DNA of 57,758 nucleotides, taken from Pseudobdellovibrionaceae bacterium (GTDB taxonomy: Bacteria; Bdellovibrionota; Bdellovibrionia; Bdellovibrionales; Bdellovibrionaceae). Location of the stretch: the NCBI GenBank assembly GCA_016785955.1, contig JAEUWH010000019.1:1-57758 (forward strand). The letters run 5' to 3'. The position numbers were made by a program, and so were the translations under genes. Shown here in pieces: positions 1 through 57,758 of this stretch. Each line of letters opens with the position of its first letter. The stretch's first letter is position 1. The notes beneath the pieces were generated by a model. The model was not told the origin of the DNA. It made no database searches and worked only from the letters and a program-made list of their open reading frames with translations.

Positions 1-81
1 CAACTTAGCTCAACAAAACATTTTTGGGAAACCCAATGGCAGGAAAAAATGGGAATCAATGCGAATATCAAACTTACTTTT

Positions 82-354
82 TTAGGAATTACTGTGGATC
101 AGGTCTAGATTTAAAATCCCAACACAATCGGAACGGTATCCTTGAGTCAGCAGTTCGCGCGTCTCCGAGTTTCTAAGTCTCGGAATAATTTCTTGTCTCA
201 CGATCATCCAAAATAAAGGCTCGCTGAAGGTCCCGCCCCCGCCATCTTTAGCCCCCTTCCCTCGAGGGGGAGATTGCGCAGTGACAGAAATGGCAGACAG
301 CACGATCAATATCGAGAACAAGAGAGATGTAATTAACTTTGAAGACTGTTTCAT
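82..354 (-). CDS. Small secreted Gly-rich protein, possibly truncated
   Basis: The 90-residue product starts with a clear Sec signal peptide (residues 1 to about 26, ending SVTA-Q). A charged, glycine-rich stretch KGAKDGGGG follows at about 33-41. The ATG at 354 has a strong ribosome site, AAGGAG, about 8 bases upstream. No catalytic motif is visible. It is divergent from the TIGR02147 regulator at 487. The same arrangement, with a glycine-rich secreted protein, recurs at 5412, whose product is about four times longer, so this one may be the N-terminal stub of a longer protein whose reading frame has decayed. Function is unknown. I am confident that it is exported and unsure that it is intact. 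Confidence 0.55.
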   Translation of the reverse strand: MKQSSKLITSLLFSILIVLSAISVTAQSPPRGKGAKDGGGGTFSEPLFWMIVRQEIIPRLRNSETRELLTQGYRSDCVGILNLDLIHSNS

Positions 355-442
355 AGCTTATCTCCTTATGGTTTCAATGCTCATGCCTTATTTATACGCA
401 ACAGATGGGACCGATTCCAGTCTTTGTTTGTTAATTGTTACT

Positions 443-471
443 AATAATATTAACAAATTGTTAATATTATT
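443..471. promoter_or_regulatory. 29-bp perfect palindrome upstream of a TIGR02147 gene
   Basis: Two perfect 14-base arms (443-456 and 458-471, AT-rich, with TTAACAA at the inner end) flank a single central base. The palindrome ends 15 bases before the ATG at 487 and lies in the divergent intergenic space. Its size and position suggest a dimer operator, probably for the regulator at 487 itself. A terminator is less likely because it is upstream of both flanking genes and has no GC-rich stem. Confidence 0.55.
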
Positions 472-486
472 GTAAACTGTATAAAT

Positions 487-1302
487 ATGGATGTTTTTTC
501 ATACGATGATTACCGCCTTCTGATCAAAGATAAGCTGTCTCTGCTGCCCAAATCTGGGCACGGGCAAGCCAAGCGCTTGGCTGAATATGTCGGCGTCAGC
601 ACAGCTTTTATCAGCCAAGTTTTATCGCACACTCGGCATCTAGCTCCCGAGCAAAATTTTTTAGTCACAGAGTTTCTGGGACTATCAGAAATGGAAACAC
701 GTTATTTTTTAAAACTAATGGAGTGGGAAAAATCAGGAAATCATAAACATAAAAAATGGCTTCGCAAAGCACTGGACTCTATCCGCGAGGAATCCAAAAA
801 AATTTCTAGTCGTATTCAATTTCAAAAAGTTCTAAGCGATGAAGAAAAAGCAATCTTTTATTCGGATTGGTATTACAGCGCTATCCGCATGCATTGTTCA
901 ATTGCGCCCAGATCACTCAATGATCTGGTTGCATTCCTCGGGCTCCCTCGTAGCGTTGTTACAAAATCCCTCCAGTTTTTGGCTAATTGCGGATTGATCA
1001 CATTAAAAGACGAGCTTTATGAAATCGGCTCCATGTCGACGCATGTTCATGCTGATTCCCCATGGGTGATGCTTCATCATTCCAATTGGAGAAAAAAGGC
1101 TCTTGAAAATGTGAAACTCCCAGCCACGGAAAAGGTTCATTACACTTCTCCGATGACTCTATCCCAAAGCGACGCCGAAAAAATTCAAGCCATGATCCAT
1201 AAAATGATCGAAGAGATCGGTACCATAGTCGACCCCTCACCCGCCGAACAGATTATGTGTTTGAATATTGATTGGTTTCGAGTCGGAAAATATTCCGAAT
1301 AG
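487..1302 (+). CDS. TIGR02147/DUF4423 family regulator
   Basis: This 271-residue protein has the layout of the TIGR02147 family. It begins with the typical MDVFSYDDYRLLIKDK segment and then has a helix-turn-helix at about residues 28-60 (AKRLAEYVGVSTAFISQVL). A helical DUF4423 region follows, with the FYSDWYYSAIRM segment and a second winged-helix-like part at about 135-170. Length and domain order match the family. Members are thought to be DNA-binding regulators, but their ligands are generally unknown. It is divergent from the small secreted protein at 82-354, and a 29-bp palindrome sits directly before its start, which suggests autoregulation and control of the neighbour. It resembles the products at 4444-5253 and 44051-44869. 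Confidence 0.85.
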   Translation: MDVFSYDDYRLLIKDKLSLLPKSGHGQAKRLAEYVGVSTAFISQVLSHTRHLAPEQNFLVTEFLGLSEMETRYFLKLMEWEKSGNHKHKKWLRKALDSIREESKKISSRIQFQKVLSDEEKAIFYSDWYYSAIRMHCSIAPRSLNDLVAFLGLPRSVVTKSLQFLANCGLITLKDELYEIGSMSTHVHADSPWVMLHHSNWRKKALENVKLPATEKVHYTSPMTLSQSDAEKIQAMIHKMIEEIGTIVDPSPAEQIMCLNIDWFRVGKYSE

Positions 1303-1391
1303 ACTCTACCGAGAATTTTCTGGGAATAAATCAAGCGGAAAGGTGATGACCGTTTTAGGAAGTAGGTCTGGGCTGACAGTATCTAAGTTTC

Positions 1392-3845
1392 CTATTTAAC
1401 CACATTCGCATCCACGGCTTTTTTTAAGGTATTTCGTTTAGAATCGATATTATTTAGAAAATTTCTATAAGCACAGACACGCTCTTTATGAGGTAGATCC
1501 GCAAATTGTGCGTAGCTCAGCTCCGACGAACCATACCTAATCGAAGCATTACCGCATTGCTTTTCACGGATATCTTTTGGAATCTCCGTTAGAGCCAGGG
1601 TTTGAATGCAAAAGTGGTCCTTGAGCGAGCTATCAATGTTCTCCGATAACCCTTTGTTAAATGATCGACCTTCTGTATCACTGCGATTTAAGAAATTTAC
1701 GGCGTTGTCTTTGTATAAGCCAAAGAATTTACTAAACGCTTCGATCTGGGCACCGCTGAGCGCGATCGCATTTTTCGCATCATTTTGGCGTTCATATGGC
1801 TTTTTAAGTTCGTAGACGCCTTCTAAAAAATCGTTGTACTGCATATATATTAAATCATGAATATCCTGTTTGTTTGCAACCGTGCCCGCCACTTTTTGGT
1901 TTTGGTGGTTGGCCACCGCCTGAGTGATTCTGGCCATATCTTCTTTAAAACCATGTGAATGATCCAGAAGGCGTGTCACTTTAGCATAAAGATCTTTTGT
2001 TTTTTCCTCGGGAATATCCGTGGTCGCGCTATCAATCTCGCGACCCAATGCCACTATTTCGTCGATTTGTGTACGCAAAGGGTTTAGTCTCAACAAACGT
2101 CCCCGTGAATTCTTGAAATCATCAGGAATAGAATCGAAAAAATCTTGAATATTTTCTAGGTGCTTCAGGGAACTCGACTGCCCGACATCATTTGTCAGAA
2201 AAGCCATTGTAAAATTCGAGATTTGATCGTCTTTGGGCAATACTCTGAATTTTTGCAAAATTGCCGATTTGTACGTTTCAGATCTTGATTTGATAATGTC
2301 CAGTCTTTCCGGAGACGTGAATGATTCGTACATTTTAAGCGCTTCCGGAATTTCCTTAATGATATCTTCACCCGCAAGCGCCGCCACCATATTTTTTCTC
2401 ACTGCGTTTTCCAGTTTCCCTGCTCCGGTACCACCATTTTCAGTTTGTAAATCATTAGCTCGTTTCAATCTCGGACTGGCGTTGATAGCTACCGCAAATT
2501 TTTGATAAAGATCGTTATATTCAGCTTCGCTATATATTAAGTTCAGAAATCCTTTTTCTTGTTCCGCCGTCGACATGCCTGACCGAATCTCCGTGATCGA
2601 AGCTTCCCCTAACGACACACCCGTAGCGGGATATCCAAAAATTTTTGTCCCAAAGGTATTAACCGCTGTGTATAGATTGGCTCGATCTTCTCTGCGTCGT
2701 GCTTCCGCCGACATTGAACGATCAGAAGACTTTGCACTTTCTTTTACCGTACTCAGGCCCGCCTCAAATGCCGCCGTCGCCGACATGAAAGTAGAATTTA
2801 CCTTTAAAGTTCGCGCCTGCTCTTCTGTATATGAAATTTTACTTCCTAAGTTCCGGGTCATCTCGTCCACCGCCTGCGAACTGGATTTTCCTTTTTCCAT
2901 GATCGCAAGTAACCGCCTCATCTCCGGAGAACATTTATCATCCTTACAAGGTCCCGCACTTAATTGCTGCAGTAACGCCTCTTGCCTAACCAAACGACAA
3001 TGCTGATTACCTAGCTGCTCGAGCGTACATGACAACCCCGTTACCAACATACTTTGATTGCTAGCTTCAAAGTCAACCCGCTTATCATCGTTATTCGCAT
3101 CACGAATATCAAAAATATTTTGAATCAATCGGCCAGCGAGAGTGATTCCGATACCTGCGGGGCTCGATGCGAAAAAGCCTGAAATTCCTAAAATGCCCGT
3201 TACAATCTGTCGTCTCAGCACCGGATGTTTTTTGTAGCAGTCCGAGTTTTTTCTTAAAGACGCCGCCATTTCGTTAGCGAGCGAATCTAGTTGCGAAATA
3301 CCGTCGATGTAGCGTTTTCTGTCTCGCGCACCACTTTCAACTTTGTTGCTCACTCTTAGACGGATCAACTCGGTACGCGCGCTTGACACCATGGCCTGCA
3401 GGGTCGATTCATCAGGAAACAACGCCCGATTGGGATGTCCCTGGGGAATTGTCTTTACGTACGCTAAATCCGCCAGCGCCTCTTCGATGATTAACTCGGT
3501 TTTTTTGATATCTTCCGTGGCACCGTAGTTATCAATTTGTTGTAAAACAGCGTCCAACTTGGGAAGTTGTCCAATAACGGCCAGTTCGGCCTGACACTCT
3601 TTTTCTTTGTCCGAAATTTTTTCCAACGACGAACGCAAGTTCGCCAACGAGGTGCGCACCGACTGGGTCGCGCTGCCACTCATGCTGTCACAGCGGAACG
3701 ACTCCAAAAGAATATTTCCCGCACTGTTACTCATGTTGGCAAAAGAAGTCGTACCTAAGCTGAAGGAAAGGAACACAACCAAATAGGCAGCATTGGTTGG
3801 TAATGACACATTGGTTGGTAATGACAGACAATTGCTAGTCATCAT
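1392..3845 (-). CDS. Large exported protein of unknown function (817 aa)
   Basis: The protein begins with a long polar n-region and a hydrophobic segment (AAYLVVFLSFSLGTTSFA, about residues 19-36), so it is probably exported. The rest is mostly polar, rich in Lys, Glu, Ser and Ala, and looks alpha-helical. Two hydrophobic patches near residues 215-240 (GILGISGFFASSPAGIGITL) could be a membrane or amphipathic segment. There are scattered cysteines and no enzymatic motif I recognise. Its ATG overlaps the stop of the upstream gene (ATGA), so it is translationally coupled to the 144-residue secreted protein at 3842-4276 and probably to the TIGR02147 gene at 4444. The n-region carries a perfect 18-bp tandem duplication (SLPTN twice). 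Function is not known. Confidence 0.8.
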   Translation of the reverse strand: MMTSNCLSLPTNVSLPTNAAYLVVFLSFSLGTTSFANMSNSAGNILLESFRCDSMSGSATQSVRTSLANLRSSLEKISDKEKECQAELAVIGQLPKLDAVLQQIDNYGATEDIKKTELIIEEALADLAYVKTIPQGHPNRALFPDESTLQAMVSSARTELIRLRVSNKVESGARDRKRYIDGISQLDSLANEMAASLRKNSDCYKKHPVLRRQIVTGILGISGFFASSPAGIGITLAGRLIQNIFDIRDANNDDKRVDFEASNQSMLVTGLSCTLEQLGNQHCRLVRQEALLQQLSAGPCKDDKCSPEMRRLLAIMEKGKSSSQAVDEMTRNLGSKISYTEEQARTLKVNSTFMSATAAFEAGLSTVKESAKSSDRSMSAEARRREDRANLYTAVNTFGTKIFGYPATGVSLGEASITEIRSGMSTAEQEKGFLNLIYSEAEYNDLYQKFAVAINASPRLKRANDLQTENGGTGAGKLENAVRKNMVAALAGEDIIKEIPEALKMYESFTSPERLDIIKSRSETYKSAILQKFRVLPKDDQISNFTMAFLTNDVGQSSSLKHLENIQDFFDSIPDDFKNSRGRLLRLNPLRTQIDEIVALGREIDSATTDIPEEKTKDLYAKVTRLLDHSHGFKEDMARITQAVANHQNQKVAGTVANKQDIHDLIYMQYNDFLEGVYELKKPYERQNDAKNAIALSGAQIEAFSKFFGLYKDNAVNFLNRSDTEGRSFNKGLSENIDSSLKDHFCIQTLALTEIPKDIREKQCGNASIRYGSSELSYAQFADLPHKERVCAYRNFLNNIDSKRNTLKKAVDANVVK
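3791..3826. repeat. 18-bp perfect tandem duplication in a signal-peptide coding region
   Basis: Two identical 18-base units (3791-3808, 3809-3826) lie inside the start of the 817-aa gene and duplicate a SLPTN-containing hexapeptide in frame. The unit contains GGTTGGTAATGACA, a 14-mer that also occurs at 10351 in an intergenic region. Confidence 0.85.
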
Positions 3846-4276
3846 AACGAGACAACCTTCTTGTTTTTTTGAACTAAACGAAGCTGGTTGAAATCAAAAG
3901 CACGTGTAGATTTTTTAGAAATACTTAGGTGACCACCCATAGTGGAATACACCTTTATGACGTCCGGGGTTTCGTAATAAAACAGACTACTGGTTTTATA
4001 TCTTTTTATTTTGACAGACTTGGCATCCACACCATCTTCTTTTGCCAGCTTAGTCACCGTTCGAATGGAAATTGGTTGATAATCCACGCCCAGAATAAGC
4101 GACTTTCCTTTACGAGAAGTGATAATGCCAATCTGGTGAGTACTGGAATGTGTCACCGCAAGATTCTCTGGTTGCTTAATTACAAGTTCGTAATGCTTTA
4201 ACATACGCGCACTTGTGGTGGCTGCCATAGCGTGGCTAAAAAATAATAATCCCGCGAGCAAACAACACATCTTCAT
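3842..4276 (-). CDS. Small secreted protein, operon partner of the 817-aa protein
   Basis: The 144-residue product has a classical signal peptide (MKMCCLLAGLLFFSHAMA, cleavage about 18-19). A basic, beta-rich-looking mature part of about 125 residues follows (KRYKTSSLFYYETPDVIKV, FDFNQLRLVQKNKKVVSL). No cysteines or catalytic motifs are visible in the mature part, and the family is not recognised. It lies in a tight minus-strand group between the TIGR02147 gene at 4444 and the 817-aa exported protein, whose start codon overlaps this stop by four bases. The coupling suggests that the two exported proteins act together, perhaps as an envelope or secreted complex. That is inference from arrangement only. 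Confidence 0.75.
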   Translation of the reverse strand: MKMCCLLAGLLFFSHAMAATTSARMLKHYELVIKQPENLAVTHSSTHQIGIITSRKGKSLILGVDYQPISIRTVTKLAKEDGVDAKSVKIKRYKTSSLFYYETPDVIKVYSTMGGHLSISKKSTRAFDFNQLRLVQKNKKVVSL

Positions 4277-4279
4277 ACT

Positions 4280-4465
4280 TCAATTGTACAAGGACATACG
4301 CGCTCTGCTAAATTGTTTTTTCCACTCTGGACTGAAGCCTATTGGATCGCGCTGATACTGACGCCACAATTTCGATGCTAAGTCTAGGAAAGTAAGCCTA
4401 AAAGCAAGCTCCAAAACACGCCCAAAGAGGAGAGACTCGAATATTATTTTTTCAGCCAATACCAA
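4280..4465 (-). CDS. Possible small ORF in a tight operon
   Basis: A 61-codon frame with a TTG start at 4465 overlaps the end of the TIGR02147 gene and stops 3 bases before the next gene. The peptide has a plausible amphipathic N-terminal half and a basic C-terminus (WRQYQRDPIGFSPEWKKQ). The only support is that it neatly fills the gap between two genes. There is no strong ribosome site and no recognised family. Confidence 0.25.
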   Translation of the reverse strand: MVLAEKIIFESLLFGRVLELAFRLTFLDLASKLWRQYQRDPIGFSPEWKKQFSRARMSLYN

Positions 4466-5253
4466 TCTATCAACAAACAGGCGACATCGGTTGGCTCCGA
4501 CTGTTTCACTTTATGTAGAGTCTTAGATACCGCCTCTAGCAATAGTTCGCGCACGGCCAGGAAATCTTTCTTACTGATCGAAACTGGTCCGGTGAATTGC
4601 AGTTCTTCCTCCGCAATGGATTCTGTTCTTTCGAGGCCCTTGATCCGCCAGTTGTGGTGATGCCGTGACAAGAAAGGAGATCCCCGCTCGACATGAACAT
4701 GCTGAGTACCCATGGTGTACAAACCATTTTTCTCCAGGCATAACTGGGTATCCACCAGAAAATTTAAAATACCCGCCACCTTCTCGCGCGATATTTGAAA
4801 ACGCTCGGCGATGTCGGCCAACGTTTGGCCCTCTCGAATCGAAGTCGACAACCAAATCGCGCAGTATAAATAACTCGAATAGAAAACTGATTTTTCATAA
4901 TCGCCCAGAATGCGATCCTGATTCACCCGTTCTTTAAGATTCAGCGATTCAATTTTTAATTTCTGTAATTTTTTAATGTAGTGATCTTTCAGGGGTTTCG
5001 TTCCAGATCGTTCGATTTTAAGTAGCGTCAAAAAATACTCGGTCTCAAGTTCATTTAGCCCAACAAACCGGGTCAGCAAAAGTCCATGCTCTTCTGTAAA
5101 GTCTTTCGTACCCGATAGGACTTGACTGATTTGCGAGGGATCGACGTTCAAATACTCGCCAATAGATTTGACTAAACCACGGCCTTTGCGAGGCTGGTTT
5201 TCGATAAAATTCTTTAAAAATAGCTTATAATCGTCAAATTCAAATACCTTCAT
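4444..5253 (-). CDS. TIGR02147/DUF4423 family regulator
   Basis: This 269-residue protein has the family N-terminus (MKVFEFDDYKLFLKNF), an HTH at about residues 28-58 (IGEYLNVDPSQISQVLSG) and the DUF4423 C-terminal region with VFYSSYLYCAIW. A further winged-helix-like part covers about 140-170. It is divergent from the secreted HExxH protein at 5412, with an inverted repeat in the shared promoter. It is co-directional and nearly contiguous with the two exported proteins downstream, so it may regulate both sides. It is closely similar in layout to the product at 487. Confidence 0.85.
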   Translation of the reverse strand: MKVFEFDDYKLFLKNFIENQPRKGRGLVKSIGEYLNVDPSQISQVLSGTKDFTEEHGLLLTRFVGLNELETEYFLTLLKIERSGTKPLKDHYIKKLQKLKIESLNLKERVNQDRILGDYEKSVFYSSYLYCAIWLSTSIREGQTLADIAERFQISREKVAGILNFLVDTQLCLEKNGLYTMGTQHVHVERGSPFLSRHHHNWRIKGLERTESIAEEELQFTGPVSISKKDFLAVRELLLEAVSKTLHKVKQSEPTDVACLLIDWYWLKK

Positions 5254-5281
5254 TCTTTAGACTTATCGACCACTTATCACA

Positions 5282-5305
5282 AAAACTGACCAAAAAATCA
5301 GTTTT
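5282..5305. promoter_or_regulatory. Inverted repeat in a divergent promoter
   Basis: AAAACTGA (5282-5289) and TCAGTTTT (5298-5305) form perfect 8-base arms separated by 8 bases. They lie 29 bases upstream of the TIGR02147 start at 5253 and about 110 bases upstream of the secreted-protein gene at 5412. This is a candidate operator, and the second family gene in the window to have a palindrome at its start. Confidence 0.45.
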
Positions 5306-5411
5306 ATTGCTGATTTCTGATGAAGTTTATATTTAGAACTTTAAAGCATTGCGTTAATTTAGCGTCATCAGCAGGAACTCTGCTTGCAAACTTTAACTTA
5401 TGGAGAACTCT

Positions 5412-6536
5412 ATGACACCTAAATCGATTATATTGAATACAACGTCACTTATTTTGACATTGTTAGCGCAATGGACATTCGCCCACACAGAAGTACCCCC
5501 CGGCCTAGGCTCAAGCCAAGCACAAGACCTGGTTTCCCAAATGTTACAAAAAGGCGGAGGAAAGGGAGGCGGCGGAGCCGGTACCGGCGGCGGAAATACT
5601 AAAGGCTCCCTACCTGTAGCACCTGATCAAGTTCAAAAGTTCATTATGGCATCTAAAAAACCGACGGTTTATATCTTCCGTCGGTTTGAAGTGATTTTTT
5701 CATCGCTCAACGTCGGAGACGACCTGCTGAACATGTACAACAAGCTCTATCGAAGTGAAAAAAATGTGTTTCAAGCTTTACAAGAAGCACAATTCCATAC
5801 CACACCAAATGGTCCTTGTATTGATAGCGACGGCGTTGAAAAGGAAGCCAGTGCTAAAGACTTCCCTGTAATTTGCTTCAACTTAAAGAAAATTTCTGAT
5901 CGGGTAAATTCGGATTCTGTTCAGTCTGAAATTCTAGCACTCGTAACCCACGAGGTTTCACACGGTGTCGGTACCGATGAGAGAGAAGCAGACCTTCTGC
6001 AAACGATGACGAAGGGATCTCTGGCTAATGATCCATATAATAAAATTCCGTCACTGGTTAATATCTACAAGTCAGCTATCGAGGACTTACAAGACACCTT
6101 AAACGAAATTTTAAAAACCTTACCACAGCTAAAGACACCAGAAATATGCGTCGGCATGACCATGTTGATGTCCAAAATTAGCGAGGCCAACAATCGTAAT
6201 ATGAATAGTATCTTCGATACCGAGAAAAATGGAATTGCCTTATCGGGATTGCGAGAGACTGAAATTATGATGGGGTCTATGCTACGAACTGTCGCCGGGA
6301 TGACTTATTGCCTGTCGTCTTTCCCAGAATATCAGAAAATTAGCCGGTTTTTTGGTGATCGTAAAGAAATGCCCATCAAAGAATTCTATTCAAAAATGTA
6401 CCCCTCCCAATCGAACATAATGATAGGCGTCCAAGATGGCAATATCCGCCACTTGAAAACCGGCGACACAGCGACTTTGAAACTGGAACTGCAGGACCTA
6501 CACACTGCCCTAACTGAAGTCTTGAACAAATTGTAA
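5412..6536 (+). CDS. Secreted Gly-rich protein with HExxH-type metal site
   Basis: The start at 5412 is preferred over the in-frame ATG at 5400 because GGAGAA lies 5 bases upstream of it. The 374-residue product has a signal peptide (about 1-24, ending TFA), then a glycine-rich linker (GGGKGGGGAGTGGG) and a long helical domain. The segment HEVSHGVGTDEREAD (about 180-194) holds an HExxH motif with acidic residues just after it, as in zinc metallopeptidases. The spacing to the third ligand is shorter than in M48 and does not match metzincins, so peptidase activity is inference. It is divergent from the TIGR02147 gene at 4444 and followed after 26 bases by another secreted-protein gene. Confidence 0.75.
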   Translation: MTPKSIILNTTSLILTLLAQWTFAHTEVPPGLGSSQAQDLVSQMLQKGGGKGGGGAGTGGGNTKGSLPVAPDQVQKFIMASKKPTVYIFRRFEVIFSSLNVGDDLLNMYNKLYRSEKNVFQALQEAQFHTTPNGPCIDSDGVEKEASAKDFPVICFNLKKISDRVNSDSVQSEILALVTHEVSHGVGTDEREADLLQTMTKGSLANDPYNKIPSLVNIYKSAIEDLQDTLNEILKTLPQLKTPEICVGMTMLMSKISEANNRNMNSIFDTEKNGIALSGLRETEIMMGSMLRTVAGMTYCLSSFPEYQKISRFFGDRKEMPIKEFYSKMYPSQSNIMIGVQDGNIRHLKTGDTATLKLELQDLHTALTEVLNKL

Positions 6537-6562
6537 ACTTGGAATGAATTAGGAGAATTTTT

Positions 6563-7138
6563 ATGAAAAGCATATTTTTAATACTTACGTTATTAGTTTT
6601 ATCACAAAGCGTTTCCGCGATCGCTTACTTCAAATGTTTTCCGAATGAAGGAAAATATAAAGGTTCAAGCGTCATCACGATGGGACCTGACGATATGGTC
6701 AGCCAGGACGCCGCCAATTTGATCTTGGCCAAACCAGAATTGTACGAAGCAAAAACACTTCGGTGTGAACGCTGGTTTCCACCGACTCCGGGATCCGCGG
6801 AGGATCTAGCGGGGAAAAAATGGAAATTTATCGGCGGAGGACTTGACAGCTGGTACCTTGTTTTCCAGAACCAACATCTGTTGCACATACAAGAGTGCGG
6901 CCAAGTCAAAATGATCCACAAATTCAAAGTCGAACAAGTAGGCACTCAATCATTCAAACTCACAGAAGATGGGATTGAGGGACAATGCAGTACTTGGTCC
7001 GTGCCTGGATTCAAAACCGGAAGTATCATTTCAACAACCGTCACGAATAACCATACCGAGGGTTGGCATCTGCTCATATCAGATTCACAACCAGGTGAAT
7101 CGACGAGTTTCACCAGCTTCTATAAACAAATTCCGTAA
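6563..7138 (+). CDS. Secreted protein of unknown function
   Basis: The 191-residue product starts after a good ribosome site (AGGAGAATTTTT) and has a signal peptide (about 1-19, ending VSA). The mature domain is beta-rich by appearance, with cysteines at CF, CERWF, CGQV and CSTW that could form disulphides in the periplasm or outside. A segment WKFIGGGLDSWYLVFQ and repeated polar strands suggest a lipocalin-like or small beta-barrel fold, but I cannot assign a family. It lies 26 bases downstream of the HExxH protein gene and is probably in the same transcript. A strong hairpin follows at 7191. Confidence 0.7.
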   Translation: MKSIFLILTLLVLSQSVSAIAYFKCFPNEGKYKGSSVITMGPDDMVSQDAANLILAKPELYEAKTLRCERWFPPTPGSAEDLAGKKWKFIGGGLDSWYLVFQNQHLLHIQECGQVKMIHKFKVEQVGTQSFKLTEDGIEGQCSTWSVPGFKTGSIISTTVTNNHTEGWHLLISDSQPGESTSFTSFYKQIP

Positions 7139-7190
7139 TTGTAAGCCCTCAACATAATGGCATAGAACCCATATCTGGAATACGTATACA

Positions 7191-7220
7191 GAGAAGCCAC
7201 ATAAGCCAATGTGGCTTCTC
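7191..7220. terminator. 10-bp perfect hairpin after secreted-protein genes
   Basis: GAGAAGCCAC (7191-7200) and GTGGCTTCTC (7211-7220) form a perfect 10-bp stem with a 10-base loop between the plus-strand pair ending at 7138 and the minus-strand regulator ending at 7358. No T-tract follows on either strand, so it is a transcript-end hairpin candidate rather than a textbook intrinsic terminator. Confidence 0.45.
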
Positions 7221-7357
7221 AATCAAAACGTATGTCCAGTCATTTTTAGAGGCGGGAAAATCATTTGCCGCCGTCGTCATCAAAGATGCAGATTTTATTG
7301 GTCTGGTTTTACTGATCTGGCCCAGTTGAGTGGACACTAAAACGGAAACAGGGCAAC

Positions 7358-7774
7358 TCACCCCAAAAACAATTTCGTAAGTATCATATTTAGTTCGTAG
7401 AAATCCATTTTTTCGACGATCCCCAAAAAAGAATCGCCGACATCTTTGGGCAAAGAGGGATTTAAAGACGATGTATGTAAAATAAATGATATAGAGCATT
7501 TTTTGTTCACAAGATAGTTAAGCACGTCAACACCACTTCCATCAGGCATTATATAATCCGAAATAATAACCTCAAAATCCCAATTGTTTTGCAGAATTTC
7601 AATGGCTCGATAACCGGACGTCGCAGAAATCAAACGAACATCAGAGAAATTATTATCGATTTCTTCGATCAACAATTCAATCACCCCTGGATCATCATCA
7701 ATCACTAAAATATTTGTTACCATCGCGTCACTTACTGTTGTCGCCTTGTTGCTTGTCGTCTTGTTGTTTATCAT
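7358..7774 (-). CDS. Receiver-only response regulator
   Basis: This is a single CheY-like receiver domain. Counting from the ATG at 7723, it has the acidic cluster DDD (9-11), the phosphoacceptor Asp in IISDYIMPDG (56), the Thr in ILHTSS (84) and the Lys in VEKMDF (105), so all key residues are present. There is no output domain. The frame extends upstream to an ATG at 7774 through a low-complexity Thr/Lys stretch. The 7723 start would place the first beta strand at the N-terminus, as usual, but neither start has a convincing ribosome site. It lies downstream of the XRE gene at 7838. Its partner kinase is unknown; the hybrid kinases at 15460 and 27998 are candidates only by being nearby. Confidence 0.85.
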   Translation of the reverse strand: MINNKTTSNKATTVSDAMVTNILVIDDDPGVIELLIEEIDNNFSDVRLISATSGYRAIEILQNNWDFEVIISDYIMPDGSGVDVLNYLVNKKCSISFILHTSSLNPSLPKDVGDSFLGIVEKMDFYELNMILTKLFLG

Positions 7775-7837
7775 TCCGCTGTTTATTACCCCACTGCTTA
7801 CCGATTCTCTGCTTACTATCTCTTCGTCTTTCCACGC

Positions 7838-8146
7838 TCATCGCTGGATTCTTCGAATATCTATTTCAAACCGACCACTCAGAATTTCCTCTAGATATAA
7901 TTTATTGCCTTTACCCTGAGGATCCTCACAACCAAACAATAAATAATACAGACTCACTCCAAAGTATTTGGCAATTTTAACCGCCTGAACAGGGTTAGGG
8001 GTTCGATTCGTCATCCAATCAGCAATCGTTGATTTAGGAACTCCCGTGCTTTGCGAAACCGAAAGCAAAGTTTCCCCACGCGTCTTCATCAGATCTCTCA
8101 GCACATCTTTAATTTTCAGTTCCTGCTCCATAAGTAAATCAATCAT
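7838..8146 (-). CDS. XRE-family HTH regulator
   Basis: The 102-residue protein carries a lambda-repressor-like HTH at about residues 20-75 (LLSVSQSTGVPKSTIADWM), then YFGVSLYYLLFG, typical of Cro/CI-type domains, and a short tail with no second domain. It is divergent from the S24 repressor at 8342. The 195-base gap holds three and a third copies of a 20-bp tandem repeat, so the pair resembles a two-repressor switch. The start at 8146 is likely but ATG 8131 is possible. No phage structural genes are nearby. Confidence 0.8.
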   Translation of the reverse strand: MIDLLMEQELKIKDVLRDLMKTRGETLLSVSQSTGVPKSTIADWMTNRTPNPVQAVKIAKYFGVSLYYLLFGCEDPQGKGNKLYLEEILSGRFEIDIRRIQR

Positions 8147-8180
8147 CTTACTTCGTCACTTTCCTGTTGAGGCCAGGTCC

Positions 8181-8246
8181 AACATCCAAGACAGGTTTCC
8201 AACATCCAAGACAGGTTTCCAACATCCAAGACAGGTTTCCAACATC
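8181..8246. repeat. 20-bp tandem repeat (3.3 copies) in a divergent repressor promoter
   Basis: Three identical 20-base units (8181-8200, 8201-8220, 8221-8240; each AACATCCAAG followed by ACAGGTTTCC) and a partial fourth (8241-8246) lie between the XRE gene and the S24 repressor gene. Perfect identity implies recent expansion or selection. The position suits a multi-site operator that one or both regulators bind cooperatively. There are no unique spacers, so it is not a CRISPR array. Confidence 0.85.
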
Positions 8247-8341
8247 ACGGAAAAAATATCTCCGCGTTCACTCTCTATTAAGGTGTTATTTTTATCCCTT
8301 ATAAGGGATATACGTCAAAAGAAAATCGCTTACGCTTAGAA

Positions 8342-9106
8342 ATGGCCAAAATAAAAAAGACTCGCTACAAGAATGACCTATTTTTAAAATCCTTGGGTCA
8401 GCATTGTCGACAACTGCGTAAACAAAAGGGTCTCTCGATTGATCGCCTTGCAAAGGAAAGCGATCAACTGTCGACAGGCACCATCGACCGCCTAGAGCGA
8501 GGCCTAGCGGACTCGCAAGTCCTGGTTTTATTACGTTACGCCGAAGTCTTGGGGTATTCAATTTTGGATTTATTTTCATTCCTAAAAGACAACCCCGAGC
8601 TGGCTATCTATAAAGATCCACGCATTATTCCTTATGAGGAAGGCGGCAAGGCGCCCGCCCGACACGTCCCTGTCTACCCATTAAAAGTGGCCGCAGGACG
8701 ATTTGGAAATTCCGAGTTAACACACGAATCCACTCCTATTGGCTGGGTCGATGCATCGTTAAAAAATGATAACTCTGATTACTTTGCCGCCTTTGTTCGT
8801 GGCCAGTCCATGCAACCCAAGATTAACGATGGCGACCTCTGTCTTTTTAAGCGCTACACCGGCGGCAGTCGCCAGGGTCATATTTTTCTTATTCAAGCAC
8901 GTGGACTTAAAAACTCGGAAACCGACGAATCCTTCGTCGTTAAAAAATACGTACGACAAACCCCCGGCCGACAATCTGAAGACGACGATATGTCCATCAT
9001 TCACTTGGTATCAGAAAACTCGAAGTTCCCTCCAATTATATTGATGGGAGCCTCCGACGACGAGATTCAAGTCCTGGCGGAATTCATACGAGTCATCAAA
9101 GCTTAA
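8342..9106 (+). CDS. LexA/CI-like repressor (XRE HTH + S24 peptidase domain)
   Basis: The N-terminal XRE HTH spans about residues 17-80 (LRKQKGLSIDRLAKESDQL). The C-terminal S24 domain covers about 105-250. The self-cleavage features are all visible: an Ala-Gly site in KVAAGRF (118-119), the catalytic Ser in RGQSMQPK (156) and the Lys in FVVKKYV (201 or 202). Such proteins cleave themselves when activated by RecA filaments in DNA damage, releasing target promoters. Architecture and length fit CI-like repressors rather than classical LexA, which has a winged helix. It is divergent from the XRE gene across a 20-bp tandem repeat. Its targets are probably this promoter and possibly others, but no prophage genes are seen. 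Confidence 0.9.
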   Translation: MAKIKKTRYKNDLFLKSLGQHCRQLRKQKGLSIDRLAKESDQLSTGTIDRLERGLADSQVLVLLRYAEVLGYSILDLFSFLKDNPELAIYKDPRIIPYEEGGKAPARHVPVYPLKVAAGRFGNSELTHESTPIGWVDASLKNDNSDYFAAFVRGQSMQPKINDGDLCLFKRYTGGSRQGHIFLIQARGLKNSETDESFVVKKYVRQTPGRQSEDDDMSIIHLVSENSKFPPIILMGASDDEIQVLAEFIRVIKA

Positions 9107-9206
9107 TATAACTCTATACTGCCTAGCCATAATGGATTAAAGCGGCGCCATGATTGCAAAGGAATATCATATAAATTAAATGGGTTATAGCCCGAGGAAG
9201 ACCAGT

Positions 9207-9737
9207 ATGAAAGTGAAAGGCGCGCTGTTCAGTATTCTGTTGTCTACTTTTTTTACACTATTTCCCGATCAAAGCCGGGCCATCCAAACTCAAAAATCAG
9301 GACAAATTGTATGCATTGAATCCAACATCGACGAGAGCACAAACGAAAAAACAAAAATTGGTGAAATTATTGTAACGTTAAACAAAGAGGGACACCCCGT
9401 ATTCATTGAGATGGCTAGAAAGAAAATAGCCGGCCTACCTTCGATAAAGAAAACTTTTGATATAAAATCAAAAATCAAAAGCGAACTCGTAAACTACTCA
9501 CAACACGAATTCGAAAAAAGCGAGCCTGGAGAGCCAACCTCAATTCGCCAAACCAAAGTGATCTCTGCTAAAGATATCGACGGCCGCTCATTAGTTTTAA
9601 AAATTGAGAACATCTCGCATACAGATCCACAAGAATCCTCGTTCGTATACGAACACAGCAAAATCGAAATCTCGTCGATTAAAGAATTTACCATTGTGAC
9701 CTGCAAAGGGACTCAAAAGAAAACACCATCTATCTAA
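9207..9737 (+). CDS. Secreted protein of unknown function
   Basis: The ATG at 9207 is chosen over an upstream ATG at 9180 because GAGGAAG lies 7 bases before it and the signal peptide (MKVKGALFSILLSTFFTLFP, cleavage near QSRA) then starts correctly. The mature part of about 150 residues is rich in Lys, Glu and Ser, with alternating beta-type segments and two cysteines (IVCIES near the start, VTCKGT near the end) that could form one disulphide. No family recognised. It appears monocistronic, with gaps of about 100 bases before and 40 after. Confidence 0.7.
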   Translation: MKVKGALFSILLSTFFTLFPDQSRAIQTQKSGQIVCIESNIDESTNEKTKIGEIIVTLNKEGHPVFIEMARKKIAGLPSIKKTFDIKSKIKSELVNYSQHEFEKSEPGEPTSIRQTKVISAKDIDGRSLVLKIENISHTDPQESSFVYEHSKIEISSIKEFTIVTCKGTQKKTPSI

Positions 9738-9778
9738 ACGACCTAAACGACGTTTCTTAACTAGACCACATTACCACT

Positions 9779-10177
9779 GTGAAATTTCAATATTACTGGT
9801 TTGACGACATTTTTGAATTTAACTACACTGATTCCATGACTGCCTACTGGAGCATTTTTTTACTTTGTTTCGCCAATATTTTTATGACATTTGCTTGGTA
9901 TGGTCATTTAAAAAATAACCAAACAAGCCCGTTATGGATTGTCATTCTTGCGTCTTGGGGAATCGCGTTTTTTGAGTATTGCCTACAGGTTCCCGCAAAC
10001 CGCTTAGGCCTACAGAGCTTCACCCTTCCTCAATTAAAAATTATTCAAGAAGTGATCACCTTGGCGGTCTTTTTGATATTTAGTTATTTTTATATGAACC
10101 AACCTCTAAAGTGGAACTACCTTTGGGCATCAATGTGTATTTTGGGTGCCGTATTTTTTATTTTTCGCGAAGGCTAA
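9779..10177 (+). CDS. DUF486 (DMT-like) small membrane protein
   Basis: Four hydrophobic segments and the motif NIFMTFAWYGHLK identify the DUF486 family, small inner-membrane proteins distantly related to drug/metabolite transporters. The middle FFEYCLQVPANRLG and the C-terminal FSYFYMNQPLKWNYLWA also fit the family. Its members are about 110-115 residues, which corresponds to the ATG at 9836. The GTG at 9779 adds 19 atypical residues and may not be used. Neither start has a clear ribosome site. Function in the family is not established. It stands alone between unrelated genes. Confidence 0.85.
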   Translation: MKFQYYWFDDIFEFNYTDSMTAYWSIFLLCFANIFMTFAWYGHLKNNQTSPLWIVILASWGIAFFEYCLQVPANRLGLQSFTLPQLKIIQEVITLAVFLIFSYFYMNQPLKWNYLWASMCILGAVFFIFREG

Positions 10178-10574
10178 CGACCCCGCTCTTGACCCTCTCG
10201 TGAACTGCTTTTCTTGAAGTGAGACAAACTAAAATACGCTCAACTCAATATTCAATTCAGAACATTTAACACGACATCCATCCTGACATAAAAAGTCTAC
10301 TCCCCCCTTAACTCAAAATAAGCCATCTTAATCTTAAATCGACCTAGATAGGTTGGTAATGACATCTTAAATCAAACGTCTTGTTTCTTAGCAACAAGAC
10401 CTGAAGCGAGCCTCATCTTTCAACCCAAATAGATTGCTCAGAACACACAGCCTTCAAAACTAGATCTTTTGCTTTCAAGATTTTACCGATAAATACTCAC
10501 TGACATATTCACTGAACTATTTGCTGACACGAGATGATCGGGAAATCATCAGGAATTTACATGAGGAGGACTCT
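10178..10574. other. Gene-free interval with short repeats
   Basis: No convincing gene. It holds a 10-base direct repeat ATCTTAAATC (10331-10340, 10364-10373) flanking 23 bases that contain GGTTGGTAATGAC, part of the 14-mer duplicated at 3791-3826. Just before the next gene there is an imperfect 12-base period around 10493-10530 (variants of ATTCACTGA). The downstream gene starts at the GTG at 10575. Confidence 0.5.
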
Positions 10575-12182
10575 GTGCGCGCAGTCTTTTTTATTGGCTC
10601 ATTTCTTTTACTCTCTGCCATCGCCGGAGTTTCATTTTTCTGGTCGCCGATTCTGGTCCTACTTGTTTTTCTTCTACCAATTATCGGCTTAGGACTTAAG
10701 GATGCCTATCAAACCAAACGCGCCATCTTAAGAAACTTTCCCGTCGTTGGTCATATGCGATTTCTGCTAGAAGCCATCCGACCCGAAATACAACAGTATT
10801 TTATCGAATCCGATGTCGGCGGCGCGCCCGTTCCACGCGAAACCCGATCCGTCGTATACCAACGCGCAAAACAACAAACCGACACACTTCCCTTTGGCAC
10901 CCAAAGAAATGTTTACGAGGACGGTTACGAGTGGTTGAGCCATTCGCTGTCCCCTAAGCATATCAACACCCAAGACCTACGCGTCCTGGTCGGTGGACCA
11001 CAATGCAAAAAACCCTACTCGGCGTCCGTCTTTAATATTTCCGCCATGAGCTATGGCGCCCTCAGCAGCCATGCCATTCAAGCCCTCAATGGCGGTGCAA
11101 AACTTGGCGGATTTTATCACAATACCGGCGAAGGCGGAGTCAGCCCCCATCACCTCTCGGGCGGTGGCGACTTGGTTTGGCAAATTGGAACAGGATACTT
11201 TGGTTGTCGCACGGACGACGGAAACTTTTCCGCCGACCTGTTCCAAGCCACAGCCACGCACGAAAATATAAAGATGATCGAGATTAAACTTTCTCAAGGC
11301 GCCAAACCCGCTCATGGCGGTATTTTACCAGCAGCCAAAATCACTCCCGAAATCGCCGATATTCGCAAAGTTAAACCCGGCGCCGACGTCATCTCGCCGC
11401 CCGCACATCGCGCCTTCTCGACACCCATGGAACTTCTACACTTTGTACAAACACTTCGCGAGCTTTCCGCTGGCAAACCCATCGGATTCAAAATGTGCGT
11501 GGGCCGACCCCACGAATTCGTAGCCATCTGCAAAGCCATGGTGGAATCACAAATTTACCCAGACTTCATCACCATAGACGGCGGCGAAGGCGGTACCGGC
11601 GCCGCTCCGCTCGAATTTTCCAACAGTGTCGGCGCGCCTCTCGAAGAAGGCCTTACCTTCGTACACGATGTTCTGATTGGCTTTGATCTGCGCAAACACA
11701 TTCGCCTCATCGCTTCTGGAAAAATCATGACCGCGTTTAATATTTTTTCCCGCATGGCCCTAGGCGCCGACATCTGCAACTCGGCGCGGGGAATGATGCT
11801 CTCTTTAGGCTGCATTCAAGCACGTCAATGCAACACCAATCACTGCCCAACCGGCGTCGCTACCAGCAACAAAAATCTAGTGGTCGGACTTGTCCCCTCG
11901 GATAAAAAAGTACGCGTGTACAACTACCATCGCCACACCTTATACGCATTCGCCGAATTACTGGGGGCGGCCGGCCTCGAATCGACCAAGAAAATCTCAC
12001 GCCATCACGTGAACCGCCGCGGAAGCGATGCTTCTGTTAAATCTTATGCCGACTTGTTTCCCTACACAGATCGCGGCAGCTTCTTGGCACCTGCTCACCA
12101 ACCGACCTACGCAAAATACATCGAGATGGCCTCACCTTATGACTTTGCACCCGCTCATATTCAAATGCGAAAGGCCAGCTGA
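10575..12182 (+). CDS. FMN-binding glutamate synthase-like protein
   Basis: The GTG at 10575 is preceded by AGGAGGA at ideal spacing, so it is preferred over an in-frame TTG at 10521. Two hydrophobic segments (about 5-45) anchor the N-terminus. The rest matches the FMN-binding, (beta/alpha)8 domain of GltB-like proteins, with AMSYGALSSHAIQALN, NTGEGGVSPHH, KLSQGAKPAHGG, a glycine-rich GGEGGTGAAPLEF flavin segment and a cysteine cluster CIQARQCNTNHCPTG that would hold an iron-sulphur centre. The amidotransferase domain of true glutamate synthase is absent. Members of this membrane-anchored subfamily are widespread, and their substrate is not well established. About 535 residues is the usual length. 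Confidence 0.9.
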   Translation: MRAVFFIGSFLLLSAIAGVSFFWSPILVLLVFLLPIIGLGLKDAYQTKRAILRNFPVVGHMRFLLEAIRPEIQQYFIESDVGGAPVPRETRSVVYQRAKQQTDTLPFGTQRNVYEDGYEWLSHSLSPKHINTQDLRVLVGGPQCKKPYSASVFNISAMSYGALSSHAIQALNGGAKLGGFYHNTGEGGVSPHHLSGGGDLVWQIGTGYFGCRTDDGNFSADLFQATATHENIKMIEIKLSQGAKPAHGGILPAAKITPEIADIRKVKPGADVISPPAHRAFSTPMELLHFVQTLRELSAGKPIGFKMCVGRPHEFVAICKAMVESQIYPDFITIDGGEGGTGAAPLEFSNSVGAPLEEGLTFVHDVLIGFDLRKHIRLIASGKIMTAFNIFSRMALGADICNSARGMMLSLGCIQARQCNTNHCPTGVATSNKNLVVGLVPSDKKVRVYNYHRHTLYAFAELLGAAGLESTKKISRHHVNRRGSDASVKSYADLFPYTDRGSFLAPAHQPTYAKYIEMASPYDFAPAHIQMRKAS

Positions 12183-12259
12183 TCGCTGTTTTGTTCTTGC
12201 CAAACTTCTGCTTCCGGGGCATCAAAACAAAACCGTGTTCAATTTGCACAAGGATTTTT

Positions 12260-12751
12260 ATGCCCTCTTTTGATATCGTATCGGAATTAGATCTCCAAGA
12301 AGTCGACAACGCCCTCAACCAAGCTCGTAAAGAAGTCGAAGGTCGCTATGACTTTAAAGGCAGCATGGCTGAAATCAAATGGGATAAAGATAAAAATGAG
12401 ATCGTCATCCAAGCCGAAGATGATTATAAAATGGGAGCGATTTCGAGTATTATTTTAAACAAAGCCGGTAAACGCGGAATTGATCTAAAGGCCTTCAAGT
12501 TGGAAGACATCGAGCCCGCCGGTGGCAAAATGCTAAGACAAAAAATCAAATTGATTCAAGGCCTGGAAAAAGACGTCGCTAAAGACATCGTTAAATCAAT
12601 CAAAGATTCAAAATTAAAAGTGCAGCCACAAATTATGGACGACAAGGTGCGGGTGACCTCAAAAAGTATTGATGAATTGCAAACAACCATGGCCACACTG
12701 CGAGGACAAAACTTCCCCGTACCCCTCCAATACAACAATATGCGCTCGTAA
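12260..12751 (+). CDS. yajQ: YajQ-family nucleotide-binding protein
   Basis: The 163-residue protein from ATG 12260 (AAGGA 6 bases upstream) begins MPSFDIVSELDLQEVDNAL and continues with GRYDFKGS, both diagnostic for the YajQ/UPF0234 family. The length is standard. An in-frame upstream extension to 12191 lies in the intergenic region and is rejected. Family members bind nucleotides and nucleic acid; the Xanthomonas homologue binds cyclic di-GMP and modulates transcription. It follows the FMN enzyme by 77 bases and ends at a bidirectional hairpin. Confidence 0.93.
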   Translation: MPSFDIVSELDLQEVDNALNQARKEVEGRYDFKGSMAEIKWDKDKNEIVIQAEDDYKMGAISSIILNKAGKRGIDLKAFKLEDIEPAGGKMLRQKIKLIQGLEKDVAKDIVKSIKDSKLKVQPQIMDDKVRVTSKSIDELQTTMATLRGQNFPVPLQYNNMRS

Positions 12752-12764
12752 GGCCGCACTCTAA

Positions 12765-12819
12765 GCAGACGTATGAATTCAGTGATAGGGATTCCAAGTC
12801 ACTGATCACACCTGTCTGC
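12765..12819. terminator. Bidirectional hairpin between convergent genes
   Basis: GCAGAC (12765-12770) pairs with GTCTGC (12814-12819), and inside it TCAGTGA (12779-12785) pairs with TCACTGA (12799-12805). It lies between yajQ and the convergent MBL-fold gene and probably ends both transcripts. T-tracts are weak. Confidence 0.5.
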
Positions 12820-14157
12820 CTATTTTAAGTGTCTCAACTGTGCCTGCTGATACGAGCTTACGGTGCGATTAAAAAGGCCACACAACAGTGGATCCTGCAG
12901 GATATCGACGGATTGAATATCCTTTTCGATTTCAGCGGCAAATACCATATCATTGATGCGAACATAGAGTGACGTCAGCGATTCACCATTCACCAGTGCC
13001 CCATACAAACGTGCCAGCGGAATTTCGGTCAACCAACCTAACGGCCCAGCCACGGAATCAACACTTACAACCTGTCCTTTGTGGATATGGTAATAAAAAC
13101 TGCGCGCGTGCCCGTTGTGATCATACACTCGCAAACACCAGAATCGCGACGACTGAAAATACGGATCTTCAAAGGGATCTATTTCATTTATCCGACCCGC
13201 TAATAGACACTGGCAATAATGATAAACATAATCTTCATGATCTTCCGATAACGCTGCGAATTTTTTAGCAATTTCCGATGTGGAAGGCACAATCACATTT
13301 GCTTGGTATTCATAATCGCCGTTTTCCGCACCCACGATACGAAGCCAATCCAAAGATGGTCCCAATGCAAAATGGTTCTCACTCAAACGTATGGAACGCG
13401 ACGGGTTGAGACGCACGATCTGGGTCGACGGCAAGAAAGCATGCACCTGCCGGGCAAACGAGCGATAAGAAATCGGAAAAAAAGCCTGACGGTACCAAGA
13501 CCAAGTCTCTTGAATAAATTGGCATGAGCTGGGCACCACAATACGCGGATTCAAAGCTTGCAATTGAGCCACCCACTCGTGGGGAATCAATCCTGTCGCC
13601 GCCGTTGCCCGACGAGGCGACAAGACCTCGAGTTCACGCATCGTTTGAAACGGCCACAACACAACATCCCAAGATCTTTCATTTTTCAACAGGCTCATTG
13701 TTTCTGGATCAATCCAAGAATCAACAACATTTAAAATATTGTGCCCATCCACTTTGATATGCAGAACAGAGTCTATGTCCCGATCCAGCGCCGGTCGAGG
13801 AATCACCTCGAAACCACCCACACAAATCGCTTCGTTCAACCTCAACGCCCGCACCGACCGAAACCCCAGGGCTGTGACTAACGCAAAAAATTCGTCGTGT
13901 ACGCAGTACATATAGATCGGCACCCGCCGGTCGATATGATTCAAACTGGTCAACGAACAATGATCATCATGATAATGAGAAATAAAGACCGCATCCCATT
14001 TCTGCTGTTGAATCTGCAACAGATCAAACTGCACATCAGGAAAAGCATAGTTATTCACACTGAAGGGATTTTCAAAAATGGGATCGAACACAATTTTAAC
14101 ATTATCGTGCTCAAAAATATAACCCGCATGCAAAATACGTGAAATCAGGACGCTCAT
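12820..14157 (-). CDS. MBL-fold metallohydrolase
   Basis: The N-terminal ~200 residues have the metallo-beta-lactamase fold signature: an HxHxDH metal motif HYHDDH at 61-66 preceded by WDAVFIS, an Asp in NVVDSWID (about 142-147) and later conserved-looking His/Asp positions. This resembles the UlaG/RomA-like branch that starts with an aromatic or Gly-rich segment rather than true beta-lactamases. The C-terminal ~230 residues are unassigned. The start ATG abuts the stop of the upstream membrane protein (TAAATG), so the two are coupled. Substrate unknown; lactonase, phosphodiesterase or nuclease roles are all possible. Confidence 0.82.
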   Translation of the reverse strand: MSVLISRILHAGYIFEHDNVKIVFDPIFENPFSVNNYAFPDVQFDLLQIQQQKWDAVFISHYHDDHCSLTSLNHIDRRVPIYMYCVHDEFFALVTALGFRSVRALRLNEAICVGGFEVIPRPALDRDIDSVLHIKVDGHNILNVVDSWIDPETMSLLKNERSWDVVLWPFQTMRELEVLSPRRATAATGLIPHEWVAQLQALNPRIVVPSSCQFIQETWSWYRQAFFPISYRSFARQVHAFLPSTQIVRLNPSRSIRLSENHFALGPSLDWLRIVGAENGDYEYQANVIVPSTSEIAKKFAALSEDHEDYVYHYCQCLLAGRINEIDPFEDPYFQSSRFWCLRVYDHNGHARSFYYHIHKGQVVSVDSVAGPLGWLTEIPLARLYGALVNGESLTSLYVRINDMVFAAEIEKDIQSVDILQDPLLCGLFNRTVSSYQQAQLRHLK

Positions 14158-14628
14158 TTAATCACGACGATCAATTTTTTGAAAATAGGCCTGACAACGA
14201 GACGAAATCTCGGTTTTACGATTGTAATGCATCATTTTGTCGAAATTACGCCCCACGCATGTATACAAAAATGCACCCGACAAAAACGAAGGACGTGTCT
14301 TACGAATTTGTTCTACTTTTTCTTCACAATCTCCAGACGATGAGGTCCACGCCGACACGCAAATATCTTGGGTCAAATTATAACATTCCATTTGCCGCGA
14401 CCTCGGTCCGCACGGACCCGACTCTTGCGCAATCAGAATTTGTCCCGAATAGTGGGCCAAATAAAAATAAACGGCCGTAATCAAAATCAACCCGAACCCT
14501 AAGAGCGGATCACTCCACGTCGGACCACCATAACGAGAGTTCAATGGCGTTTTAATAAAAAGGTACAAACCAAGAAAAAAAGGCACAAGGAAACTGATTT
14601 CCCAAAATTTCATAATGTCATCTTTCAT
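14158..14628 (-). CDS. Two-helix membrane protein coupled to the MBL gene
   Basis: The 156-residue protein has two predicted membrane helices (FLVPFFLGLYLFI at about 13-25 and LLGFGLILITAVYFYLA at about 42-58). A cysteine-rich soluble part follows (CGPRSRQMECYN, DICVSAW, GDCEEK, YTCVG, SRCQAY), which suggests a disulphide-bonded periplasmic domain. The start could be ATG 14628 or 14613. Its stop directly abuts the ATG of the MBL-fold gene, so they probably share a function. No family recognised. Confidence 0.7.
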   Translation of the reverse strand: MKDDIMKFWEISFLVPFFLGLYLFIKTPLNSRYGGPTWSDPLLGFGLILITAVYFYLAHYSGQILIAQESGPCGPRSRQMECYNLTQDICVSAWTSSSGDCEEKVEQIRKTRPSFLSGAFLYTCVGRNFDKMMHYNRKTEISSRCQAYFQKIDRRD

Positions 14629-14672
14629 CAGAATTTATGGTTTGTAAACGGGAATAACCCCCACCGGCACTC

Positions 14673-14698
14673 CTGAAATTCACATTCTAGAATTTCAG
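14673..14698. promoter_or_regulatory. 9-bp inverted repeat between divergent genes
   Basis: CTGAAATTC (14673-14681) and GAATTTCAG (14690-14698) are perfect arms with an 8-base spacer, in the space between the divergent starts at 14628 and 14831. A dimeric operator is the simplest reading. Confidence 0.4.
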
Positions 14699-14830
14699 CA
14701 ACCAATCAATTGCAATATACCGTCACTGAAAGCTCGATTTTATTGAAATATTTTTCCAACTCTTTTTTTTACAAAAGTTTCCTTGTCGAGCGCAATTACC
14801 ATGGGATAAAAGCCAAGCCAGGAGATGCCT

Positions 14831-15439
14831 ATGAGATTAATGACTGCCTTGCTACTTTGTTTCGGGATTCCAACTTTAGCAGCCAGTAAAGTGGTTGAAA
14901 AAACCCGCGTTCTGGAAGAAAAAATCTCCTCGGCAGAAGGCTGCACGATCTCTGGCGACTACATCAGCGATGACTACTCTGCCCAATACCTTTATACGGT
15001 AACGATGAAAATCACCGTGCTACAAATGATCGAACCTTACTCGGCAAAAGTCACAAGATCTTTGATCGGCAAAACCCTGGAAACCGAAATTCCTAATTCC
15101 GTAAAACCAGCACGGGAAAAAACAGTCGCCTCTGTCCAAAAAATGACTCATCCTGTACGCTACCCAACCGAGCAAGTTAAACAGTCTCTGCTCAAGTCGT
15201 GTGAAGATGAAATGTTGTTCATCAACACGGGTTCATATCCCCCGCCACCACCCAGACCAGTGATCATTGAAAAACCGAAAAAGACGCCGCCCGCAAAATC
15301 GGAATCTCCCGATGACCCCAGCACTCTGCCCACAGAGCCAGCGCCTCCCAGCGAGGGCGATCTTTTGATTCCGCCATCCACTAACGAGGAGAACAATCCA
15401 CTGGGAGACTTGCCAAGCGCCACCCCCATAGCAAACTAA
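14831..15439 (+). CDS. Secreted protein with Pro-rich C-terminus
   Basis: The start at 14831 is chosen because AGGAG ends 6 bases before it; the ATG at 14825 is too close to that site. The product is about 202 residues, with a signal peptide (MRLMTALLLCFGIPTLA). The mature domain of about 115 residues has two cysteines (GCTISG, KSCEDE). A proline/serine/glutamate-rich tail follows from about residue 138 (YPPPPPRPVI, KKTPPAKSE), probably a disordered envelope-spanning or linker region. No family recognised. It is convergent with the hybrid kinase at 15460. Confidence 0.7.
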   Translation: MRLMTALLLCFGIPTLAASKVVEKTRVLEEKISSAEGCTISGDYISDDYSAQYLYTVTMKITVLQMIEPYSAKVTRSLIGKTLETEIPNSVKPAREKTVASVQKMTHPVRYPTEQVKQSLLKSCEDEMLFINTGSYPPPPPRPVIIEKPKKTPPAKSESPDDPSTLPTEPAPPSEGDLLIPPSTNEENNPLGDLPSATPIAN

Positions 15440-15459
15440 TTTCAAGACGGCCAACCACA

Positions 15460-17460
15460 CTATAGATGAGGCTGATAACTGAGCGTATCCGCTAGTAACT
15501 TGGCTTCAGCCAGCTGTCGGTAACGAATCAGCATCTCTACCAGTAGCCGCACATTCAGAGGTTTTGTCAAATAGTCATCAAACCCCATATTCAAGGCACG
15601 ATCACGCTCTTCTTTTAGAGCATGAGCTGTCAAGGCAATGATAGGCGTTCGCAAACCTTGTCGTCGTAAAATCTGCGTTGTCTCGTAACCATCCAGATTA
15701 GGCATTTGAATGTCCATCAAAACAACATCATAAGAATTATGATTCAATTTCTCCAAGGCCTCTAGGCCATCATTTGCGATTTCAATCTCGGCCGCGACAT
15801 TTTGAAGGTACCGAGAAAACAGCATTTGATTGTCAACCGAGTCTTCCACCAGCAAAATTTTAAAACCAAGCAAACTATTTTCAAATCGCGAAGAACCATC
15901 TGTCATCGCCTCGGCTACCTTACCCAAATCCGCATAGTCCTCAGCTGTCAGCAATCCTGCATCCATTGTAAACTTAAACACACTTCCTCGGCCATAATCA
16001 CTGGACTCTAGCTCCAAGTTTCCCCCCAGAGAATGCGCCAGCTTCTGAGATAAATTCAGACCCAGCCCCGTACCGCCAAATTTTCGCGTGGTCGAACTGT
16101 CCGCTTGAACAAACGGCTGGAAAAGCTTTTTCTGCTGCGCCAATGTCATCCCAATTCCCGAGTCTCGAATCACAATTTCAATATTGGCAGGCCGATCTGG
16201 ATCATCAGAACCTAGAACCCTGGCCGTGAGCTGAACACCCCCACGTTCAGTAAATTTCAATGCATTACTGATAAGATTTGTCAGAATCTGTCGCACACGT
16301 GTCGGATCACTACTGATTGACTCTGGAAACGGTTCTTCAAAATGAACCTGCAATAACAATCCACGATTTCGTGCGTTTAGCCCAAAGGCTTCAATTAATT
16401 CATTCAGCAATATCCGCAACGAAAACCGTGCAATTTCGATTTCCATCCGCCCAGCTTCAACCTTGGCTAAATCCAAGATCTCTCCTAAAAGCTTGGTTAA
16501 ACTCATGGCATTTCGTTTGATCGTTTTCAGATATGTATTTCGTTCTTCATTACTAATACTTGGACTTAGCGCCAAGTCAGCAAACCCCTCAATGATCCCA
16601 AGGGGCGTTCTAATTTCGTGACTCATGTTCGACAAAAATCGAGTTTTTGATTGATTCGCAAACTCTGCTTCTTCCAACGCTTGCTTCTGCGCCTCTTCTG
16701 CCTTTATACGTTCTGTGATCTCGATACAAGCAACAGTTAGCCCCTCGACATAACCATCCACGGACAACTGCGCCTCGATCGTCATATCATAGCAATGCTT
16801 CTTGCGATTCAATGTCAGCGGCAACGTCACATGCTGGCCGACTCCGGTCGCTAAGACTTCGGTTTTGACCGCATGCAGTTTCTGCGCTTCTTCGTCGGGA
16901 AAAATATCATAGTCAAATTTATTAATGAAAAAATCAGGAGATAATTGATCGGGTGGATTGTACACCCATGTATAGCGCAAATGCTTATCGATCGTGTAAA
17001 TCATGATCGGCGCATACTTAAGCGCAATTTTAAATCGCTCGTCAGTCTGCCAAAGCTCATCCATCAACTGACGCCCGCGCAGCAGAGCTTTAATCGTCGC
17101 TAATAACACCGGTGGATCAAAGGGATGCGACAGATAACTATCCGCACCGCCCTCCAAACCATGAATCTGCTCTTTGGATGTATTACAACTGTCCGCGACT
17201 TGAAGAACTGGGATATACGAAGTCCTGGGATTGGCCTTGATTTGACGACACACTTCAAGACCATTTATATCTGGTAAATAGATATCCAATGTTATTAAAT
17301 CTGGCTTTTCAATCGTAGCTAGCGCTAATGCTTGAATGCCATTAACAGCCTCAAGGGTTTCATAGCCGCTGGAACGCAAGGCTCGAATAATCGTATGCCG
17401 AGTTGTTTCCGTGGCATCAACAACTAAGACTCTTTTCTTGGTTGATTTTTCTACATCCAT
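15460..17460 (-). CDS. Hybrid histidine kinase (REC-PAS-HisKA-HATPase-REC)
   Basis: From ATG 17460 the product is 666 residues. An N-terminal receiver covers about 8-125, with phosphoacceptor D59 in LITLDIYLPD. It has an incomplete acidic pair (VVDATE) and His at the usual Lys position (LSHPF, about 112). A PAS-like sensor covers about 140-255. HisKA has SNMSHEIRTP with H281. The ATPase domain has NLISNALKF, DSGIGM and FGGTGLGL. The C-terminal receiver (about 545-660) is canonical, with VEDSVDNQ, MDIQMP and LTKPL. There are no membrane helices, so it is a cytoplasmic sensor. The in-frame ATG at 17487 adds 9 residues. N-terminal receivers lacking the Lys are common in kinases of this layout. 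Its signal and targets are unknown. Confidence 0.92.
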   Translation of the reverse strand: MDVEKSTKKRVLVVDATETTRHTIIRALRSSGYETLEAVNGIQALALATIEKPDLITLDIYLPDINGLEVCRQIKANPRTSYIPVLQVADSCNTSKEQIHGLEGGADSYLSHPFDPPVLLATIKALLRGRQLMDELWQTDERFKIALKYAPIMIYTIDKHLRYTWVYNPPDQLSPDFFINKFDYDIFPDEEAQKLHAVKTEVLATGVGQHVTLPLTLNRKKHCYDMTIEAQLSVDGYVEGLTVACIEITERIKAEEAQKQALEEAEFANQSKTRFLSNMSHEIRTPLGIIEGFADLALSPSISNEERNTYLKTIKRNAMSLTKLLGEILDLAKVEAGRMEIEIARFSLRILLNELIEAFGLNARNRGLLLQVHFEEPFPESISSDPTRVRQILTNLISNALKFTERGGVQLTARVLGSDDPDRPANIEIVIRDSGIGMTLAQQKKLFQPFVQADSSTTRKFGGTGLGLNLSQKLAHSLGGNLELESSDYGRGSVFKFTMDAGLLTAEDYADLGKVAEAMTDGSSRFENSLLGFKILLVEDSVDNQMLFSRYLQNVAAEIEIANDGLEALEKLNHNSYDVVLMDIQMPNLDGYETTQILRRQGLRTPIIALTAHALKEERDRALNMGFDDYLTKPLNVRLLVEMLIRYRQLAEAKLLADTLSYQPHL

Positions 17461-17725
17461 GCCTACACCTCTGCCTCCCGCAATCAAAACCCACCATGAT
17501 CCTTTTTTTGATTTATTTTCTGTTTAACTAAAACATTGGCGTAGCATGAACTTCAGGCTTTATAACGTTAATATTCCTTAACTTCAAAAATGCGTTCCAA
17601 ATTTCCTCAGTTTATTTTTTTCTGCTCAACTATCATGCAAAATAAAATATTTATGTTGCCCACGTGTGTGTCCTTACACACAAAAGATTGTAGACATCTT
17701 GAATTCAACACTTGAAGATAGAAAT

Positions 17726-18256
17726 ATGGATGCTCATTATCACAAAGTCATGGACCGCCGTAAGGCGATCAAAGACACCGGCACTCGATTGTATTTTGCA
17801 TACTCTGGAGTCCTGGATCGCGACGCTTTTAATACATGGATCGAAGAACATAGTTACCAATTTTTTCAACTGCCAGACGGCGACGTCGCCGAAGCCAAAG
17901 ATGTCGATTTGATTTTTGATTTCCCTTCGCGCTGGTGGGGTGGACGAGTCGCCGGACTGATGAACAAGCCTGGCGCCTCTGTTTTTGGACGACTATTTGA
18001 AATACCAGCTGTGGATTGGCCGATTGTACAACACAAAGAGGGAGTCGTTACGGGAATGTCCATCGAGTACACATTAAAAGTGACCGTTGACGGTAAAGAA
18101 ATTGAAGCCACCGCCTTCGTCACCAACCCCGCACGCGCCAGCCTGGAAGGTCCCGTCAGTGAACGTTTCATCCAAGCGCTGATCAATGGAGCTAAACAAG
18201 CTGGCCTACCAGACCACTACATCCATCAGCTACCCGCTAAGGCGGCATCGGCTTAA
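17726..18256 (+). CDS. Gamma-glutamylcyclotransferase-like protein
   Basis: The core matches the GGCT/AIG2-like fold: LYFAYSGVLDRDAF corresponds to the family's FAYGSNL segment, VFGRLFEIPAVDW to the VxGxLYEI strand, HKEGV to the region with the catalytic Glu, and the C-terminal ALINGAKQAGLPDHYI to the typical GAxxxGLPxxY ending. The glycine of the YGSN loop is changed (AYSGVL), so cyclotransferase activity is uncertain. The ATG at 17726 is preferred; a GTG at 17666 is possible and neither has a strong ribosome site. The DoxX-like gene follows after 27 bases and is probably co-transcribed. Confidence 0.7.
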   Translation: MDAHYHKVMDRRKAIKDTGTRLYFAYSGVLDRDAFNTWIEEHSYQFFQLPDGDVAEAKDVDLIFDFPSRWWGGRVAGLMNKPGASVFGRLFEIPAVDWPIVQHKEGVVTGMSIEYTLKVTVDGKEIEATAFVTNPARASLEGPVSERFIQALINGAKQAGLPDHYIHQLPAKAASA

Positions 18257-18283
18257 GACAACAAGGAATAAAAAGGAGAAATT

Positions 18284-18676
18284 TTGAAACAAAAACTGCC
18301 CATGATCGCACGTCTATTTTTAGGACTCATGTTTTTTGTATTTGGTTTAATTGGACTACTGAATCTTATCCCTGTGCCGCCCGAGCTGCCCGAGCGCTTA
18401 AAAACATTTAATGACGGCCTCGCAGCTTCGATTTATTTTATGCCATTAGTGAAAGGGACCGAGACTGTTTGCGGACTACTTTTACTTAGTGGATTTTTTG
18501 TTCCCCTCGCCCTGGTGATTTTAGCTCCGGTCATGATAAATATTTTTCTAGTTCACGCCTTCATGGCACCCGATGGATTGGTTCTTCCCGTGATTATGGG
18601 CTCTTTAATGATTTACTTATCATTTTTTGCCAAACCTTATTCTGACAAAATCAAATCTTTATTCATCGCGAACTAA
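18284..18676 (+). CDS. DoxX-like membrane protein
   Basis: Four hydrophobic segments in 130 residues, with RLFLGLMFFVFGLIGLLNL at the N-terminus and GLLLLSGFFVPLALVILAPV in the middle, fit the DoxX family. The start is a TTG at 18284 with GGAGAAATT directly upstream. DoxX proteins are small inner-membrane proteins linked in some bacteria to redox or oxidative-stress functions; the role here is open. It follows the cyclotransferase-like gene and overlaps the convergent barrel gene by four bases. Confidence 0.8.
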   Translation: MKQKLPMIARLFLGLMFFVFGLIGLLNLIPVPPELPERLKTFNDGLAASIYFMPLVKGTETVCGLLLLSGFFVPLALVILAPVMINIFLVHAFMAPDGLVLPVIMGSLMIYLSFFAKPYSDKIKSLFIAN

Positions 18677-19488
18677 AAGCTGTGCGTATAGCGCACGTAA
18701 AAGTAGGACGACGATGCATTCACGATTCTAAAGTTAGGCGCCCCTGAATTTTCATCATAAAACCCCATACGATTAGAGTGTCCAATGCCAACACTCTGAC
18801 TGGGGTTAAACTGATAACCTAAATCCTGAAACTGATACAAAGTCTCTGAAGACTCATCGCTGACGTACTTAAAATATTGATAAAACATAAAGTGTGATAC
18901 AAACGTCCAATTAGATTTAGAAAAAGATCCAGTTACGCCATAGGCCATGTAATAGTTGCTACTCGATTCACCCTCGGCAGTCTTATCCCCGTCCGTAAAG
19001 TTTTTATTTATCGAAACCGTTCCCGCCAAGTTAAACGTCGGGATTTTTAAATACTTTGTATCCAAAGACACCCCAACACCTAAACCGGACGTTCCATACT
19101 GCTTCAAGTTTTCTCGTGTGTACTTGGACAAACCAATCGTCGATACCGAATAAACCCGCAGTTTTATCTGGGGCATTACATTCCTCGGTATGGTCGAAAA
19201 ATTTAATAGCGGATCATCCCAATCGCTTGTCGAAGGACTGGCGTAGCTGTAGTAGTAATACAGATAACCACTCGCTGTAAATAGGTCTTTAAACGAAAAA
19301 ACCGACAACAAGCTCAAATCCACCGTCCGGTCAGACTTTTCATTGTCATCCCGATTTTGAAAATAATGACCAAGAGTCAAATCATAACTTTGGCTAAAGT
19401 CGCCAACGGACTTGCCAGCCCAAAGGCGACTACAAAATAAAATGATGATGCCATAAATCAACCAACGCAAAAAAACCGCCCTTATCAT
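18673..19488 (-). CDS. Outer-membrane beta-barrel candidate
   Basis: The 271-residue product has an N-terminal signal sequence (LIYGIIILFCSRLWAG, about 10-25). A body dominated by alternating hydrophobic and aromatic strands follows (GYLYYYYSYA, YYMAYGVTGSF, VSHFMFYQYFKYV), with a C-terminal Phe (YVRYTHSF), the classical outer-membrane barrel ending. The mature length could give about 10-12 strands. No family recognised; it could be a channel or surface protein. It is convergent with the DoxX-like gene and divergent from the Fnr-type regulator. Confidence 0.65.
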   Translation of the reverse strand: MIRAVFLRWLIYGIIILFCSRLWAGKSVGDFSQSYDLTLGHYFQNRDDNEKSDRTVDLSLLSVFSFKDLFTASGYLYYYYSYASPSTSDWDDPLLNFSTIPRNVMPQIKLRVYSVSTIGLSKYTRENLKQYGTSGLGVGVSLDTKYLKIPTFNLAGTVSINKNFTDGDKTAEGESSSNYYMAYGVTGSFSKSNWTFVSHFMFYQYFKYVSDESSETLYQFQDLGYQFNPSQSVGIGHSNRMGFYDENSGAPNFRIVNASSSYFYVRYTHSF

Positions 19489-19795
19489 TTGATCTTAGTC
19501 TATCGATCCGCATGCGAAAATCAACTATTCAACAGAATAGAACAGACACGGTTACAATTCCCACACCATGAATCAATGATTCGCTCAGAGCCTAAACACA
19601 ACGAAAAAACCCTCTATTAAAATAATCAAAAACACCAGGTCCAGTGCCGCCCCACAAGAACTCTTTAAAAGGTGCTGTTTCCGCTCATTTCAACCTTGTT
19701 TAGGTCAAGAAATCTTGAAGGATTTTAGTGATGAATACCATTGAGTACTTGCGATTGAGGGCTCAAACGCCTATAATGAAAGTCCTAAGGAAATT
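19489..19795. other. Divergent promoter region of barrel gene and fnr-like gene
   Basis: No gene is visible. A perfect 14-base palindrome lies at 19705-19718, and AAGGA precedes the fnr-like ATG at 19796. I find no canonical TTGAT-N4-ATCAA Fnr box here. Confidence 0.5.
19705..19718. promoter_or_regulatory. Palindrome upstream of the Fnr-like gene
   Basis: TCAAGA and TCTTGA form a perfect inverted repeat with a 2-base centre (TCAAGAAATCTTGA), 77 bases before the fnr-like start. It resembles a dimer operator of the CRP/Fnr superfamily but with different half-sites from E. coli Fnr, which fits the altered recognition helix of the encoded protein. Confidence 0.4.
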
Positions 19796-20476
19796 ATGAC
19801 AACACCGGCACGAAAAGACTCTTGCTTAACTTGCGATGCTAAACACAGCAGCGCTTTGTGTTCCTCTCCAGATGTAGTGAAAGTCATTGATTCCGTTAAG
19901 GTCACTTGTCACTACAAGGCCGGACAAACAATTTTTCAGCAAGGCCAAGATCCGCTCGGGTTATTTGCAGTGCAATCAGGCCTTGTTAAACTTGAAGTGA
20001 ATTCATCCGATGGACATGCGCATACGTTGCGAATGCTGGGGCCCGGAGGCGTTGTGGGTTACCGCTCGCTTTTTGCTCACGAGCCTTATAAAGCCAACGC
20101 CATCGCGATTGAAGATACTCATTTGTGTTACATTCCCAAAAAAGAACTCTTCCAGGTTTTTGCCGATCACCCCGAAGCCACTTTGAATTTTATGCAGTCG
20201 ATATGCAAAGACCTACGTTTTGCCGAAGAGAAATGGATTGATCAAATGGATAAAGAAGCCTCCGAGCGTATTGCCGAGGCGATCTTATTTCTGCAAGATC
20301 ACTTCACTGATCAAAAATGGACCCGTAAAGAGATTGCTCAATGGGCCGGCACCACACCCGAAACAGTGATGCGCACTCTGGCTCAATTTGAAAAAGAAGG
20401 CCTGATTGATCAGGCCGGACGAAAGATTATCATTTTGAATCGTACGGCCATTCAAACTAAAGCCGCCCATACTTAA
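19796..20476 (+). CDS. Crp/Fnr-family regulator, Fnr-type with cysteine cluster
   Basis: The 226-residue protein has an N-terminal cysteine cluster (C10, C13, C22) and a fourth cysteine, C111, in HLCYIPKKEL, at the place of E. coli Fnr C122. Such a set can carry an oxygen-sensitive [4Fe-4S] cluster. A cNMP-binding-like beta roll (about 35-130), a dimerisation helix and a C-terminal HTH follow, with recognition segment TTPETVMRTL. There the Fnr Glu and Arg are kept but the Ser between them is Met. The gene starts the cbb3 oxidase block, 70 bases before ccoI, and most likely activates it when oxygen is low. The missing canonical Fnr box suggests a different site. Confidence 0.9.
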   Translation: MTTPARKDSCLTCDAKHSSALCSSPDVVKVIDSVKVTCHYKAGQTIFQQGQDPLGLFAVQSGLVKLEVNSSDGHAHTLRMLGPGGVVGYRSLFAHEPYKANAIAIEDTHLCYIPKKELFQVFADHPEATLNFMQSICKDLRFAEEKWIDQMDKEASERIAEAILFLQDHFTDQKWTRKEIAQWAGTTPETVMRTLAQFEKEGLIDQAGRKIIILNRTAIQTKAAHT

Positions 20477-20546
20477 AAAAATAAATATTTCGAAACATGA
20501 TGGCCGTCATATTTAAAAACGCCCATTTCGACGAAGGTTATTACAT

Positions 20547-22835
20547 ATGGATACCGCCCCAGCCCTTTCACCGTGCAAATATTGCCACCAGCAATGCCGC
20601 TCAAGTTCCGAGTTCTGCTGCCAAGCCTGTGAATTGCTTTTTAAAATCGATTATAAATCCTGGGTTCCTCAAGCTGATCAGTCGCTGCTCCAAAAAAAGA
20701 ATCAATACATGGACTCGGACGACTTTAAATCATTCTATAAAAATCCTGAAAATGAATCGGAATTTAGTTTTTACGTCGAAGGCCTACAATGTGCCTCGTG
20801 TATTCACCTGATCGAAAAAATTCCCGAGTTTTATCCGCAGGTGACTTCGATCCAGGTCAATTTCGGCTTATCGCTGATCACCGTCCAAGCCACAAGAGAA
20901 TTTAAATTGAGTCAGTTTCTGGCTCTGTTAGACGAACTGGGATACAAAGGCACCCCGCTTTCAAAAAATGAAAATCTGTCTGAAAAATATAAATCAGAAA
21001 ATCGCGCCAGCCTGAAACGTATCGCCGTCGCCGGCGCCTGTGCTGGAAATATTATGTTATTCGTTGTTCCTATATACGGGGGGTTGAGCGGCACGTACGC
21101 GACGGCCTTCAACTGGATCAGTTTTGTGCTGTTTCTGCCGATCGTGTTCTATTCGTCCGTTCCTTTTTACCAAGGCGCTTGGAATAGTCTGCGTTATCGA
21201 GTCATCAACGTGGATTTACCGATCGTCATTGCCCTACTCACCGGTTTTATTTTTTCCACCGTCAATTTGATTTTAGGAAAACCCGATATCTATTTTGATT
21301 CGACCGCCAGCTTTTTATTCTTGATCTTATCGACTCGATATTTGGTCAAGCGCATCCAGCAAAAAACACTGAGCGAGTCCTCGATCATGAGCTTCCTTCC
21401 TGTTCAGACGGTCGAATACAAAACCGAACTCGGTAAAGCGTCCAAACTGTCTCTTCATATCCATCCCGGCGATACGCTGATCATTCAGCCGGGGCAAATT
21501 ATTCCGGCTGACGGCAAGCTTTCTTCCTTCAACGCCGAAGTCGATAATTCATTATTAAATGGCGAATCCCTGCCTCAAACCTTGGCAATGGGGATGGAGG
21601 TCTACGCCGGCACCCGCGCCCTGAACAAACCTTTTGAAATAAAAGTCGAGCGGACTTTAGCCGACACCGAAATTGGTAAAATCGTTTCCTCGCTAGAAAA
21701 AGAGTCTCTAAAAAAAACTCCGTTCGTCACGCGTTCCGAAAATATTTCCCATTGGCTGATCGCCATCGTTTTTTCGATCGCGATCATTTTCTTTTTCGTG
21801 TACGGCGGCTTGGTCAGCTATGATGCCGCTTTCAATCGGGCACTGGCGCTGATCGTTATTGCCTGCCCCTGCGCTTTAGCCTTTGGTACACCATTGACCT
21901 ATGCCTTATCTTTACGTAAAGCGCGAGACCTGGGAATCTTAATCAAGAACGGGAATGTTTTTGAAAAGGTGGGGCAATTAAAAACTTTATTTTTTGATAA
22001 AACGGGCACATTGACTTCGGGACAGTTGTCACTGATGTCCAGCTTCCCGTGCGAGATTCCAGCAGATTGGAAGCAGCTTATTTTGGGCCTGGAATGTCGT
22101 TCTCGCCATCCCATGGCTTTTGCCTTTAGAAAATCCTGGCCCGACATCATCCCCGCTTCTTTCATCAGCGTCGACGACATCCCCGGCGTTGGAATTCGTG
22201 GATCCTACGAGGGGTCTATCTATTCGCTGGAATCTAACCACGCGCGCGAAGAGACTGGCCTCATGAGCGTGAAGCTTAAAAAAGATGATTCCACGCTCGC
22301 TTATTTTTATTTTTCTGATGAGCTTCAAGCCGATACGAAAAATGTCATCGAGCTATTGAAACAAAAAAAATATGAAATCGGTATCATCTCGGGGGATCGT
22401 AAAGCCGTTGTGGAAAAAATAGCCCATGACACCGGCGTGGATCCTCGGCTTATTTTCTCTCACCGCACTCCCCAGCAAAAACTTGACGTTATAAAACTTT
22501 TTCCCTACGCCTGCATGATTGGCGACGGCGCTAACGATTCTCTGGCTCTAAGCCAGGCGCATGTTGGAATTTCGGTAAAGGGCTCGGTGTCGCTCAGTCA
22601 TAACTCAAGCGAAGTCTGCTTCACTCGTCCCGGGCTCAAATCCATTCTTGATTTGATTCGCATTTCAAAACGCTCGCAGCAGATTTTAAAACTGAATCTG
22701 GGATTTGCGCTTTTTTATAATTTTCTGGGTGGTACGCTGGCCTTACTGGGATACATCAATCCTTTGGTGGCCGCCATCCTTATGCCCATCAGCAGCCTGC
22801 TGATTATCATCAATACCTATCGGGGGTTGAAATGA
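20547..22835 (+). CDS. ccoI: CcoI-type copper-transporting P-type ATPase
   Basis: This 762-residue ATPase has an N-terminal cysteine-rich metal-binding segment (CKYCHQQC, CCQAC) and an HMA-like domain with LQCASC (about 88-93). Eight membrane helices include the CPC ion motif (residues 440-442, IACPCALAF). The phosphorylation motif DKTGTL starts at 484, and SRHP and GDGANDS are present. The usual TGES loop reads NGES. CcoI delivers copper to the cbb3 oxidase active site during assembly, and the position at the head of the cco genes fits. Its stop overlaps the ccoS start by four bases. Confidence 0.95.
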   Translation: MDTAPALSPCKYCHQQCRSSSEFCCQACELLFKIDYKSWVPQADQSLLQKKNQYMDSDDFKSFYKNPENESEFSFYVEGLQCASCIHLIEKIPEFYPQVTSIQVNFGLSLITVQATREFKLSQFLALLDELGYKGTPLSKNENLSEKYKSENRASLKRIAVAGACAGNIMLFVVPIYGGLSGTYATAFNWISFVLFLPIVFYSSVPFYQGAWNSLRYRVINVDLPIVIALLTGFIFSTVNLILGKPDIYFDSTASFLFLILSTRYLVKRIQQKTLSESSIMSFLPVQTVEYKTELGKASKLSLHIHPGDTLIIQPGQIIPADGKLSSFNAEVDNSLLNGESLPQTLAMGMEVYAGTRALNKPFEIKVERTLADTEIGKIVSSLEKESLKKTPFVTRSENISHWLIAIVFSIAIIFFFVYGGLVSYDAAFNRALALIVIACPCALAFGTPLTYALSLRKARDLGILIKNGNVFEKVGQLKTLFFDKTGTLTSGQLSLMSSFPCEIPADWKQLILGLECRSRHPMAFAFRKSWPDIIPASFISVDDIPGVGIRGSYEGSIYSLESNHAREETGLMSVKLKKDDSTLAYFYFSDELQADTKNVIELLKQKKYEIGIISGDRKAVVEKIAHDTGVDPRLIFSHRTPQQKLDVIKLFPYACMIGDGANDSLALSQAHVGISVKGSVSLSHNSSEVCFTRPGLKSILDLIRISKRSQQILKLNLGFALFYNFLGGTLALLGYINPLVAAILMPISSLLIIINTYRGLK

Positions 22836-23014
22836 ACATCATTCTTTTCATGATCCCTTTGGCATTAATATTTGCCGGCGGCTTCGTCGTCGCATTTTTA
22901 TGGGCCTCCTCCAAAGGCCAGTTTGACGATTTGGAAACCCCGGCTATGAGAATTTTAGTTGAAGAAAAGAAATTGAATTCATCCAATGAAGGGAGCAATA
23001 GTGGAATCACTTAA
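22832..23014 (+). CDS. ccoS: CcoS cbb3 oxidase assembly protein
   Basis: The 60-residue protein has one N-terminal membrane helix with the family pattern IPLALIFAGGFVVAFLWA, then KGQFDDLETPAMRIL, typical of CcoS. It is needed in other bacteria for cofactor insertion into cbb3 oxidase. It overlaps ccoI by four bases and the ccoNO start by 14. Confidence 0.93.
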   Translation: MNIILFMIPLALIFAGGFVVAFLWASSKGQFDDLETPAMRILVEEKKLNSSNEGSNSGIT

Positions 23015-25172
23015 AAATAATCAATTGGTAAAAGTCATTTACGATGACAAAATCGTAAAAGCATTTTTACTGGCGACGCTGGCATTTGCAGGCATCGCTT
23101 TTCTGGTGGGCGTACTGATCGCCCTGCAACTGGCCTACTGGCCACTCAACATGAATTTAGAATGGCTCACGTATGGCCGCATGCGGCCGCTGCATACGAA
23201 CGCGGCCATTTTTGCTTTTGCCGGCAACGCGATCTTCGCCGGAATTTATTATTCGACTCAACGACTTTGTAAAACACGTCTATTTAATGACACCCTCAGC
23301 TGGATTCATTTTTGGGGTTGGCAAGCCATTATTTTAGCCGCTGCTATCTCGCTGCCACTCGGTTATTCGCAAAGTAAAGAATACGCCGAACTTGAATGGC
23401 CCATCGATATCGCCATCGCGGTGATCTGGGTTATCTTCGGGGTGAATTTTTTCGGCACCTTGATTAGACGCCGTGAAAAACATATTTACGTAGCACTTTG
23501 GTTTTACATTTCGACCATCATCACGGTGGCCATGCTACATATTGTGAACTCGATCGAATATCCCGTTAGTTTTATGAAATCCTACCCTGTCTGGGCCGGT
23601 GTTCAGGACGCCATGATTCAGTGGTGGTACGGGCATAATGCCGTTGCCTTTTTCCTGACAACTCCGTTCTTGGGTTTGATGTATTATTTCGTACCCAAAG
23701 CCGTCAATCGCCCGGTGTATTCTTATCGCTTGTCGATCGTTCACTTTTGGGCTCTTATTTTTCTTTATATTTGGGCGGGTCCACATCACTTGTTGTACAC
23801 GGCACTTCCCGATTGGGCGCAAACGTTTGGGATGGTTTTTTCCGTCATGCTTTGGGCACCTAGCTGGGGCGGAATGATCAATGGATTATTAACTCTTCGC
23901 GGTGTTTGGCATCTGTTACGCACAGATCCCATTATCAAATTCTTTGTGACCGCACTTACATTCTATGGAATGTCGACATTTGAAGGCCCATTGTTATCAA
24001 TCAAGTCAGTCAGCCATATCGCGCATTACACGGATTGGATTGTCGGTCACGTCCACGGCGGAACACTGGGATGGAATGGCTTTATGGTTTTTGGGATGAT
24101 TTATTTTTTGATTCCCAAACTTTGGGGTCGTCAAATGTATTCCAAATCGATGATGGTTTCGCACTTTTGGATCGGCTTTGCCGGTATTCTGCTGTATTAC
24201 GTATCAATGGCGGCGGCGGGGATCACTCAGGGTCTGATGTGGCGAGCGATGGACGCCAATGGTAACTTGCTGTATCCCGACTTTGTCGAAACAGTCCTGA
24301 AAATCGTTCCGTTATACTGGGTCCGCGCGCTGGGCGGCGGTCTGTACCTGATCGGTTTCTTCATCATGATCTACAACGTTTACAAAACGATTCGTATGGC
24401 TCCGGCGGTCCAAGCGGACACCGAAGTCATGGTACCCGTATCAGCTCTGGATGCACACCCCGAAGCTTCGACCGGACATCGCCGACTGGAAGGTTTAGTA
24501 CCAACATTTTCGGTGTTGGCATTCTTGGCCGTTTTTGTGGGCTCTGTTTTAGAGATTTATCCGTCCTTGAATTTAAAACAGTACATCAAAAATGAAACGC
24601 CGGTAGAGCCTTATTCACCACTTGAATTGGCAGGTCGTGATATTTATATACGAGAAGGCTGTTACACCTGTCATTCGCAGATGATCCGCCAGGTTGCTGA
24701 TGATGTTTTGCGTTTTGGAAAACCGTCAACGATTTCAGAGTCCATGTACGATCGTCCATTTCAATGGGGATCTAAACGCACGGGTCCTGATTTAGCTCGT
24801 GTTGGAAAAAAATATCCAAACTTGTGGCATTATAAACATATGATCGATCCACGGTCTGTCACGCCAAAGTCCATCATGCCGAACTATCCTTGGTTGGCAG
24901 ATCACCCGACGGATTTTGTTTCTTTGCGTAAAAAAGTTGCCGTCATGCGCTCGCTCGGAGTTCCTTATGACGATAATACGTTGGCACAAGCCGATGTAAT
25001 GGCAGAAAATGAAGCCAAAGTGATCGCCAAAGATTTAGCCGATCAAGGCATCACTCAATCTGGACTGGACAAAAAAGAAATCGTAGCGCTCATCGCCTAC
25101 ATGCAAGCACTGGGACAAAAAGAAAAGAAAAAAGGAGACGACGATGGCAAAAATGTGGCTGGCTCACTTTAA
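23001..25172 (+). CDS. ccoNO: CcoN-CcoO fusion, cbb3 cytochrome c oxidase
   Basis: Residues 1 to about 475 are the heme-copper subunit CcoN. They have about 12 helices and His ligands in RPLHTNAA, WWYGHNAV, GPHHLLYT and VGHVHGGTLGW. After a linker, one helix (VPTFSVLAFLAVFVGSVLEI) leads into the CcoO domain, with a single heme c site GCYTCHSQMIRQ at about residue 554 and a Met ligand region in KSIMPNYPWL. Such fusions are known in Bdellovibrionota and Bacteroidota. The GTG at 23001 is preferred because GGGAG lies 5 bases upstream; the ATG at 22986 would add 5 residues. It is the catalytic core for respiration at low oxygen. Confidence 0.93.
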   Translation: MESLKNNQLVKVIYDDKIVKAFLLATLAFAGIAFLVGVLIALQLAYWPLNMNLEWLTYGRMRPLHTNAAIFAFAGNAIFAGIYYSTQRLCKTRLFNDTLSWIHFWGWQAIILAAAISLPLGYSQSKEYAELEWPIDIAIAVIWVIFGVNFFGTLIRRREKHIYVALWFYISTIITVAMLHIVNSIEYPVSFMKSYPVWAGVQDAMIQWWYGHNAVAFFLTTPFLGLMYYFVPKAVNRPVYSYRLSIVHFWALIFLYIWAGPHHLLYTALPDWAQTFGMVFSVMLWAPSWGGMINGLLTLRGVWHLLRTDPIIKFFVTALTFYGMSTFEGPLLSIKSVSHIAHYTDWIVGHVHGGTLGWNGFMVFGMIYFLIPKLWGRQMYSKSMMVSHFWIGFAGILLYYVSMAAAGITQGLMWRAMDANGNLLYPDFVETVLKIVPLYWVRALGGGLYLIGFFIMIYNVYKTIRMAPAVQADTEVMVPVSALDAHPEASTGHRRLEGLVPTFSVLAFLAVFVGSVLEIYPSLNLKQYIKNETPVEPYSPLELAGRDIYIREGCYTCHSQMIRQVADDVLRFGKPSTISESMYDRPFQWGSKRTGPDLARVGKKYPNLWHYKHMIDPRSVTPKSIMPNYPWLADHPTDFVSLRKKVAVMRSLGVPYDDNTLAQADVMAENEAKVIAKDLADQGITQSGLDKKEIVALIAYMQALGQKEKKKGDDDGKNVAGSL

Positions 25173-25314
25173 TGACGTACCGCTAACACTGTTAGCATTT
25201 ATCATTTTCATGTGTACTTTTGGTTTCGTGCTGTTGTGGACATTTCGCAGAAACTCAAAACCGTATTACGACAAAATCTCGCAATTGCCATTGAAAGACG
25301 GAGATAATTTATGA
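25144..25314 (+). CDS. ccoQ: CcoQ small oxidase subunit
   Basis: A 56-residue frame overlaps the end of ccoNO by 29 bases and ends in the ATGA overlap with ccoP. It has one membrane helix (PLTLLAFIIFMCTFGFVLLW) followed by a basic segment (TFRRNSKPYYDKI), as in CcoQ. The position between ccoNO and ccoP is the standard one. CcoQ stabilises the complex. The short length hides it from ordinary size cut-offs. Confidence 0.85.
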   Translation: MAKMWLAHFNDVPLTLLAFIIFMCTFGFVLLWTFRRNSKPYYDKISQLPLKDGDNL

Positions 25315-25874
25315 GCAATGAAATGGACAAAGAAATTGTAGGCCACGATTACGACGGGATCAAAGAGTACGACAATCCACTGCCTGGTTGGTGGTTGCTG
25401 ACATTTTATGGAACAATTATTTTTGCTTTCATTTATGTCGCTCACTATGAATCCGGCAGCGGCAACTCGCTCAAGAAAGATTTGGAAATTGCGTTGGCCC
25501 AAATTGAAACATTGAAGTCCTCGGTGGGTCCAATTAAGCTGGACAGCGAGGAGGTCCTTCTTGAAAAGGCGAAAGATCCTAAATTGCTGGCTGTGGGCGC
25601 CGAGCAGTTCCAAGGCAAATGTGCTTCGTGCCATGGCAACGAACTCCAGGGTCTTATCGGTCCAAACTTAACCGATAACTTTTGGATTCACGGCAAAGGC
25701 ACGCTGACCGATGTGATTACGACCATTCGCACCGGGGTTGCCGACAAAGGGATGCCTCCTTGGGAAGGAATTTTGAAGAACGAGGAAATCCAAGCGTTGG
25801 CGTCCTTTATTCATTCAAAGTACGGCAGTCAACCGGCCAATCCTAAAGAACCTCAGGGACAAAAAATAGAATAA
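25311..25874 (+). CDS. ccoP: CcoP with a single heme c domain
   Basis: The N-terminus DGIKEYDNPLPGWW and the following membrane helix are diagnostic of CcoP. The 187-residue protein carries only one CxxCH site (CASCH, residues 104-108) with a Met ligand in KGMPPWEG. Proteobacterial CcoP is about 300 residues with two heme domains, so this is the short form. It overlaps ccoQ by four bases. It hands electrons from soluble cytochromes to the fused CcoNO. Confidence 0.92.
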   Translation: MSNEMDKEIVGHDYDGIKEYDNPLPGWWLLTFYGTIIFAFIYVAHYESGSGNSLKKDLEIALAQIETLKSSVGPIKLDSEEVLLEKAKDPKLLAVGAEQFQGKCASCHGNELQGLIGPNLTDNFWIHGKGTLTDVITTIRTGVADKGMPPWEGILKNEEIQALASFIHSKYGSQPANPKEPQGQKIE

Positions 25875-25879
25875 TAAAT

Positions 25880-27331
25880 ATGGAACAGAATAAAGACTCT
25901 TCAGACAATGGTGGCACTAATTTGGGATTGGACCCTAACCGTCTTTCCATGATCGACGCTCATGGCTCACGGTTTCGCATTATTCCCGCCGAAGTGCGAG
26001 GCCTTTGGAAAAAGCGTCGCGATCTGGTCTATGCATTTTTGATTATTCTGTTTCTGGTTTTACCTTGGACCCGCATTAACGGAGAGCAAACTATATTGCT
26101 TGATATTCCACAGCGTAAGTTTGCTCTTTTTGGAATTACATTCTGGGCTCACGATGCGCCCATGATATTTTTAATTCTGGCGATGTTCGTATTTGGCCTA
26201 ACATTAATCACATCTTTATGGGGTCGAATTTGGTGTGGCTGGGCCTGCCCACAAACCGTGTTTATTGATTTTATTTATCGCCGTATCGAACGCTGGGTCG
26301 AAGGCGACTATATTCAGCGCCGCAAATTGGACAAAGAAGATCTTTCCGTCAGGAAGGCCTTCAAGCTGGGTGTAAAATGGACACTTTTCTTTTTAGTTTC
26401 ATCTTTGATCGCCCATTCATTCGCGGCCTACTTTGTCGGATCGGATCTGTTGACTCAATGGGTGTATTCCGGCGACATTCAAGCGCATCAAACAACTTTT
26501 TTGATCGTTCTTTTTATTACGGCCATACTGCTGTTTGATTTCGGCTGGTTTCGTGAACAATTTTGCATCATTATGTGTCCCTACGGACGATTTCAAAGCG
26601 TCCTGATGGACCAACGTTCTTTAGCCGTCCTGTACGATGAAAAACGGGGCGAGCCACGCAAGGGTTTGGAAAAACCCGGACAAGCCCGCGGTGATTGCGT
26701 TTCGTGTAATCGCTGCGTTCAAGTCTGCCCGACTGGAATTGATATTCGTAAGGGCCTGCAGATGGAATGCATCGCCTGCACGGCCTGTATCGACGCCTGC
26801 GATGACATTATGACCAAGGTTAAAAAACCGACCGGTCTAATTAAATACTCGACGGTCTCAGGCAAAGAAAACAAAATTTATAAAGGCCGACAGCTCTTGT
26901 ATTTTGCCGTTAATATTTTTTTGTTCGTCATGCTTTTATTTTTGGTCTCGTCACGTAAATCCATTGATATCGCTGTTCTGCGTGCCCAAGAGGCGCCTTA
27001 TCAAATTATCGACACCGCCAACGGTAAAAAGATTTTGAATCACTTCAAACTGCATTCAAAAAATCAACACACTAAAGATTTACAATTGTCCATCGACTTC
27101 CCTGCCGAACTGGGACTAGAAATTAGAATCCAAAGCAATCCCTTCACCGTGAAAGCAGGAGAAAGTCAAACGACTCACTTTTTTGTGCTCTTTGACCCTA
27201 AAACGCTGGACAGCAGCGGCAACAAGAAAATTTCGATTCGAATTAAAACAACATCCGCACTGCAAAATGAAGCCGACCAATCCCAAGAGATATCTTTGAT
27301 CGGCCCCAATCAGACTGGGGACGCATTATGA
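25880..27331 (+). CDS. ccoG: CcoG (FixG/RdxA) ferredoxin-type membrane protein
   Basis: The 483-residue protein has the family features: an N-terminal helix near PWTRINGEQTILLDIPQRKF, a WGRIWCGWACPQTVF segment and two 4Fe-4S motifs (CVSCNRCVQVCPTG and CIACTACIDACDD, about 274-310). A last helix and a C-terminal immunoglobulin-like periplasmic domain follow (about 370-483). CcoG has been linked to copper reduction for cbb3 assembly. It begins 5 bases after ccoP and overlaps the next gene by four bases. Confidence 0.93.
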   Translation: MEQNKDSSDNGGTNLGLDPNRLSMIDAHGSRFRIIPAEVRGLWKKRRDLVYAFLIILFLVLPWTRINGEQTILLDIPQRKFALFGITFWAHDAPMIFLILAMFVFGLTLITSLWGRIWCGWACPQTVFIDFIYRRIERWVEGDYIQRRKLDKEDLSVRKAFKLGVKWTLFFLVSSLIAHSFAAYFVGSDLLTQWVYSGDIQAHQTTFLIVLFITAILLFDFGWFREQFCIIMCPYGRFQSVLMDQRSLAVLYDEKRGEPRKGLEKPGQARGDCVSCNRCVQVCPTGIDIRKGLQMECIACTACIDACDDIMTKVKKPTGLIKYSTVSGKENKIYKGRQLLYFAVNIFLFVMLLFLVSSRKSIDIAVLRAQEAPYQIIDTANGKKILNHFKLHSKNQHTKDLQLSIDFPAELGLEIRIQSNPFTVKAGESQTTHFFVLFDPKTLDSSGNKKISIRIKTTSALQNEADQSQEISLIGPNQTGDAL

Positions 27332-28014
27332 ACTTAGAGGCTCTTCCGTGGAATCATCTTGGTGTTCCTTTTGTCTCGCTCTTAATTTTAAGCACCAGCT
27401 TTTTTGGCAGTTGGCACTGTCTTGGTATGTGCTCACCCTTGGTCAGCATCGCGGCCCAAAAAAAACAACTAGTACAATACCAGATCGGACGCATCACCAG
27501 TTACACCCTGCTGGGCATCATGGCCGGCTTTGCCGGGCAGTTTTTTCTTCTTTCGAAGTATCACTGGCTACAAACCTCAAGCATCGTGCTGCTTTCCATG
27601 ATACTCATTGGCCTTGGTCTTTACAGCTGGATGGACTATGAACACCGAGCGAAACTCAAATTTAATTCCGTGATGAAATACTTTTTTATTTTTCAACGCC
27701 GCTTTGGATTGGCCTCAGGTTTTTCGATCGGATTTTTTACGGGTTTATTCCCCTGCGGCTGGCTGTACACATTTTTATTGGCCGCGGCCGCCACTAAAAG
27801 TCCCGTGAGCGGAGGCCTGGTGATGATTTTATTTTGCCTTGGCAGTATTCCCGCCTTAAGCGCCGTATCCTTGATTGTGAAAAAAAATGTGGCCATTGCA
27901 CCTGCTCGAAAGAAGCGCTTAGCGGGGGCGATTTTAATTTTAGCGGGGCTGTATTCACTGGCCTCCCACTATGTTTTTGGCTTCCACTTGGCAGATTCTA
28001 TTTTTGGTCTGTAA
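27328..28014 (+). CDS. SafE/UreH-like membrane protein of the cbb3 operon
   Basis: The 228-residue protein has about six membrane helices and the paired-cysteine motif SWHCLGMCSPL (about 28-38), then GLFPCGWLY, typical of the sulphite exporter TauE/SafE or UreH-like domain proteins found next to cco genes. These relate to DsbD-like and CcoI-linked copper or redox steps. It overlaps ccoG by four bases and is the last gene of the operon. A ccoH gene is not present. Its 3' end overlaps the convergent hybrid kinase by 17 bases. Confidence 0.85.
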   Translation: MNLEALPWNHLGVPFVSLLILSTSFFGSWHCLGMCSPLVSIAAQKKQLVQYQIGRITSYTLLGIMAGFAGQFFLLSKYHWLQTSSIVLLSMILIGLGLYSWMDYEHRAKLKFNSVMKYFFIFQRRFGLASGFSIGFFTGLFPCGWLYTFLLAAAATKSPVSGGLVMILFCLGSIPALSAVSLIVKKNVAIAPARKKRLAGAILILAGLYSLASHYVFGFHLADSIFGL

Positions 28015-30640
28015 CCTTGGCCCGTTCTGAAATCATTTTGATCAAAACCTCGCGCTGAATAGGTTTAGATAAAAAATCCGTAAAGCCAGATGTTTTTGCT
28101 CGTTCTGATTCTTCTTTCATGGCATGGGCCGTGAGCGCGATTATCGGTTTTCGATACCCCTTAGCTCGCAGCGTTTTAACCGCTTCGTGACCATCCATAT
28201 GAGGCATTTGAATATCCATTAGCACCACGTCATACTCGTTATTTAACGCCTTTTCGACACCGGCATACCCGTCACCGGCAACCTCTAATTGGACACCTTG
28301 GCGTTCCAAAATTAATCGAATCAACACCTGATTATCCGGTGAGTCCTCGACCAGAAGCACTTTGATGTCGGCCAATTTTCCTTTAGTAAAGGCATGCACA
28401 GGTTGATCAAAATTTGTAAAACTGACCTTGTCCTTAGAAATAATTTGGGTATTTTTAGGCAAAACAACTTTGATCGAGGCATTAAACTTTGAACCGACGT
28501 TTAATTCACTACGCTCCAGCACATAGTCGCCCCCCAATAATTGACATAATCGTTTTGTTAACACGAGCCCCAACCCCGTGCCGCCGAACTTTCGCGTCGT
28601 CGAGGCATCGGCTTGCACGAAGGCTTGGAAAAGTCCCTTTGCTTGCTCCTGAGAAATACCACGTCCGGTGTCTTCAATACCAAATGCCAAGGTACCATCA
28701 TTATAACAAATGTACATAGTCACTTTACCTTTGGCTGTAAATTTGATCGCATTACCAACAGCGTTCGTTAAAATCTGTCGCAACCGTGTTGGATCCGTAC
28801 ATATTAAATTAGGTAGATCTGTCTGCGCTTGAATAACAAAGGCAATTCCATTTTCACGCGCCCGAAAACCCAGAAGTGAACTAAAGTCAGCAATGAATTC
28901 AGTCAAAGAAACCGCAATCGATTCAACATCGACTCGTCCGGCTTCCACTTTTGCTAAATCGAGAATATCATCAATGATGCGTAAAACTTGAATCGAATTC
29001 CGATCGATAATATTCAGGTAAGAAACAATTTCTTCTTTGCTCGCTTCGGGCTGCCTGGCTAAATCGGAGAACCCCATAATCGCCCCTAAAGGTGTGCGGA
29101 TTTCGTGACTCATGTTTGCTAAAAACTGCGATTTTGTCTGATTAGCCATCTCGGCCAGCCGACGCGCAGACTCGATCTCATGTCGCGACTCCACGGCCTC
29201 GGTCACATCGATTGTTGTTCCCGCAAAACGGCTGGGTACACCAGTTTCGTCATAAATCACCGCACCTTTTGCTTGCAACCAATGAATCTGTCCATTGCGG
29301 TGCTTGACCCGGTATTCAACTTGATAAGGTTCATTCGTGCTGACAGCCTGATTTATGGCCGCGGTCACATCCGGACGATCTTCTGGGACAATCTGATTGA
29401 TCGCTTCGTGTAAATCGCCCGAGAACTGCGTTTCTTCAAAATCAAATTGCTTCATCAGAATAGGCGTAACCGAAACTTTATTCGTGGCAATGTCTAAACT
29501 CCAAAAACCAACCTGCGCAATTTCAGCAGTTTCATTGAGTTCGGATTGAGTTTTTTTTAATTCATTCTCGGCGGCTTTCAACGCCGAGATATCCTGGAAA
29601 ATAATGAGCGCCGTTCTTGGCTGCCCGTGCGTGGCAGGTATCTGCTCGGCAAAAACTTTTAAATGAAAACGCCCCTTCACCGTAAAAAGAATAAACTCTT
29701 CCCCATGAATAGTTTCCCCGCGAAGCACCCGGCGAGACGGCAGCTCATTGACCTCAATCTTTCGCCCATCAACTGTCGTCACGACAATCCGACCATTCTT
29801 AGGAGCGCTCTGTAATTCATCTTCGTACCGAAATCCCAGCATGTCCTGGGCGGCTTTGTTTGTCAGCCACATTTCCTGAGTTTCCAAATTAAGAAAAAAA
29901 ATTGGCTTGGGTATATGATCAATCGCCTGACGCAACCAATACTGCTGCCCCAAAGAATTATCTCTTTCTGCACTCAAGAGTTTGTGATCTTGATGTGCTT
30001 GATCCAATTCATTCGCGAGCTGAAATTGCTCGCTGTCCATATTTTTAATTCTAGTGTGGGTATCGACGATCACCGTTGCGATTTCAGCGATAGAAGTTAA
30101 AATGCGTTTATCTTCCATATCAAATATTTTATCAGCGCGATGAGAAACAACCCATATTGTCCCTACCGCTTTACCCTCACGATAAAATGGTGTTAACAAC
30201 AGTTCATAAAGAGGCATCCCGAGCCCGGCAATGTACGGCCAGTGACGAATTGGCTTCTCTAATAAGATAGCCGCCCGCCGCTCGACGACGATTCCACACG
30301 GGCTAAAGTCACGAGGCATCGTATCTTGTACAAATTTTTCTAATTGACCCGAGACCGCACACCATCGAAAAACATCATCCTTACCATTTTTATCAGCAAT
30401 GCAGATTCCCGCAGAATCCGCCTGACACACTTCCAAAATGATATCGGTCAAATGTTTCAAAATATTATTTTTAGGTTCAACAAGCGAGCACGAAATACGT
30501 TTTAAAGCCACATTTTCAAGTTGAAAATTTGGCCCACGAGCCGAGCGCATATCCAGCTTGCTGGTAACATCGACCAACTCCAGCGGCAGTTCGCAGTCAT
30601 TCAATAAAGGCACATTTTCTTGATTCATATTTTTCGACAA
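27998..30640 (-). CDS. Hybrid histidine kinase (GAF-PAS-PAS-HisKA-HATPase-REC)
   Basis: The 880-residue kinase has an N-terminal GAF-like domain (about 50-200, with SAGICIADKNG and PRDFSPCG). A coiled linker and two PAS domains follow (about 235-345 and 360-490; IHWLQAKGAVIYDETGVPSRFAG is PAC-like). HisKA has NMSHEIRTP with H512. The ATPase domain has NAVGNAIKF, DTGRGIS and FGGTGLGLVL. The C-terminal receiver has VEDSPDNQ and phosphoacceptor D809 in LMDIQMP, with LSKPI. No membrane helix is present. The SPCG-type GAF resembles domains seen in light or redox sensing kinases, but the chromophore Cys context is not clear. It is convergent with the cco operon. Confidence 0.92.
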   Translation of the reverse strand: MSKNMNQENVPLLNDCELPLELVDVTSKLDMRSARGPNFQLENVALKRISCSLVEPKNNILKHLTDIILEVCQADSAGICIADKNGKDDVFRWCAVSGQLEKFVQDTMPRDFSPCGIVVERRAAILLEKPIRHWPYIAGLGMPLYELLLTPFYREGKAVGTIWVVSHRADKIFDMEDKRILTSIAEIATVIVDTHTRIKNMDSEQFQLANELDQAHQDHKLLSAERDNSLGQQYWLRQAIDHIPKPIFFLNLETQEMWLTNKAAQDMLGFRYEDELQSAPKNGRIVVTTVDGRKIEVNELPSRRVLRGETIHGEEFILFTVKGRFHLKVFAEQIPATHGQPRTALIIFQDISALKAAENELKKTQSELNETAEIAQVGFWSLDIATNKVSVTPILMKQFDFEETQFSGDLHEAINQIVPEDRPDVTAAINQAVSTNEPYQVEYRVKHRNGQIHWLQAKGAVIYDETGVPSRFAGTTIDVTEAVESRHEIESARRLAEMANQTKSQFLANMSHEIRTPLGAIMGFSDLARQPEASKEEIVSYLNIIDRNSIQVLRIIDDILDLAKVEAGRVDVESIAVSLTEFIADFSSLLGFRARENGIAFVIQAQTDLPNLICTDPTRLRQILTNAVGNAIKFTAKGKVTMYICYNDGTLAFGIEDTGRGISQEQAKGLFQAFVQADASTTRKFGGTGLGLVLTKRLCQLLGGDYVLERSELNVGSKFNASIKVVLPKNTQIISKDKVSFTNFDQPVHAFTKGKLADIKVLLVEDSPDNQVLIRLILERQGVQLEVAGDGYAGVEKALNNEYDVVLMDIQMPHMDGHEAVKTLRAKGYRKPIIALTAHAMKEESERAKTSGFTDFLSKPIQREVLIKMISERAKVTDQK

Positions 30641-30777
30641 ACATACCAGAAACCACCTGGAATCTCTATTACATTATACATAGAATAAGCAGATCTAGCA
30701 TACATAAAGCTATATAATGAAGTACAGAACGGTCTCAAAATACTTTTGAAATTTCTGACAAGAAACAAAATCAATTT

Positions 30778-31017
30778 TTAAAAACTCTCTGTTGGATCTT
30801 TGCCAATACGACGACCGGCTCGATCCTCTATCTGTGGCGGCGTCAATGAGGTTTTTAATTTTCTAGCAAGATGAGGATTGTCGCCTACCCCAGCTTTAGC
30901 ATTCGCATCTGGAGACAAATCGTCCCCATACAACGCCTGACTATCTTTAGGGTGACGTTTTAATTTTAGTTTATTTATCGTATCTGTGGGCGCTGTCACA
31001 TCATTTCGATTCGTCAT
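30778..31017 (-). CDS. Small disordered protein
   Basis: The ATG at 31017 has GGAAGGAG upstream and is preferred over the frame start at 31047. The 79-residue product is polar, with many Lys, Asp, Pro and Gly residues and no hydrophobic core, so it is probably disordered. No family recognised. The strong ribosome site is the main support for reality. Confidence 0.5.
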   Translation of the reverse strand: MTNRNDVTAPTDTINKLKLKRHPKDSQALYGDDLSPDANAKAGVGDNPHLARKLKTSLTPPQIEDRAGRRIGKDPTESF

Positions 31018-31367
31018 AGGTACTCCTTCCAAAACTTTAGCGAGCAAATATCGTGCAACCTTTTCACCCGCCTAGGCGTGTTCCTAAAATAAATCGGGGC
31101 ATTACTCCCCCTGTCTTTATCAACCGATCTAGGAAATTTGACTCATCAAAGACTTAACCCGAGTCTTTAAACAAGAATCAGTCCAAATCTCGGCTCCCAG
31201 AGTTAGCAACTCTAAAAACATAGACCCTTTTCGAAAATCACAGAGACACTCGCCGCTCAGCTGAAATACATAGAGATTGACGACAGGAAATCTCTTTATG
31301 AACCAGTTCACGAAAATTTTCTCAAAAAATCCTCACAAAAAAGTGGAATCATGCCGAAAAGATAGGC
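31018..31367. other. Gene-free interval
   Basis: No convincing gene. A 60-codon minus-strand frame at 31129-31311 starts with GTG and has no ribosome site. The stretch holds the promoters of the pilin-like gene (plus) and the small gene ending at 30778 (minus). Confidence 0.4.
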
Positions 31368-32198
31368 ATGAAGAACAATAAAGGATTGTCCATCTTAGAG
31401 GTCATCGTGTCCATTGGCATCTCCTCGATGATCGCCCTTGGCACCACATACGCGGTCGTAACCTCGATGAACGGAATGTCTCATATAAAAAATATGAACT
31501 TGGCCGAAGATAGCATTCAGCTTATCTCGGGGATGTTGACCGATTCTAATTATTGCTCTTTACATTTCAGAGGACTGACCGTTCCCACCAGCATGAACAC
31601 CGTTATTGAGTCCCATGTTATACTGAAAGATATGAGTTCTCCTACGACCTTAGGAACTACCGAAATTTTCAAAGAAGGACAAAAATATCAGAACTCTTTA
31701 GAAATCTCGTCTATTAAACTTTTTGTAGAAAGCAAAGTCGGAGCAAACCGTTTTACTGGCACCATTAAAGTCACTTACAAAGGAACCAGTGGAATGATTA
31801 ATCACTTCACTCGCTCGACCTCTTTGTTTATTACCACCGATGCCAGTTCTAAAATCACAGACTGCAGTCAGTCTCTAACCTCTAGCGCATTGGCCGCACA
31901 ATATGTCCGTGGCCAAATTTACGGACATTGCAGACAAGAATATGATGCTAATTTTACGGTAACGTCCTCACAGCCTCCGACATGGCCTATGCTTACGTGC
32001 CCAAACGGGTCCAGCCCAACCTGCGAAACAGGCTACACTTTAGTCATGACTCATATCGATCAAATGAATACTCGGGGCGGTGCCTTCGTTAACTCTATTC
32101 CGAGCCATCCAGACACCAAGACCGATATCAGAAATGTTCTCGCGCAAATTGTAGACGGAGACGCTTACTATACGATCTATGGATGCATTAAAAACTAA
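31368..32198 (+). CDS. Type IV pilin-like (pseudopilin) protein
   Basis: The N-terminus KNNKGLSILEVIVSIGIS is a type III signal: short basic leader, Gly6, then a methylated-type hydrophobic helix with Glu at position +5. The 276-residue product is longer than major pilins. A globular C-terminal part has several cysteines (NYCSLHF, DCSQS, HCRQE, TCPNG, TCETG, GCIKN). It is likely a minor pilin or pseudopilin, processed by a prepilin peptidase encoded elsewhere. It stands alone here. Confidence 0.82.
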   Translation: MKNNKGLSILEVIVSIGISSMIALGTTYAVVTSMNGMSHIKNMNLAEDSIQLISGMLTDSNYCSLHFRGLTVPTSMNTVIESHVILKDMSSPTTLGTTEIFKEGQKYQNSLEISSIKLFVESKVGANRFTGTIKVTYKGTSGMINHFTRSTSLFITTDASSKITDCSQSLTSSALAAQYVRGQIYGHCRQEYDANFTVTSSQPPTWPMLTCPNGSSPTCETGYTLVMTHIDQMNTRGGAFVNSIPSHPDTKTDIRNVLAQIVDGDAYYTIYGCIKN

Positions 32199-32425
32199 TT
32201 GCACGCCTTACGTCATGTTTCATTATGACATCTAAAAAATCCGTATCAAATCGGGAAAAAAAAGTGAATTCTACCTGAATAGGTTTGCTCTATTTTTTTT
32301 TAAACACCTGTCAATTTTGAATATAGCGTTTATGTATATTCTAACTGCAACAACATTTATCTTTAATAAAATTTGGGAATGCGCGAGAATTAAAAAGTAG
32401 CTCAATGATTTTTTAGGGGGATAGC

Positions 32426-33214
32426 ATGAAATATAAAAATATACTAATCTTAATCATTTCAACTTCAGCACTCGGGTTGTTATTTCAAAATTGCCAAGGC
32501 GTTAATTTTAAAAATGCGGCCAGCACCACGTCACCTAGTTCGTCTTTATCTCGTACACAGTCTTCTACAAGTTCTATTGTTGATTCATCAGAAGCCAGTT
32601 CGACCATTGAATCAAATGAAGGAATAGACAGTGTCGCTTTAAAAGTAGATCATATCACTTCAGCCGTCACCCAATCGGATTGTTCGAAACCAAATTCAAC
32701 CATCACGACGACGATCTCTAATGCCGGCAGTGATATTTTAGTTTGTCCAGAGTATTCCTTAGACATGCCAGCAGGACATCCTCGCAATGGTGAGTCTGCG
32801 ATTTGTCGAGATAAAGATTTCGTTAAACCTCCAGCAAGCTGGGTCTACAATCATGGCGATAAAAAATGGACATCCAGTGAAAATGTAAATAACTCGCCTT
32901 ATCTAGTTCCCGGGTCGTACAGGATAGCCGTGAAAGATAATCAAGGAAGAATCTACCGTTCTGGCACCGCCGTTGTAAAAAGAGCGGGCTACGCAAATTG
33001 CTTGGCATCAGCATCGCCTTCAGCATCTACGTCGTCATCGGCATCTTCTGCTGCAACCAAAACCAAACAGTGTAATTGGTCTGGCGGCATCGTCATTGGC
33101 CCAACGCCTAACTATGCCATTGCAAACAATCAAGTCTGTCAAAAAGGAACCGAGACCTACAGATTCGTAGACTCAGCGGGTGCCGTTCATAACTATCAAT
33201 GTATTTGCCAATAA
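32426..33214 (+). CDS. Lipoprotein with FQNC lipobox
   Basis: The leader MKYKNILILIISTSALGLLF ends at FQNC-QG (Cys about residue 23). The final residues before the Cys are unusual for a lipobox, which normally has small residues at -1 and -3, but FQNC leaders recur in Bdellovibrio proteins as I recall them. A Ser/Thr/Ala-rich linker (about 28-75) follows, then a cysteine-containing domain (DCSKPN, VCPEY, ICRDKD). A second Ser-rich linker (about 195-212) leads to a small C-terminal domain ending YQCICQ. Likely a surface or periplasmic lipoprotein of unknown role. AGGGGGAT precedes the ATG. Confidence 0.7.
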   Translation: MKYKNILILIISTSALGLLFQNCQGVNFKNAASTTSPSSSLSRTQSSTSSIVDSSEASSTIESNEGIDSVALKVDHITSAVTQSDCSKPNSTITTTISNAGSDILVCPEYSLDMPAGHPRNGESAICRDKDFVKPPASWVYNHGDKKWTSSENVNNSPYLVPGSYRIAVKDNQGRIYRSGTAVVKRAGYANCLASASPSASTSSSASSAATKTKQCNWSGGIVIGPTPNYAIANNQVCQKGTETYRFVDSAGAVHNYQCICQ

Positions 33215-33230
33215 AAATAATACAGAAACA

Positions 33231-33276
33231 GTGCGAATGCAGGCATAATAGAAAATGCCTGCATTTTCTATCGCAC
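33231..33276 (+). terminator. Two-part hairpin terminator after the lipoprotein gene
   Basis: AATGCAGGCA (33236-33245) pairs with TGCCTGCATT (33256-33265), and outside it GTGCGA (33231-33236) pairs with TCGCAC (33271-33276). A short T-rich stretch (TTTTCT) follows the inner stem. It lies 17 bases after the lipoprotein stop. Confidence 0.6.
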
Positions 33277-33396
33277 AAGACCTTTTTCCGTACCAAACTA
33301 CTCTGGAACAGAAACATCTAAGCAATCGTCAATCCTTGTAGCATTCAACACACACTCCATAAATACTAAGACTGTGATTCACATTATTTAGATGAG

Positions 33397-33906
33397 ATGG
33401 AGGAAGAGTTGAGTCAAGACAGTGGGAATCTGAAGCACAGTTTGAAAGCAATTTTTAAAGAAACTTTAGAAAAAAGAAAACAGAAGAATGCACGTTATTC
33501 ATTACGAGCATTAGCCCGAGACCTCGAGATTAGCCCCTCGACCGTATCTAAAATTATAAATGACAAATACAGTCTTTCAGAAAAAATGCTATTGGATATC
33601 GTTGTCAAACTTGACATCCATACGGATGATCGCAAACGAGTCTTTTTTTTTGAACGATGTCGAAATTTCTTAGTTTTTTTAAAACAGCAAAACAAAAAAT
33701 CGCCCGAAGATCTTATACAAAATCAAAAATCATACGAATACAAAGCGATAATCAAAATAGACAACATTATCTGTCCCGATAGTTTATTCTACCTAAAGGC
33801 CATAAACGAAAATTTTTTGAATGCTCTCGAGTCCTTATCCACAATAAAAGATACTCGGATTCAGATAGATAACACCCTCAGTATTCAAGAAATTTCCGCG
33901 CAGTAG
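33397..33906 (+). CDS. Short HTH protein related to TIGR02147
   Basis: The 169-residue protein has an HTH at about residues 35-70 (SLRALARDLEISPSTVSKII) preceded by KRKQKNARY. This matches the N-terminal pattern of the TIGR02147-type protein encoded next (KHKNPRYSLRSYSRKAGI). The long DUF4423 region is missing. The C-terminal ~70 residues (IKIDNIICPDSLFYLKAINENF) are unlike the family core. It may be a shortened paralogue or a distinct regulator. A gap of about 60 bases separates it from the full-length neighbour. Confidence 0.65.
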   Translation: MEEELSQDSGNLKHSLKAIFKETLEKRKQKNARYSLRALARDLEISPSTVSKIINDKYSLSEKMLLDIVVKLDIHTDDRKRVFFFERCRNFLVFLKQQNKKSPEDLIQNQKSYEYKAIIKIDNIICPDSLFYLKAINENFLNALESLSTIKDTRIQIDNTLSIQEISAQ

Positions 33907-33966
33907 CGTCATCGAGCTTCAGCATTCTCATTGATAATTTCAATTTTCTGAGCGAAAAAATGTCGT

Positions 33967-34725
33967 ATGTGGAAAAAGGAATTTATTTCGATTATCAAAA
34001 AAGACCTTTCAGAGATTAAGCACAAAAACCCTCGTTACTCTTTAAGGTCATATTCTCGAAAAGCAGGCATAAGCGCGGGCGCACTTTCGGATTTACTTAA
34101 GCTTAAAAGAACACTTTCCCCACAGGCAGGTAAGAAAATATTGTCCCGACTGGGACTAGAGAAAAAGTTAAGTCCCCTTTCTGATAGACAGATCGAACAA
34201 GAACTTTCCCAAACTGTCACGATGCTGTCAGCGGAGGCCGCGCCGATGATTGAAAATTGGTATTACTTTGCCATATTAAACATCTTGGAACTCGATGGCC
34301 AGCATCAGAATATAGAAAGTCTGGCGAGTCGGTTGAACCTCGCTCACGAGACTGTGAACCAAGCCGTCGACTTTTTATTGAAATGGAAATTTATTCACAA
34401 GATTGAAACTGGCTATGAGATCTTCACCAATTCATGGAAAACACTAGATGGCATTCCTAGCGAAAGTATCCGACGAGCTCACATAGATGGCCTCTCTCTT
34501 TCACAGAAGGCCATTCAGGAACTTCCCGTTGAGGTGAGAGATTTTACATCATTTGTATTTAATGGTGATGCCAAGCAACTTGAAAAGGTCCGAATAGAAG
34601 TCAGAAAGCTATTTCACCGGGTGCAGAAAATAATGAACACTGGCAGCGCTGACACCGTTTACAAAATGAGTATCCAACTATTCCCAATAGATCAGTGGAA
34701 TAAATGGAAGACTAAGGGGGGCTAA
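33967..34725 (+). CDS. TIGR02147/DUF4423 family regulator (divergent member)
   Basis: The 252-residue protein has the HTH (about 22-55, SLRSYSRKAGISAGALSDLL) and a DUF4423 region with MIENWYYFAILNILEL and a winged-helix part (IESLASRLNLAHETVNQAV). It is shorter at the N-terminus than the products at 487, 4444 and 44051. The following secreted protein gene (34712-35743) is convergent and overlaps by 14 bases. This is the only family member in the window not divergent from a secreted-protein gene. Confidence 0.8.
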   Translation: MWKKEFISIIKKDLSEIKHKNPRYSLRSYSRKAGISAGALSDLLKLKRTLSPQAGKKILSRLGLEKKLSPLSDRQIEQELSQTVTMLSAEAAPMIENWYYFAILNILELDGQHQNIESLASRLNLAHETVNQAVDFLLKWKFIHKIETGYEIFTNSWKTLDGIPSESIRRAHIDGLSLSQKAIQELPVEVRDFTSFVFNGDAKQLEKVRIEVRKLFHRVQKIMNTGSADTVYKMSIQLFPIDQWNKWKTKGG

Positions 34726-35743
34726 ACTCGATTATTTTTCGGGATACCTGAAGCGAGCACGAATTTATATCGTTAAAATCTTTGATCGTCGACCCGTAAG
34801 CAAAAAAGTCTCCATCAATAACAAAACCATACTCCACTCCATATTCGGCCACATAGGAAACCTTGACTAAATTCCAAATTTTGCGAATCACAAGTATGAA
34901 AATCCAACCTAAATTATTTGGTTTCGATATGTCTAGAAAGTCTTGACAGATCGAATGAGAATACGAAACTGTATCTTCATTCGCTCTTTTTTGTCGCCGT
35001 AAAACAAAGTGTCCATCACCCGAAACCGTAGTTTTAACAATAACAACTGGGTCTGTTATTTCTGGTGCTGACTTTGTAAAATTAAACGAGAGTCTCATCA
35101 AACTATGCACTTTCCCCAGCTCCTGGAGAGATCTATATGTAGCGGCGCTAAATAACCCACCCGTAATTTCCCGAGCCACACGCGAAGACTGTTTATAATG
35201 AATACATAACGATTCGTTTACACAACTGATTTTCAATAGCGAAAATACCATTTCATGAATTATTAAAGCAATGCGATGAGCCGGAGCCAGCTTATGCCAC
35301 ACATTTTTCTGAATGCGTATATTGAACAAAGTTCGATTAGCGGCCTGTATTCGTTCGGCCTGTTTCAAGGTCAACAGAGGTGCATCGTCCACCTGTAAAA
35401 CAAGTTCTTCACTGACCATTGTCCAAGAGTGAAAGTTAATTGTTTCAATAATTAATTTTCCCATTCCTGGAGCAACCGTATCAAAATCGCAAAGCTTACG
35501 ACCCAACAATTGAGAATCGATTTCCAAGATATTTAGCTTATCCAAATCAAGTCCCGCCAAGCTGCCCACACTGCAATTGAAATGAGGCTGCAAATGAGCT
35601 TCGGCCTCGACAAGATCGCGTACATAGTATTGATTATTTATTTTATAAACTTCACCGCCATTACCAATAAATAATGTTGAAGCAAACACCACATTAGGAA
35701 CCATCAAAAGAGACAAAAAAAGAAGCGACATTTTATAAATCAT
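34712..35743 (-). CDS. Secreted GNGGE-type protein
   Basis: The 343-residue product has a signal peptide (about 1-21, ending VFA), directly followed by STLFIGNGGEVYKI, a GNGGE pattern seen in many exported Bdellovibrio proteins. The segment RIALIIHEMVFSLLKISC (about 164-181) contains His-Glu but not a full HExxH, so a metal site is doubtful. Paired cysteines (CVNESLC) follow. The C-terminal ~120 residues form a second, unassigned domain. It is convergent with the TIGR02147-type gene. Confidence 0.72.
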   Translation of the reverse strand: MIYKMSLLFLSLLMVPNVVFASTLFIGNGGEVYKINNQYYVRDLVEAEAHLQPHFNCSVGSLAGLDLDKLNILEIDSQLLGRKLCDFDTVAPGMGKLIIETINFHSWTMVSEELVLQVDDAPLLTLKQAERIQAANRTLFNIRIQKNVWHKLAPAHRIALIIHEMVFSLLKISCVNESLCIHYKQSSRVAREITGGLFSAATYRSLQELGKVHSLMRLSFNFTKSAPEITDPVVIVKTTVSGDGHFVLRRQKRANEDTVSYSHSICQDFLDISKPNNLGWIFILVIRKIWNLVKVSYVAEYGVEYGFVIDGDFFAYGSTIKDFNDINSCSLQVSRKIIEFSPP

Positions 35744-35905
35744 GATTACGACGGTCCCTCAAAACACCCCATAAAATCAAATTAAAAAATAAAGTAAAAA
35801 TGCTGTCCCTTAAAATGACGCTGCGATTCAGCCACAAGGCAGATTAGGGCCTGTCTTCATTTGCCTACGATGAGCTAAGCCCGAGAATCGCTAACTAGGA
35901 CATTG

Positions 35906-36547
35906 CTATATTTGAGGGGCCTCTAAAATAGTCAAACCAGGAACGGCGAACTTGCCGACTTCAAGCATTCTGCTGGCTAACACGTCGGTGTCTGTCAACG
36001 CATACTTACGATACTTTCCAGGTAAAATATTTAAAAGTGGCGTCACGGCAAATGAGAAAATCGATTCTAATGGCCGAGACTCTTTTCGTTCACCAACTAA
36101 AAAAGCCGGCCTAAAGAACGTCAGTGAATCTAAATGCAAAGATTTAAGTGATTCTTCGGCCTCGCCTTTCGTTCGATTATAAAAAATTGATGATTTCGAA
36201 TTTGCTCCGGCCGCAGACACCAGAACAAAACTCTTTGCCTTATGAGCTTTAGCAACCTTTCCAAAGTTATACACAGCCTCTAAATCAACTTTGCGAAACG
36301 CCTCTTGGCTGCCCGCCGTTTTGATTGTCGTTCCCAACGCACAAAAATAAATATCTCCAGCTAATTTATTACTAAGCGACAATACTTCATCCAAATCACG
36401 GAACAACACCTCACTTAACTTTGGACTCTTAATCTTCGCACTCGAGCGAGCCACCAAAATAATGTGATGAACTGCCGGATCCGCGAGAAGCTTTTTTACG
36501 AGAATAGCGCCCACAAGGCCCGTGCCTCCGATAACCACTGCTACCAT
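35906..36547 (-). CDS. NAD(P)-binding Rossmann protein (HTATIP2-like)
   Basis: The N-terminus MVAVVIGGTGLVGAILVKKLL is a glycine-rich nucleotide-binding loop (GGTGLVG). CALGTTIKTAGS, FVLVSAAGANSKSSIFYNR and the YNRTKGE segment (Tyr-x3-Lys) match atypical short-chain dehydrogenases of the HTATIP2/YtfG-like group. At 213 residues the length fits. Its substrate is unknown. Upstream lies an 18-bp direct repeat (36588-36623). Confidence 0.88.
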   Translation of the reverse strand: MVAVVIGGTGLVGAILVKKLLADPAVHHIILVARSSAKIKSPKLSEVLFRDLDEVLSLSNKLAGDIYFCALGTTIKTAGSQEAFRKVDLEAVYNFGKVAKAHKAKSFVLVSAAGANSKSSIFYNRTKGEAEESLKSLHLDSLTFFRPAFLVGERKESRPLESIFSFAVTPLLNILPGKYRKYALTDTDVLASRMLEVGKFAVPGLTILEAPQI

Positions 36548-36587
36548 ATATAAATAGCAAATTTTTTTTTCATAATAAGCTCCTCTT

Positions 36588-36623
36588 TACGGTTACAGAT
36601 TACAATACGGTTACAGATTATAT
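36588..36623. repeat. 18-bp direct repeat between divergent genes
   Basis: Two 18-base units (36588-36605, 36606-36623) share TACGGTTACAGATTA and differ in the last three bases. They lie 40 bases upstream of the NAD(P)-binding gene and about 205 bases upstream of ogt. They could be paired sites for an activator. Confidence 0.6.
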
Positions 36624-36828
36624 TTTAGAATAAGAATTAAATTAAATCTTGTCTAGCAACTTAAAAATACTGGTCAGGACGGCTAGAATAGATAAATTCA
36701 GAAAATGGCCAAAGCGTCTCTCCATGCAGGGATGCTACATTGCGTCTCTTTTTTTAAAGTCCTTCTACGGAGAGTTTGAAGAAAACAAAAAATAGAATTA
36801 GAAATAAAAACAAAACAAGGAGTTAAAG

Positions 36829-37311
36829 GTGGCACAGCTTCAGTTTAAACTTGATTCAAAAATTGGTCCTCTGTACGTCGTGACCTCGGAAAAAGGCCTT
36901 CGTGGAGTTTTTTGGACAAAGCAAAAAGTCCCAATGAGCTTAGTTCTCGATGGATCATTGCCTGAAGTGAAAAACATGACCAAAGCCATTAATGAAATCA
37001 GCGAATATCTAGAGGGCAAACGGAAAAAATTTGATCTCTTGCTGGATATCGAAGGAACTGAATTCCAAAATAAAGTTTGGACGGAACTCCTGAAAATTCC
37101 CTACGGGAAAACACGTTCCTATAAGGAAGTGGCACAAAGGATCGGAACCAACGGCATTCGAGCGGTGGGAACCGCGAATGGCAAAAATTCACTTTGTATT
37201 GTAGTCCCTTGTCACCGAGTGATTGCAACCGGTGGTGGTTTGGGCGGATACTCGGGTGGCCTCGATATAAAAAAACGTCTTCTTGATCTTGAGCAAGGAA
37301 ACAATCTATAA
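36829..37311 (+). CDS. ogt: Methylated-DNA-[protein]-cysteine S-methyltransferase
   Basis: The 160-residue protein carries the active-site motif PCHRVI (Cys about residue 127) after NGIRAVGTANGKN, with a helix-turn-helix EVAQRIGTNGIRAVG and the GGYSGGLDIKKRLLDLE ending. It removes O6-alkylguanine lesions by transferring the alkyl group to its own cysteine. The start is GTG with AAGGAG 8 bases upstream. The length fits Ogt/MGMT without the Ada N-terminal domain. A 32-bp perfect hairpin begins 3 bases after the stop. Confidence 0.95.
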   Translation: MAQLQFKLDSKIGPLYVVTSEKGLRGVFWTKQKVPMSLVLDGSLPEVKNMTKAINEISEYLEGKRKKFDLLLDIEGTEFQNKVWTELLKIPYGKTRSYKEVAQRIGTNGIRAVGTANGKNSLCIVVPCHRVIATGGGLGGYSGGLDIKKRLLDLEQGNNL

Positions 37312-37313
37312 AG

Positions 37314-37385
37314 TGTAGAAGTTAGGACTTGATCTGACACATCTTGGATAGAAAAGATGTGTCAGATCAAGTCCTAACTTCTACA
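37314..37385. repeat. Perfect 32-bp inverted repeat (hairpin) after ogt
   Basis: Arms 37314-37345 and 37354-37385 are perfect reverse complements over 32 bases, with an 8-base loop. It is far longer than ordinary terminators. It could end ogt transcription, but length and perfection suggest a mobile-element remnant or a structured recombination site. The first tRNA fragment lies 135 bases further on. Confidence 0.85.
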
Positions 37386-37519
37386 GATTAATTGATATGA
37401 ATTCCGCTTTGTCCACTGATTTTCAAAAACGTCTGCGACCAACATTAAAAATTTTAGTCAAGCAGGCAAACAAAAATTATCCATACTTTCTAGGAAATTT
37501 TTAAATTTTAGAATAAAAC

Positions 37520-37581
37520 TGGTGTCTGTAGTGGACTCGAACCACTGACCTCTTCCATATCAAGGACGCGCGCTACCAACT
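37520..37581 (-). repeat. tRNA 3'-end fragment A (anticodon-loop GAT)
   Basis: Read on the minus strand this runs from the D-loop (AGTTGGTAGCGCG) through an anticodon arm with loop TTGATAT, a variable region and a T arm (AGTGG TTCGAGT CCACT) to a terminal CCA. The 5' acceptor strand and most of the D arm are missing, and the 3' acceptor is one base short, so it cannot be a functional tRNA. The 37585 gene stops 3 bases before it. It resembles the attachment-site remnant left when an element integrates in a tRNA 3' end. Confidence 0.8.
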
Positions 37582-37584
37582 ATC

Positions 37585-38145
37585 TTAAAAACCGATTTCC
37601 TTCTTCACTTTATCTAGAACTGTTTCGTCAAACAACATCGAAACTAAGTCCAACAAAGTCATCATTTTTTCGCGGGGATTTCCTATTGCAGAGACCTTGA
37701 TATATTCATTGTTAAAAATCTCGACCAGCGTGTTTACCTCAAAAGGAGACTTGGCGTGTACCCGCTTTAGGTCTTCAAGGTCTTTTTCAATTCCTCGGTC
37801 AATTTTACTTATCGCCAAATCATACTGATCCAAATACCAAACCCTTAGTTTTTTCTTCGGAAACGTTTTTTTTCTCATTCGTTCGCGATAATTTTCTGGC
37901 GGGGAAAATACTCCTTTACTAGATAAGTATAAGTCTAGCTTTAGCTTCTTTGCCTCCGCTGAAAACAACCGATTAAATTCGGAATCAATGCCGCCATCGA
38001 TATCAATATCATTCGTTTCTTTCATTACGTTATAGCCAAGTATCGCCGAAGCGCCGCCAATGATATAAACATCTATTGATGATGTTAACTTTGCGTCTAT
38101 ATTTTTAAAAAGTTTCTTTAACTCTTTTTGAGAGACTGTTCCCAT
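37585..38145 (-). CDS. Nucleotidyltransferase-like toxin candidate (DUF6036/AbiEii-like)
   Basis: The 186-residue protein has a nucleotidyltransferase pattern: IDVYIIGGASAILGY (about 24-38) followed by ETNDIDIDGG, where TxDxD-type acidic residues would bind metal. Later segments include RVWYLDQYDLAISKIDRG and a helical C-terminus. This matches DUF6036 and AbiEii-like proteins, several of which are toxins that act by nucleotide transfer. It overlaps the upstream HTH gene by 28 bases, the order antitoxin then toxin. The pair lies between tRNA fragments A and B, so it is probably mobile cargo. Toxicity is inference. Confidence 0.7.
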   Translation of the reverse strand: MGTVSQKELKKLFKNIDAKLTSSIDVYIIGGASAILGYNVMKETNDIDIDGGIDSEFNRLFSAEAKKLKLDLYLSSKGVFSPPENYRERMRKKTFPKKKLRVWYLDQYDLAISKIDRGIEKDLEDLKRVHAKSPFEVNTLVEIFNNEYIKVSAIGNPREKMMTLLDLVSMLFDETVLDKVKKEIGF

Positions 38146-38768
38146 TTATTCCATCTATCTAGATGATCTTGTAAGTTTCCACGCACCAGAAGATTCCACT
38201 TTATAGCCACCATGTTTTTTTCAAATAACTCTGGAAAATTCATTTTAGTGGTCTTCACTAAAAGTTCTCGCCCGTCACGTTTGCCTCGTTCTAGCAATAG
38301 GGACACCTGCTGCAGCTTATTATTTTGCCGAAATAAATTAGCCACCTCAGCAAAATAACCCACAACGGCCGCTTGATCATTCAAAAATGAAAGTCCTACC
38401 AACTCATTCGGCTTTAAATCTTGCGCATTTGTTGCTAATACGTAGGGGACTAATGATTCAAACAAACCATCTTCTCGAGCTCGGCGACTAGCTTCCACTA
38501 TAGTCGCTTCCAACGGCAAATTTCCCTCTGCCGAATGCGCCAGAGGAGCTCCCCACTTTACTAAACTGCCTAAAAGATTTTCTTCGCTGAGTACCGGAGT
38601 CAATTCCACCTTATAATTCATCGCTTTTGCGACTGAAGACAAATTATCTAATTTCATGTTTTTGGATTTAACTGCATTATGAAGCGCTTGCCGACTCACA
38701 CGAGCTTTTCCTTCTAACTTAGAAAGATTCTGATCTTTTAATTTTTTAAAAAATTGAACTGCTTCCAT
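38118..38768 (-). CDS. HTH antitoxin candidate
   Basis: The N-terminal ~55 residues form an XRE-like HTH (LEGKARVSRQALHNAVKSK) followed by LSSVAKAMNYKVEL. The remaining ~160 residues are a helical domain that I do not recognise (VSLLLERGKRDGRELL). Overlap with the nucleotidyltransferase gene and gene order suggest an antitoxin that represses the operon and neutralises the partner. It begins about 170 bases from tRNA fragment B. Confidence 0.65.
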   Translation of the reverse strand: MEAVQFFKKLKDQNLSKLEGKARVSRQALHNAVKSKNMKLDNLSSVAKAMNYKVELTPVLSEENLLGSLVKWGAPLAHSAEGNLPLEATIVEASRRAREDGLFESLVPYVLATNAQDLKPNELVGLSFLNDQAAVVGYFAEVANLFRQNNKLQQVSLLLERGKRDGRELLVKTTKMNFPELFEKNMVAIKWNLLVRGNLQDHLDRWNKWEQSLKKS

Positions 38769-39128
38769 AGCTTATTTTACCTTTTCTTAGTGTAAAGTCA
38801 ACTTTACACTATTTAAATTCGGCATCTTATTGAAATAACTAAAGATATAATAAAAAAATCCCATTTTGATACAACGACTACTCTAAAGTCGTACCTTAGA
38901 AATGATTTTTATAAGCTACTGAATTAGTTTGGAATTTTGGTGCGAATAACTGGACTCGAACCACTGACCTCGTCCATGTTAAGAACACGCGCTACCAATA
39001 CTAATTTTAAAGGTATGTTAAAATAGACGTCCTAATGGAATTTAAGGCATTTGAGAGGGCAAAAATTGTCCTTGTGTATAAGTCTCTACAGATGAAAAAA
39101 GCAGGCAAAGTAAGTATAATTTTCTGTA
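38769..39128. other. Intergenic region holding tRNA fragment B
   Basis: No gene. It contains the promoter of the HTH gene (minus), tRNA fragment B at 38938-39000 and the promoter of the cytochrome gene (plus, ATG 39129). Confidence 0.5.
38938..39000 (-). repeat. tRNA 3'-end fragment B (anticodon-loop AAC)
   Basis: On the minus strand it starts ATTGGTAGCGCG, has an anticodon arm with loop TTAACAT, then AGGTCAGTGGTTCGAGTC as in fragment A, and ends TATTCGCACCA with correct acceptor length. The 5' acceptor and D-stem are absent. One T-stem pair is mismatched. It separates the toxin-antitoxin-like pair from the cytochrome gene. Confidence 0.8.
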
Positions 39129-40763
39129 ATGTTCTTAGCGAAAACGGCAACTTACATTTATTCCCTATTACTCCTTTTTTCTGTGGCCAGTGTCGCGGAG
39201 GTCAATCAGTGTGAAAATGCCAAGAAAGAACGCTTTAATAAATCAGATTTATTAGAAATGGTACGCTCGCCAAAATGCCAGATTAAGACTATTTCTGACG
39301 TAGTTAAACACCTCCCTAGTTTTATGAAATTAGAAACTGTCTTAATGAATCGTAGCCAGTCGATTCAAGGTCCTCATAGAACTGACTACATTTTTCCCCG
39401 CGCCATCCTTAACTCAATGCCATTCGAAGCTAAGAATTCGGCAATCGCATTAAGTTTCAACGGTCATTCTAAACAACCCGGTTTTTTACAATTAGAAGTA
39501 ATGGCGGTCGACCCCGCGAAAAGTTATCACGATATGTTTGAGTATTTTGACATTGAATTTCCAAGTGAAACGGAAGCATCACTTCTTTCTTGGGAGCAAG
39601 CACAGTCTAAAATAAAAGTTTCTGAAGCCAATCCAAATCGCTGCCAAAAATGCCATGGGCTTCCCGCACGACCCATATTTGAACAATACCCGAATTGGGA
39701 AGGTGCTCTCGGAAAACGACATACTGCGGAACTAACAGACGAAGAAAAAACTGGCTTGATCCAGTTTTTAGAGACACACAAAAACGATGATCAGAGTCGA
39801 TATTATTGGCTGAACCTAAAAGATGTTTCAGTGAGCGCTCAACTTAATTTCCCCAAAAACCAGATGGTTTTTCGTTTGGGAGAACAAAATCTAAATTTTA
39901 ACGCGAGACTATTTTCTTACAACTCTCTACGAGTCGCAAAGTTAGTAAAACAATTAACTCTATATGAAAAACTTAAATTTGCGATCTGGGGCGCGTCCTA
40001 TGAGTGCTCAAACATAAAAGATTTCTTTCCAACCGAAGTTTTAAAAGTACTTTCAAAAAATGTAATTCAGTCGAAGATACCAAATCAAAAACCAATCGCT
40101 GTACTAAAAGAAACATTTCCTTACAAACGAGACGGAGATTTCGGTGGCGGCAATGGAACTGGCGATATCATCGAAGACCAAGATTTATTTCGTATTTGGT
40201 TTGATACCGCAAATACACAAGGAAAAGATAGACTTAATCCAGACGCAGTTTTTTTAAGACTACTGTTTGAAGGTAACGGAATACCAATGAACACATTTTG
40301 GATGGATTTACGTCAACCATCTTATCGTACTAATTCTGGAACTGGACGATCTCTATTCTGGGCGTTTCAAGAAATAAATAAAGATCTTAAAGACATGTCT
40401 CCTGATGCTCAGCCGGGAAATAAGGAATTTTGCGAATTATTAGCAAAGCTAAACAAACAACAAATGGAATCAACTAATTACAAAGTTAAAACCATAGAAA
40501 GCTCTGTTACTGACAATCCATTAAGTGATTACCCTGCCGTATTTAAAAATACCTGTATAAATTGCCACGAGGGCACCGAACGCATCGCTCCCTTTGTTCC
40601 TTTCGCAGATCCGTTACTGTTCCGTGAATGGGTTAACACCGGAAAAAACAAAGAAAAGATTTTACGTCGCGTATTCAAAGAAAGTTCGTTAGGCAAAATG
40701 CCTCCGACACGTAGTTTGTCTGATTCAGAAAAAGAATCCATATCAAAATATCTAAGCCAATAG
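39129..40763 (+). CDS. Secreted di-heme c-type cytochrome domain protein
   Basis: The 544-residue protein has a signal peptide (about 1-23, ending SVAEV) and two CxxCH heme c motifs: CQKCHGLPARPIFEQYP (about 172) and CINCHEGTERIAP (about 477). The second has a Met ligand candidate in LGKMPPTR near the end. The region between (about 200-470) is unassigned. It is likely a periplasmic electron-transfer or oxidoreductase protein. It is the only gene between tRNA fragments B and C and is oriented opposite to them. Confidence 0.82.
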   Translation: MFLAKTATYIYSLLLLFSVASVAEVNQCENAKKERFNKSDLLEMVRSPKCQIKTISDVVKHLPSFMKLETVLMNRSQSIQGPHRTDYIFPRAILNSMPFEAKNSAIALSFNGHSKQPGFLQLEVMAVDPAKSYHDMFEYFDIEFPSETEASLLSWEQAQSKIKVSEANPNRCQKCHGLPARPIFEQYPNWEGALGKRHTAELTDEEKTGLIQFLETHKNDDQSRYYWLNLKDVSVSAQLNFPKNQMVFRLGEQNLNFNARLFSYNSLRVAKLVKQLTLYEKLKFAIWGASYECSNIKDFFPTEVLKVLSKNVIQSKIPNQKPIAVLKETFPYKRDGDFGGGNGTGDIIEDQDLFRIWFDTANTQGKDRLNPDAVFLRLLFEGNGIPMNTFWMDLRQPSYRTNSGTGRSLFWAFQEINKDLKDMSPDAQPGNKEFCELLAKLNKQQMESTNYKVKTIESSVTDNPLSDYPAVFKNTCINCHEGTERIAPFVPFADPLLFREWVNTGKNKEKILRRVFKESSLGKMPPTRSLSDSEKESISKYLSQ

Positions 40764-40824
40764 TTTTGGAAAAGCTATGAGAGTGAGTCTTCAATTTCAG
40801 AACTGTTTCCGATTACAGGAAAAC

Positions 40825-40885
40825 TGGTGGTCTGCAGTAGACTCGAACCACTGACCTGGTCCATGTAAAGGACGCGCGCTACCAA
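40825..40885 (-). repeat. tRNA 3'-end fragment C (anticodon-loop TAC)
   Basis: On the minus strand it begins TTTTGGTAGCGCGCG, has an anticodon arm with loop TTTACAT (Val anticodon), a T arm that pairs with one G-T wobble, acceptor GCAGACC and a terminal ACCA. Of the three fragments it is the best preserved, and its matching 5' acceptor (GGTCTGC) is not found adjacent. It closes the second interval, after the cytochrome gene. Confidence 0.8.
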
Positions 40886-41080
40886 AATACACTTACTATC
40901 CGAAAGATTTACTATTAAAAAATAAGATAGCGATCTGCTAATTTTTCATGAATGGTTATGCTTAGATATTGAATTGACTTACGATTAGCTGCGAATACGT
41001 TAGATTTCAAACAATGCTTTTTAGAATTCAAAAATTCATCTATATCGTCTGCAACTATGGCCGGTTAAATTTACATCTTC

Positions 41081-41201
41081 AAAGAGAATAGGCGTGAGCA
41101 CAAGGCCTTGGGAACCATAAGTTAGTTGTATCTGATTTGAAGATCATCAAGCAGGATGATACTTTTTGAAACTGATAAAATACGGTTTATTTGTCCTAGC
41201 C
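41081..41201 (+). repeat. 120-bp dispersed repeat, copy 1
   Basis: It starts near AAAGAGAATAGG and ends TTTGTCCTAGCC. Inside are the palindrome CAAGGCCTTG and a small stem CATC-N6-GATG. It is nearly identical to copy 2 and present in inverted orientation as copies 3 and 4. Its right end supplies the stop codon that closes the TraD-like fragment at 41196. Confidence 0.9.
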
Positions 41202-41402
41202 CTCCCTAGTCGTTCCTTCACCCACGATTTCTGTTGAATCGATTTCTTTTGAGTTCGTGATTCTTTGGGTTATTTTCTGAATCTCTTTAGTCCCGAAACA
41301 CCGCGAGAAAAACTCGGCCGAATCGGGATCGTCGATTCGCAAAACAATTTTAGTGGCCACATTGTCCGTGATTCTATTTAAAAAGCCTTGCGACACTTCC
41401 AT
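41196..41402 (-). pseudogene. TraD-like coupling protein fragment
   Basis: The 68 residues after ATG 41402 (TDNVATKIVLRIDDPDSAEFF, CFGTKEIQKITQR) resemble part of a TraD/VirD4-type conjugative coupling protein, in my reading of the family. A complete protein is over 500 residues. The frame ends inside repeat copy 1, whose last bases provide TAG. AAAGGAG precedes the ATG, but an in-frame extension reaches 41441. I take it as a remnant of a conjugative element cut by the repeat. Confidence 0.45.
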
Positions 41403-41643
41403 AACGTCTCTCCTTTCAAGATTTTTTGTTACAAGAAGCATTTGTTTTTTATAAAAATCAGGAAGTGGGTCTACGGCGGGCTGGCTATAAATAGCCGTTT
41501 TGCCAGCGACCTAGTACGAGTAACATTCGATACTTACGAAGCATTTGCCACTCAAAAAAATAGCAAGAAATGCGGCAAGCACCAAAAGCCAAACGCAAGC
41601 CATTCATAAGCCAATCAGAGGCTGTGAACGGCAGTTCCCCTGA

Positions 41644-41862
41644 ATGCATTTTCTTTCATCCCGTGCCATTAATCCTGATGCTCACGGAATTCCAAATGAA
41701 ATTTTTGCCCGCGTTCGCGAGCTTTTGACGGAACAGGAAATGTCAGACCTGACTTATTCCGTGGGAGTGATTAATTTTTACAATCGATTGAACTTTGCAT
41801 TTCCTAAAGCACCAGGCACCCTGGATTCACTTTTTGGACTTGATAAAGCGGGATTAAAATAA
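41644..41862 (+). pseudogene. Carboxymuconolactone decarboxylase-family C-terminal fragment
   Basis: The 72-residue frame contains FARVRELLTEQEMSDLTY and VGVINFYNRLNFAF, the C-terminal signature of AhpD/carboxymuconolactone decarboxylase-like proteins (LTEQEMVDLT..INAWNR). The N-terminal domain with the catalytic CxxC is missing, so the gene is truncated, probably by rearrangement in this repeat-rich region. It is convergent with the methyltransferase gene at 41867. Confidence 0.6.
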
Positions 41863-41866
41863 TTGT

Positions 41867-42595
41867 CTAGTTAGGTTTACGCCCGTGAACACCCGTCGCG
41901 CACCCGAAGAAGTGTTCGAAGTAATCTGATTCCAAACCCGCGGCTTGCACTTGTTCATGAAAGAAGCGGCTATTTCCAAATTTCCCGGTGTAAACACCCA
42001 GATGACGATAGTTGTCTGGGTTTCCTAAACATATTTTACCAATCATAGGGATAAATAATTTCAAATAAAACTGCAGACCAAATCGCAACAAAGAATTTCT
42101 TGGTACAGAAATTTCAATGAAAGAAAATTGACCACCCGGTTTTAGAATGCGTGCCAATTCTTTAGCAAATCGCGCCTGTTGTTCTTGTGAAAACGTCTTT
42201 AATCCGAAAGAACAGACTACCGTATCCGCGGAACCATCGGCGATATTTTTGTCAAAAATGTCGGCTTCGATGACTTCCGTTTCAAATTGATTTCGGCCAG
42301 CTTCGACTTTTGCTTGGTCACACATTTTCGAAGAGAAATCGATACCAACTAATTTTTCTGGCGGCTTCAGATCACTGCGGATAACTGAAAAGAGTTCCCC
42401 CATTCCCGACATTAAATCCACCATAACTCCAGGGGCTCTGTTACGATCTAATTTTGCAATCACGTATTTTCGCCAAATTATGGTGAAACCTAAGGATGCA
42501 ATCATATTCACGACTCCATACGTAGTCGACATTTCATTAAAGAGTTCTTTGACGGCCGAGGGGTTGTAGATATCTTTTTGTTGGGAAGGATGCAT
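41867..42595 (-). CDS. UbiE/COQ5-like SAM-dependent methyltransferase
   Basis: The 242-residue protein has a class I methyltransferase core: VMVDLMSGMGELF (motif I, about 57-69), LVGIDFSSKMCDQAK, VIEADIFDKN, ADTVVCSFGLKTFS and LKPGGQFSFIEI. The last two are typical of UbiE/MenG quinone methyltransferases. N-terminal FNEMSTTYGVVN also fits. Substrate could be a quinone or another lipid-soluble compound. It stands alone near repeat copy 1. Confidence 0.85.
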   Translation of the reverse strand: MHPSQQKDIYNPSAVKELFNEMSTTYGVVNMIASLGFTIIWRKYVIAKLDRNRAPGVMVDLMSGMGELFSVIRSDLKPPEKLVGIDFSSKMCDQAKVEAGRNQFETEVIEADIFDKNIADGSADTVVCSFGLKTFSQEQQARFAKELARILKPGGQFSFIEISVPRNSLLRFGLQFYLKLFIPMIGKICLGNPDNYRHLGVYTGKFGNSRFFHEQVQAAGLESDYFEHFFGCATGVHGRKPN

Positions 42596-42618
42596 GAAAG
42601 GATACTAGCACTGGAACA

Positions 42619-42641
42619 GCGGCTTCTCAATAAGAAGCCGC
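42619..42641. terminator. 9-bp perfect hairpin between genes
   Basis: GCGGCTTCT (42619-42627) and AGAAGCCGC (42633-42641) form a stem with a 5-base loop, just downstream of the minus-strand metalloprotease stop (42650) and upstream of the methyltransferase start. Likely a terminator of the protease transcript, without a T-tract. Confidence 0.5.
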
Positions 42642-42649
42642 AGGAAATA

Positions 42650-43864
42650 TTACATTTGTCCTAAAATGTCTGCGTAGATTTTACCTTGAAATTCAGTGGT
42701 CACCGTCGCGGATCTATCATTGTACATGGTCACGATGACCGGACGATAAACATTATTAATTTTATCGTAAACTTTCGATCTGAATGTAACCGACTTTTCA
42801 ATTTTGCCATAATACGCCGTATTTACTCCAGGCAAAACTTTTTGTTCTTTCGGTAAAAATATTTTTAGCATCGCCGTTAAATGTCTATAGGCAGAGTCAT
42901 CAATAATCTGTTCCATCCGAACGGTCTCTTTTTGCGAATACTTATTTGTGCCAAAGGTTACATCTAAAATATATTTACCATTTTCGAAACCGATGGTTTG
43001 ACCATAGCAAGATATTTCAAAATCAATTCCGAAGAAGGCGTTCAGGACACTAGTTCGCGGACCTATTCCGTTGGATAGTTGATGCACTTTTTTACCATTG
43101 CGTAAGACTTCGCTGACTACCATGCCCATACACATTTCTGTTTTCAAGTTAGATGCAGATCTTGCGATTTTAAAGACGTCGTAATTTTCTAACTCGGATT
43201 CAAAATTAGTATCCTTAAAAAATTTCAGTAAACCTGGAGTCATTATCATTTCGACATAATTTTCGTCCATAAGGCTCACGGAATTGTGGCTTAATCCAAA
43301 CACGTGACCTAACTCATGAATCATCACCATTAAAGTTAATAGTCCTTTGCTAGAACTCCACGCCTTAGTTTCTATCTGCGGTCCCGACAATGCCAGTGGT
43401 CCCTTTTCTGGCGAAATATAAATGAAACCTTTGCCGCGCATATTAACGCGATCGTAGTCTGTCCTAACACTAACAGCCACTTTTCTATCCAAGTCCGGCA
43501 GCTGCGACATTTGTTTAAGGTCGATCAAGCCAAACTGAAGTTTTAAATCCGTCGTTGGTTTACAACTTTCCAAAGCAAAATTCAGCTTACTTAAAATAAA
43601 ATCCTGACCCCAGCCTGACTGGCCTTTAAATTGTCGCATCCAAAAGTCGATTCCCCTTTTCGTGATGCTTTCCGCTTCTGATCGGCTCAATCCAAAATTG
43701 GCTTCGTCAATCACTACACAGTATTTAATATCGGGGTTGTTATTCAAAAACCACGGGTTAACAGCGTCACCCATGATTTCGCCGCCACCGACGACCCAGC
43801 CGCCCGCGAAACTAATTTGCGTGATCGATAAAACTAAAAATAAAATGCTTTTTATGTACTTCAT
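42650..43864 (-). CDS. Secreted metzincin-type metalloprotease candidate
   Basis: The start at 43864 is preferred because AAGGA lies about 10 bases upstream and the signal peptide (MKYIKSILFLVLSITQISFA) then begins the protein; a frame extension to 43909 is less likely. The mature part begins GGWVVGGGEI. Residues 183-193 read HELGHVFGLSH, the full metzincin zinc motif HExxHxxGxxH, with a Met in SLMDEN or MIMTPG as the likely Met-turn. The C-terminal ~170 residues are an unassigned beta-rich domain. It is divergent from the TIGR02147 gene at 44051. Confidence 0.85.
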   Translation of the reverse strand: MKYIKSILFLVLSITQISFAGGWVVGGGEIMGDAVNPWFLNNNPDIKYCVVIDEANFGLSRSEAESITKRGIDFWMRQFKGQSGWGQDFILSKLNFALESCKPTTDLKLQFGLIDLKQMSQLPDLDRKVAVSVRTDYDRVNMRGKGFIYISPEKGPLALSGPQIETKAWSSSKGLLTLMVMIHELGHVFGLSHNSVSLMDENYVEMIMTPGLLKFFKDTNFESELENYDVFKIARSASNLKTEMCMGMVVSEVLRNGKKVHQLSNGIGPRTSVLNAFFGIDFEISCYGQTIGFENGKYILDVTFGTNKYSQKETVRMEQIIDDSAYRHLTAMLKIFLPKEQKVLPGVNTAYYGKIEKSVTFRSKVYDKINNVYRPVIVTMYNDRSATVTTEFQGKIYADILGQM

Positions 43865-43993
43865 ATTTCCATCCTTAAAAACAGTAGTTTGATTCAAATT
43901 TTTGTTCAATCGATAAGATCCTAAGACGTCTCTTACAAATCGTTACCTTATAGAGTCATTCTAGCCGAAGCCAGGAAATCGTAAATTATTTAG

Positions 43994-44034
43994 TTAATAA
44001 TTATTTAAAATAGTGTTAACTTTTAATTAACCAC
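43994..44034. promoter_or_regulatory. GTTAA-type repeats before a TIGR02147 gene
   Basis: The interval between the protease start and the ATG at 44051 contains GTTAATAATT near 43994, GTGTTAAC near 44015 and AATTAACCAC near 44027. GTTAAT and ATTAAC give an inverted arrangement, with GTTAAC in the middle. TTAAC also appears in the palindrome at 443-471. Confidence 0.35.
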
Positions 44035-44050
44035 TAAAGTCTAGGGAAAA

Positions 44051-44869
44051 ATGAATCTATTCGAATATACGTCATATAGAGATCTGATTAAGGACAAAAT
44101 TGTCAGCCTCAAACAGTTGAATTCAAAATACACTTTTGACGGGTTGGCTATTTCAATGAGTATCCACAAACCATATTTGTCAAAAGTGCTTAACCAAAAA
44201 GGAAACTTCACAAGCGATCAACTATTTAAATGCTGTCAGTATCTAAAACTCACTGAAATTGAACGACACTATTTCTTGGCATTGTACGAAGAAAACACGT
44301 CGACCCTGCAAGAAAGAAAAAATGTTCTTAACGACACCTTAGAAAAAATTCGCCGAAAAGCTTTGAAAAGCTCTTCGATATATAACGAAGAAGAATCCAT
44401 CGCGAATTCTTTGCAAATGACTAATTACTTTATAGATCCGCATTATCCTCTGATTCACATGTTTTTATTAATTAAGAAATATCGCGACGACCTGGATTTG
44501 ATTTCTGAAAAATTAAATATTTCCAAAGAAAAACTCAGCGAATACATCGAAAACCTTCACTATCTAAATATTATCGAAAAACGGGGACGCGATATCGTCG
44601 TTCAAAAAGAATTCGTTCGGCTTCCTGAAAATTCGCACATGATCACGGCTTTCCGCAGTTTATCTAAAGCCAAGTCATTGGAAAAAATCAATCAGACGTC
44701 CACGGACAATTATCTATCGATGCACGTATTTTTTACTGCCGACGAAAACGGCCGCAATAAAATTCAAAAGCTATTTCTGGAATTCCTAGAAGAAGCGAAA
44801 AAAATATCAGATAAATCGAAAACGGAAGACGTCCTGCAGCTTAATTTCGATTTATTGAAATGGACTTAG
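44051..44869 (+). CDS. TIGR02147/DUF4423 family regulator
   Basis: The 272-residue protein has the family start MNLFEYTSYRDLIKDKI, an HTH at about 28-60 (ISMSIHKPYLSKVLNQ) and the DUF4423 region, with a winged-helix part at about 145-180 (ISEKLNISKEKLSEYI). It is divergent from the metzincin gene, 186 bases away. This arrangement matches the pairs at 82/487 and 4444/5412. Confidence 0.85.
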   Translation: MNLFEYTSYRDLIKDKIVSLKQLNSKYTFDGLAISMSIHKPYLSKVLNQKGNFTSDQLFKCCQYLKLTEIERHYFLALYEENTSTLQERKNVLNDTLEKIRRKALKSSSIYNEEESIANSLQMTNYFIDPHYPLIHMFLLIKKYRDDLDLISEKLNISKEKLSEYIENLHYLNIIEKRGRDIVVQKEFVRLPENSHMITAFRSLSKAKSLEKINQTSTDNYLSMHVFFTADENGRNKIQKLFLEFLEEAKKISDKSKTEDVLQLNFDLLKWT

Positions 44870-44945
44870 TTTAAACTGCGCCCATCATATTTACTAGTTT
44901 TCAATTTATCGATGTCGATGCCATCAAACCAACGCGCGTTCACTG

Positions 44946-45240
44946 CTACCATGGGTGTTCCATCCCCCCAAGTGCCGTTGCCAACTTTACTTTTAATGCA
45001 CCTGCATCTATTTTATCCAACCAATCCGGTTTATCTGGATGGTCTTGTAAGTCGATGCCACTAACGAACGTTGCGTAACCACCGATAATCACCATAACTA
45101 ATAAATTGGCCACCATTGTGATATCCACCAACGGCAACACGCCCAACATCAAAACTTCTTCAGTGATTGTATTCACCGTCGCGACTAGATGAATAAGTTC
45201 CACGATGAATTTGTAAGTGTACAATAAACCCGCAACGATC
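44946..45240 (-). pseudogene. YqhA/UPF0114-family gene fragment
   Basis: The frame encodes YKFIVELIHLV, VLPLVDITMVANLLVMVIIGGY and WLDKIDAGALKVKLATAL, the middle of a YqhA-like inner-membrane protein (full length about 165). The open frame continues upstream of its TTG (IVAGLLYTYK) and is cut at about 45240, where repeat copy 2 begins. The C-terminal third is also lost. A gene broken exactly at a repeat boundary suggests insertion or recombination there. Confidence 0.65.
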
Positions 45241-45241
45241 T

Positions 45242-45361
45242 AAAAAAAATAGGTGTGAGCACAAGGCCTTGGGAACCATAAGCGAGTGTATCTGATTTGA
45301 AGATCATCAAGCAGGATGATACTCTTGCAGAGTGATAAAATACGGTTTATTTGTCCTAGCC
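45242..45361 (+). repeat. 120-bp dispersed repeat, copy 2
   Basis: Same orientation as copy 1 and about nine in ten bases identical. It keeps CAAGGCCTTG and CATC-N6-GATG. At the site where other copies read ACTTTTTGAAACT it has ACTCTTGCAGAGT, which forms a better local stem. It abuts the yqhA-like fragment. Confidence 0.9.
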
Positions 45362-45477
45362 TTGCTCGGGTCTTACATGGAAGTAGCAAACTTAGAAGCA
45401 CTTTGGACGGACATCTCGCAGAAAAGCACCCACTGAATCGGAGACACTTGATAAATTGTTGTCTCAATAGTGGTATT

Positions 45478-45645
45478 CTACATTTTATAAAATTCTACAC
45501 ATTGATTTTTTGAACTGTTTTTTAAACTATCTTTGAATTTTTTAGCAAATTCTTTAAAATACTCTACCTTATCATATTTCGGATAATTTTTATCCGAAGG
45601 AGCTTTGGGATCATAGAATACCAATTTATCTATTTTATATAACAA
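45478..45645 (-). CDS. Possible small ORF
   Basis: A frame of 55 codons with a TTG start at 45645 encodes a Lys/Tyr-rich peptide (KLVFYDPKAPSDKNYPKYDK, EFAKKFKDSLKN). It lies 10 bases after the 45656 gene. It could be a real downstream gene or the shifted tail of that gene. No ribosome site. Confidence 0.3.
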   Translation of the reverse strand: MLYKIDKLVFYDPKAPSDKNYPKYDKVEYFKEFAKKFKDSLKNSSKNQCVEFYKM

Positions 45646-45655
45646 TTCTGCTTTT

Positions 45656-46567
45656 TTAAGACTCTATGTCGGATGAAAGAATTTTTTGTAGATGCATAAA
45701 AAGATTTTTGCCGCTAACTTCTAGTATCGCATCAGGATATGAGAGCTCTGGTTGAAAATACTTTTGATCAACTTTTCTCGTGCCAAATAAATTTCTGTAT
45801 GCCCTTTCATGAATTGGACTACTAACATCAATAATAAAAATGGTTTTTTCTAGAGTTCTGTTGTCATGCATATAAGAATCTATTAACCACTTAAATATGG
45901 CATTTCGAACTTTTCTCAGTTCTGCAGAGTTAAGGTCAAAACTTAGGGAATATTTACCAATTTCAAAAATTCTGTAATTTGCATTTCTAAGAGCGGTAAA
46001 ATAGGCGGTTTCAATTTGTTTTGACTTTAAAATCTCTTCAGCAGGCAAGCTCCCTCTGTTCCCATCAATTACTCTTAGGAAGCCAACGAGCTTTCCTTCT
46101 GCTGATTCAACTCCAGCGTAACCAAGTTGGTTGTTTTTATAAAAATCATTAAAGTTTTTCTCATCAAGCTCAGATACAATTTCTTTTTCAGACTCAGAAA
46201 GCCTTTTGCCATAACTCCGGTGGACAAGGTCAATACCACGGCTTGCATCGTTAGCCCACGAGGGATCAGAGAAAATCTCTCCTTGAAGCCCGAATCCTCG
46301 GGGTAGGCTTGCCCATCTGGAGGTAGTCTGTTGAGCTCCAAAAGTCACATTAGACTGATGAACTTGACCATGATAATACCACCAGCCATCCCACCAATTA
46401 GTGCCTAATTTTGGTGGTTGTCCGTCTTTAAATACGACACCTGTCAGTTTAAAATTCTTGATAAGATGTTTGTTTTGAATTGGCCCATATAACTTTAAAC
46501 ACTGAATATTCGCGTTTGATATAAGACTAAATAGTATTAAAAGTGATAGGATTTTATCACAAGGCAT
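45656..46567 (-). CDS. Exported GNAT-like protein
   Basis: The 303-residue product has a signal-peptide-like start (KILSLLILFSLISNANIQC). The central region contains GYAGVESAEGKLVGFLRVID, RIFEIGKYSLSF and HERAYRNLFGTRK, which look like strands and the acyl-CoA loop of an N-acetyltransferase-type fold. An exported GNAT would be unusual, as acetyl-CoA is cytosolic. The hydrophobic start may instead be a cytosolic N-terminus or a mis-set start. The sequence is AT-rich compared with the 9-30 kb genes. Confidence 0.5.
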   Translation of the reverse strand: MPCDKILSLLILFSLISNANIQCLKLYGPIQNKHLIKNFKLTGVVFKDGQPPKLGTNWWDGWWYYHGQVHQSNVTFGAQQTTSRWASLPRGFGLQGEIFSDPSWANDASRGIDLVHRSYGKRLSESEKEIVSELDEKNFNDFYKNNQLGYAGVESAEGKLVGFLRVIDGNRGSLPAEEILKSKQIETAYFTALRNANYRIFEIGKYSLSFDLNSAELRKVRNAIFKWLIDSYMHDNRTLEKTIFIIDVSSPIHERAYRNLFGTRKVDQKYFQPELSYPDAILEVSGKNLFMHLQKILSSDIES

Positions 46568-46657
46568 ATTTAGACATAGCGCAAAGATTTTGCCAGATGT
46601 TAAGGTAAAGTAATCAGCGTCAGTAAGAGAATAGTCATGTGTCTATCTATTCGTCAA

Positions 46658-47248
46658 TTAAGAGAGCAATAGCAAGATCTCATGAGTCGTTTTTTTGATG
46701 CGAGAATCAATATCCTGTTCTGTTGGCTCTATAATCATTTTAAAAATCTCACCAACGAGTAAACTATGTATGGTAATTGCTTTTTCTTTGGGATTTTTAA
46801 TATTCCAGCTATTTTCACGATTTCCCTGTGCAATAAGGGCGTGTATACGAAGAGTTCCATCATTTTTAATTTTCTGATAAACTTCCATAGCTGATCTGGA
46901 TGTCATAGCGTAATAATAAAGTCCTATAAGTAGCGCATCTTTTTTCCTGTTTTTATAAGAGTATTGCATATTTTGCTCTACCATTGATACAAGTTGTATT
47001 TTAGCTGACAGTAAAGAGTTCGAATGACCGTCTATTGCGGCTTGGGCTTCTTGAACCCAATGAAGACAAGCGGAAGTAATGATATAATTCATAGACTTAA
47101 AGTGTTTGTATATCCCTTGCTGACTTATGCCGACTTTATTGCTGATATCATTTAAAGTAATAGAATAAAATCCTTTTGCAAAAACCAAGTCTGTAAAAGC
47201 TTTTAAAATAAATAGCCGAGTATTTTCACCTTTTGATACTTTCCTCAT
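46658..47248 (-). CDS. TetR-family regulator
   Basis: The 196-residue protein has the TetR HTH near residues 25-65 (ITLNDISNKVGISQQGIYKHF), then a helical ligand-binding domain. It is divergent from the small secreted protein gene at 47389. A 16-base palindrome lies in between, a likely operator. A transport or envelope target is possible but not visible. Confidence 0.85.
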   Translation of the reverse strand: MRKVSKGENTRLFILKAFTDLVFAKGFYSITLNDISNKVGISQQGIYKHFKSMNYIITSACLHWVQEAQAAIDGHSNSLLSAKIQLVSMVEQNMQYSYKNRKKDALLIGLYYYAMTSRSAMEVYQKIKNDGTLRIHALIAQGNRENSWNIKNPKEKAITIHSLLVGEIFKMIIEPTEQDIDSRIKKTTHEILLLLS

Positions 47249-47293
47249 AAGTTATTATAATCATAAAAAACATTAAAATTCATATTTTTAACT

Positions 47294-47309
47294 AAAATGT
47301 TAACATTTT
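47294..47309. promoter_or_regulatory. 16-bp perfect palindrome, probable TetR operator
   Basis: AAAATGTTAACATTTT is fully self-complementary and lies 46 bases before the TetR gene start and 80 bases before the secreted protein gene. Confidence 0.5.
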
Positions 47310-47388
47310 TAACTTTTTAGTTGACTTTATTAACATATAGCGTCATTATGATTTTCACAACGCTCAACCAAATCCTCAAGGAGATTAT

Positions 47389-47737
47389 ATGAAAAAAAAT
47401 GTCAACAATTCTTATCACTATGCTAATAGCATCAACAACTTTTGCATCTGGGTTTGCTGTCTGCACAGCTACTTGCTTAATTAGCTTTCCCGGAAATGAG
47501 CTAGGTGGGTTAAAAACTAATGTCACAAGCGCTGGAAATTCAAAGCCTGAAGCGCTCTTGAAATTATCTCAAAAATGTGACGAGCTTACCGTCGCTTCAA
47601 AAAAAACATGGGGATTCACCGATAGAACTACTGGACAGCTAATTACTAGCTTCGACGGTTCTCCTGGTGGATCATGGCAAGGTACAGGGAGATATATAAA
47701 ATTAGATTTTAATGTTTCAGCTGCTTGTGCAGAATAA
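47389..47737 (+). CDS. Small secreted cysteine protein with poly-A frameshift at its start
   Basis: The strong ribosome site AAGGAG serves the ATG at 47389, but that frame stops after about 31 codons. A second ATG at 47399, in another frame, encodes a clear signal peptide (MSTILITMLIASTTFASG) and about 95 mature residues with Cys residues in AVCTATCLI, KCDEL and SAACAE. Between the two ATGs is a run of eight A (47392-47399). Removing one A would give MKKMSTILI... in one frame. So the gene is either switched off by slippage, translated from the second ATG, or affected by a sequencing error. Confidence 0.6.
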
Positions 47738-47815
47738 TTTCTGCAAATACAAGCCACATTATGGCTAGTATAATTTTTTGAGTCAGTTTCTCATGACTGA
47801 CCAGTTGAGCTTAAA

Positions 47816-47935
47816 GGCTAGGACAAACAAACCGTATTTTATTAGTTTCAAAAAGTATCATCCTACATGATGGTCTTCTAATCAGATACACTCGCTTATG
47901 GTTCTCAAGGCCTTGTGCTCACACCTATTCTCTTT
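47816..47935 (-). repeat. 120-bp dispersed repeat, copy 3 (inverted)
   Basis: Reverse complement of copies 1 and 2, starting GGCTAGGACAAA and ending CCTATTCTCTTT. It keeps CAAGGCCTTG and the CATC-N6-GATG stem with a changed loop. A 12-bp hairpin starts 4 bases after it. Confidence 0.88.
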
Positions 47936-47938
47936 ACA

Positions 47939-47971
47939 AAGAACGAAAAGGGTGAAGATCTTTTCGTTCTT
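47939..47971. terminator. 12-bp perfect hairpin beside repeat copy 3
   Basis: AAGAACGAAAAG (47939-47950) and CTTTTCGTTCTT (47960-47971) form a perfect stem with a 9-base loop. It could terminate transcription from the secreted-protein gene reading through copy 3. On the other strand it lies in a short open frame beginning MKVGDTVEIL, probably a relic. Confidence 0.45.
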
Positions 47972-48436
47972 CATTAAAATTTCTACGGTATCACCGACTT
48001 TCATAAAGGGAGTCTCTGCAAATTATTTATCCAATAACCATTTCCAGGCGGGCACCACTTTATTTGATTTCAGGCTACCTGACTTTATTTTGCATATAAA
48101 GCTTCCTTTCTAGGGCAGATGTATGCACGTATTGACTCATAGATAAACGATACCAAGGAGCGGTCAGTTGTAATCGCATTGACTTGAATTAAAGGTAACT
48201 TTGGAAGGTTACAGGGTTTTGAGTCAGTTCGACCCCGTGATTAGTTGGACAGGACGATCGCGTATACAATTATTGCCATAACTATGTGTTAAACCTATTT
48301 ACACCGTATATACTTAATATTCCTAGTACTTAGTTAAAGTCCTATATAAATGTAGAAATGTTTAACAAAAAATAGGCCCATTTCTATATGGCATCTTCTT
48401 GCAGCATTTTAAAATCTAAAGCAATGGAGTTACACA
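47972..48436. other. Gene-free interval
   Basis: No convincing gene. It contains relic-like fragments and the promoter of the secreted protein at 48437. A short pattern CGGTCAGTTG near 48154 resembles CTGACCGGTTGA-type strings near 48996 and 57615. Confidence 0.35.
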
Positions 48437-48919
48437 ATGAAATCATATATTTTTACTTTAATTTTTATAATGGGACTACATTTTTGTATTGCTGAAACGA
48501 TAACTGTTACACCCTCGGTTCTTTTAGGAAATGGAATTACATATACCAAAGGCCCATTCGAAGCGAATTTAGAACTACTTAAAGCAGCCCAAGCGAGGAC
48601 TCAGCATGCAGGAAGTCTTTTAAAGCAGTTTAATAATAAAATCCAAGTTACCGGCAGTGATTTAATTAGTATGTTTTGGTCCTGGAATTACTTAAAGGGG
48701 CAACTTCAGGTCGATGCAGATAGAATGAGAGTACTATACGGAAACCGTCTTTCTCCGGCAGATAGTGATTTTTTATTGGAAGTAGCAAAAGGAACGATAC
48801 AAGGGTTTAAAAGTTATCCTGACATTGCAACTCTAAGATATAACGTAAGTAATTATGATTTTATAACGCGCCTATATAATATTGTTCTTGATGTAATGAA
48901 ATTGGAAACCGGAAAATAG
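48437..48919 (+). CDS. Small secreted protein of unknown function
   Basis: The 160-residue product has a signal peptide (MKSYIFTLIFIMGLHFCIA, cleavage about 19) and a helical mature domain (AQARTQHAGSLLKQF, TRLYNIVLDVMKLETGK). AATGGAG precedes the ATG. No cysteines in the mature part and no recognised family. It lies between repeat copies 3 and 4, so it may be carried as cargo. Confidence 0.65.
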   Translation: MKSYIFTLIFIMGLHFCIAETITVTPSVLLGNGITYTKGPFEANLELLKAAQARTQHAGSLLKQFNNKIQVTGSDLISMFWSWNYLKGQLQVDADRMRVLYGNRLSPADSDFLLEVAKGTIQGFKSYPDIATLRYNVSNYDFITRLYNIVLDVMKLETGK

Positions 48920-49313
48920 AAGAATAGTTTTTGCTTTGTCCTTTTTGAATTAAATTGGTTAATATTTTGAGCGATCAACAAACCCTCCGTTACTGACCGG
49001 TCGTCGAGTGCTTGCTCGACTTTGAAAATGAGCAACGCTGATTGTCTCGGGAGAGTTCTTTAGCCCTGATTACGAGGATAGGTCTCAACGGACAGCATTT
49101 GTGCGTTTATTTCGTCCCAATCCTTAACCAGCAGCTTAGTCAGAAGGCCTAGGACAAATAAACCGTACTTTATCAGTTTCAAAAAGTATCATCCTACTTG
49201 ATGACCTTCAAATCAGATACACTAACTTACGCTTCCCAAGAGCTGTGCCCTCCCCTATTCTCTTTAATTTTCGGCCGCATCGCTCGCACGCAAGCATATT
49301 CTTGCTCCTTGGG
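48920..49313. other. Interval holding repeat copy 4
   Basis: No gene. Copy 4 occupies 49146-49266. The string CTGACCGGTC near 48996 is similar to CTGACCGGTT near 57614. Confidence 0.4.
49146..49266 (-). repeat. 120-bp dispersed repeat, copy 4 (inverted, most diverged)
   Basis: Same orientation as copy 3. It has lost the CAAGGCCTTG palindrome (reads CTCTTGGG on the repeat strand) but keeps CATC-N6-GATG and both ends. It ends 48 bases from the stop of the Rieske oxygenase, the last gene of the terpene operon. Confidence 0.85.
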
Positions 49314-50444
49314 CTACTTATACTTGAGGTCGACTTTCGAGCCCAGTGCTTTTTCAATATTATGGTGAAAAAGCGGCAGCTGAGATTCAAGTCGAGTGAA
49401 AATAAACTGACTATTTTCCGGAGAGCCCAATCCTAATTGGACATTTTCTAGGACAGTAACATCCTGAGAGATAATGACCTTTAAAAAATCTACTTTCTTT
49501 TCGATATCTCGAAGATCCTCTAAGGCTTTTTGAGGAACTAGTGGAATGTAGCTAACTCTAGTTTCCTGAATTGAAACTGGAGTCAGAGAAATCAGCGCCG
49601 CGTGATCATTGTAATAGAGCAGAAATGTCGACGGAAAAATGAAATACATCAGTTGCGCCCAACTTAAAACCTCCGCGTTCTCGTTTGGCTTTTTCAAAGG
49701 CACGATCGTTCTAACATTTTCATCGAAATTGTCACTCAGGCTCAAATTAGGATAGGATAGCTGAGCCAAATAAGGTGCGTGCGCATACGCAAAGTGATAC
49801 ACTTCTAAAAAAGCTTCTACTCCTAGCTTCCAATTGAATTTTCCAATGAAACTGTGTTCTGGCAGCGCATGCTCAAGGGCAATACCTAATTCATCCTGGT
49901 CATTTTCAAAAAATTTGAATGCAACAGCTAATTTGTCGGCATCGGTGCCTCGATCAAGGATTACCCAAATCATGCCGAAAAATTCATGGCAGGGATACTC
50001 GAGCAGACGTAATACATTTTCAGACTGTGATTTCAGTCCCAATTCCGTTGAAATTGGACTTAACTTGCCCTGGTCCGAATATGTCCAGCCATGGTAAGGG
50101 CATACTATCTTTTTACAATTCGATCCTGAATCTTCGCTTACGAACCTGGCTCCACGATGACGGCACATATTCAAAAAAATTCTGACCTGACCATCTTCCC
50201 CTCGTATCGCCAGCAAAGACAGTCCAGACAATTGACTCACAAAAAAGTCACCTCGATTTTTAAGCCTATTGGAAGGGCAAAATGGAAGCGGCTTTTTCTT
50301 TATAACATACCGAACTTCCGAATCGTAACGGGTTATACTTAGATAAGATTCTGTCGAAATTGTCCTGATCCTATCGCCAAGCTCTAGTGTTTTATTTTCA
50401 ATATGCTCTAACGTTTTTTGTGTCAGTTCCTTCAGTGACCTCAC
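49314..50444 (-). CDS. Rieske non-heme iron oxygenase, alpha subunit
   Basis: The 376-residue protein has the Rieske [2Fe-2S] ligands C94-x-H96 (NMCRHRG) and C115-x2-H118 (CPYHGW). In the catalytic domain the mononuclear iron site is visible as VEAFLEVYHFAYAH, with H217 and H222. Such enzymes hydroxylate or demethylate hydrophobic substrates using electrons from a reductase not found here. It is the last of five coupled genes (start overlaps the GST-like stop by four bases), so it probably oxidises the terpene product late in the pathway. Confidence 0.9.
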   Translation of the reverse strand: MRSLKELTQKTLEHIENKTLELGDRIRTISTESYLSITRYDSEVRYVIKKKPLPFCPSNRLKNRGDFFVSQLSGLSLLAIRGEDGQVRIFLNMCRHRGARFVSEDSGSNCKKIVCPYHGWTYSDQGKLSPISTELGLKSQSENVLRLLEYPCHEFFGMIWVILDRGTDADKLAVAFKFFENDQDELGIALEHALPEHSFIGKFNWKLGVEAFLEVYHFAYAHAPYLAQLSYPNLSLSDNFDENVRTIVPLKKPNENAEVLSWAQLMYFIFPSTFLLYYNDHAALISLTPVSIQETRVSYIPLVPQKALEDLRDIEKKVDFLKVIISQDVTVLENVQLGLGSPENSQFIFTRLESQLPLFHHNIEKALGSKVDLKYK

Positions 50445-51118
50445 CGCACAAACTCCGGAAAAAGAATTCGTTCTATTCGATGCGAATAGCTCACCAGGTT
50501 TTTCTGAGCCAGGACCGCTTTTTTTAATTCGCTTTCAATGGGTTGCTTTATCACCGTAATTAAAAATGCGTAAATAGTTGCATCCAATTTCGAAAACTCA
50601 TCACCTGCAAAATAAGTTCGGTCTGAAAGTATCTCTGAAAGCGCACATATATCTTGTCGTCCCAGCTCATAAACCTCATCGGCGGTATGACGACCGATCC
50701 CCTGGAAAAAGGCTTGCCTTCTTAGGCGATACCTTAAAAAACGCAGAATTGGTTTTCCCAAAAGAAATGGAAACATAGATTCAAAGTCCCGCGTCAAAAC
50801 GGCAAAACCATTCGAATCAATCCAACGGCTGTATAGCAAAATAAAATACAAATGCTCTTCCAGCATTCTTTGTATAGCGATGCCTTGACCACTGGTCCGT
50901 GACGAATCCAAGTAATCTAAAATAAATGTGGAATCGGGAACAATGTTTTTCCCATCTTGAATAAAAGGCATTTTCCCTTTGGGCCCCTGAGCCGGATTTT
51001 TTTCCACAATCACGCGGTAAGGAATCTTTTTACTTCTCAGATACGCTTCCACTTTGATGCAAAATGGACTTAGGCTAGGCAAGCCCCAAACGGCGGGGTA
51101 CTGGTGAAGTTTAATCAT
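50441..51118 (-). CDS. Glutathione S-transferase-like protein
   Basis: The start at 51118 (MIKLHQYPAVWGLPSLSPFC) is chosen because it begins the thioredoxin-like domain. An upstream extension to 51154 overlaps the previous gene more. The 225-residue protein has KGKMPFIQDG and VPDSTFILDYL, typical of the GST N-domain (the Pro and the Glu/Asp-Ser pair), and a helical C-domain with FSKLDATIYAFL. In the operon it may open or conjugate an epoxide made by the oxygenases, or act as an isomerase. Confidence 0.82.
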   Translation of the reverse strand: MIKLHQYPAVWGLPSLSPFCIKVEAYLRSKKIPYRVIVEKNPAQGPKGKMPFIQDGKNIVPDSTFILDYLDSSRTSGQGIAIQRMLEEHLYFILLYSRWIDSNGFAVLTRDFESMFPFLLGKPILRFLRYRLRRQAFFQGIGRHTADEVYELGRQDICALSEILSDRTYFAGDEFSKLDATIYAFLITVIKQPIESELKKAVLAQKNLVSYSHRIERILFPEFVR

Positions 51119-52370
51119 AAAATAACGTCGCCAAAACCAGAGACCTAAAATCAAAAAGCTGTCGGTAAGATCCCACCAGGTGAAGGACCTCTAAAAAAAA
51201 TCGATGTCGACGCTCGGACTTTTGGCATCGTTTTAAAAAGTGAAATAAATAACGTTTAAGAAATGTCAACTCCATGGAAGATCCCACTTGCGCCAAGAGA
51301 AACGGTAGGCGCGCGCCAGCGGCAATTTTTTTATGAAATTGATCCGCGAGGGGGTTATTTGTTTTTAGGGTATCTCTTAAAATTAAAACTTGCTCTAATG
51401 CCAAGCTCATTCCCTGGCCAAATACTGGATTCAAAGAACAGAATGCATCTCCCATTACGAAAATATTTTGCGGAAAATTTGCAATTTTATGAAATGATCG
51501 TAAAAACATATTTGTCTTTTTGAAAACTGATACGCGGGAAATGGCTTTGGCATTTTCAATGGCGGAATAAAAATCGGGGCTGGGAACCTGCCGTGCAAGT
51601 GCATGAAACTGCGCAAGATCCATCTTCGCGGTTGTACGACTTTGATATTCCACGATCGTTGCGATCGCACGTCCGCCCTCAACAGGTGATATCACGGCTC
51701 CTATCGAGCCCCGTGGGGGTGAGACCTGATAGTAGTATTGTTTACACCCATCGAATTCTAAACCAGAGTGTTCGTAGATCACGGACCGATATGTAATATT
51801 TATGGGAACCAATTCCATAAACCTTGCGAAACACGGCATATTTAGTACATGTTCGAAATTGAAATTTTGTCCCCCTGCAATCACGGCCAGATCGGCCTCA
51901 AACAAGGCCTGATCATTGGTTTTTATTCTTAGAAGGCCATTAGCGACATTTTCCATTTTCACAATATAGCCTATCTTGATCGATATATTTTTTATTTTAG
52001 ACACTCTTTTAAAAATAATGTGATCCAGAAATGGGCGACTCATTGAATACGTCTGAATTTCAGACTCGTACCGCGGAAATTCGCCGCTGGCGGTTTCCCA
52101 TTTTGTATCATTCGCCCAGTCAATCAAAGGACAACCTGCAGAAATAAAATCGTCTTCAATATCAGGAAAAATATTTTGCAAGATTTTTTGTCCTCGTTGA
52201 AGTAAAACATGAAGATGGGCACCTTGAGCGACTCCTGAACGCGTTCTGTTTAGACCCAGTGTTTGCTCTTTATCTACGAGTGTTACTTTTTTAAAATTCT
52301 CAGACAGAATTTTTGCAGCCAATAGGCCCGAGAATCCACCTCCAACAACGACAGCATGATGACGTTTCAT
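51111..52370 (-). CDS. FAD-dependent monooxygenase
   Basis: The 419-residue flavoprotein begins with a dinucleotide loop VVVGGGFSGLLAAKIL. It has GAHLHVLLQRGQKIL, seen in flavin monooxygenase relatives, and the C-terminal FAD motif GDAFCSLNPVFGQGMSLAL. Length and motifs fit the squalene epoxidase or hydroxylase-like superfamily. It overlaps the terpene cyclase stop by four bases. A role in epoxidising or hydroxylating the cyclised terpene is likely. Confidence 0.85.
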   Translation of the reverse strand: MKRHHAVVVGGGFSGLLAAKILSENFKKVTLVDKEQTLGLNRTRSGVAQGAHLHVLLQRGQKILQNIFPDIEDDFISAGCPLIDWANDTKWETASGEFPRYESEIQTYSMSRPFLDHIIFKRVSKIKNISIKIGYIVKMENVANGLLRIKTNDQALFEADLAVIAGGQNFNFEHVLNMPCFARFMELVPINITYRSVIYEHSGLEFDGCKQYYYQVSPPRGSIGAVISPVEGGRAIATIVEYQSRTTAKMDLAQFHALARQVPSPDFYSAIENAKAISRVSVFKKTNMFLRSFHKIANFPQNIFVMGDAFCSLNPVFGQGMSLALEQVLILRDTLKTNNPLADQFHKKIAAGARLPFLLAQVGSSMELTFLKRYLFHFLKRCQKSERRHRFFLEVLHLVGSYRQLFDFRSLVLATLFYD

Positions 52371-53239
52371 ATTTTTCCTTCCAACGATGAATGCAGATTG
52401 TGCAAATCTAACAGACCGGCTGCGAACAGATAGGTTTGAAACGATCGCAGATTGTACGATCGAATCAGGGACTGCTTCTCACCGAACTCACGAAGCAAGA
52501 TGGTCTGATAGTCATCAAAGCCACGGTCTTCCTTGGCAATGACGATCTCATTTGTGAGGTCGCCTTCCATTTTTTCGCGCTTATAGGTAAAAATCAGATT
52601 ACTGATACGACCAAGTCGTTGCCCCAACAAAAAGACTTCCCGGCACACACCCAGTTCTGAGAACTGAAAAGAAGGACTCGACATTAAGTCAATTGTTCCG
52701 GCCGCAACGATTCCCATATTATGCGGTCCCAGACTTTGTGACTCGACCAAGTTTCGAATATCTGGCAATGAGGACATCAATTCAGAATACCGATTACATG
52801 AGTAAAATTGTTCGATATCAAATACCAAGACTGCTTTTAGATTTTCGTAATATGGAAAATCTTGAAGTATTTCAGTTAGCTGAATAAATAACACACGCGC
52901 CAGTTCGAATATCTTTCGTTGTTGCCCCCGCATATAGAATGGTACTGGTCGGTCCTTTTCTATATTCAAATTATAGAGCTCCGAAAGCAGCTCTGGATTT
53001 CGATGCTCAGGATGATCCGCCAGGTCGTCATAAAGGGTAATGATCATTCCTAAATGAATTTTAGCAAAAATCACGCGGCCAAGTGAATAGGAATCGATGG
53101 AGCTTAGAGTTGTGTATCGATAGCCTATCGGCAGAAAATATCGAAATAGTATTTCTGGACGAATTGTCGACACGGACATATACATTTCGATCAACGAATT
53201 TAGATTTGATTCTTTTGTGGCTAGACTGTTTTGTTTCAT
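52367..53239 (-). CDS. Class I terpene cyclase
   Basis: The 290-residue protein has both metal motifs of class I terpene synthases: Asp-rich DDLAD (71-75, YDDLADHPE) and the NSE-type NLIFTYKRE (214-222), followed by GDLTNEIVIA as in bacterial cyclases. The spacing of 143 residues is typical. The second position of the NSE motif is Leu rather than Asp, while the Asn, Thr and Glu ligands are kept. It would ionise a prenyl diphosphate, probably farnesyl or geranylgeranyl, and cyclise it. Phytoene/squalene synthases share DDxxD-like motifs but not the NSE motif. It starts 6 bases after the P450 stop. Confidence 0.82.
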   Translation of the reverse strand: MKQNSLATKESNLNSLIEMYMSVSTIRPEILFRYFLPIGYRYTTLSSIDSYSLGRVIFAKIHLGMIITLYDDLADHPEHRNPELLSELYNLNIEKDRPVPFYMRGQQRKIFELARVLFIQLTEILQDFPYYENLKAVLVFDIEQFYSCNRYSELMSSLPDIRNLVESQSLGPHNMGIVAAGTIDLMSSPSFQFSELGVCREVFLLGQRLGRISNLIFTYKREKMEGDLTNEIVIAKEDRGFDDYQTILLREFGEKQSLIRSYNLRSFQTYLFAAGLLDLHNLHSSLEGKI

Positions 53240-53245
53240 ATGTAT

Positions 53246-54457
53246 TTAACTCTTTCGCTCGCGCAATTGAATGAGCTGTTCCGGCAATGGATGTAGGGTA
53301 ATTAACGGATCATAAAGAATGGACTCCGAAACAGCGCTCAAATGATAGCGTTGACATATTTTTTTCAGAATAATTACGGCTTCCATATAGGCCAGCCGTT
53401 CACCAACACATGATTTTCCACCCGCTCCAAACGGAATAAAACAAAACGGGTGTTTCAATTTTTGAAGAAATCGCTCGGGATAAAATTTTTCTGGCTCATC
53501 GAAATAGAGAGGATTTTTATGCAAAGACGAAATGCCAATAATCACTTGATCAGACTTACGAATATTCACGCCACCAATGATGTCATCTTTTTTTGCTTCC
53601 CTAGCCAGCATATAAGCAGGCGGGAACAGTCTGAGACTTTCTTTGTAAATGGCCTCAACGGCTTCGTTGTTTCCTCTGGCCACCGTATCTTGATAAGAAG
53701 GATTTTTTGCGAGCAACAATAAAGCAAATGCGATCGACGCGGCGGTTGTCTCGTGACCAGCAAACAAAAATGTCATGCAATGATCCACTAAAGCATCATC
53801 CCCGCGAAATGCCTCAGCAACCCCCCGGACTTTCACTAGAACCAATTGATGTTTTATCAGGTTCCTTATTTCCGATTGCAATTGTTTGATTTCACGATTT
53901 CTAGAAGTCGGAATAAAAAGTGGGGCTGGAGCCAGAGATCTCATGCGAAGGCCACAAAGATAGTTGAGTCGAAGAAATTTCTTTCCCATCTGATCGACTA
54001 ACTCCGTGGTCTCCATTCCTAACAGAATTGCTAGTGTTGTCCGAAGAATCAGGTAGGTCATTTTTTCCGTGACATCGAAATTTGAACTAGCGGCCGTTTC
54101 AACTAGCATCTCGTCACAATATTTTTCGACTATTGCCCGTGCTGACTCCAGGCTGTTTGTTGAAAACATGGGACGAGATGTAGCCCGCGCCATTTGCGAG
54201 TCTTTTCCTTCTAACTGCACAAGCCCTCTTTTTCCAGTTACAGGCTTAATGCGATCGAACACCGTCCGATTTTGAATATAGATGGGTGCCTTTTTTACAA
54301 GAACCTCGTGGGCCAGATCCGCATCAAAAATAAATATAAATCGTTTTGGACCAAGATAGCTGACTTTAATTGGTCCCTCCGAAGCCACTTCTTGCAGGAA
54401 AGATACGGGTTCAGTCATAAAGTCGTTTAAATTTGAAATTGTTTGTAGAGGTTTCAT
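53246..54457 (-). CDS. Cytochrome P450
   Basis: From ATG 54457 (AAAGGA just upstream) the product is about 403 residues. It has the I-helix AGHETT (233-238), the K-helix ExxR (ESLR, 273-276), PERF in FYPERFLQ and the heme-binding loop PFGAGGKSCVGERLA with the Cys ligand at about 350. Starts at 54481 and 54511 are possible, but the latter is overlapped by a palindrome. There is no membrane anchor. As first gene of the terpene operon it probably hydroxylates the cyclised product; its redox partners are elsewhere. Confidence 0.92.
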   Translation of the reverse strand: MKPLQTISNLNDFMTEPVSFLQEVASEGPIKVSYLGPKRFIFIFDADLAHEVLVKKAPIYIQNRTVFDRIKPVTGKRGLVQLEGKDSQMARATSRPMFSTNSLESARAIVEKYCDEMLVETAASSNFDVTEKMTYLILRTTLAILLGMETTELVDQMGKKFLRLNYLCGLRMRSLAPAPLFIPTSRNREIKQLQSEIRNLIKHQLVLVKVRGVAEAFRGDDALVDHCMTFLFAGHETTAASIAFALLLLAKNPSYQDTVARGNNEAVEAIYKESLRLFPPAYMLAREAKKDDIIGGVNIRKSDQVIIGISSLHKNPLYFDEPEKFYPERFLQKLKHPFCFIPFGAGGKSCVGERLAYMEAVIILKKICQRYHLSAVSESILYDPLITLHPLPEQLIQLRERKS

Positions 54458-54496
54458 CGTTTTCCTTTCGAAACGATTCATAACCCACCTGACAGT

Positions 54497-54510
54497 TGAA
54501 ATTAATTTCA
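54497..54510. promoter_or_regulatory. Palindrome in the LysR-P450 divergent promoter
   Basis: TGAAATTAATTTCA is fully self-complementary and lies 24 bases before the LysR start. It is the best LysR-type operator candidate for control of the terpene operon. Confidence 0.5.
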
Positions 54511-54533
54511 TTATAGATTACGATTGTTAACTA

Positions 54534-55421
54534 ATGGATACCAATAGAATTCGCTATTTTTTATCTCTAGTAAAAACCGGCAGCATGACCAAGGCGGCGG
54601 AGTTGCATTATATAAGCACTCCGGCGTTGTCCAAGGCGATCAAGGTCTTGGAAGGCGAGCTAAACGAAAAATTAGTTGTTCCGGACGGGCGAGGGATTTT
54701 GTTAACTGATCGGGCACGGGTTCTTGCCCCAAAGCTGGAAGAAATATTGAAAAAATTGGACGCGTTGATTGATCGTACCGATATCGCCGAGAATCTGGCG
54801 GATCAAAATGTTTTGAAAATCGCAACGTTTGAGGTTTTTTCCACTCATTTTATGGAACGCGCACTCAGTTCAAGTTTCAAAGATAAAGCCTGTTTACTTT
54901 ATGAAACAATACCGGGGCAGATGGAACAAGCTGTTGCTCGCCGAGATGCCGATTTTGCCCTAACGTATATCCCAATTCCTCATCCGGAACTAGATCACCT
55001 ACGCGTGCAGGTCATCGAAATGGGTATTTACGGCTTGAAAAAGACGTTTGATGAATTCTCCGAGCACCAGACGCCATTCGTAATTCCGACGGCTCCCATC
55101 GAAGGGTCTCCCAACAAAGTTCGCGGGCTAGATGGCTGGCCAGATGATGCGTTTCCCAGAAACGTAATCTACCGAGTAGCCATGTTAGAGTCAGCGCTAG
55201 GAATTTGTCGCCGGGGCTTGGCCGTTGTGTATATTCCGAAATTTATTGCCAAACTTCATAACGAGATCGTTAAACCCGAGTTCCAATTGGAAGAAAAACC
55301 CCTACCAAAGCGTTTTCCCATTCGAAAAGAATACGTCTATTTGGTTAAAAGAAAAACTGATCTTGAAGACGACGTCGCTAAAAAGCTGGGCATGGTTTTA
55401 AGGAAAATCTGCTCGGTTTAG
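54534..55421 (+). CDS. LysR-family transcriptional regulator
   Basis: The 295-residue protein has the LysR N-terminal winged HTH (RYFLSLVKTGSMTKAAELHY, about 6-25, then ISTPALSKAIKVLE) and the substrate-binding domain (about 95-290). It is divergent from the P450 with only about 76 bases between the chosen starts, the usual arrangement for a LysR activator of the adjacent operon. Its inducer is unknown. Confidence 0.92.
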   Translation: MDTNRIRYFLSLVKTGSMTKAAELHYISTPALSKAIKVLEGELNEKLVVPDGRGILLTDRARVLAPKLEEILKKLDALIDRTDIAENLADQNVLKIATFEVFSTHFMERALSSSFKDKACLLYETIPGQMEQAVARRDADFALTYIPIPHPELDHLRVQVIEMGIYGLKKTFDEFSEHQTPFVIPTAPIEGSPNKVRGLDGWPDDAFPRNVIYRVAMLESALGICRRGLAVVYIPKFIAKLHNEIVKPEFQLEEKPLPKRFPIRKEYVYLVKRKTDLEDDVAKKLGMVLRKICSV

Positions 55422-55494
55422 AGAGAGCCGCCGCCTAATCTCGAGATTTCAATGCTCTAAACATCATCATCTTAGAAAGCTTTATTGCTCACCC

Positions 55495-55838
55495 CTTGAT
55501 GACAGTCGATTGTCAGCGCATTCTTTTGCGACGGCGATTGATTTATTAACGAATCACCCAGCTAAATACTGGTTGTGGGACGAAGAAAAGTCCACCCTGA
55601 AAAAGCTAAGCTTGGCGAGATAGCCTATAAGAATGATCACTATATTCCCAGTCAGACGCCCTATATTCCTACAGATATTGTTAATACCTTTGAAAAGCAT
55701 GATTTTATCTGGGGCGGAAAGTGGAATGACTACGATACTATGCTACGATACTATGCTACGATACTATGCTACGATACTATGCATTTTGAATACAGGCCGG
55801 AGCTGAGTCAGGAAGTGTATTCAATATCTTGCAAATAA
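55495..55838 (+). pseudogene. M15-type D,D-peptidase relic with frameshift and tandem expansion
   Basis: One frame from about 55497 encodes SRLSAHSFATAID (H-x6-D metal motif) to about 55622, where it stops. The next frame (GTG 55575) carries on with KLGEIAYKND and HDFIWGGKWNDYDTM, and then HFEYRPEL. Together they make an M15 peptidase catalytic domain (VanY/L-Ala-D-Glu endopeptidase group). The frames are joined by a one-base loss near the A-run at 55599. The N-terminus upstream is not open. A 13-bp repeat in four copies sits beside the last metal ligand. It is probably inactive. Confidence 0.7.
55731..55782. repeat. 13-bp tandem repeat, four copies
   Basis: Four identical units TACGATACTATGC (55731-55743, 55744-55756, 55757-55769, 55770-55782). 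The three extra units add 39 bases, so the frame is kept and 13 residues are inserted between TM and the HFEY metal site of the M15 relic. Any other change in copy number not a multiple of three would shift the frame. Confidence 0.9.
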
Positions 55839-55918
55839 ATTTCTATAGATCTCCGTATACTTATCAGGCGGATTTCTCACAGCCAACACTTGACGATTTT
55901 AAAAGCGGCAAATAGCTA

Positions 55919-56086
55919 TCAATTTAGAAAAGGCTTTATAAGTTGTGCCATCTCATAATTAAAAGTGCTAAAAGTTTGATGAGCTTCCTTGTCTCGCCAA
56001 CTTGCCCAATTTCCATCGTTATGAGGATACATTCTTTTAAAAGCGTCACCTATGCGCATTAATAGATCTTTATTCTGTGACGACAT
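55919..56086 (-). CDS. Possible small ORF (55 aa)
   Basis: A minus-strand frame from ATG 56086 encodes a polar peptide (LLMRIGDAFKRMYPHNDGNW, WRDKEAHQTFSTFN, MAQLIKPFLN). It overlaps the end of a second small frame (56070-56234) by 17 bases. The sequence is protein-like, but I do not recognise it. In this relic-rich stretch it may be a fragment. Confidence 0.35.
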   Translation of the reverse strand: MSSQNKDLLMRIGDAFKRMYPHNDGNWASWRDKEAHQTFSTFNYEMAQLIKPFLN

Positions 56087-56234
56087 TGGCAATCAATAAA
56101 TCTATAGTCTCTCGAAATTCAGGCACTTCTGTTTTTATTTTCATAAGAGCCGTTATCATATTTGTTTTTTCAGTTTGGCTGTTAGTTAACGTTATTTGAG
56201 TCATCATTGCTATTGAGTCTATTTTATGATTCAT
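56070..56234 (-). CDS. Possible small ORF or gene fragment (54 aa)
   Basis: The frame from ATG 56234 (MNHKIDSIAMMTQITLTNSQ, TEVPEFRETIDLLIANVVTE) continues open upstream for about 35 codons with protein-like sequence but no start codon (KNPFQELYLFSNELKELDHH). It may be the 3' part of a broken gene. Confidence 0.3.
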   Translation of the reverse strand: MNHKIDSIAMMTQITLTNSQTEKTNMITALMKIKTEVPEFRETIDLLIANVVTE

Positions 56235-56290
56235 CAAGATTTGAAAAAAACTATAATCGTTTTGTTTAGAAAGATGATGATCTAACTCTT

Positions 56291-56690
56291 TTAATTCATT
56301 TGAAAATAAGTATAGCTCTTGAAAAGGATTTTTCTTCCTTCTTCAAAAATGGCTTTTTCAGCCCCGAATCCTTGAAACTCTTCTAATAGATAAATGGCTT
56401 GGAGTTCCTTATCGGCACCTAAATTCTTTTCGCGATTTTTCCCAAAACACGCAAAGCCTGCGACCTTCAATGAGTTAGTCGCAAGCTACCAAAGAATCAA
56501 GATCTGAGCTTTCTACAATTCTTTTGGCTCGCGGTAATTGCTGTTCGGTACTTAGAGTATCTGAAAAACTGGAATCAACTAAATCTCGATAAGTCGTTTT
56601 CCAAGATTCTGAATTTACAAAAGCAATGGATTCGATGTCCTCTTGGGTTGCTTTTCGAATGATAAAATCTATTTTTCTATTACCGTAAAT
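56291..56690 (-). pseudogene. GNAT acetyltransferase relic
   Basis: Minus-strand frames encode IDFIIRKATQEDIESIAFVN and SESWKTTYRDLVDSSF, the typical start of a GNAT acetyltransferase. After a frameshift near 56500 come VAGFACFGKNREKN and DKELQAIYLLEEFQGFGAEK, its acetyl-CoA-binding half. The halves are out of frame, and the acyl-CoA loop glycines are partly lost, so the gene is dead. Confidence 0.6.
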
Positions 56691-56847
56691 GGATTTCCCC
56701 TCTTGCTTTTGAAAAGCCCAGTATTTATCACCGAATGACCAATGCCAGATCTTGGAAAAACTTTTTAAAGTCTACACCAGCCAAAGAGGGCAAAGATGAG
56801 AATACAATAGCTATAAATTACGAAACTATGAAGATCGGAATTATTTC

Positions 56848-57144
56848 TCAGGGGTGTGGTGTGATTGCAATTATTGTGATTTCGTTTTTGCCTGGACCGT
56901 AGCACCAGAAAACTCTATAAGCTCCAGGAGTATTGTTCTGAGCGTACGCCTCAAACACATCTTCTCCATCAGGACCAGTCAACGAGCTGTATTTATGCGT
57001 TTTTAAACCGGGATGTTTTGGATTGGCTTCTAAATAACCTAAGCATTTTTGAACTGCTTTTAGGATGCCTTTTTTGCTTCGAGCTTTTTCTAACTTATCT
57101 AAGTCAGAATCTCCTTGGTCTGTAAATTTTATGGTAAAACTCAT
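56848..57144 (-). CDS. ParE/RelE-like toxin
   Basis: The 98-residue protein (FTIKFTDQGDSDLDKLEK, HPGLKTHKYSSLTG, VFEAYAQNNTPGAYRVFW, ITIIAITPHP) has the pattern of RelE/ParE-fold toxins, with YRVFW as the core strand followed by ITII. It is downstream of a small AbrB-like gene by 11 bases, the standard antitoxin-toxin order. Whether it cleaves mRNA or blocks gyrase cannot be told. Confidence 0.75.
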   Translation of the reverse strand: MSFTIKFTDQGDSDLDKLEKARSKKGILKAVQKCLGYLEANPKHPGLKTHKYSSLTGPDGEDVFEAYAQNNTPGAYRVFWCYGPGKNEITIIAITPHP

Positions 57145-57155
57145 GACTTCGTATA

Positions 57156-57431
57156 TTACTTTTCATCTTTAACAAATTTAGCGAACGATCCTCTTGATTT
57201 CCTTTTAGGTGAGTTTAATTGACCGAGTCCAGTTTGCACCTTTTTCATCGCGTCCATATTTTTCCATAACCATTCCTCTTGAATTGGAACTGTCACAGCA
57301 GGCTTTAGCAAAATCTCGCCATTAGCCTTTTCTTCAACTATAAATTGTTTGCCAGAGAACTTATCTCCTAGGGAAATGCGACCTTTGCTATCTGCGACCT
57401 TATTTACATCAATCATTTTTTTAGCTCCCAT
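57156..57431 (-). CDS. AbrB/SpoVT-like antitoxin
   Basis: The 91-residue protein contains NKVADSKGRISLGDKFSGKQ, a swapped-hairpin AbrB-like DNA-binding segment (about 8-30), then a C-terminal tail that would bind the toxin (EEWLWKNMDAMKKVQ). The ribosome site AGGGGAG precedes ATG 57431. A 27-bp palindrome 46 bases upstream is a likely autoregulatory operator. Confidence 0.72.
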   Translation of the reverse strand: MGAKKMIDVNKVADSKGRISLGDKFSGKQFIVEEKANGEILLKPAVTVPIQEEWLWKNMDAMKKVQTGLGQLNSPKRKSRGSFAKFVKDEK

Positions 57432-57477
57432 ATGAAATGCTCCCCTAATGACTTATAATAACCTAAGTGGGCGGAAT

Positions 57478-57504
57478 AATAAAGTGGGAATTTCCCACTT
57501 TATT
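57478..57504. promoter_or_regulatory. 27-bp palindrome upstream of the toxin-antitoxin operon
   Basis: AATAAAGTGGGAA (57478-57490) and TTCCCACTTTATT (57492-57504) are perfect arms around one base. It lies in the promoter of the AbrB-like/ParE-like pair. A terminator of an upstream gene is a weaker alternative. Confidence 0.5.
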
Positions 57505-57758
57505 GCCATCGGAATGTTTATCTTCGACTTGAGAGCAAAATAATCGACTTTTTAGTCTTCTGCCAGACCAAAAAATGGCCAAGTAGTTGAAATTATTCAA
57601 CTCCCTAAGATCAGTCCCACTGCTGACCGGTTGATTGTTTAATAAAAACAAGATGTTGCCAGACCTCCACGTAGCTGATTTGATTTTTCTACCAAGATCA
57701 AACAAACACCCACGGAAGGGTAGCAACGTGCAAAATCATCTCGAAGGTTCTTCGTTAT

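Follow-up and report, generated by a model that had tools for sequence, protein, structure and literature searches.

A short, recently multiplied non-coding repeat with sharp ends at broken genes in one accessory part of a Pseudobdellovibrionaceae genome

The stretch of DNA analysed here, which we call the window (57,758 nucleotides, contig JAEUWH010000019.1 of assembly GCA_016785955.1), raises the question of what kind of sequence recurs four times between 41 and 49 kb and why its ends coincide with those of interrupted genes. A first-pass annotation, made from the letters alone, had proposed a dispersed element, MITE-like or a structured site used by a recombinase. We found the four copies at the places and on the strands that had been given, although their true borders are slightly wider (Table 1). 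The motif CATC-N6-GATG is indeed present in the four copies, and CAAGGCCTTG in copies 1–3. The two contacts with broken genes were also described correctly. The TraD/TrwB-like fragment meets the right end of copy 1 with its C-terminal side, the frame being open up to the border and the element providing the stop codon, and the left end of copy 2 truncates the UPF0114 (YqhA) fragment on its N-terminal side, again with a frame that is open to that border. The N-terminal half of UPF0114 was absent from the two right-flank frames scanned beyond copy 2. There is little understanding of small bacterial repeats that have neither inverted ends nor target duplications, and for most of them the mobiliser is not known. 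The family described here is young (it includes identical copies), small, simple to score by PCR or sequencing, and marks gene breakage precisely, so that its movement can be tested, as can its role in breaking up an accessory region in the genome of what is probably a predatory bacterium.

Table 1. Element copies in the window and truncated genes found at element borders there and on other contigs.
Feature	Position in window	Strand	Description
Copy 1	41078..41203	+	Subfamily A, one extra internal T; 97–98% to consensus; left flank TT; right end CCTAGCCCT
Copy 2	45239..45363	+	Subfamily A; left border TC-TAAAAAAAATAGG; right end CCTAGCCTT
Copy 3	47814..47938	-	Subfamily A; left border TG-TAAAGAGAATAGG; right end CCTAGCCTT
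Copy 4	49145..49268	-	Subfamily A, most diverged in window; 91% to consensus; right end CCTAGGCCT
TraD/TrwB-like fragment	41196..41441	-	PF10412 E=4.6e-5, PF12696 E=6.2e-5; profile stops at 94/126
UPF0114 (YqhA) fragment	44946..45238	-	PF03350 E=1.9e-23; profile begins at 18/117
FadB-like fragment			ECH_1 match begins at 110/251 (Pfam)
Aldo/keto reductase fragment			Match begins at 70/291 (Pfam)
Integrase fragments at borders			One C-part, one N-part (Pfam)

The borders were set from the base composition of the left and right flanks over 25 copies. The unit is ~125 bp long, non-coding and sharply delimited on both sides: the sequence is fixed from a T at position -2, followed at -1 by any base except A (C in 11, G in 8, T in 6 and A in none of the 25 copies), up to the right end, and is random outside. 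The left end reads T-[C/G/T]-TAAAGAGAAT and the right end TTTGTCCTAG[C/G]CCT, also given as TCCTAG(C/G)CCT. Clear terminal inverted repeats were not found when the ends were read directly; the only resemblance between the ends of subfamily A is AGRG..TAGG, which neither subfamily B nor the congener described below has kept. A scan for target duplications over the borders of the 25 copies gave no general signal. There were 6-bp direct repeats within 10–12 bases of both borders in four of the 25 (permutation p ~0.001), the clearest being ATATAG at the copy C74:12089, the only one of the four that is flush at both borders. With the left border placed at T(-2), flush left/right matches of 6–9 bases between different copies were not found, and this same-copy ATATAG is the sole flush match of 6 bases.

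The host genome (G000, 4.34 Mb) is a fragmented draft of 124 contigs, and clustering and orientation were judged within contigs. A similarity search gave 40 matches, ~24 of them nearly full length, and the E-values of the full copies (4e-50 to 2e-34) exclude chance. A covariance model trained on 23 copies marked 37 places, full, partial or diverged (the weakest few may be chance), i.e., about 33 besides the four in the window. Four copies (C15:160, C15:9060, C74:9986 and C74:12089) are identical over 123 bases, so the amplification was recent; a diverged subfamily B is found at C114:3678, C28:8770 and C110:6123. Apart from the 41–49 kb part of the window, the copies are clustered on a few small, IS-rich contigs (they were found on the small contigs C74, C32, C15, C63, C118, C50, C29, C86 and C114, plus C19, C28 and C110), and the genome-wide model search found none on the large contigs C38, C42 and C57. 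All six copies on C74 and five of the six on C32 lie on the same strand, while C15 and C19 carry copies in both orientations. By GC skew, 12 of 15 informative contigs have the top strand of the element on their G-rich strand, a borderline preference (p ~0.04, contigs as units). Partial copies are of both kinds: some have only the right end, with an exact terminus, and others only the left end (C86, C15:8643, C110:6123 and, in the congener, C83:8114). At two places a right end lies directly against the interior of another copy. A further candidate right end, C21:7337, was discarded, as it may be a chance match within a carboxypeptidase gene.

Outside the host, a BLAST search among 60 relatives found the element in one congener only, the metagenome-assembled genome Bdellovibrio sp. 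28-41-41 (G001, NCGL01000029.1), which was also the sole match of a two-end pattern among 84,980 species genomes. The covariance model detected further copies in this congener, most of them on a contig of 25 kb (C83) with eight copies, all on the same strand. Five of these eight lack the left 37–41 bases, the rest of the sequence being nearly identical and the right end exact. Over its whole length the element is only 69% identical in the congener, yet both end sequences are kept, and internal blocks (CCTTGxGAAxCATAAG) are conserved across two genera. The model search also found one weak relative in another genus (G016, E=3.7e-4), with end sequences kept less exactly, and no element in 138 of the 141 genomes of the order. 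From this distribution, the window probably belongs to a Bdellovibrio relative. No real match was found in phage, plasmid and viral collections, and the literature available to us gave no description of a repeat of this kind in Bdellovibrio. Near one of the congener copies there is a group II intron D1–D4 piece (RF02005, 64.5 bits; L136 ~4713–4950, minus strand) that starts 36 bp past the right end.

At many copies a gene is broken off on one side of the element and unrelated DNA follows on the other, and in many an open frame reaches the element border exactly. The truncated families are unrelated to each other (FadB-like, UPF0114, aldo/keto reductase, integrase and TraD-like). The proposal of the first-pass annotation was to be given up if no genome held other copies or if the copies always lay inside one conserved gene family; copies do occur elsewhere and are not confined to a single family. 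In four of four cases (C50, C63:3676, C19:45241 and C118:7096) the missing half of the gene was not found across the element, two of three frames having been scanned for the last two flanks. A stretch of 282 bp, consisting of a gene end plus the element, is present at C15:1-282 and at C74:13105-13386 (99.3%), and in each the DNA beginning exactly past the right end is unrelated. Among the copies we saw no constant gene neighbour nor a constant orientation relative to genes. The DNA between them contains BrnT, AbiEi/AbiEii and, in the congener, ParE, together with many genes for secreted proteins and transposases that we take to be IS481- and ISLre2-like. In one such interval (L032:5452-7406) a large lipoprotein-like gene and a small gene behind it are arranged as a toxin and its immunity protein might be.

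The annotation had also seen, in a CATC stem kept while its loop varies, a sign of selection on structure. This part could not be sustained: no pair is changed on both sides, and neither subfamily B nor the congener keeps the stem intact, so that we rejected CATC/GATG as a selected structure. A stable single-stranded DNA fold, as subterminal hairpins of an IS200/IS605 derivative would give, was not supported either: as ssDNA, the folding energy of single copies shows no excess over that of shuffled sequences (z -1.6 to +0.8). No consensus fold was predicted on a diverse set of copies, and no match to an Rfam family was found at the element. Within the close set a different hairpin, formed by GTATC/GATAC with TTTGA/TCAAR, outperforms the CATC stem (95.7% paired, four cells with compensatory change), as scored on the same sequences from which it was derived.

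We searched for an enzyme that could mobilise the element, and compared the element with known classes. The host has a single weak match to PF01797 (Y1, RAYT-like), at the edge of C94, where there is no copy, and a RAYT/Y1 partner was rejected on this ground; PF04986 (Y2 transposase) has no match in the host genome. An IS91-like frame that abuts a congener copy had suggested an IS91 partner. However, the terminus of the genuine IS91-like copies in the genus is CCTATCCTC, unlike the right end of the element, and the frame is another broken flanking gene. The integron integrase (TIGR02249) was not found in G000, G001 and G016 (the best match reached 62 bits, the cut-off being 265), nor are the attC core boxes RYYYAAC/GTTRRRY present, the element ends being TBTAAAGAGAAT and TTTGTCCTAGSCCT. 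The host has ten tyrosine recombinase places, of which only a truncated gene (C118) is on an element-bearing contig. No IS with the ends of the element was found in the contigs read or by a right-end scan of the genus. The element is short (< ~300 bp), non-coding and multicopy, as MITEs are, and it is recombination-associated and probably mobile; the proposal of a MITE-like element stands to that extent and falls in the strict sense, in that clear terminal inverted repeats and a regular target-site duplication are lacking. The short hairpins with linked RAYT of REP/REPIN sequences are not seen either, the unit being 125 bp long and the RAYT-like match non-adjacent. Most small mobile repeats end in inverted repeats with TA termini and duplicate their target (PMC2229807). 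Like ERIC, RUP, Correia and similar repeats, the element is non-coding, <200 bp and present in many copies in and between genes, in a group whose mobiliser is mostly not known (PMC2229807), but here those terminal features are absent or irregular and the copies are clustered. The Yersinia repeat YPAL/RU-2 (168 bp), compared by properties only, also lacks TA termini and has inverted repeats that are internal rather than terminal, but it duplicates 3–26 bp of its target and is an abundant repeat (PMC2229807). Non-autonomous derivatives of IS200/IS605 share the absence of terminal inverted repeats and target duplication, the exact ends and a possible strand preference (lagging-strand targeting is described for IS200/IS605 in PMC6006769), whereas our element has no linked Y1 transposase and, instead of a strict left target of 4–5 bases, only a T followed by not-A. 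The rolling-circle elements IS91/ISCR are similar in having neither inverted repeats nor duplication and in being tied to broken and captured genes, and differ in the right end and in the lack of a Y2 transposase match in the host. Integron attC arrays are also clusters of mostly same-strand, 100–140 bp non-coding sites between accessory genes, and what separates them from the element is the integrase and the core boxes.

That the element is non-coding, recently multiplied and associated with recombination, with ends at broken genes, is well supported. Judging from the sequences, we favour, as probable, a lineage-restricted, non-autonomous mobile repeat of ~125 bp that has multiplied recently in one accessory, IS-rich part of the genome. 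Its best class would be an unusual new variant of bacterial small mobile repeats, with the following putative mechanism. A recombinase acting in trans would insert the element. We suggest only tentatively that it might be an HUH-type enzyme working on single-stranded DNA, rather than a classical DDE transposase, because the ends are precise without inverted repeats or duplication and there is a weak strand preference. Later, like-oriented copies could have undergone homologous recombination with loss of the intervening DNA, so that one element remained between half of gene A and half of gene B. A single copy at C15:8516-8645 has the frame of a halved integrase gene ending on one side, and on the other begins a frame (...GIIHHSDRGVQYA...) that we read as IS3-type; half genes facing each other across one copy are the outcome expected from a deletion between two inserted copies. 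On the other hand, small mobile repeats usually spread over many intergenic regions, whereas the present ones are limited to a small portion of the genome. The direct repeats at four of the 25 copies are not predicted by a strictly duplication-free mechanism, and a transposase with matching ends was not found.

The clustering could also be explained if the element were the recombination site of an array system. An integron integrase joins DNA at attC, and a recombinase would here do so at the element, each stretch of 1–5 kb being a captured cassette. The distances between neighbouring copies (1–5 kb) agree with this, as do their prevailing single orientation on C83, C74 and C32, the toxin-antitoxin and Abi modules of the cargo, and the 282-bp gene end plus element that is followed by different DNA exactly past its right end. 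We nevertheless find it unlikely, given that C15 and C19 have both orientations, that many stretches are gene fragments and not whole cassettes, that integron integrase and attC boxes are missing, and that the intact tyrosine recombinase genes sit on other contigs. Rather improbable, too, is its more specific form, an undescribed array-building system of Bdellovibrio relatives in which DNA rich in toxin-antitoxin and secreted-protein genes would be taken up or swapped precisely at the ends of a mostly same-strand 125-bp site by an enzyme other than the integron integrase; if true, a cassette site of this kind would represent an integron-like system outside integrons.

An ordinary MITE, derived from a DDE-type IS by internal deletion, with inverted ends that have degenerated and target duplications that rearrangement has removed, would have the size, copy number and non-coding nature of the element. 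The ends are imperfectly alike (AGAGAATAGG and AGGGCTAGG), 6-bp direct repeats are close to both borders in four copies (flush in one), and the region is rich in IS. Yet subfamily B and the congener no longer show this likeness, duplications split by recombination between copies were not seen, and no IS with the same ends is present in the contigs read, so we hold this origin to be improbable. A SINE-like, retro-inserted small RNA, in which a reverse transcriptase copies a short transcript, would yield copies with a precise 3' end whose 5' ends vary, just as in the left-truncated array copies of the congener and the right-end-only copies of the host, and the intron piece past one right end would fit as well. 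We think this very improbable in view of the left-end-only copies, the little sign of RNA structure and the single intron association. Very improbable as well is a family of fixed regulatory or small-RNA genes that segmental duplication has dispersed, without mobility of its own: the internal blocks conserved across two genera would suit such a family, while the absence of a constant neighbour or Rfam match and the flanks that are unrelated to the exact base speak against it.

Other repeats were observed in the same contigs. An IS481-type element is inserted inside an element copy at L033:2558-3840, with a 7-bp duplication (AATAAAC), and at 37309-37390 of the window two IS481-type terminal repeats (TGTAGAAGTTAGGACTTGATCTGACACATCTT and its inverse) are placed head to head, ~8 bp apart, being an IS481-derived mini-element or an excision remnant. 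Copies of an ISLre2/UPF0236-like IS, with ends GATACCGTT, border several element-rich contigs, and contigs break at this IS at the starts of the window, L036, L090, L088, L039 and L089. Repeated tRNA-like fragments without the 5' acceptor part were found in the window (37524-37579, 38943-38998 and 40830-40885) and on C86 (4397-4464, L038); their anticodon loops differ, ARAGORN calls no tRNA in them, and they are possibly remnants of tRNA-targeting insertions. Finally, regulators of the DUF4423 (TIGR02147) type recur beside secreted-protein genes, at 44051-44869 of the window and on several element-rich contigs.
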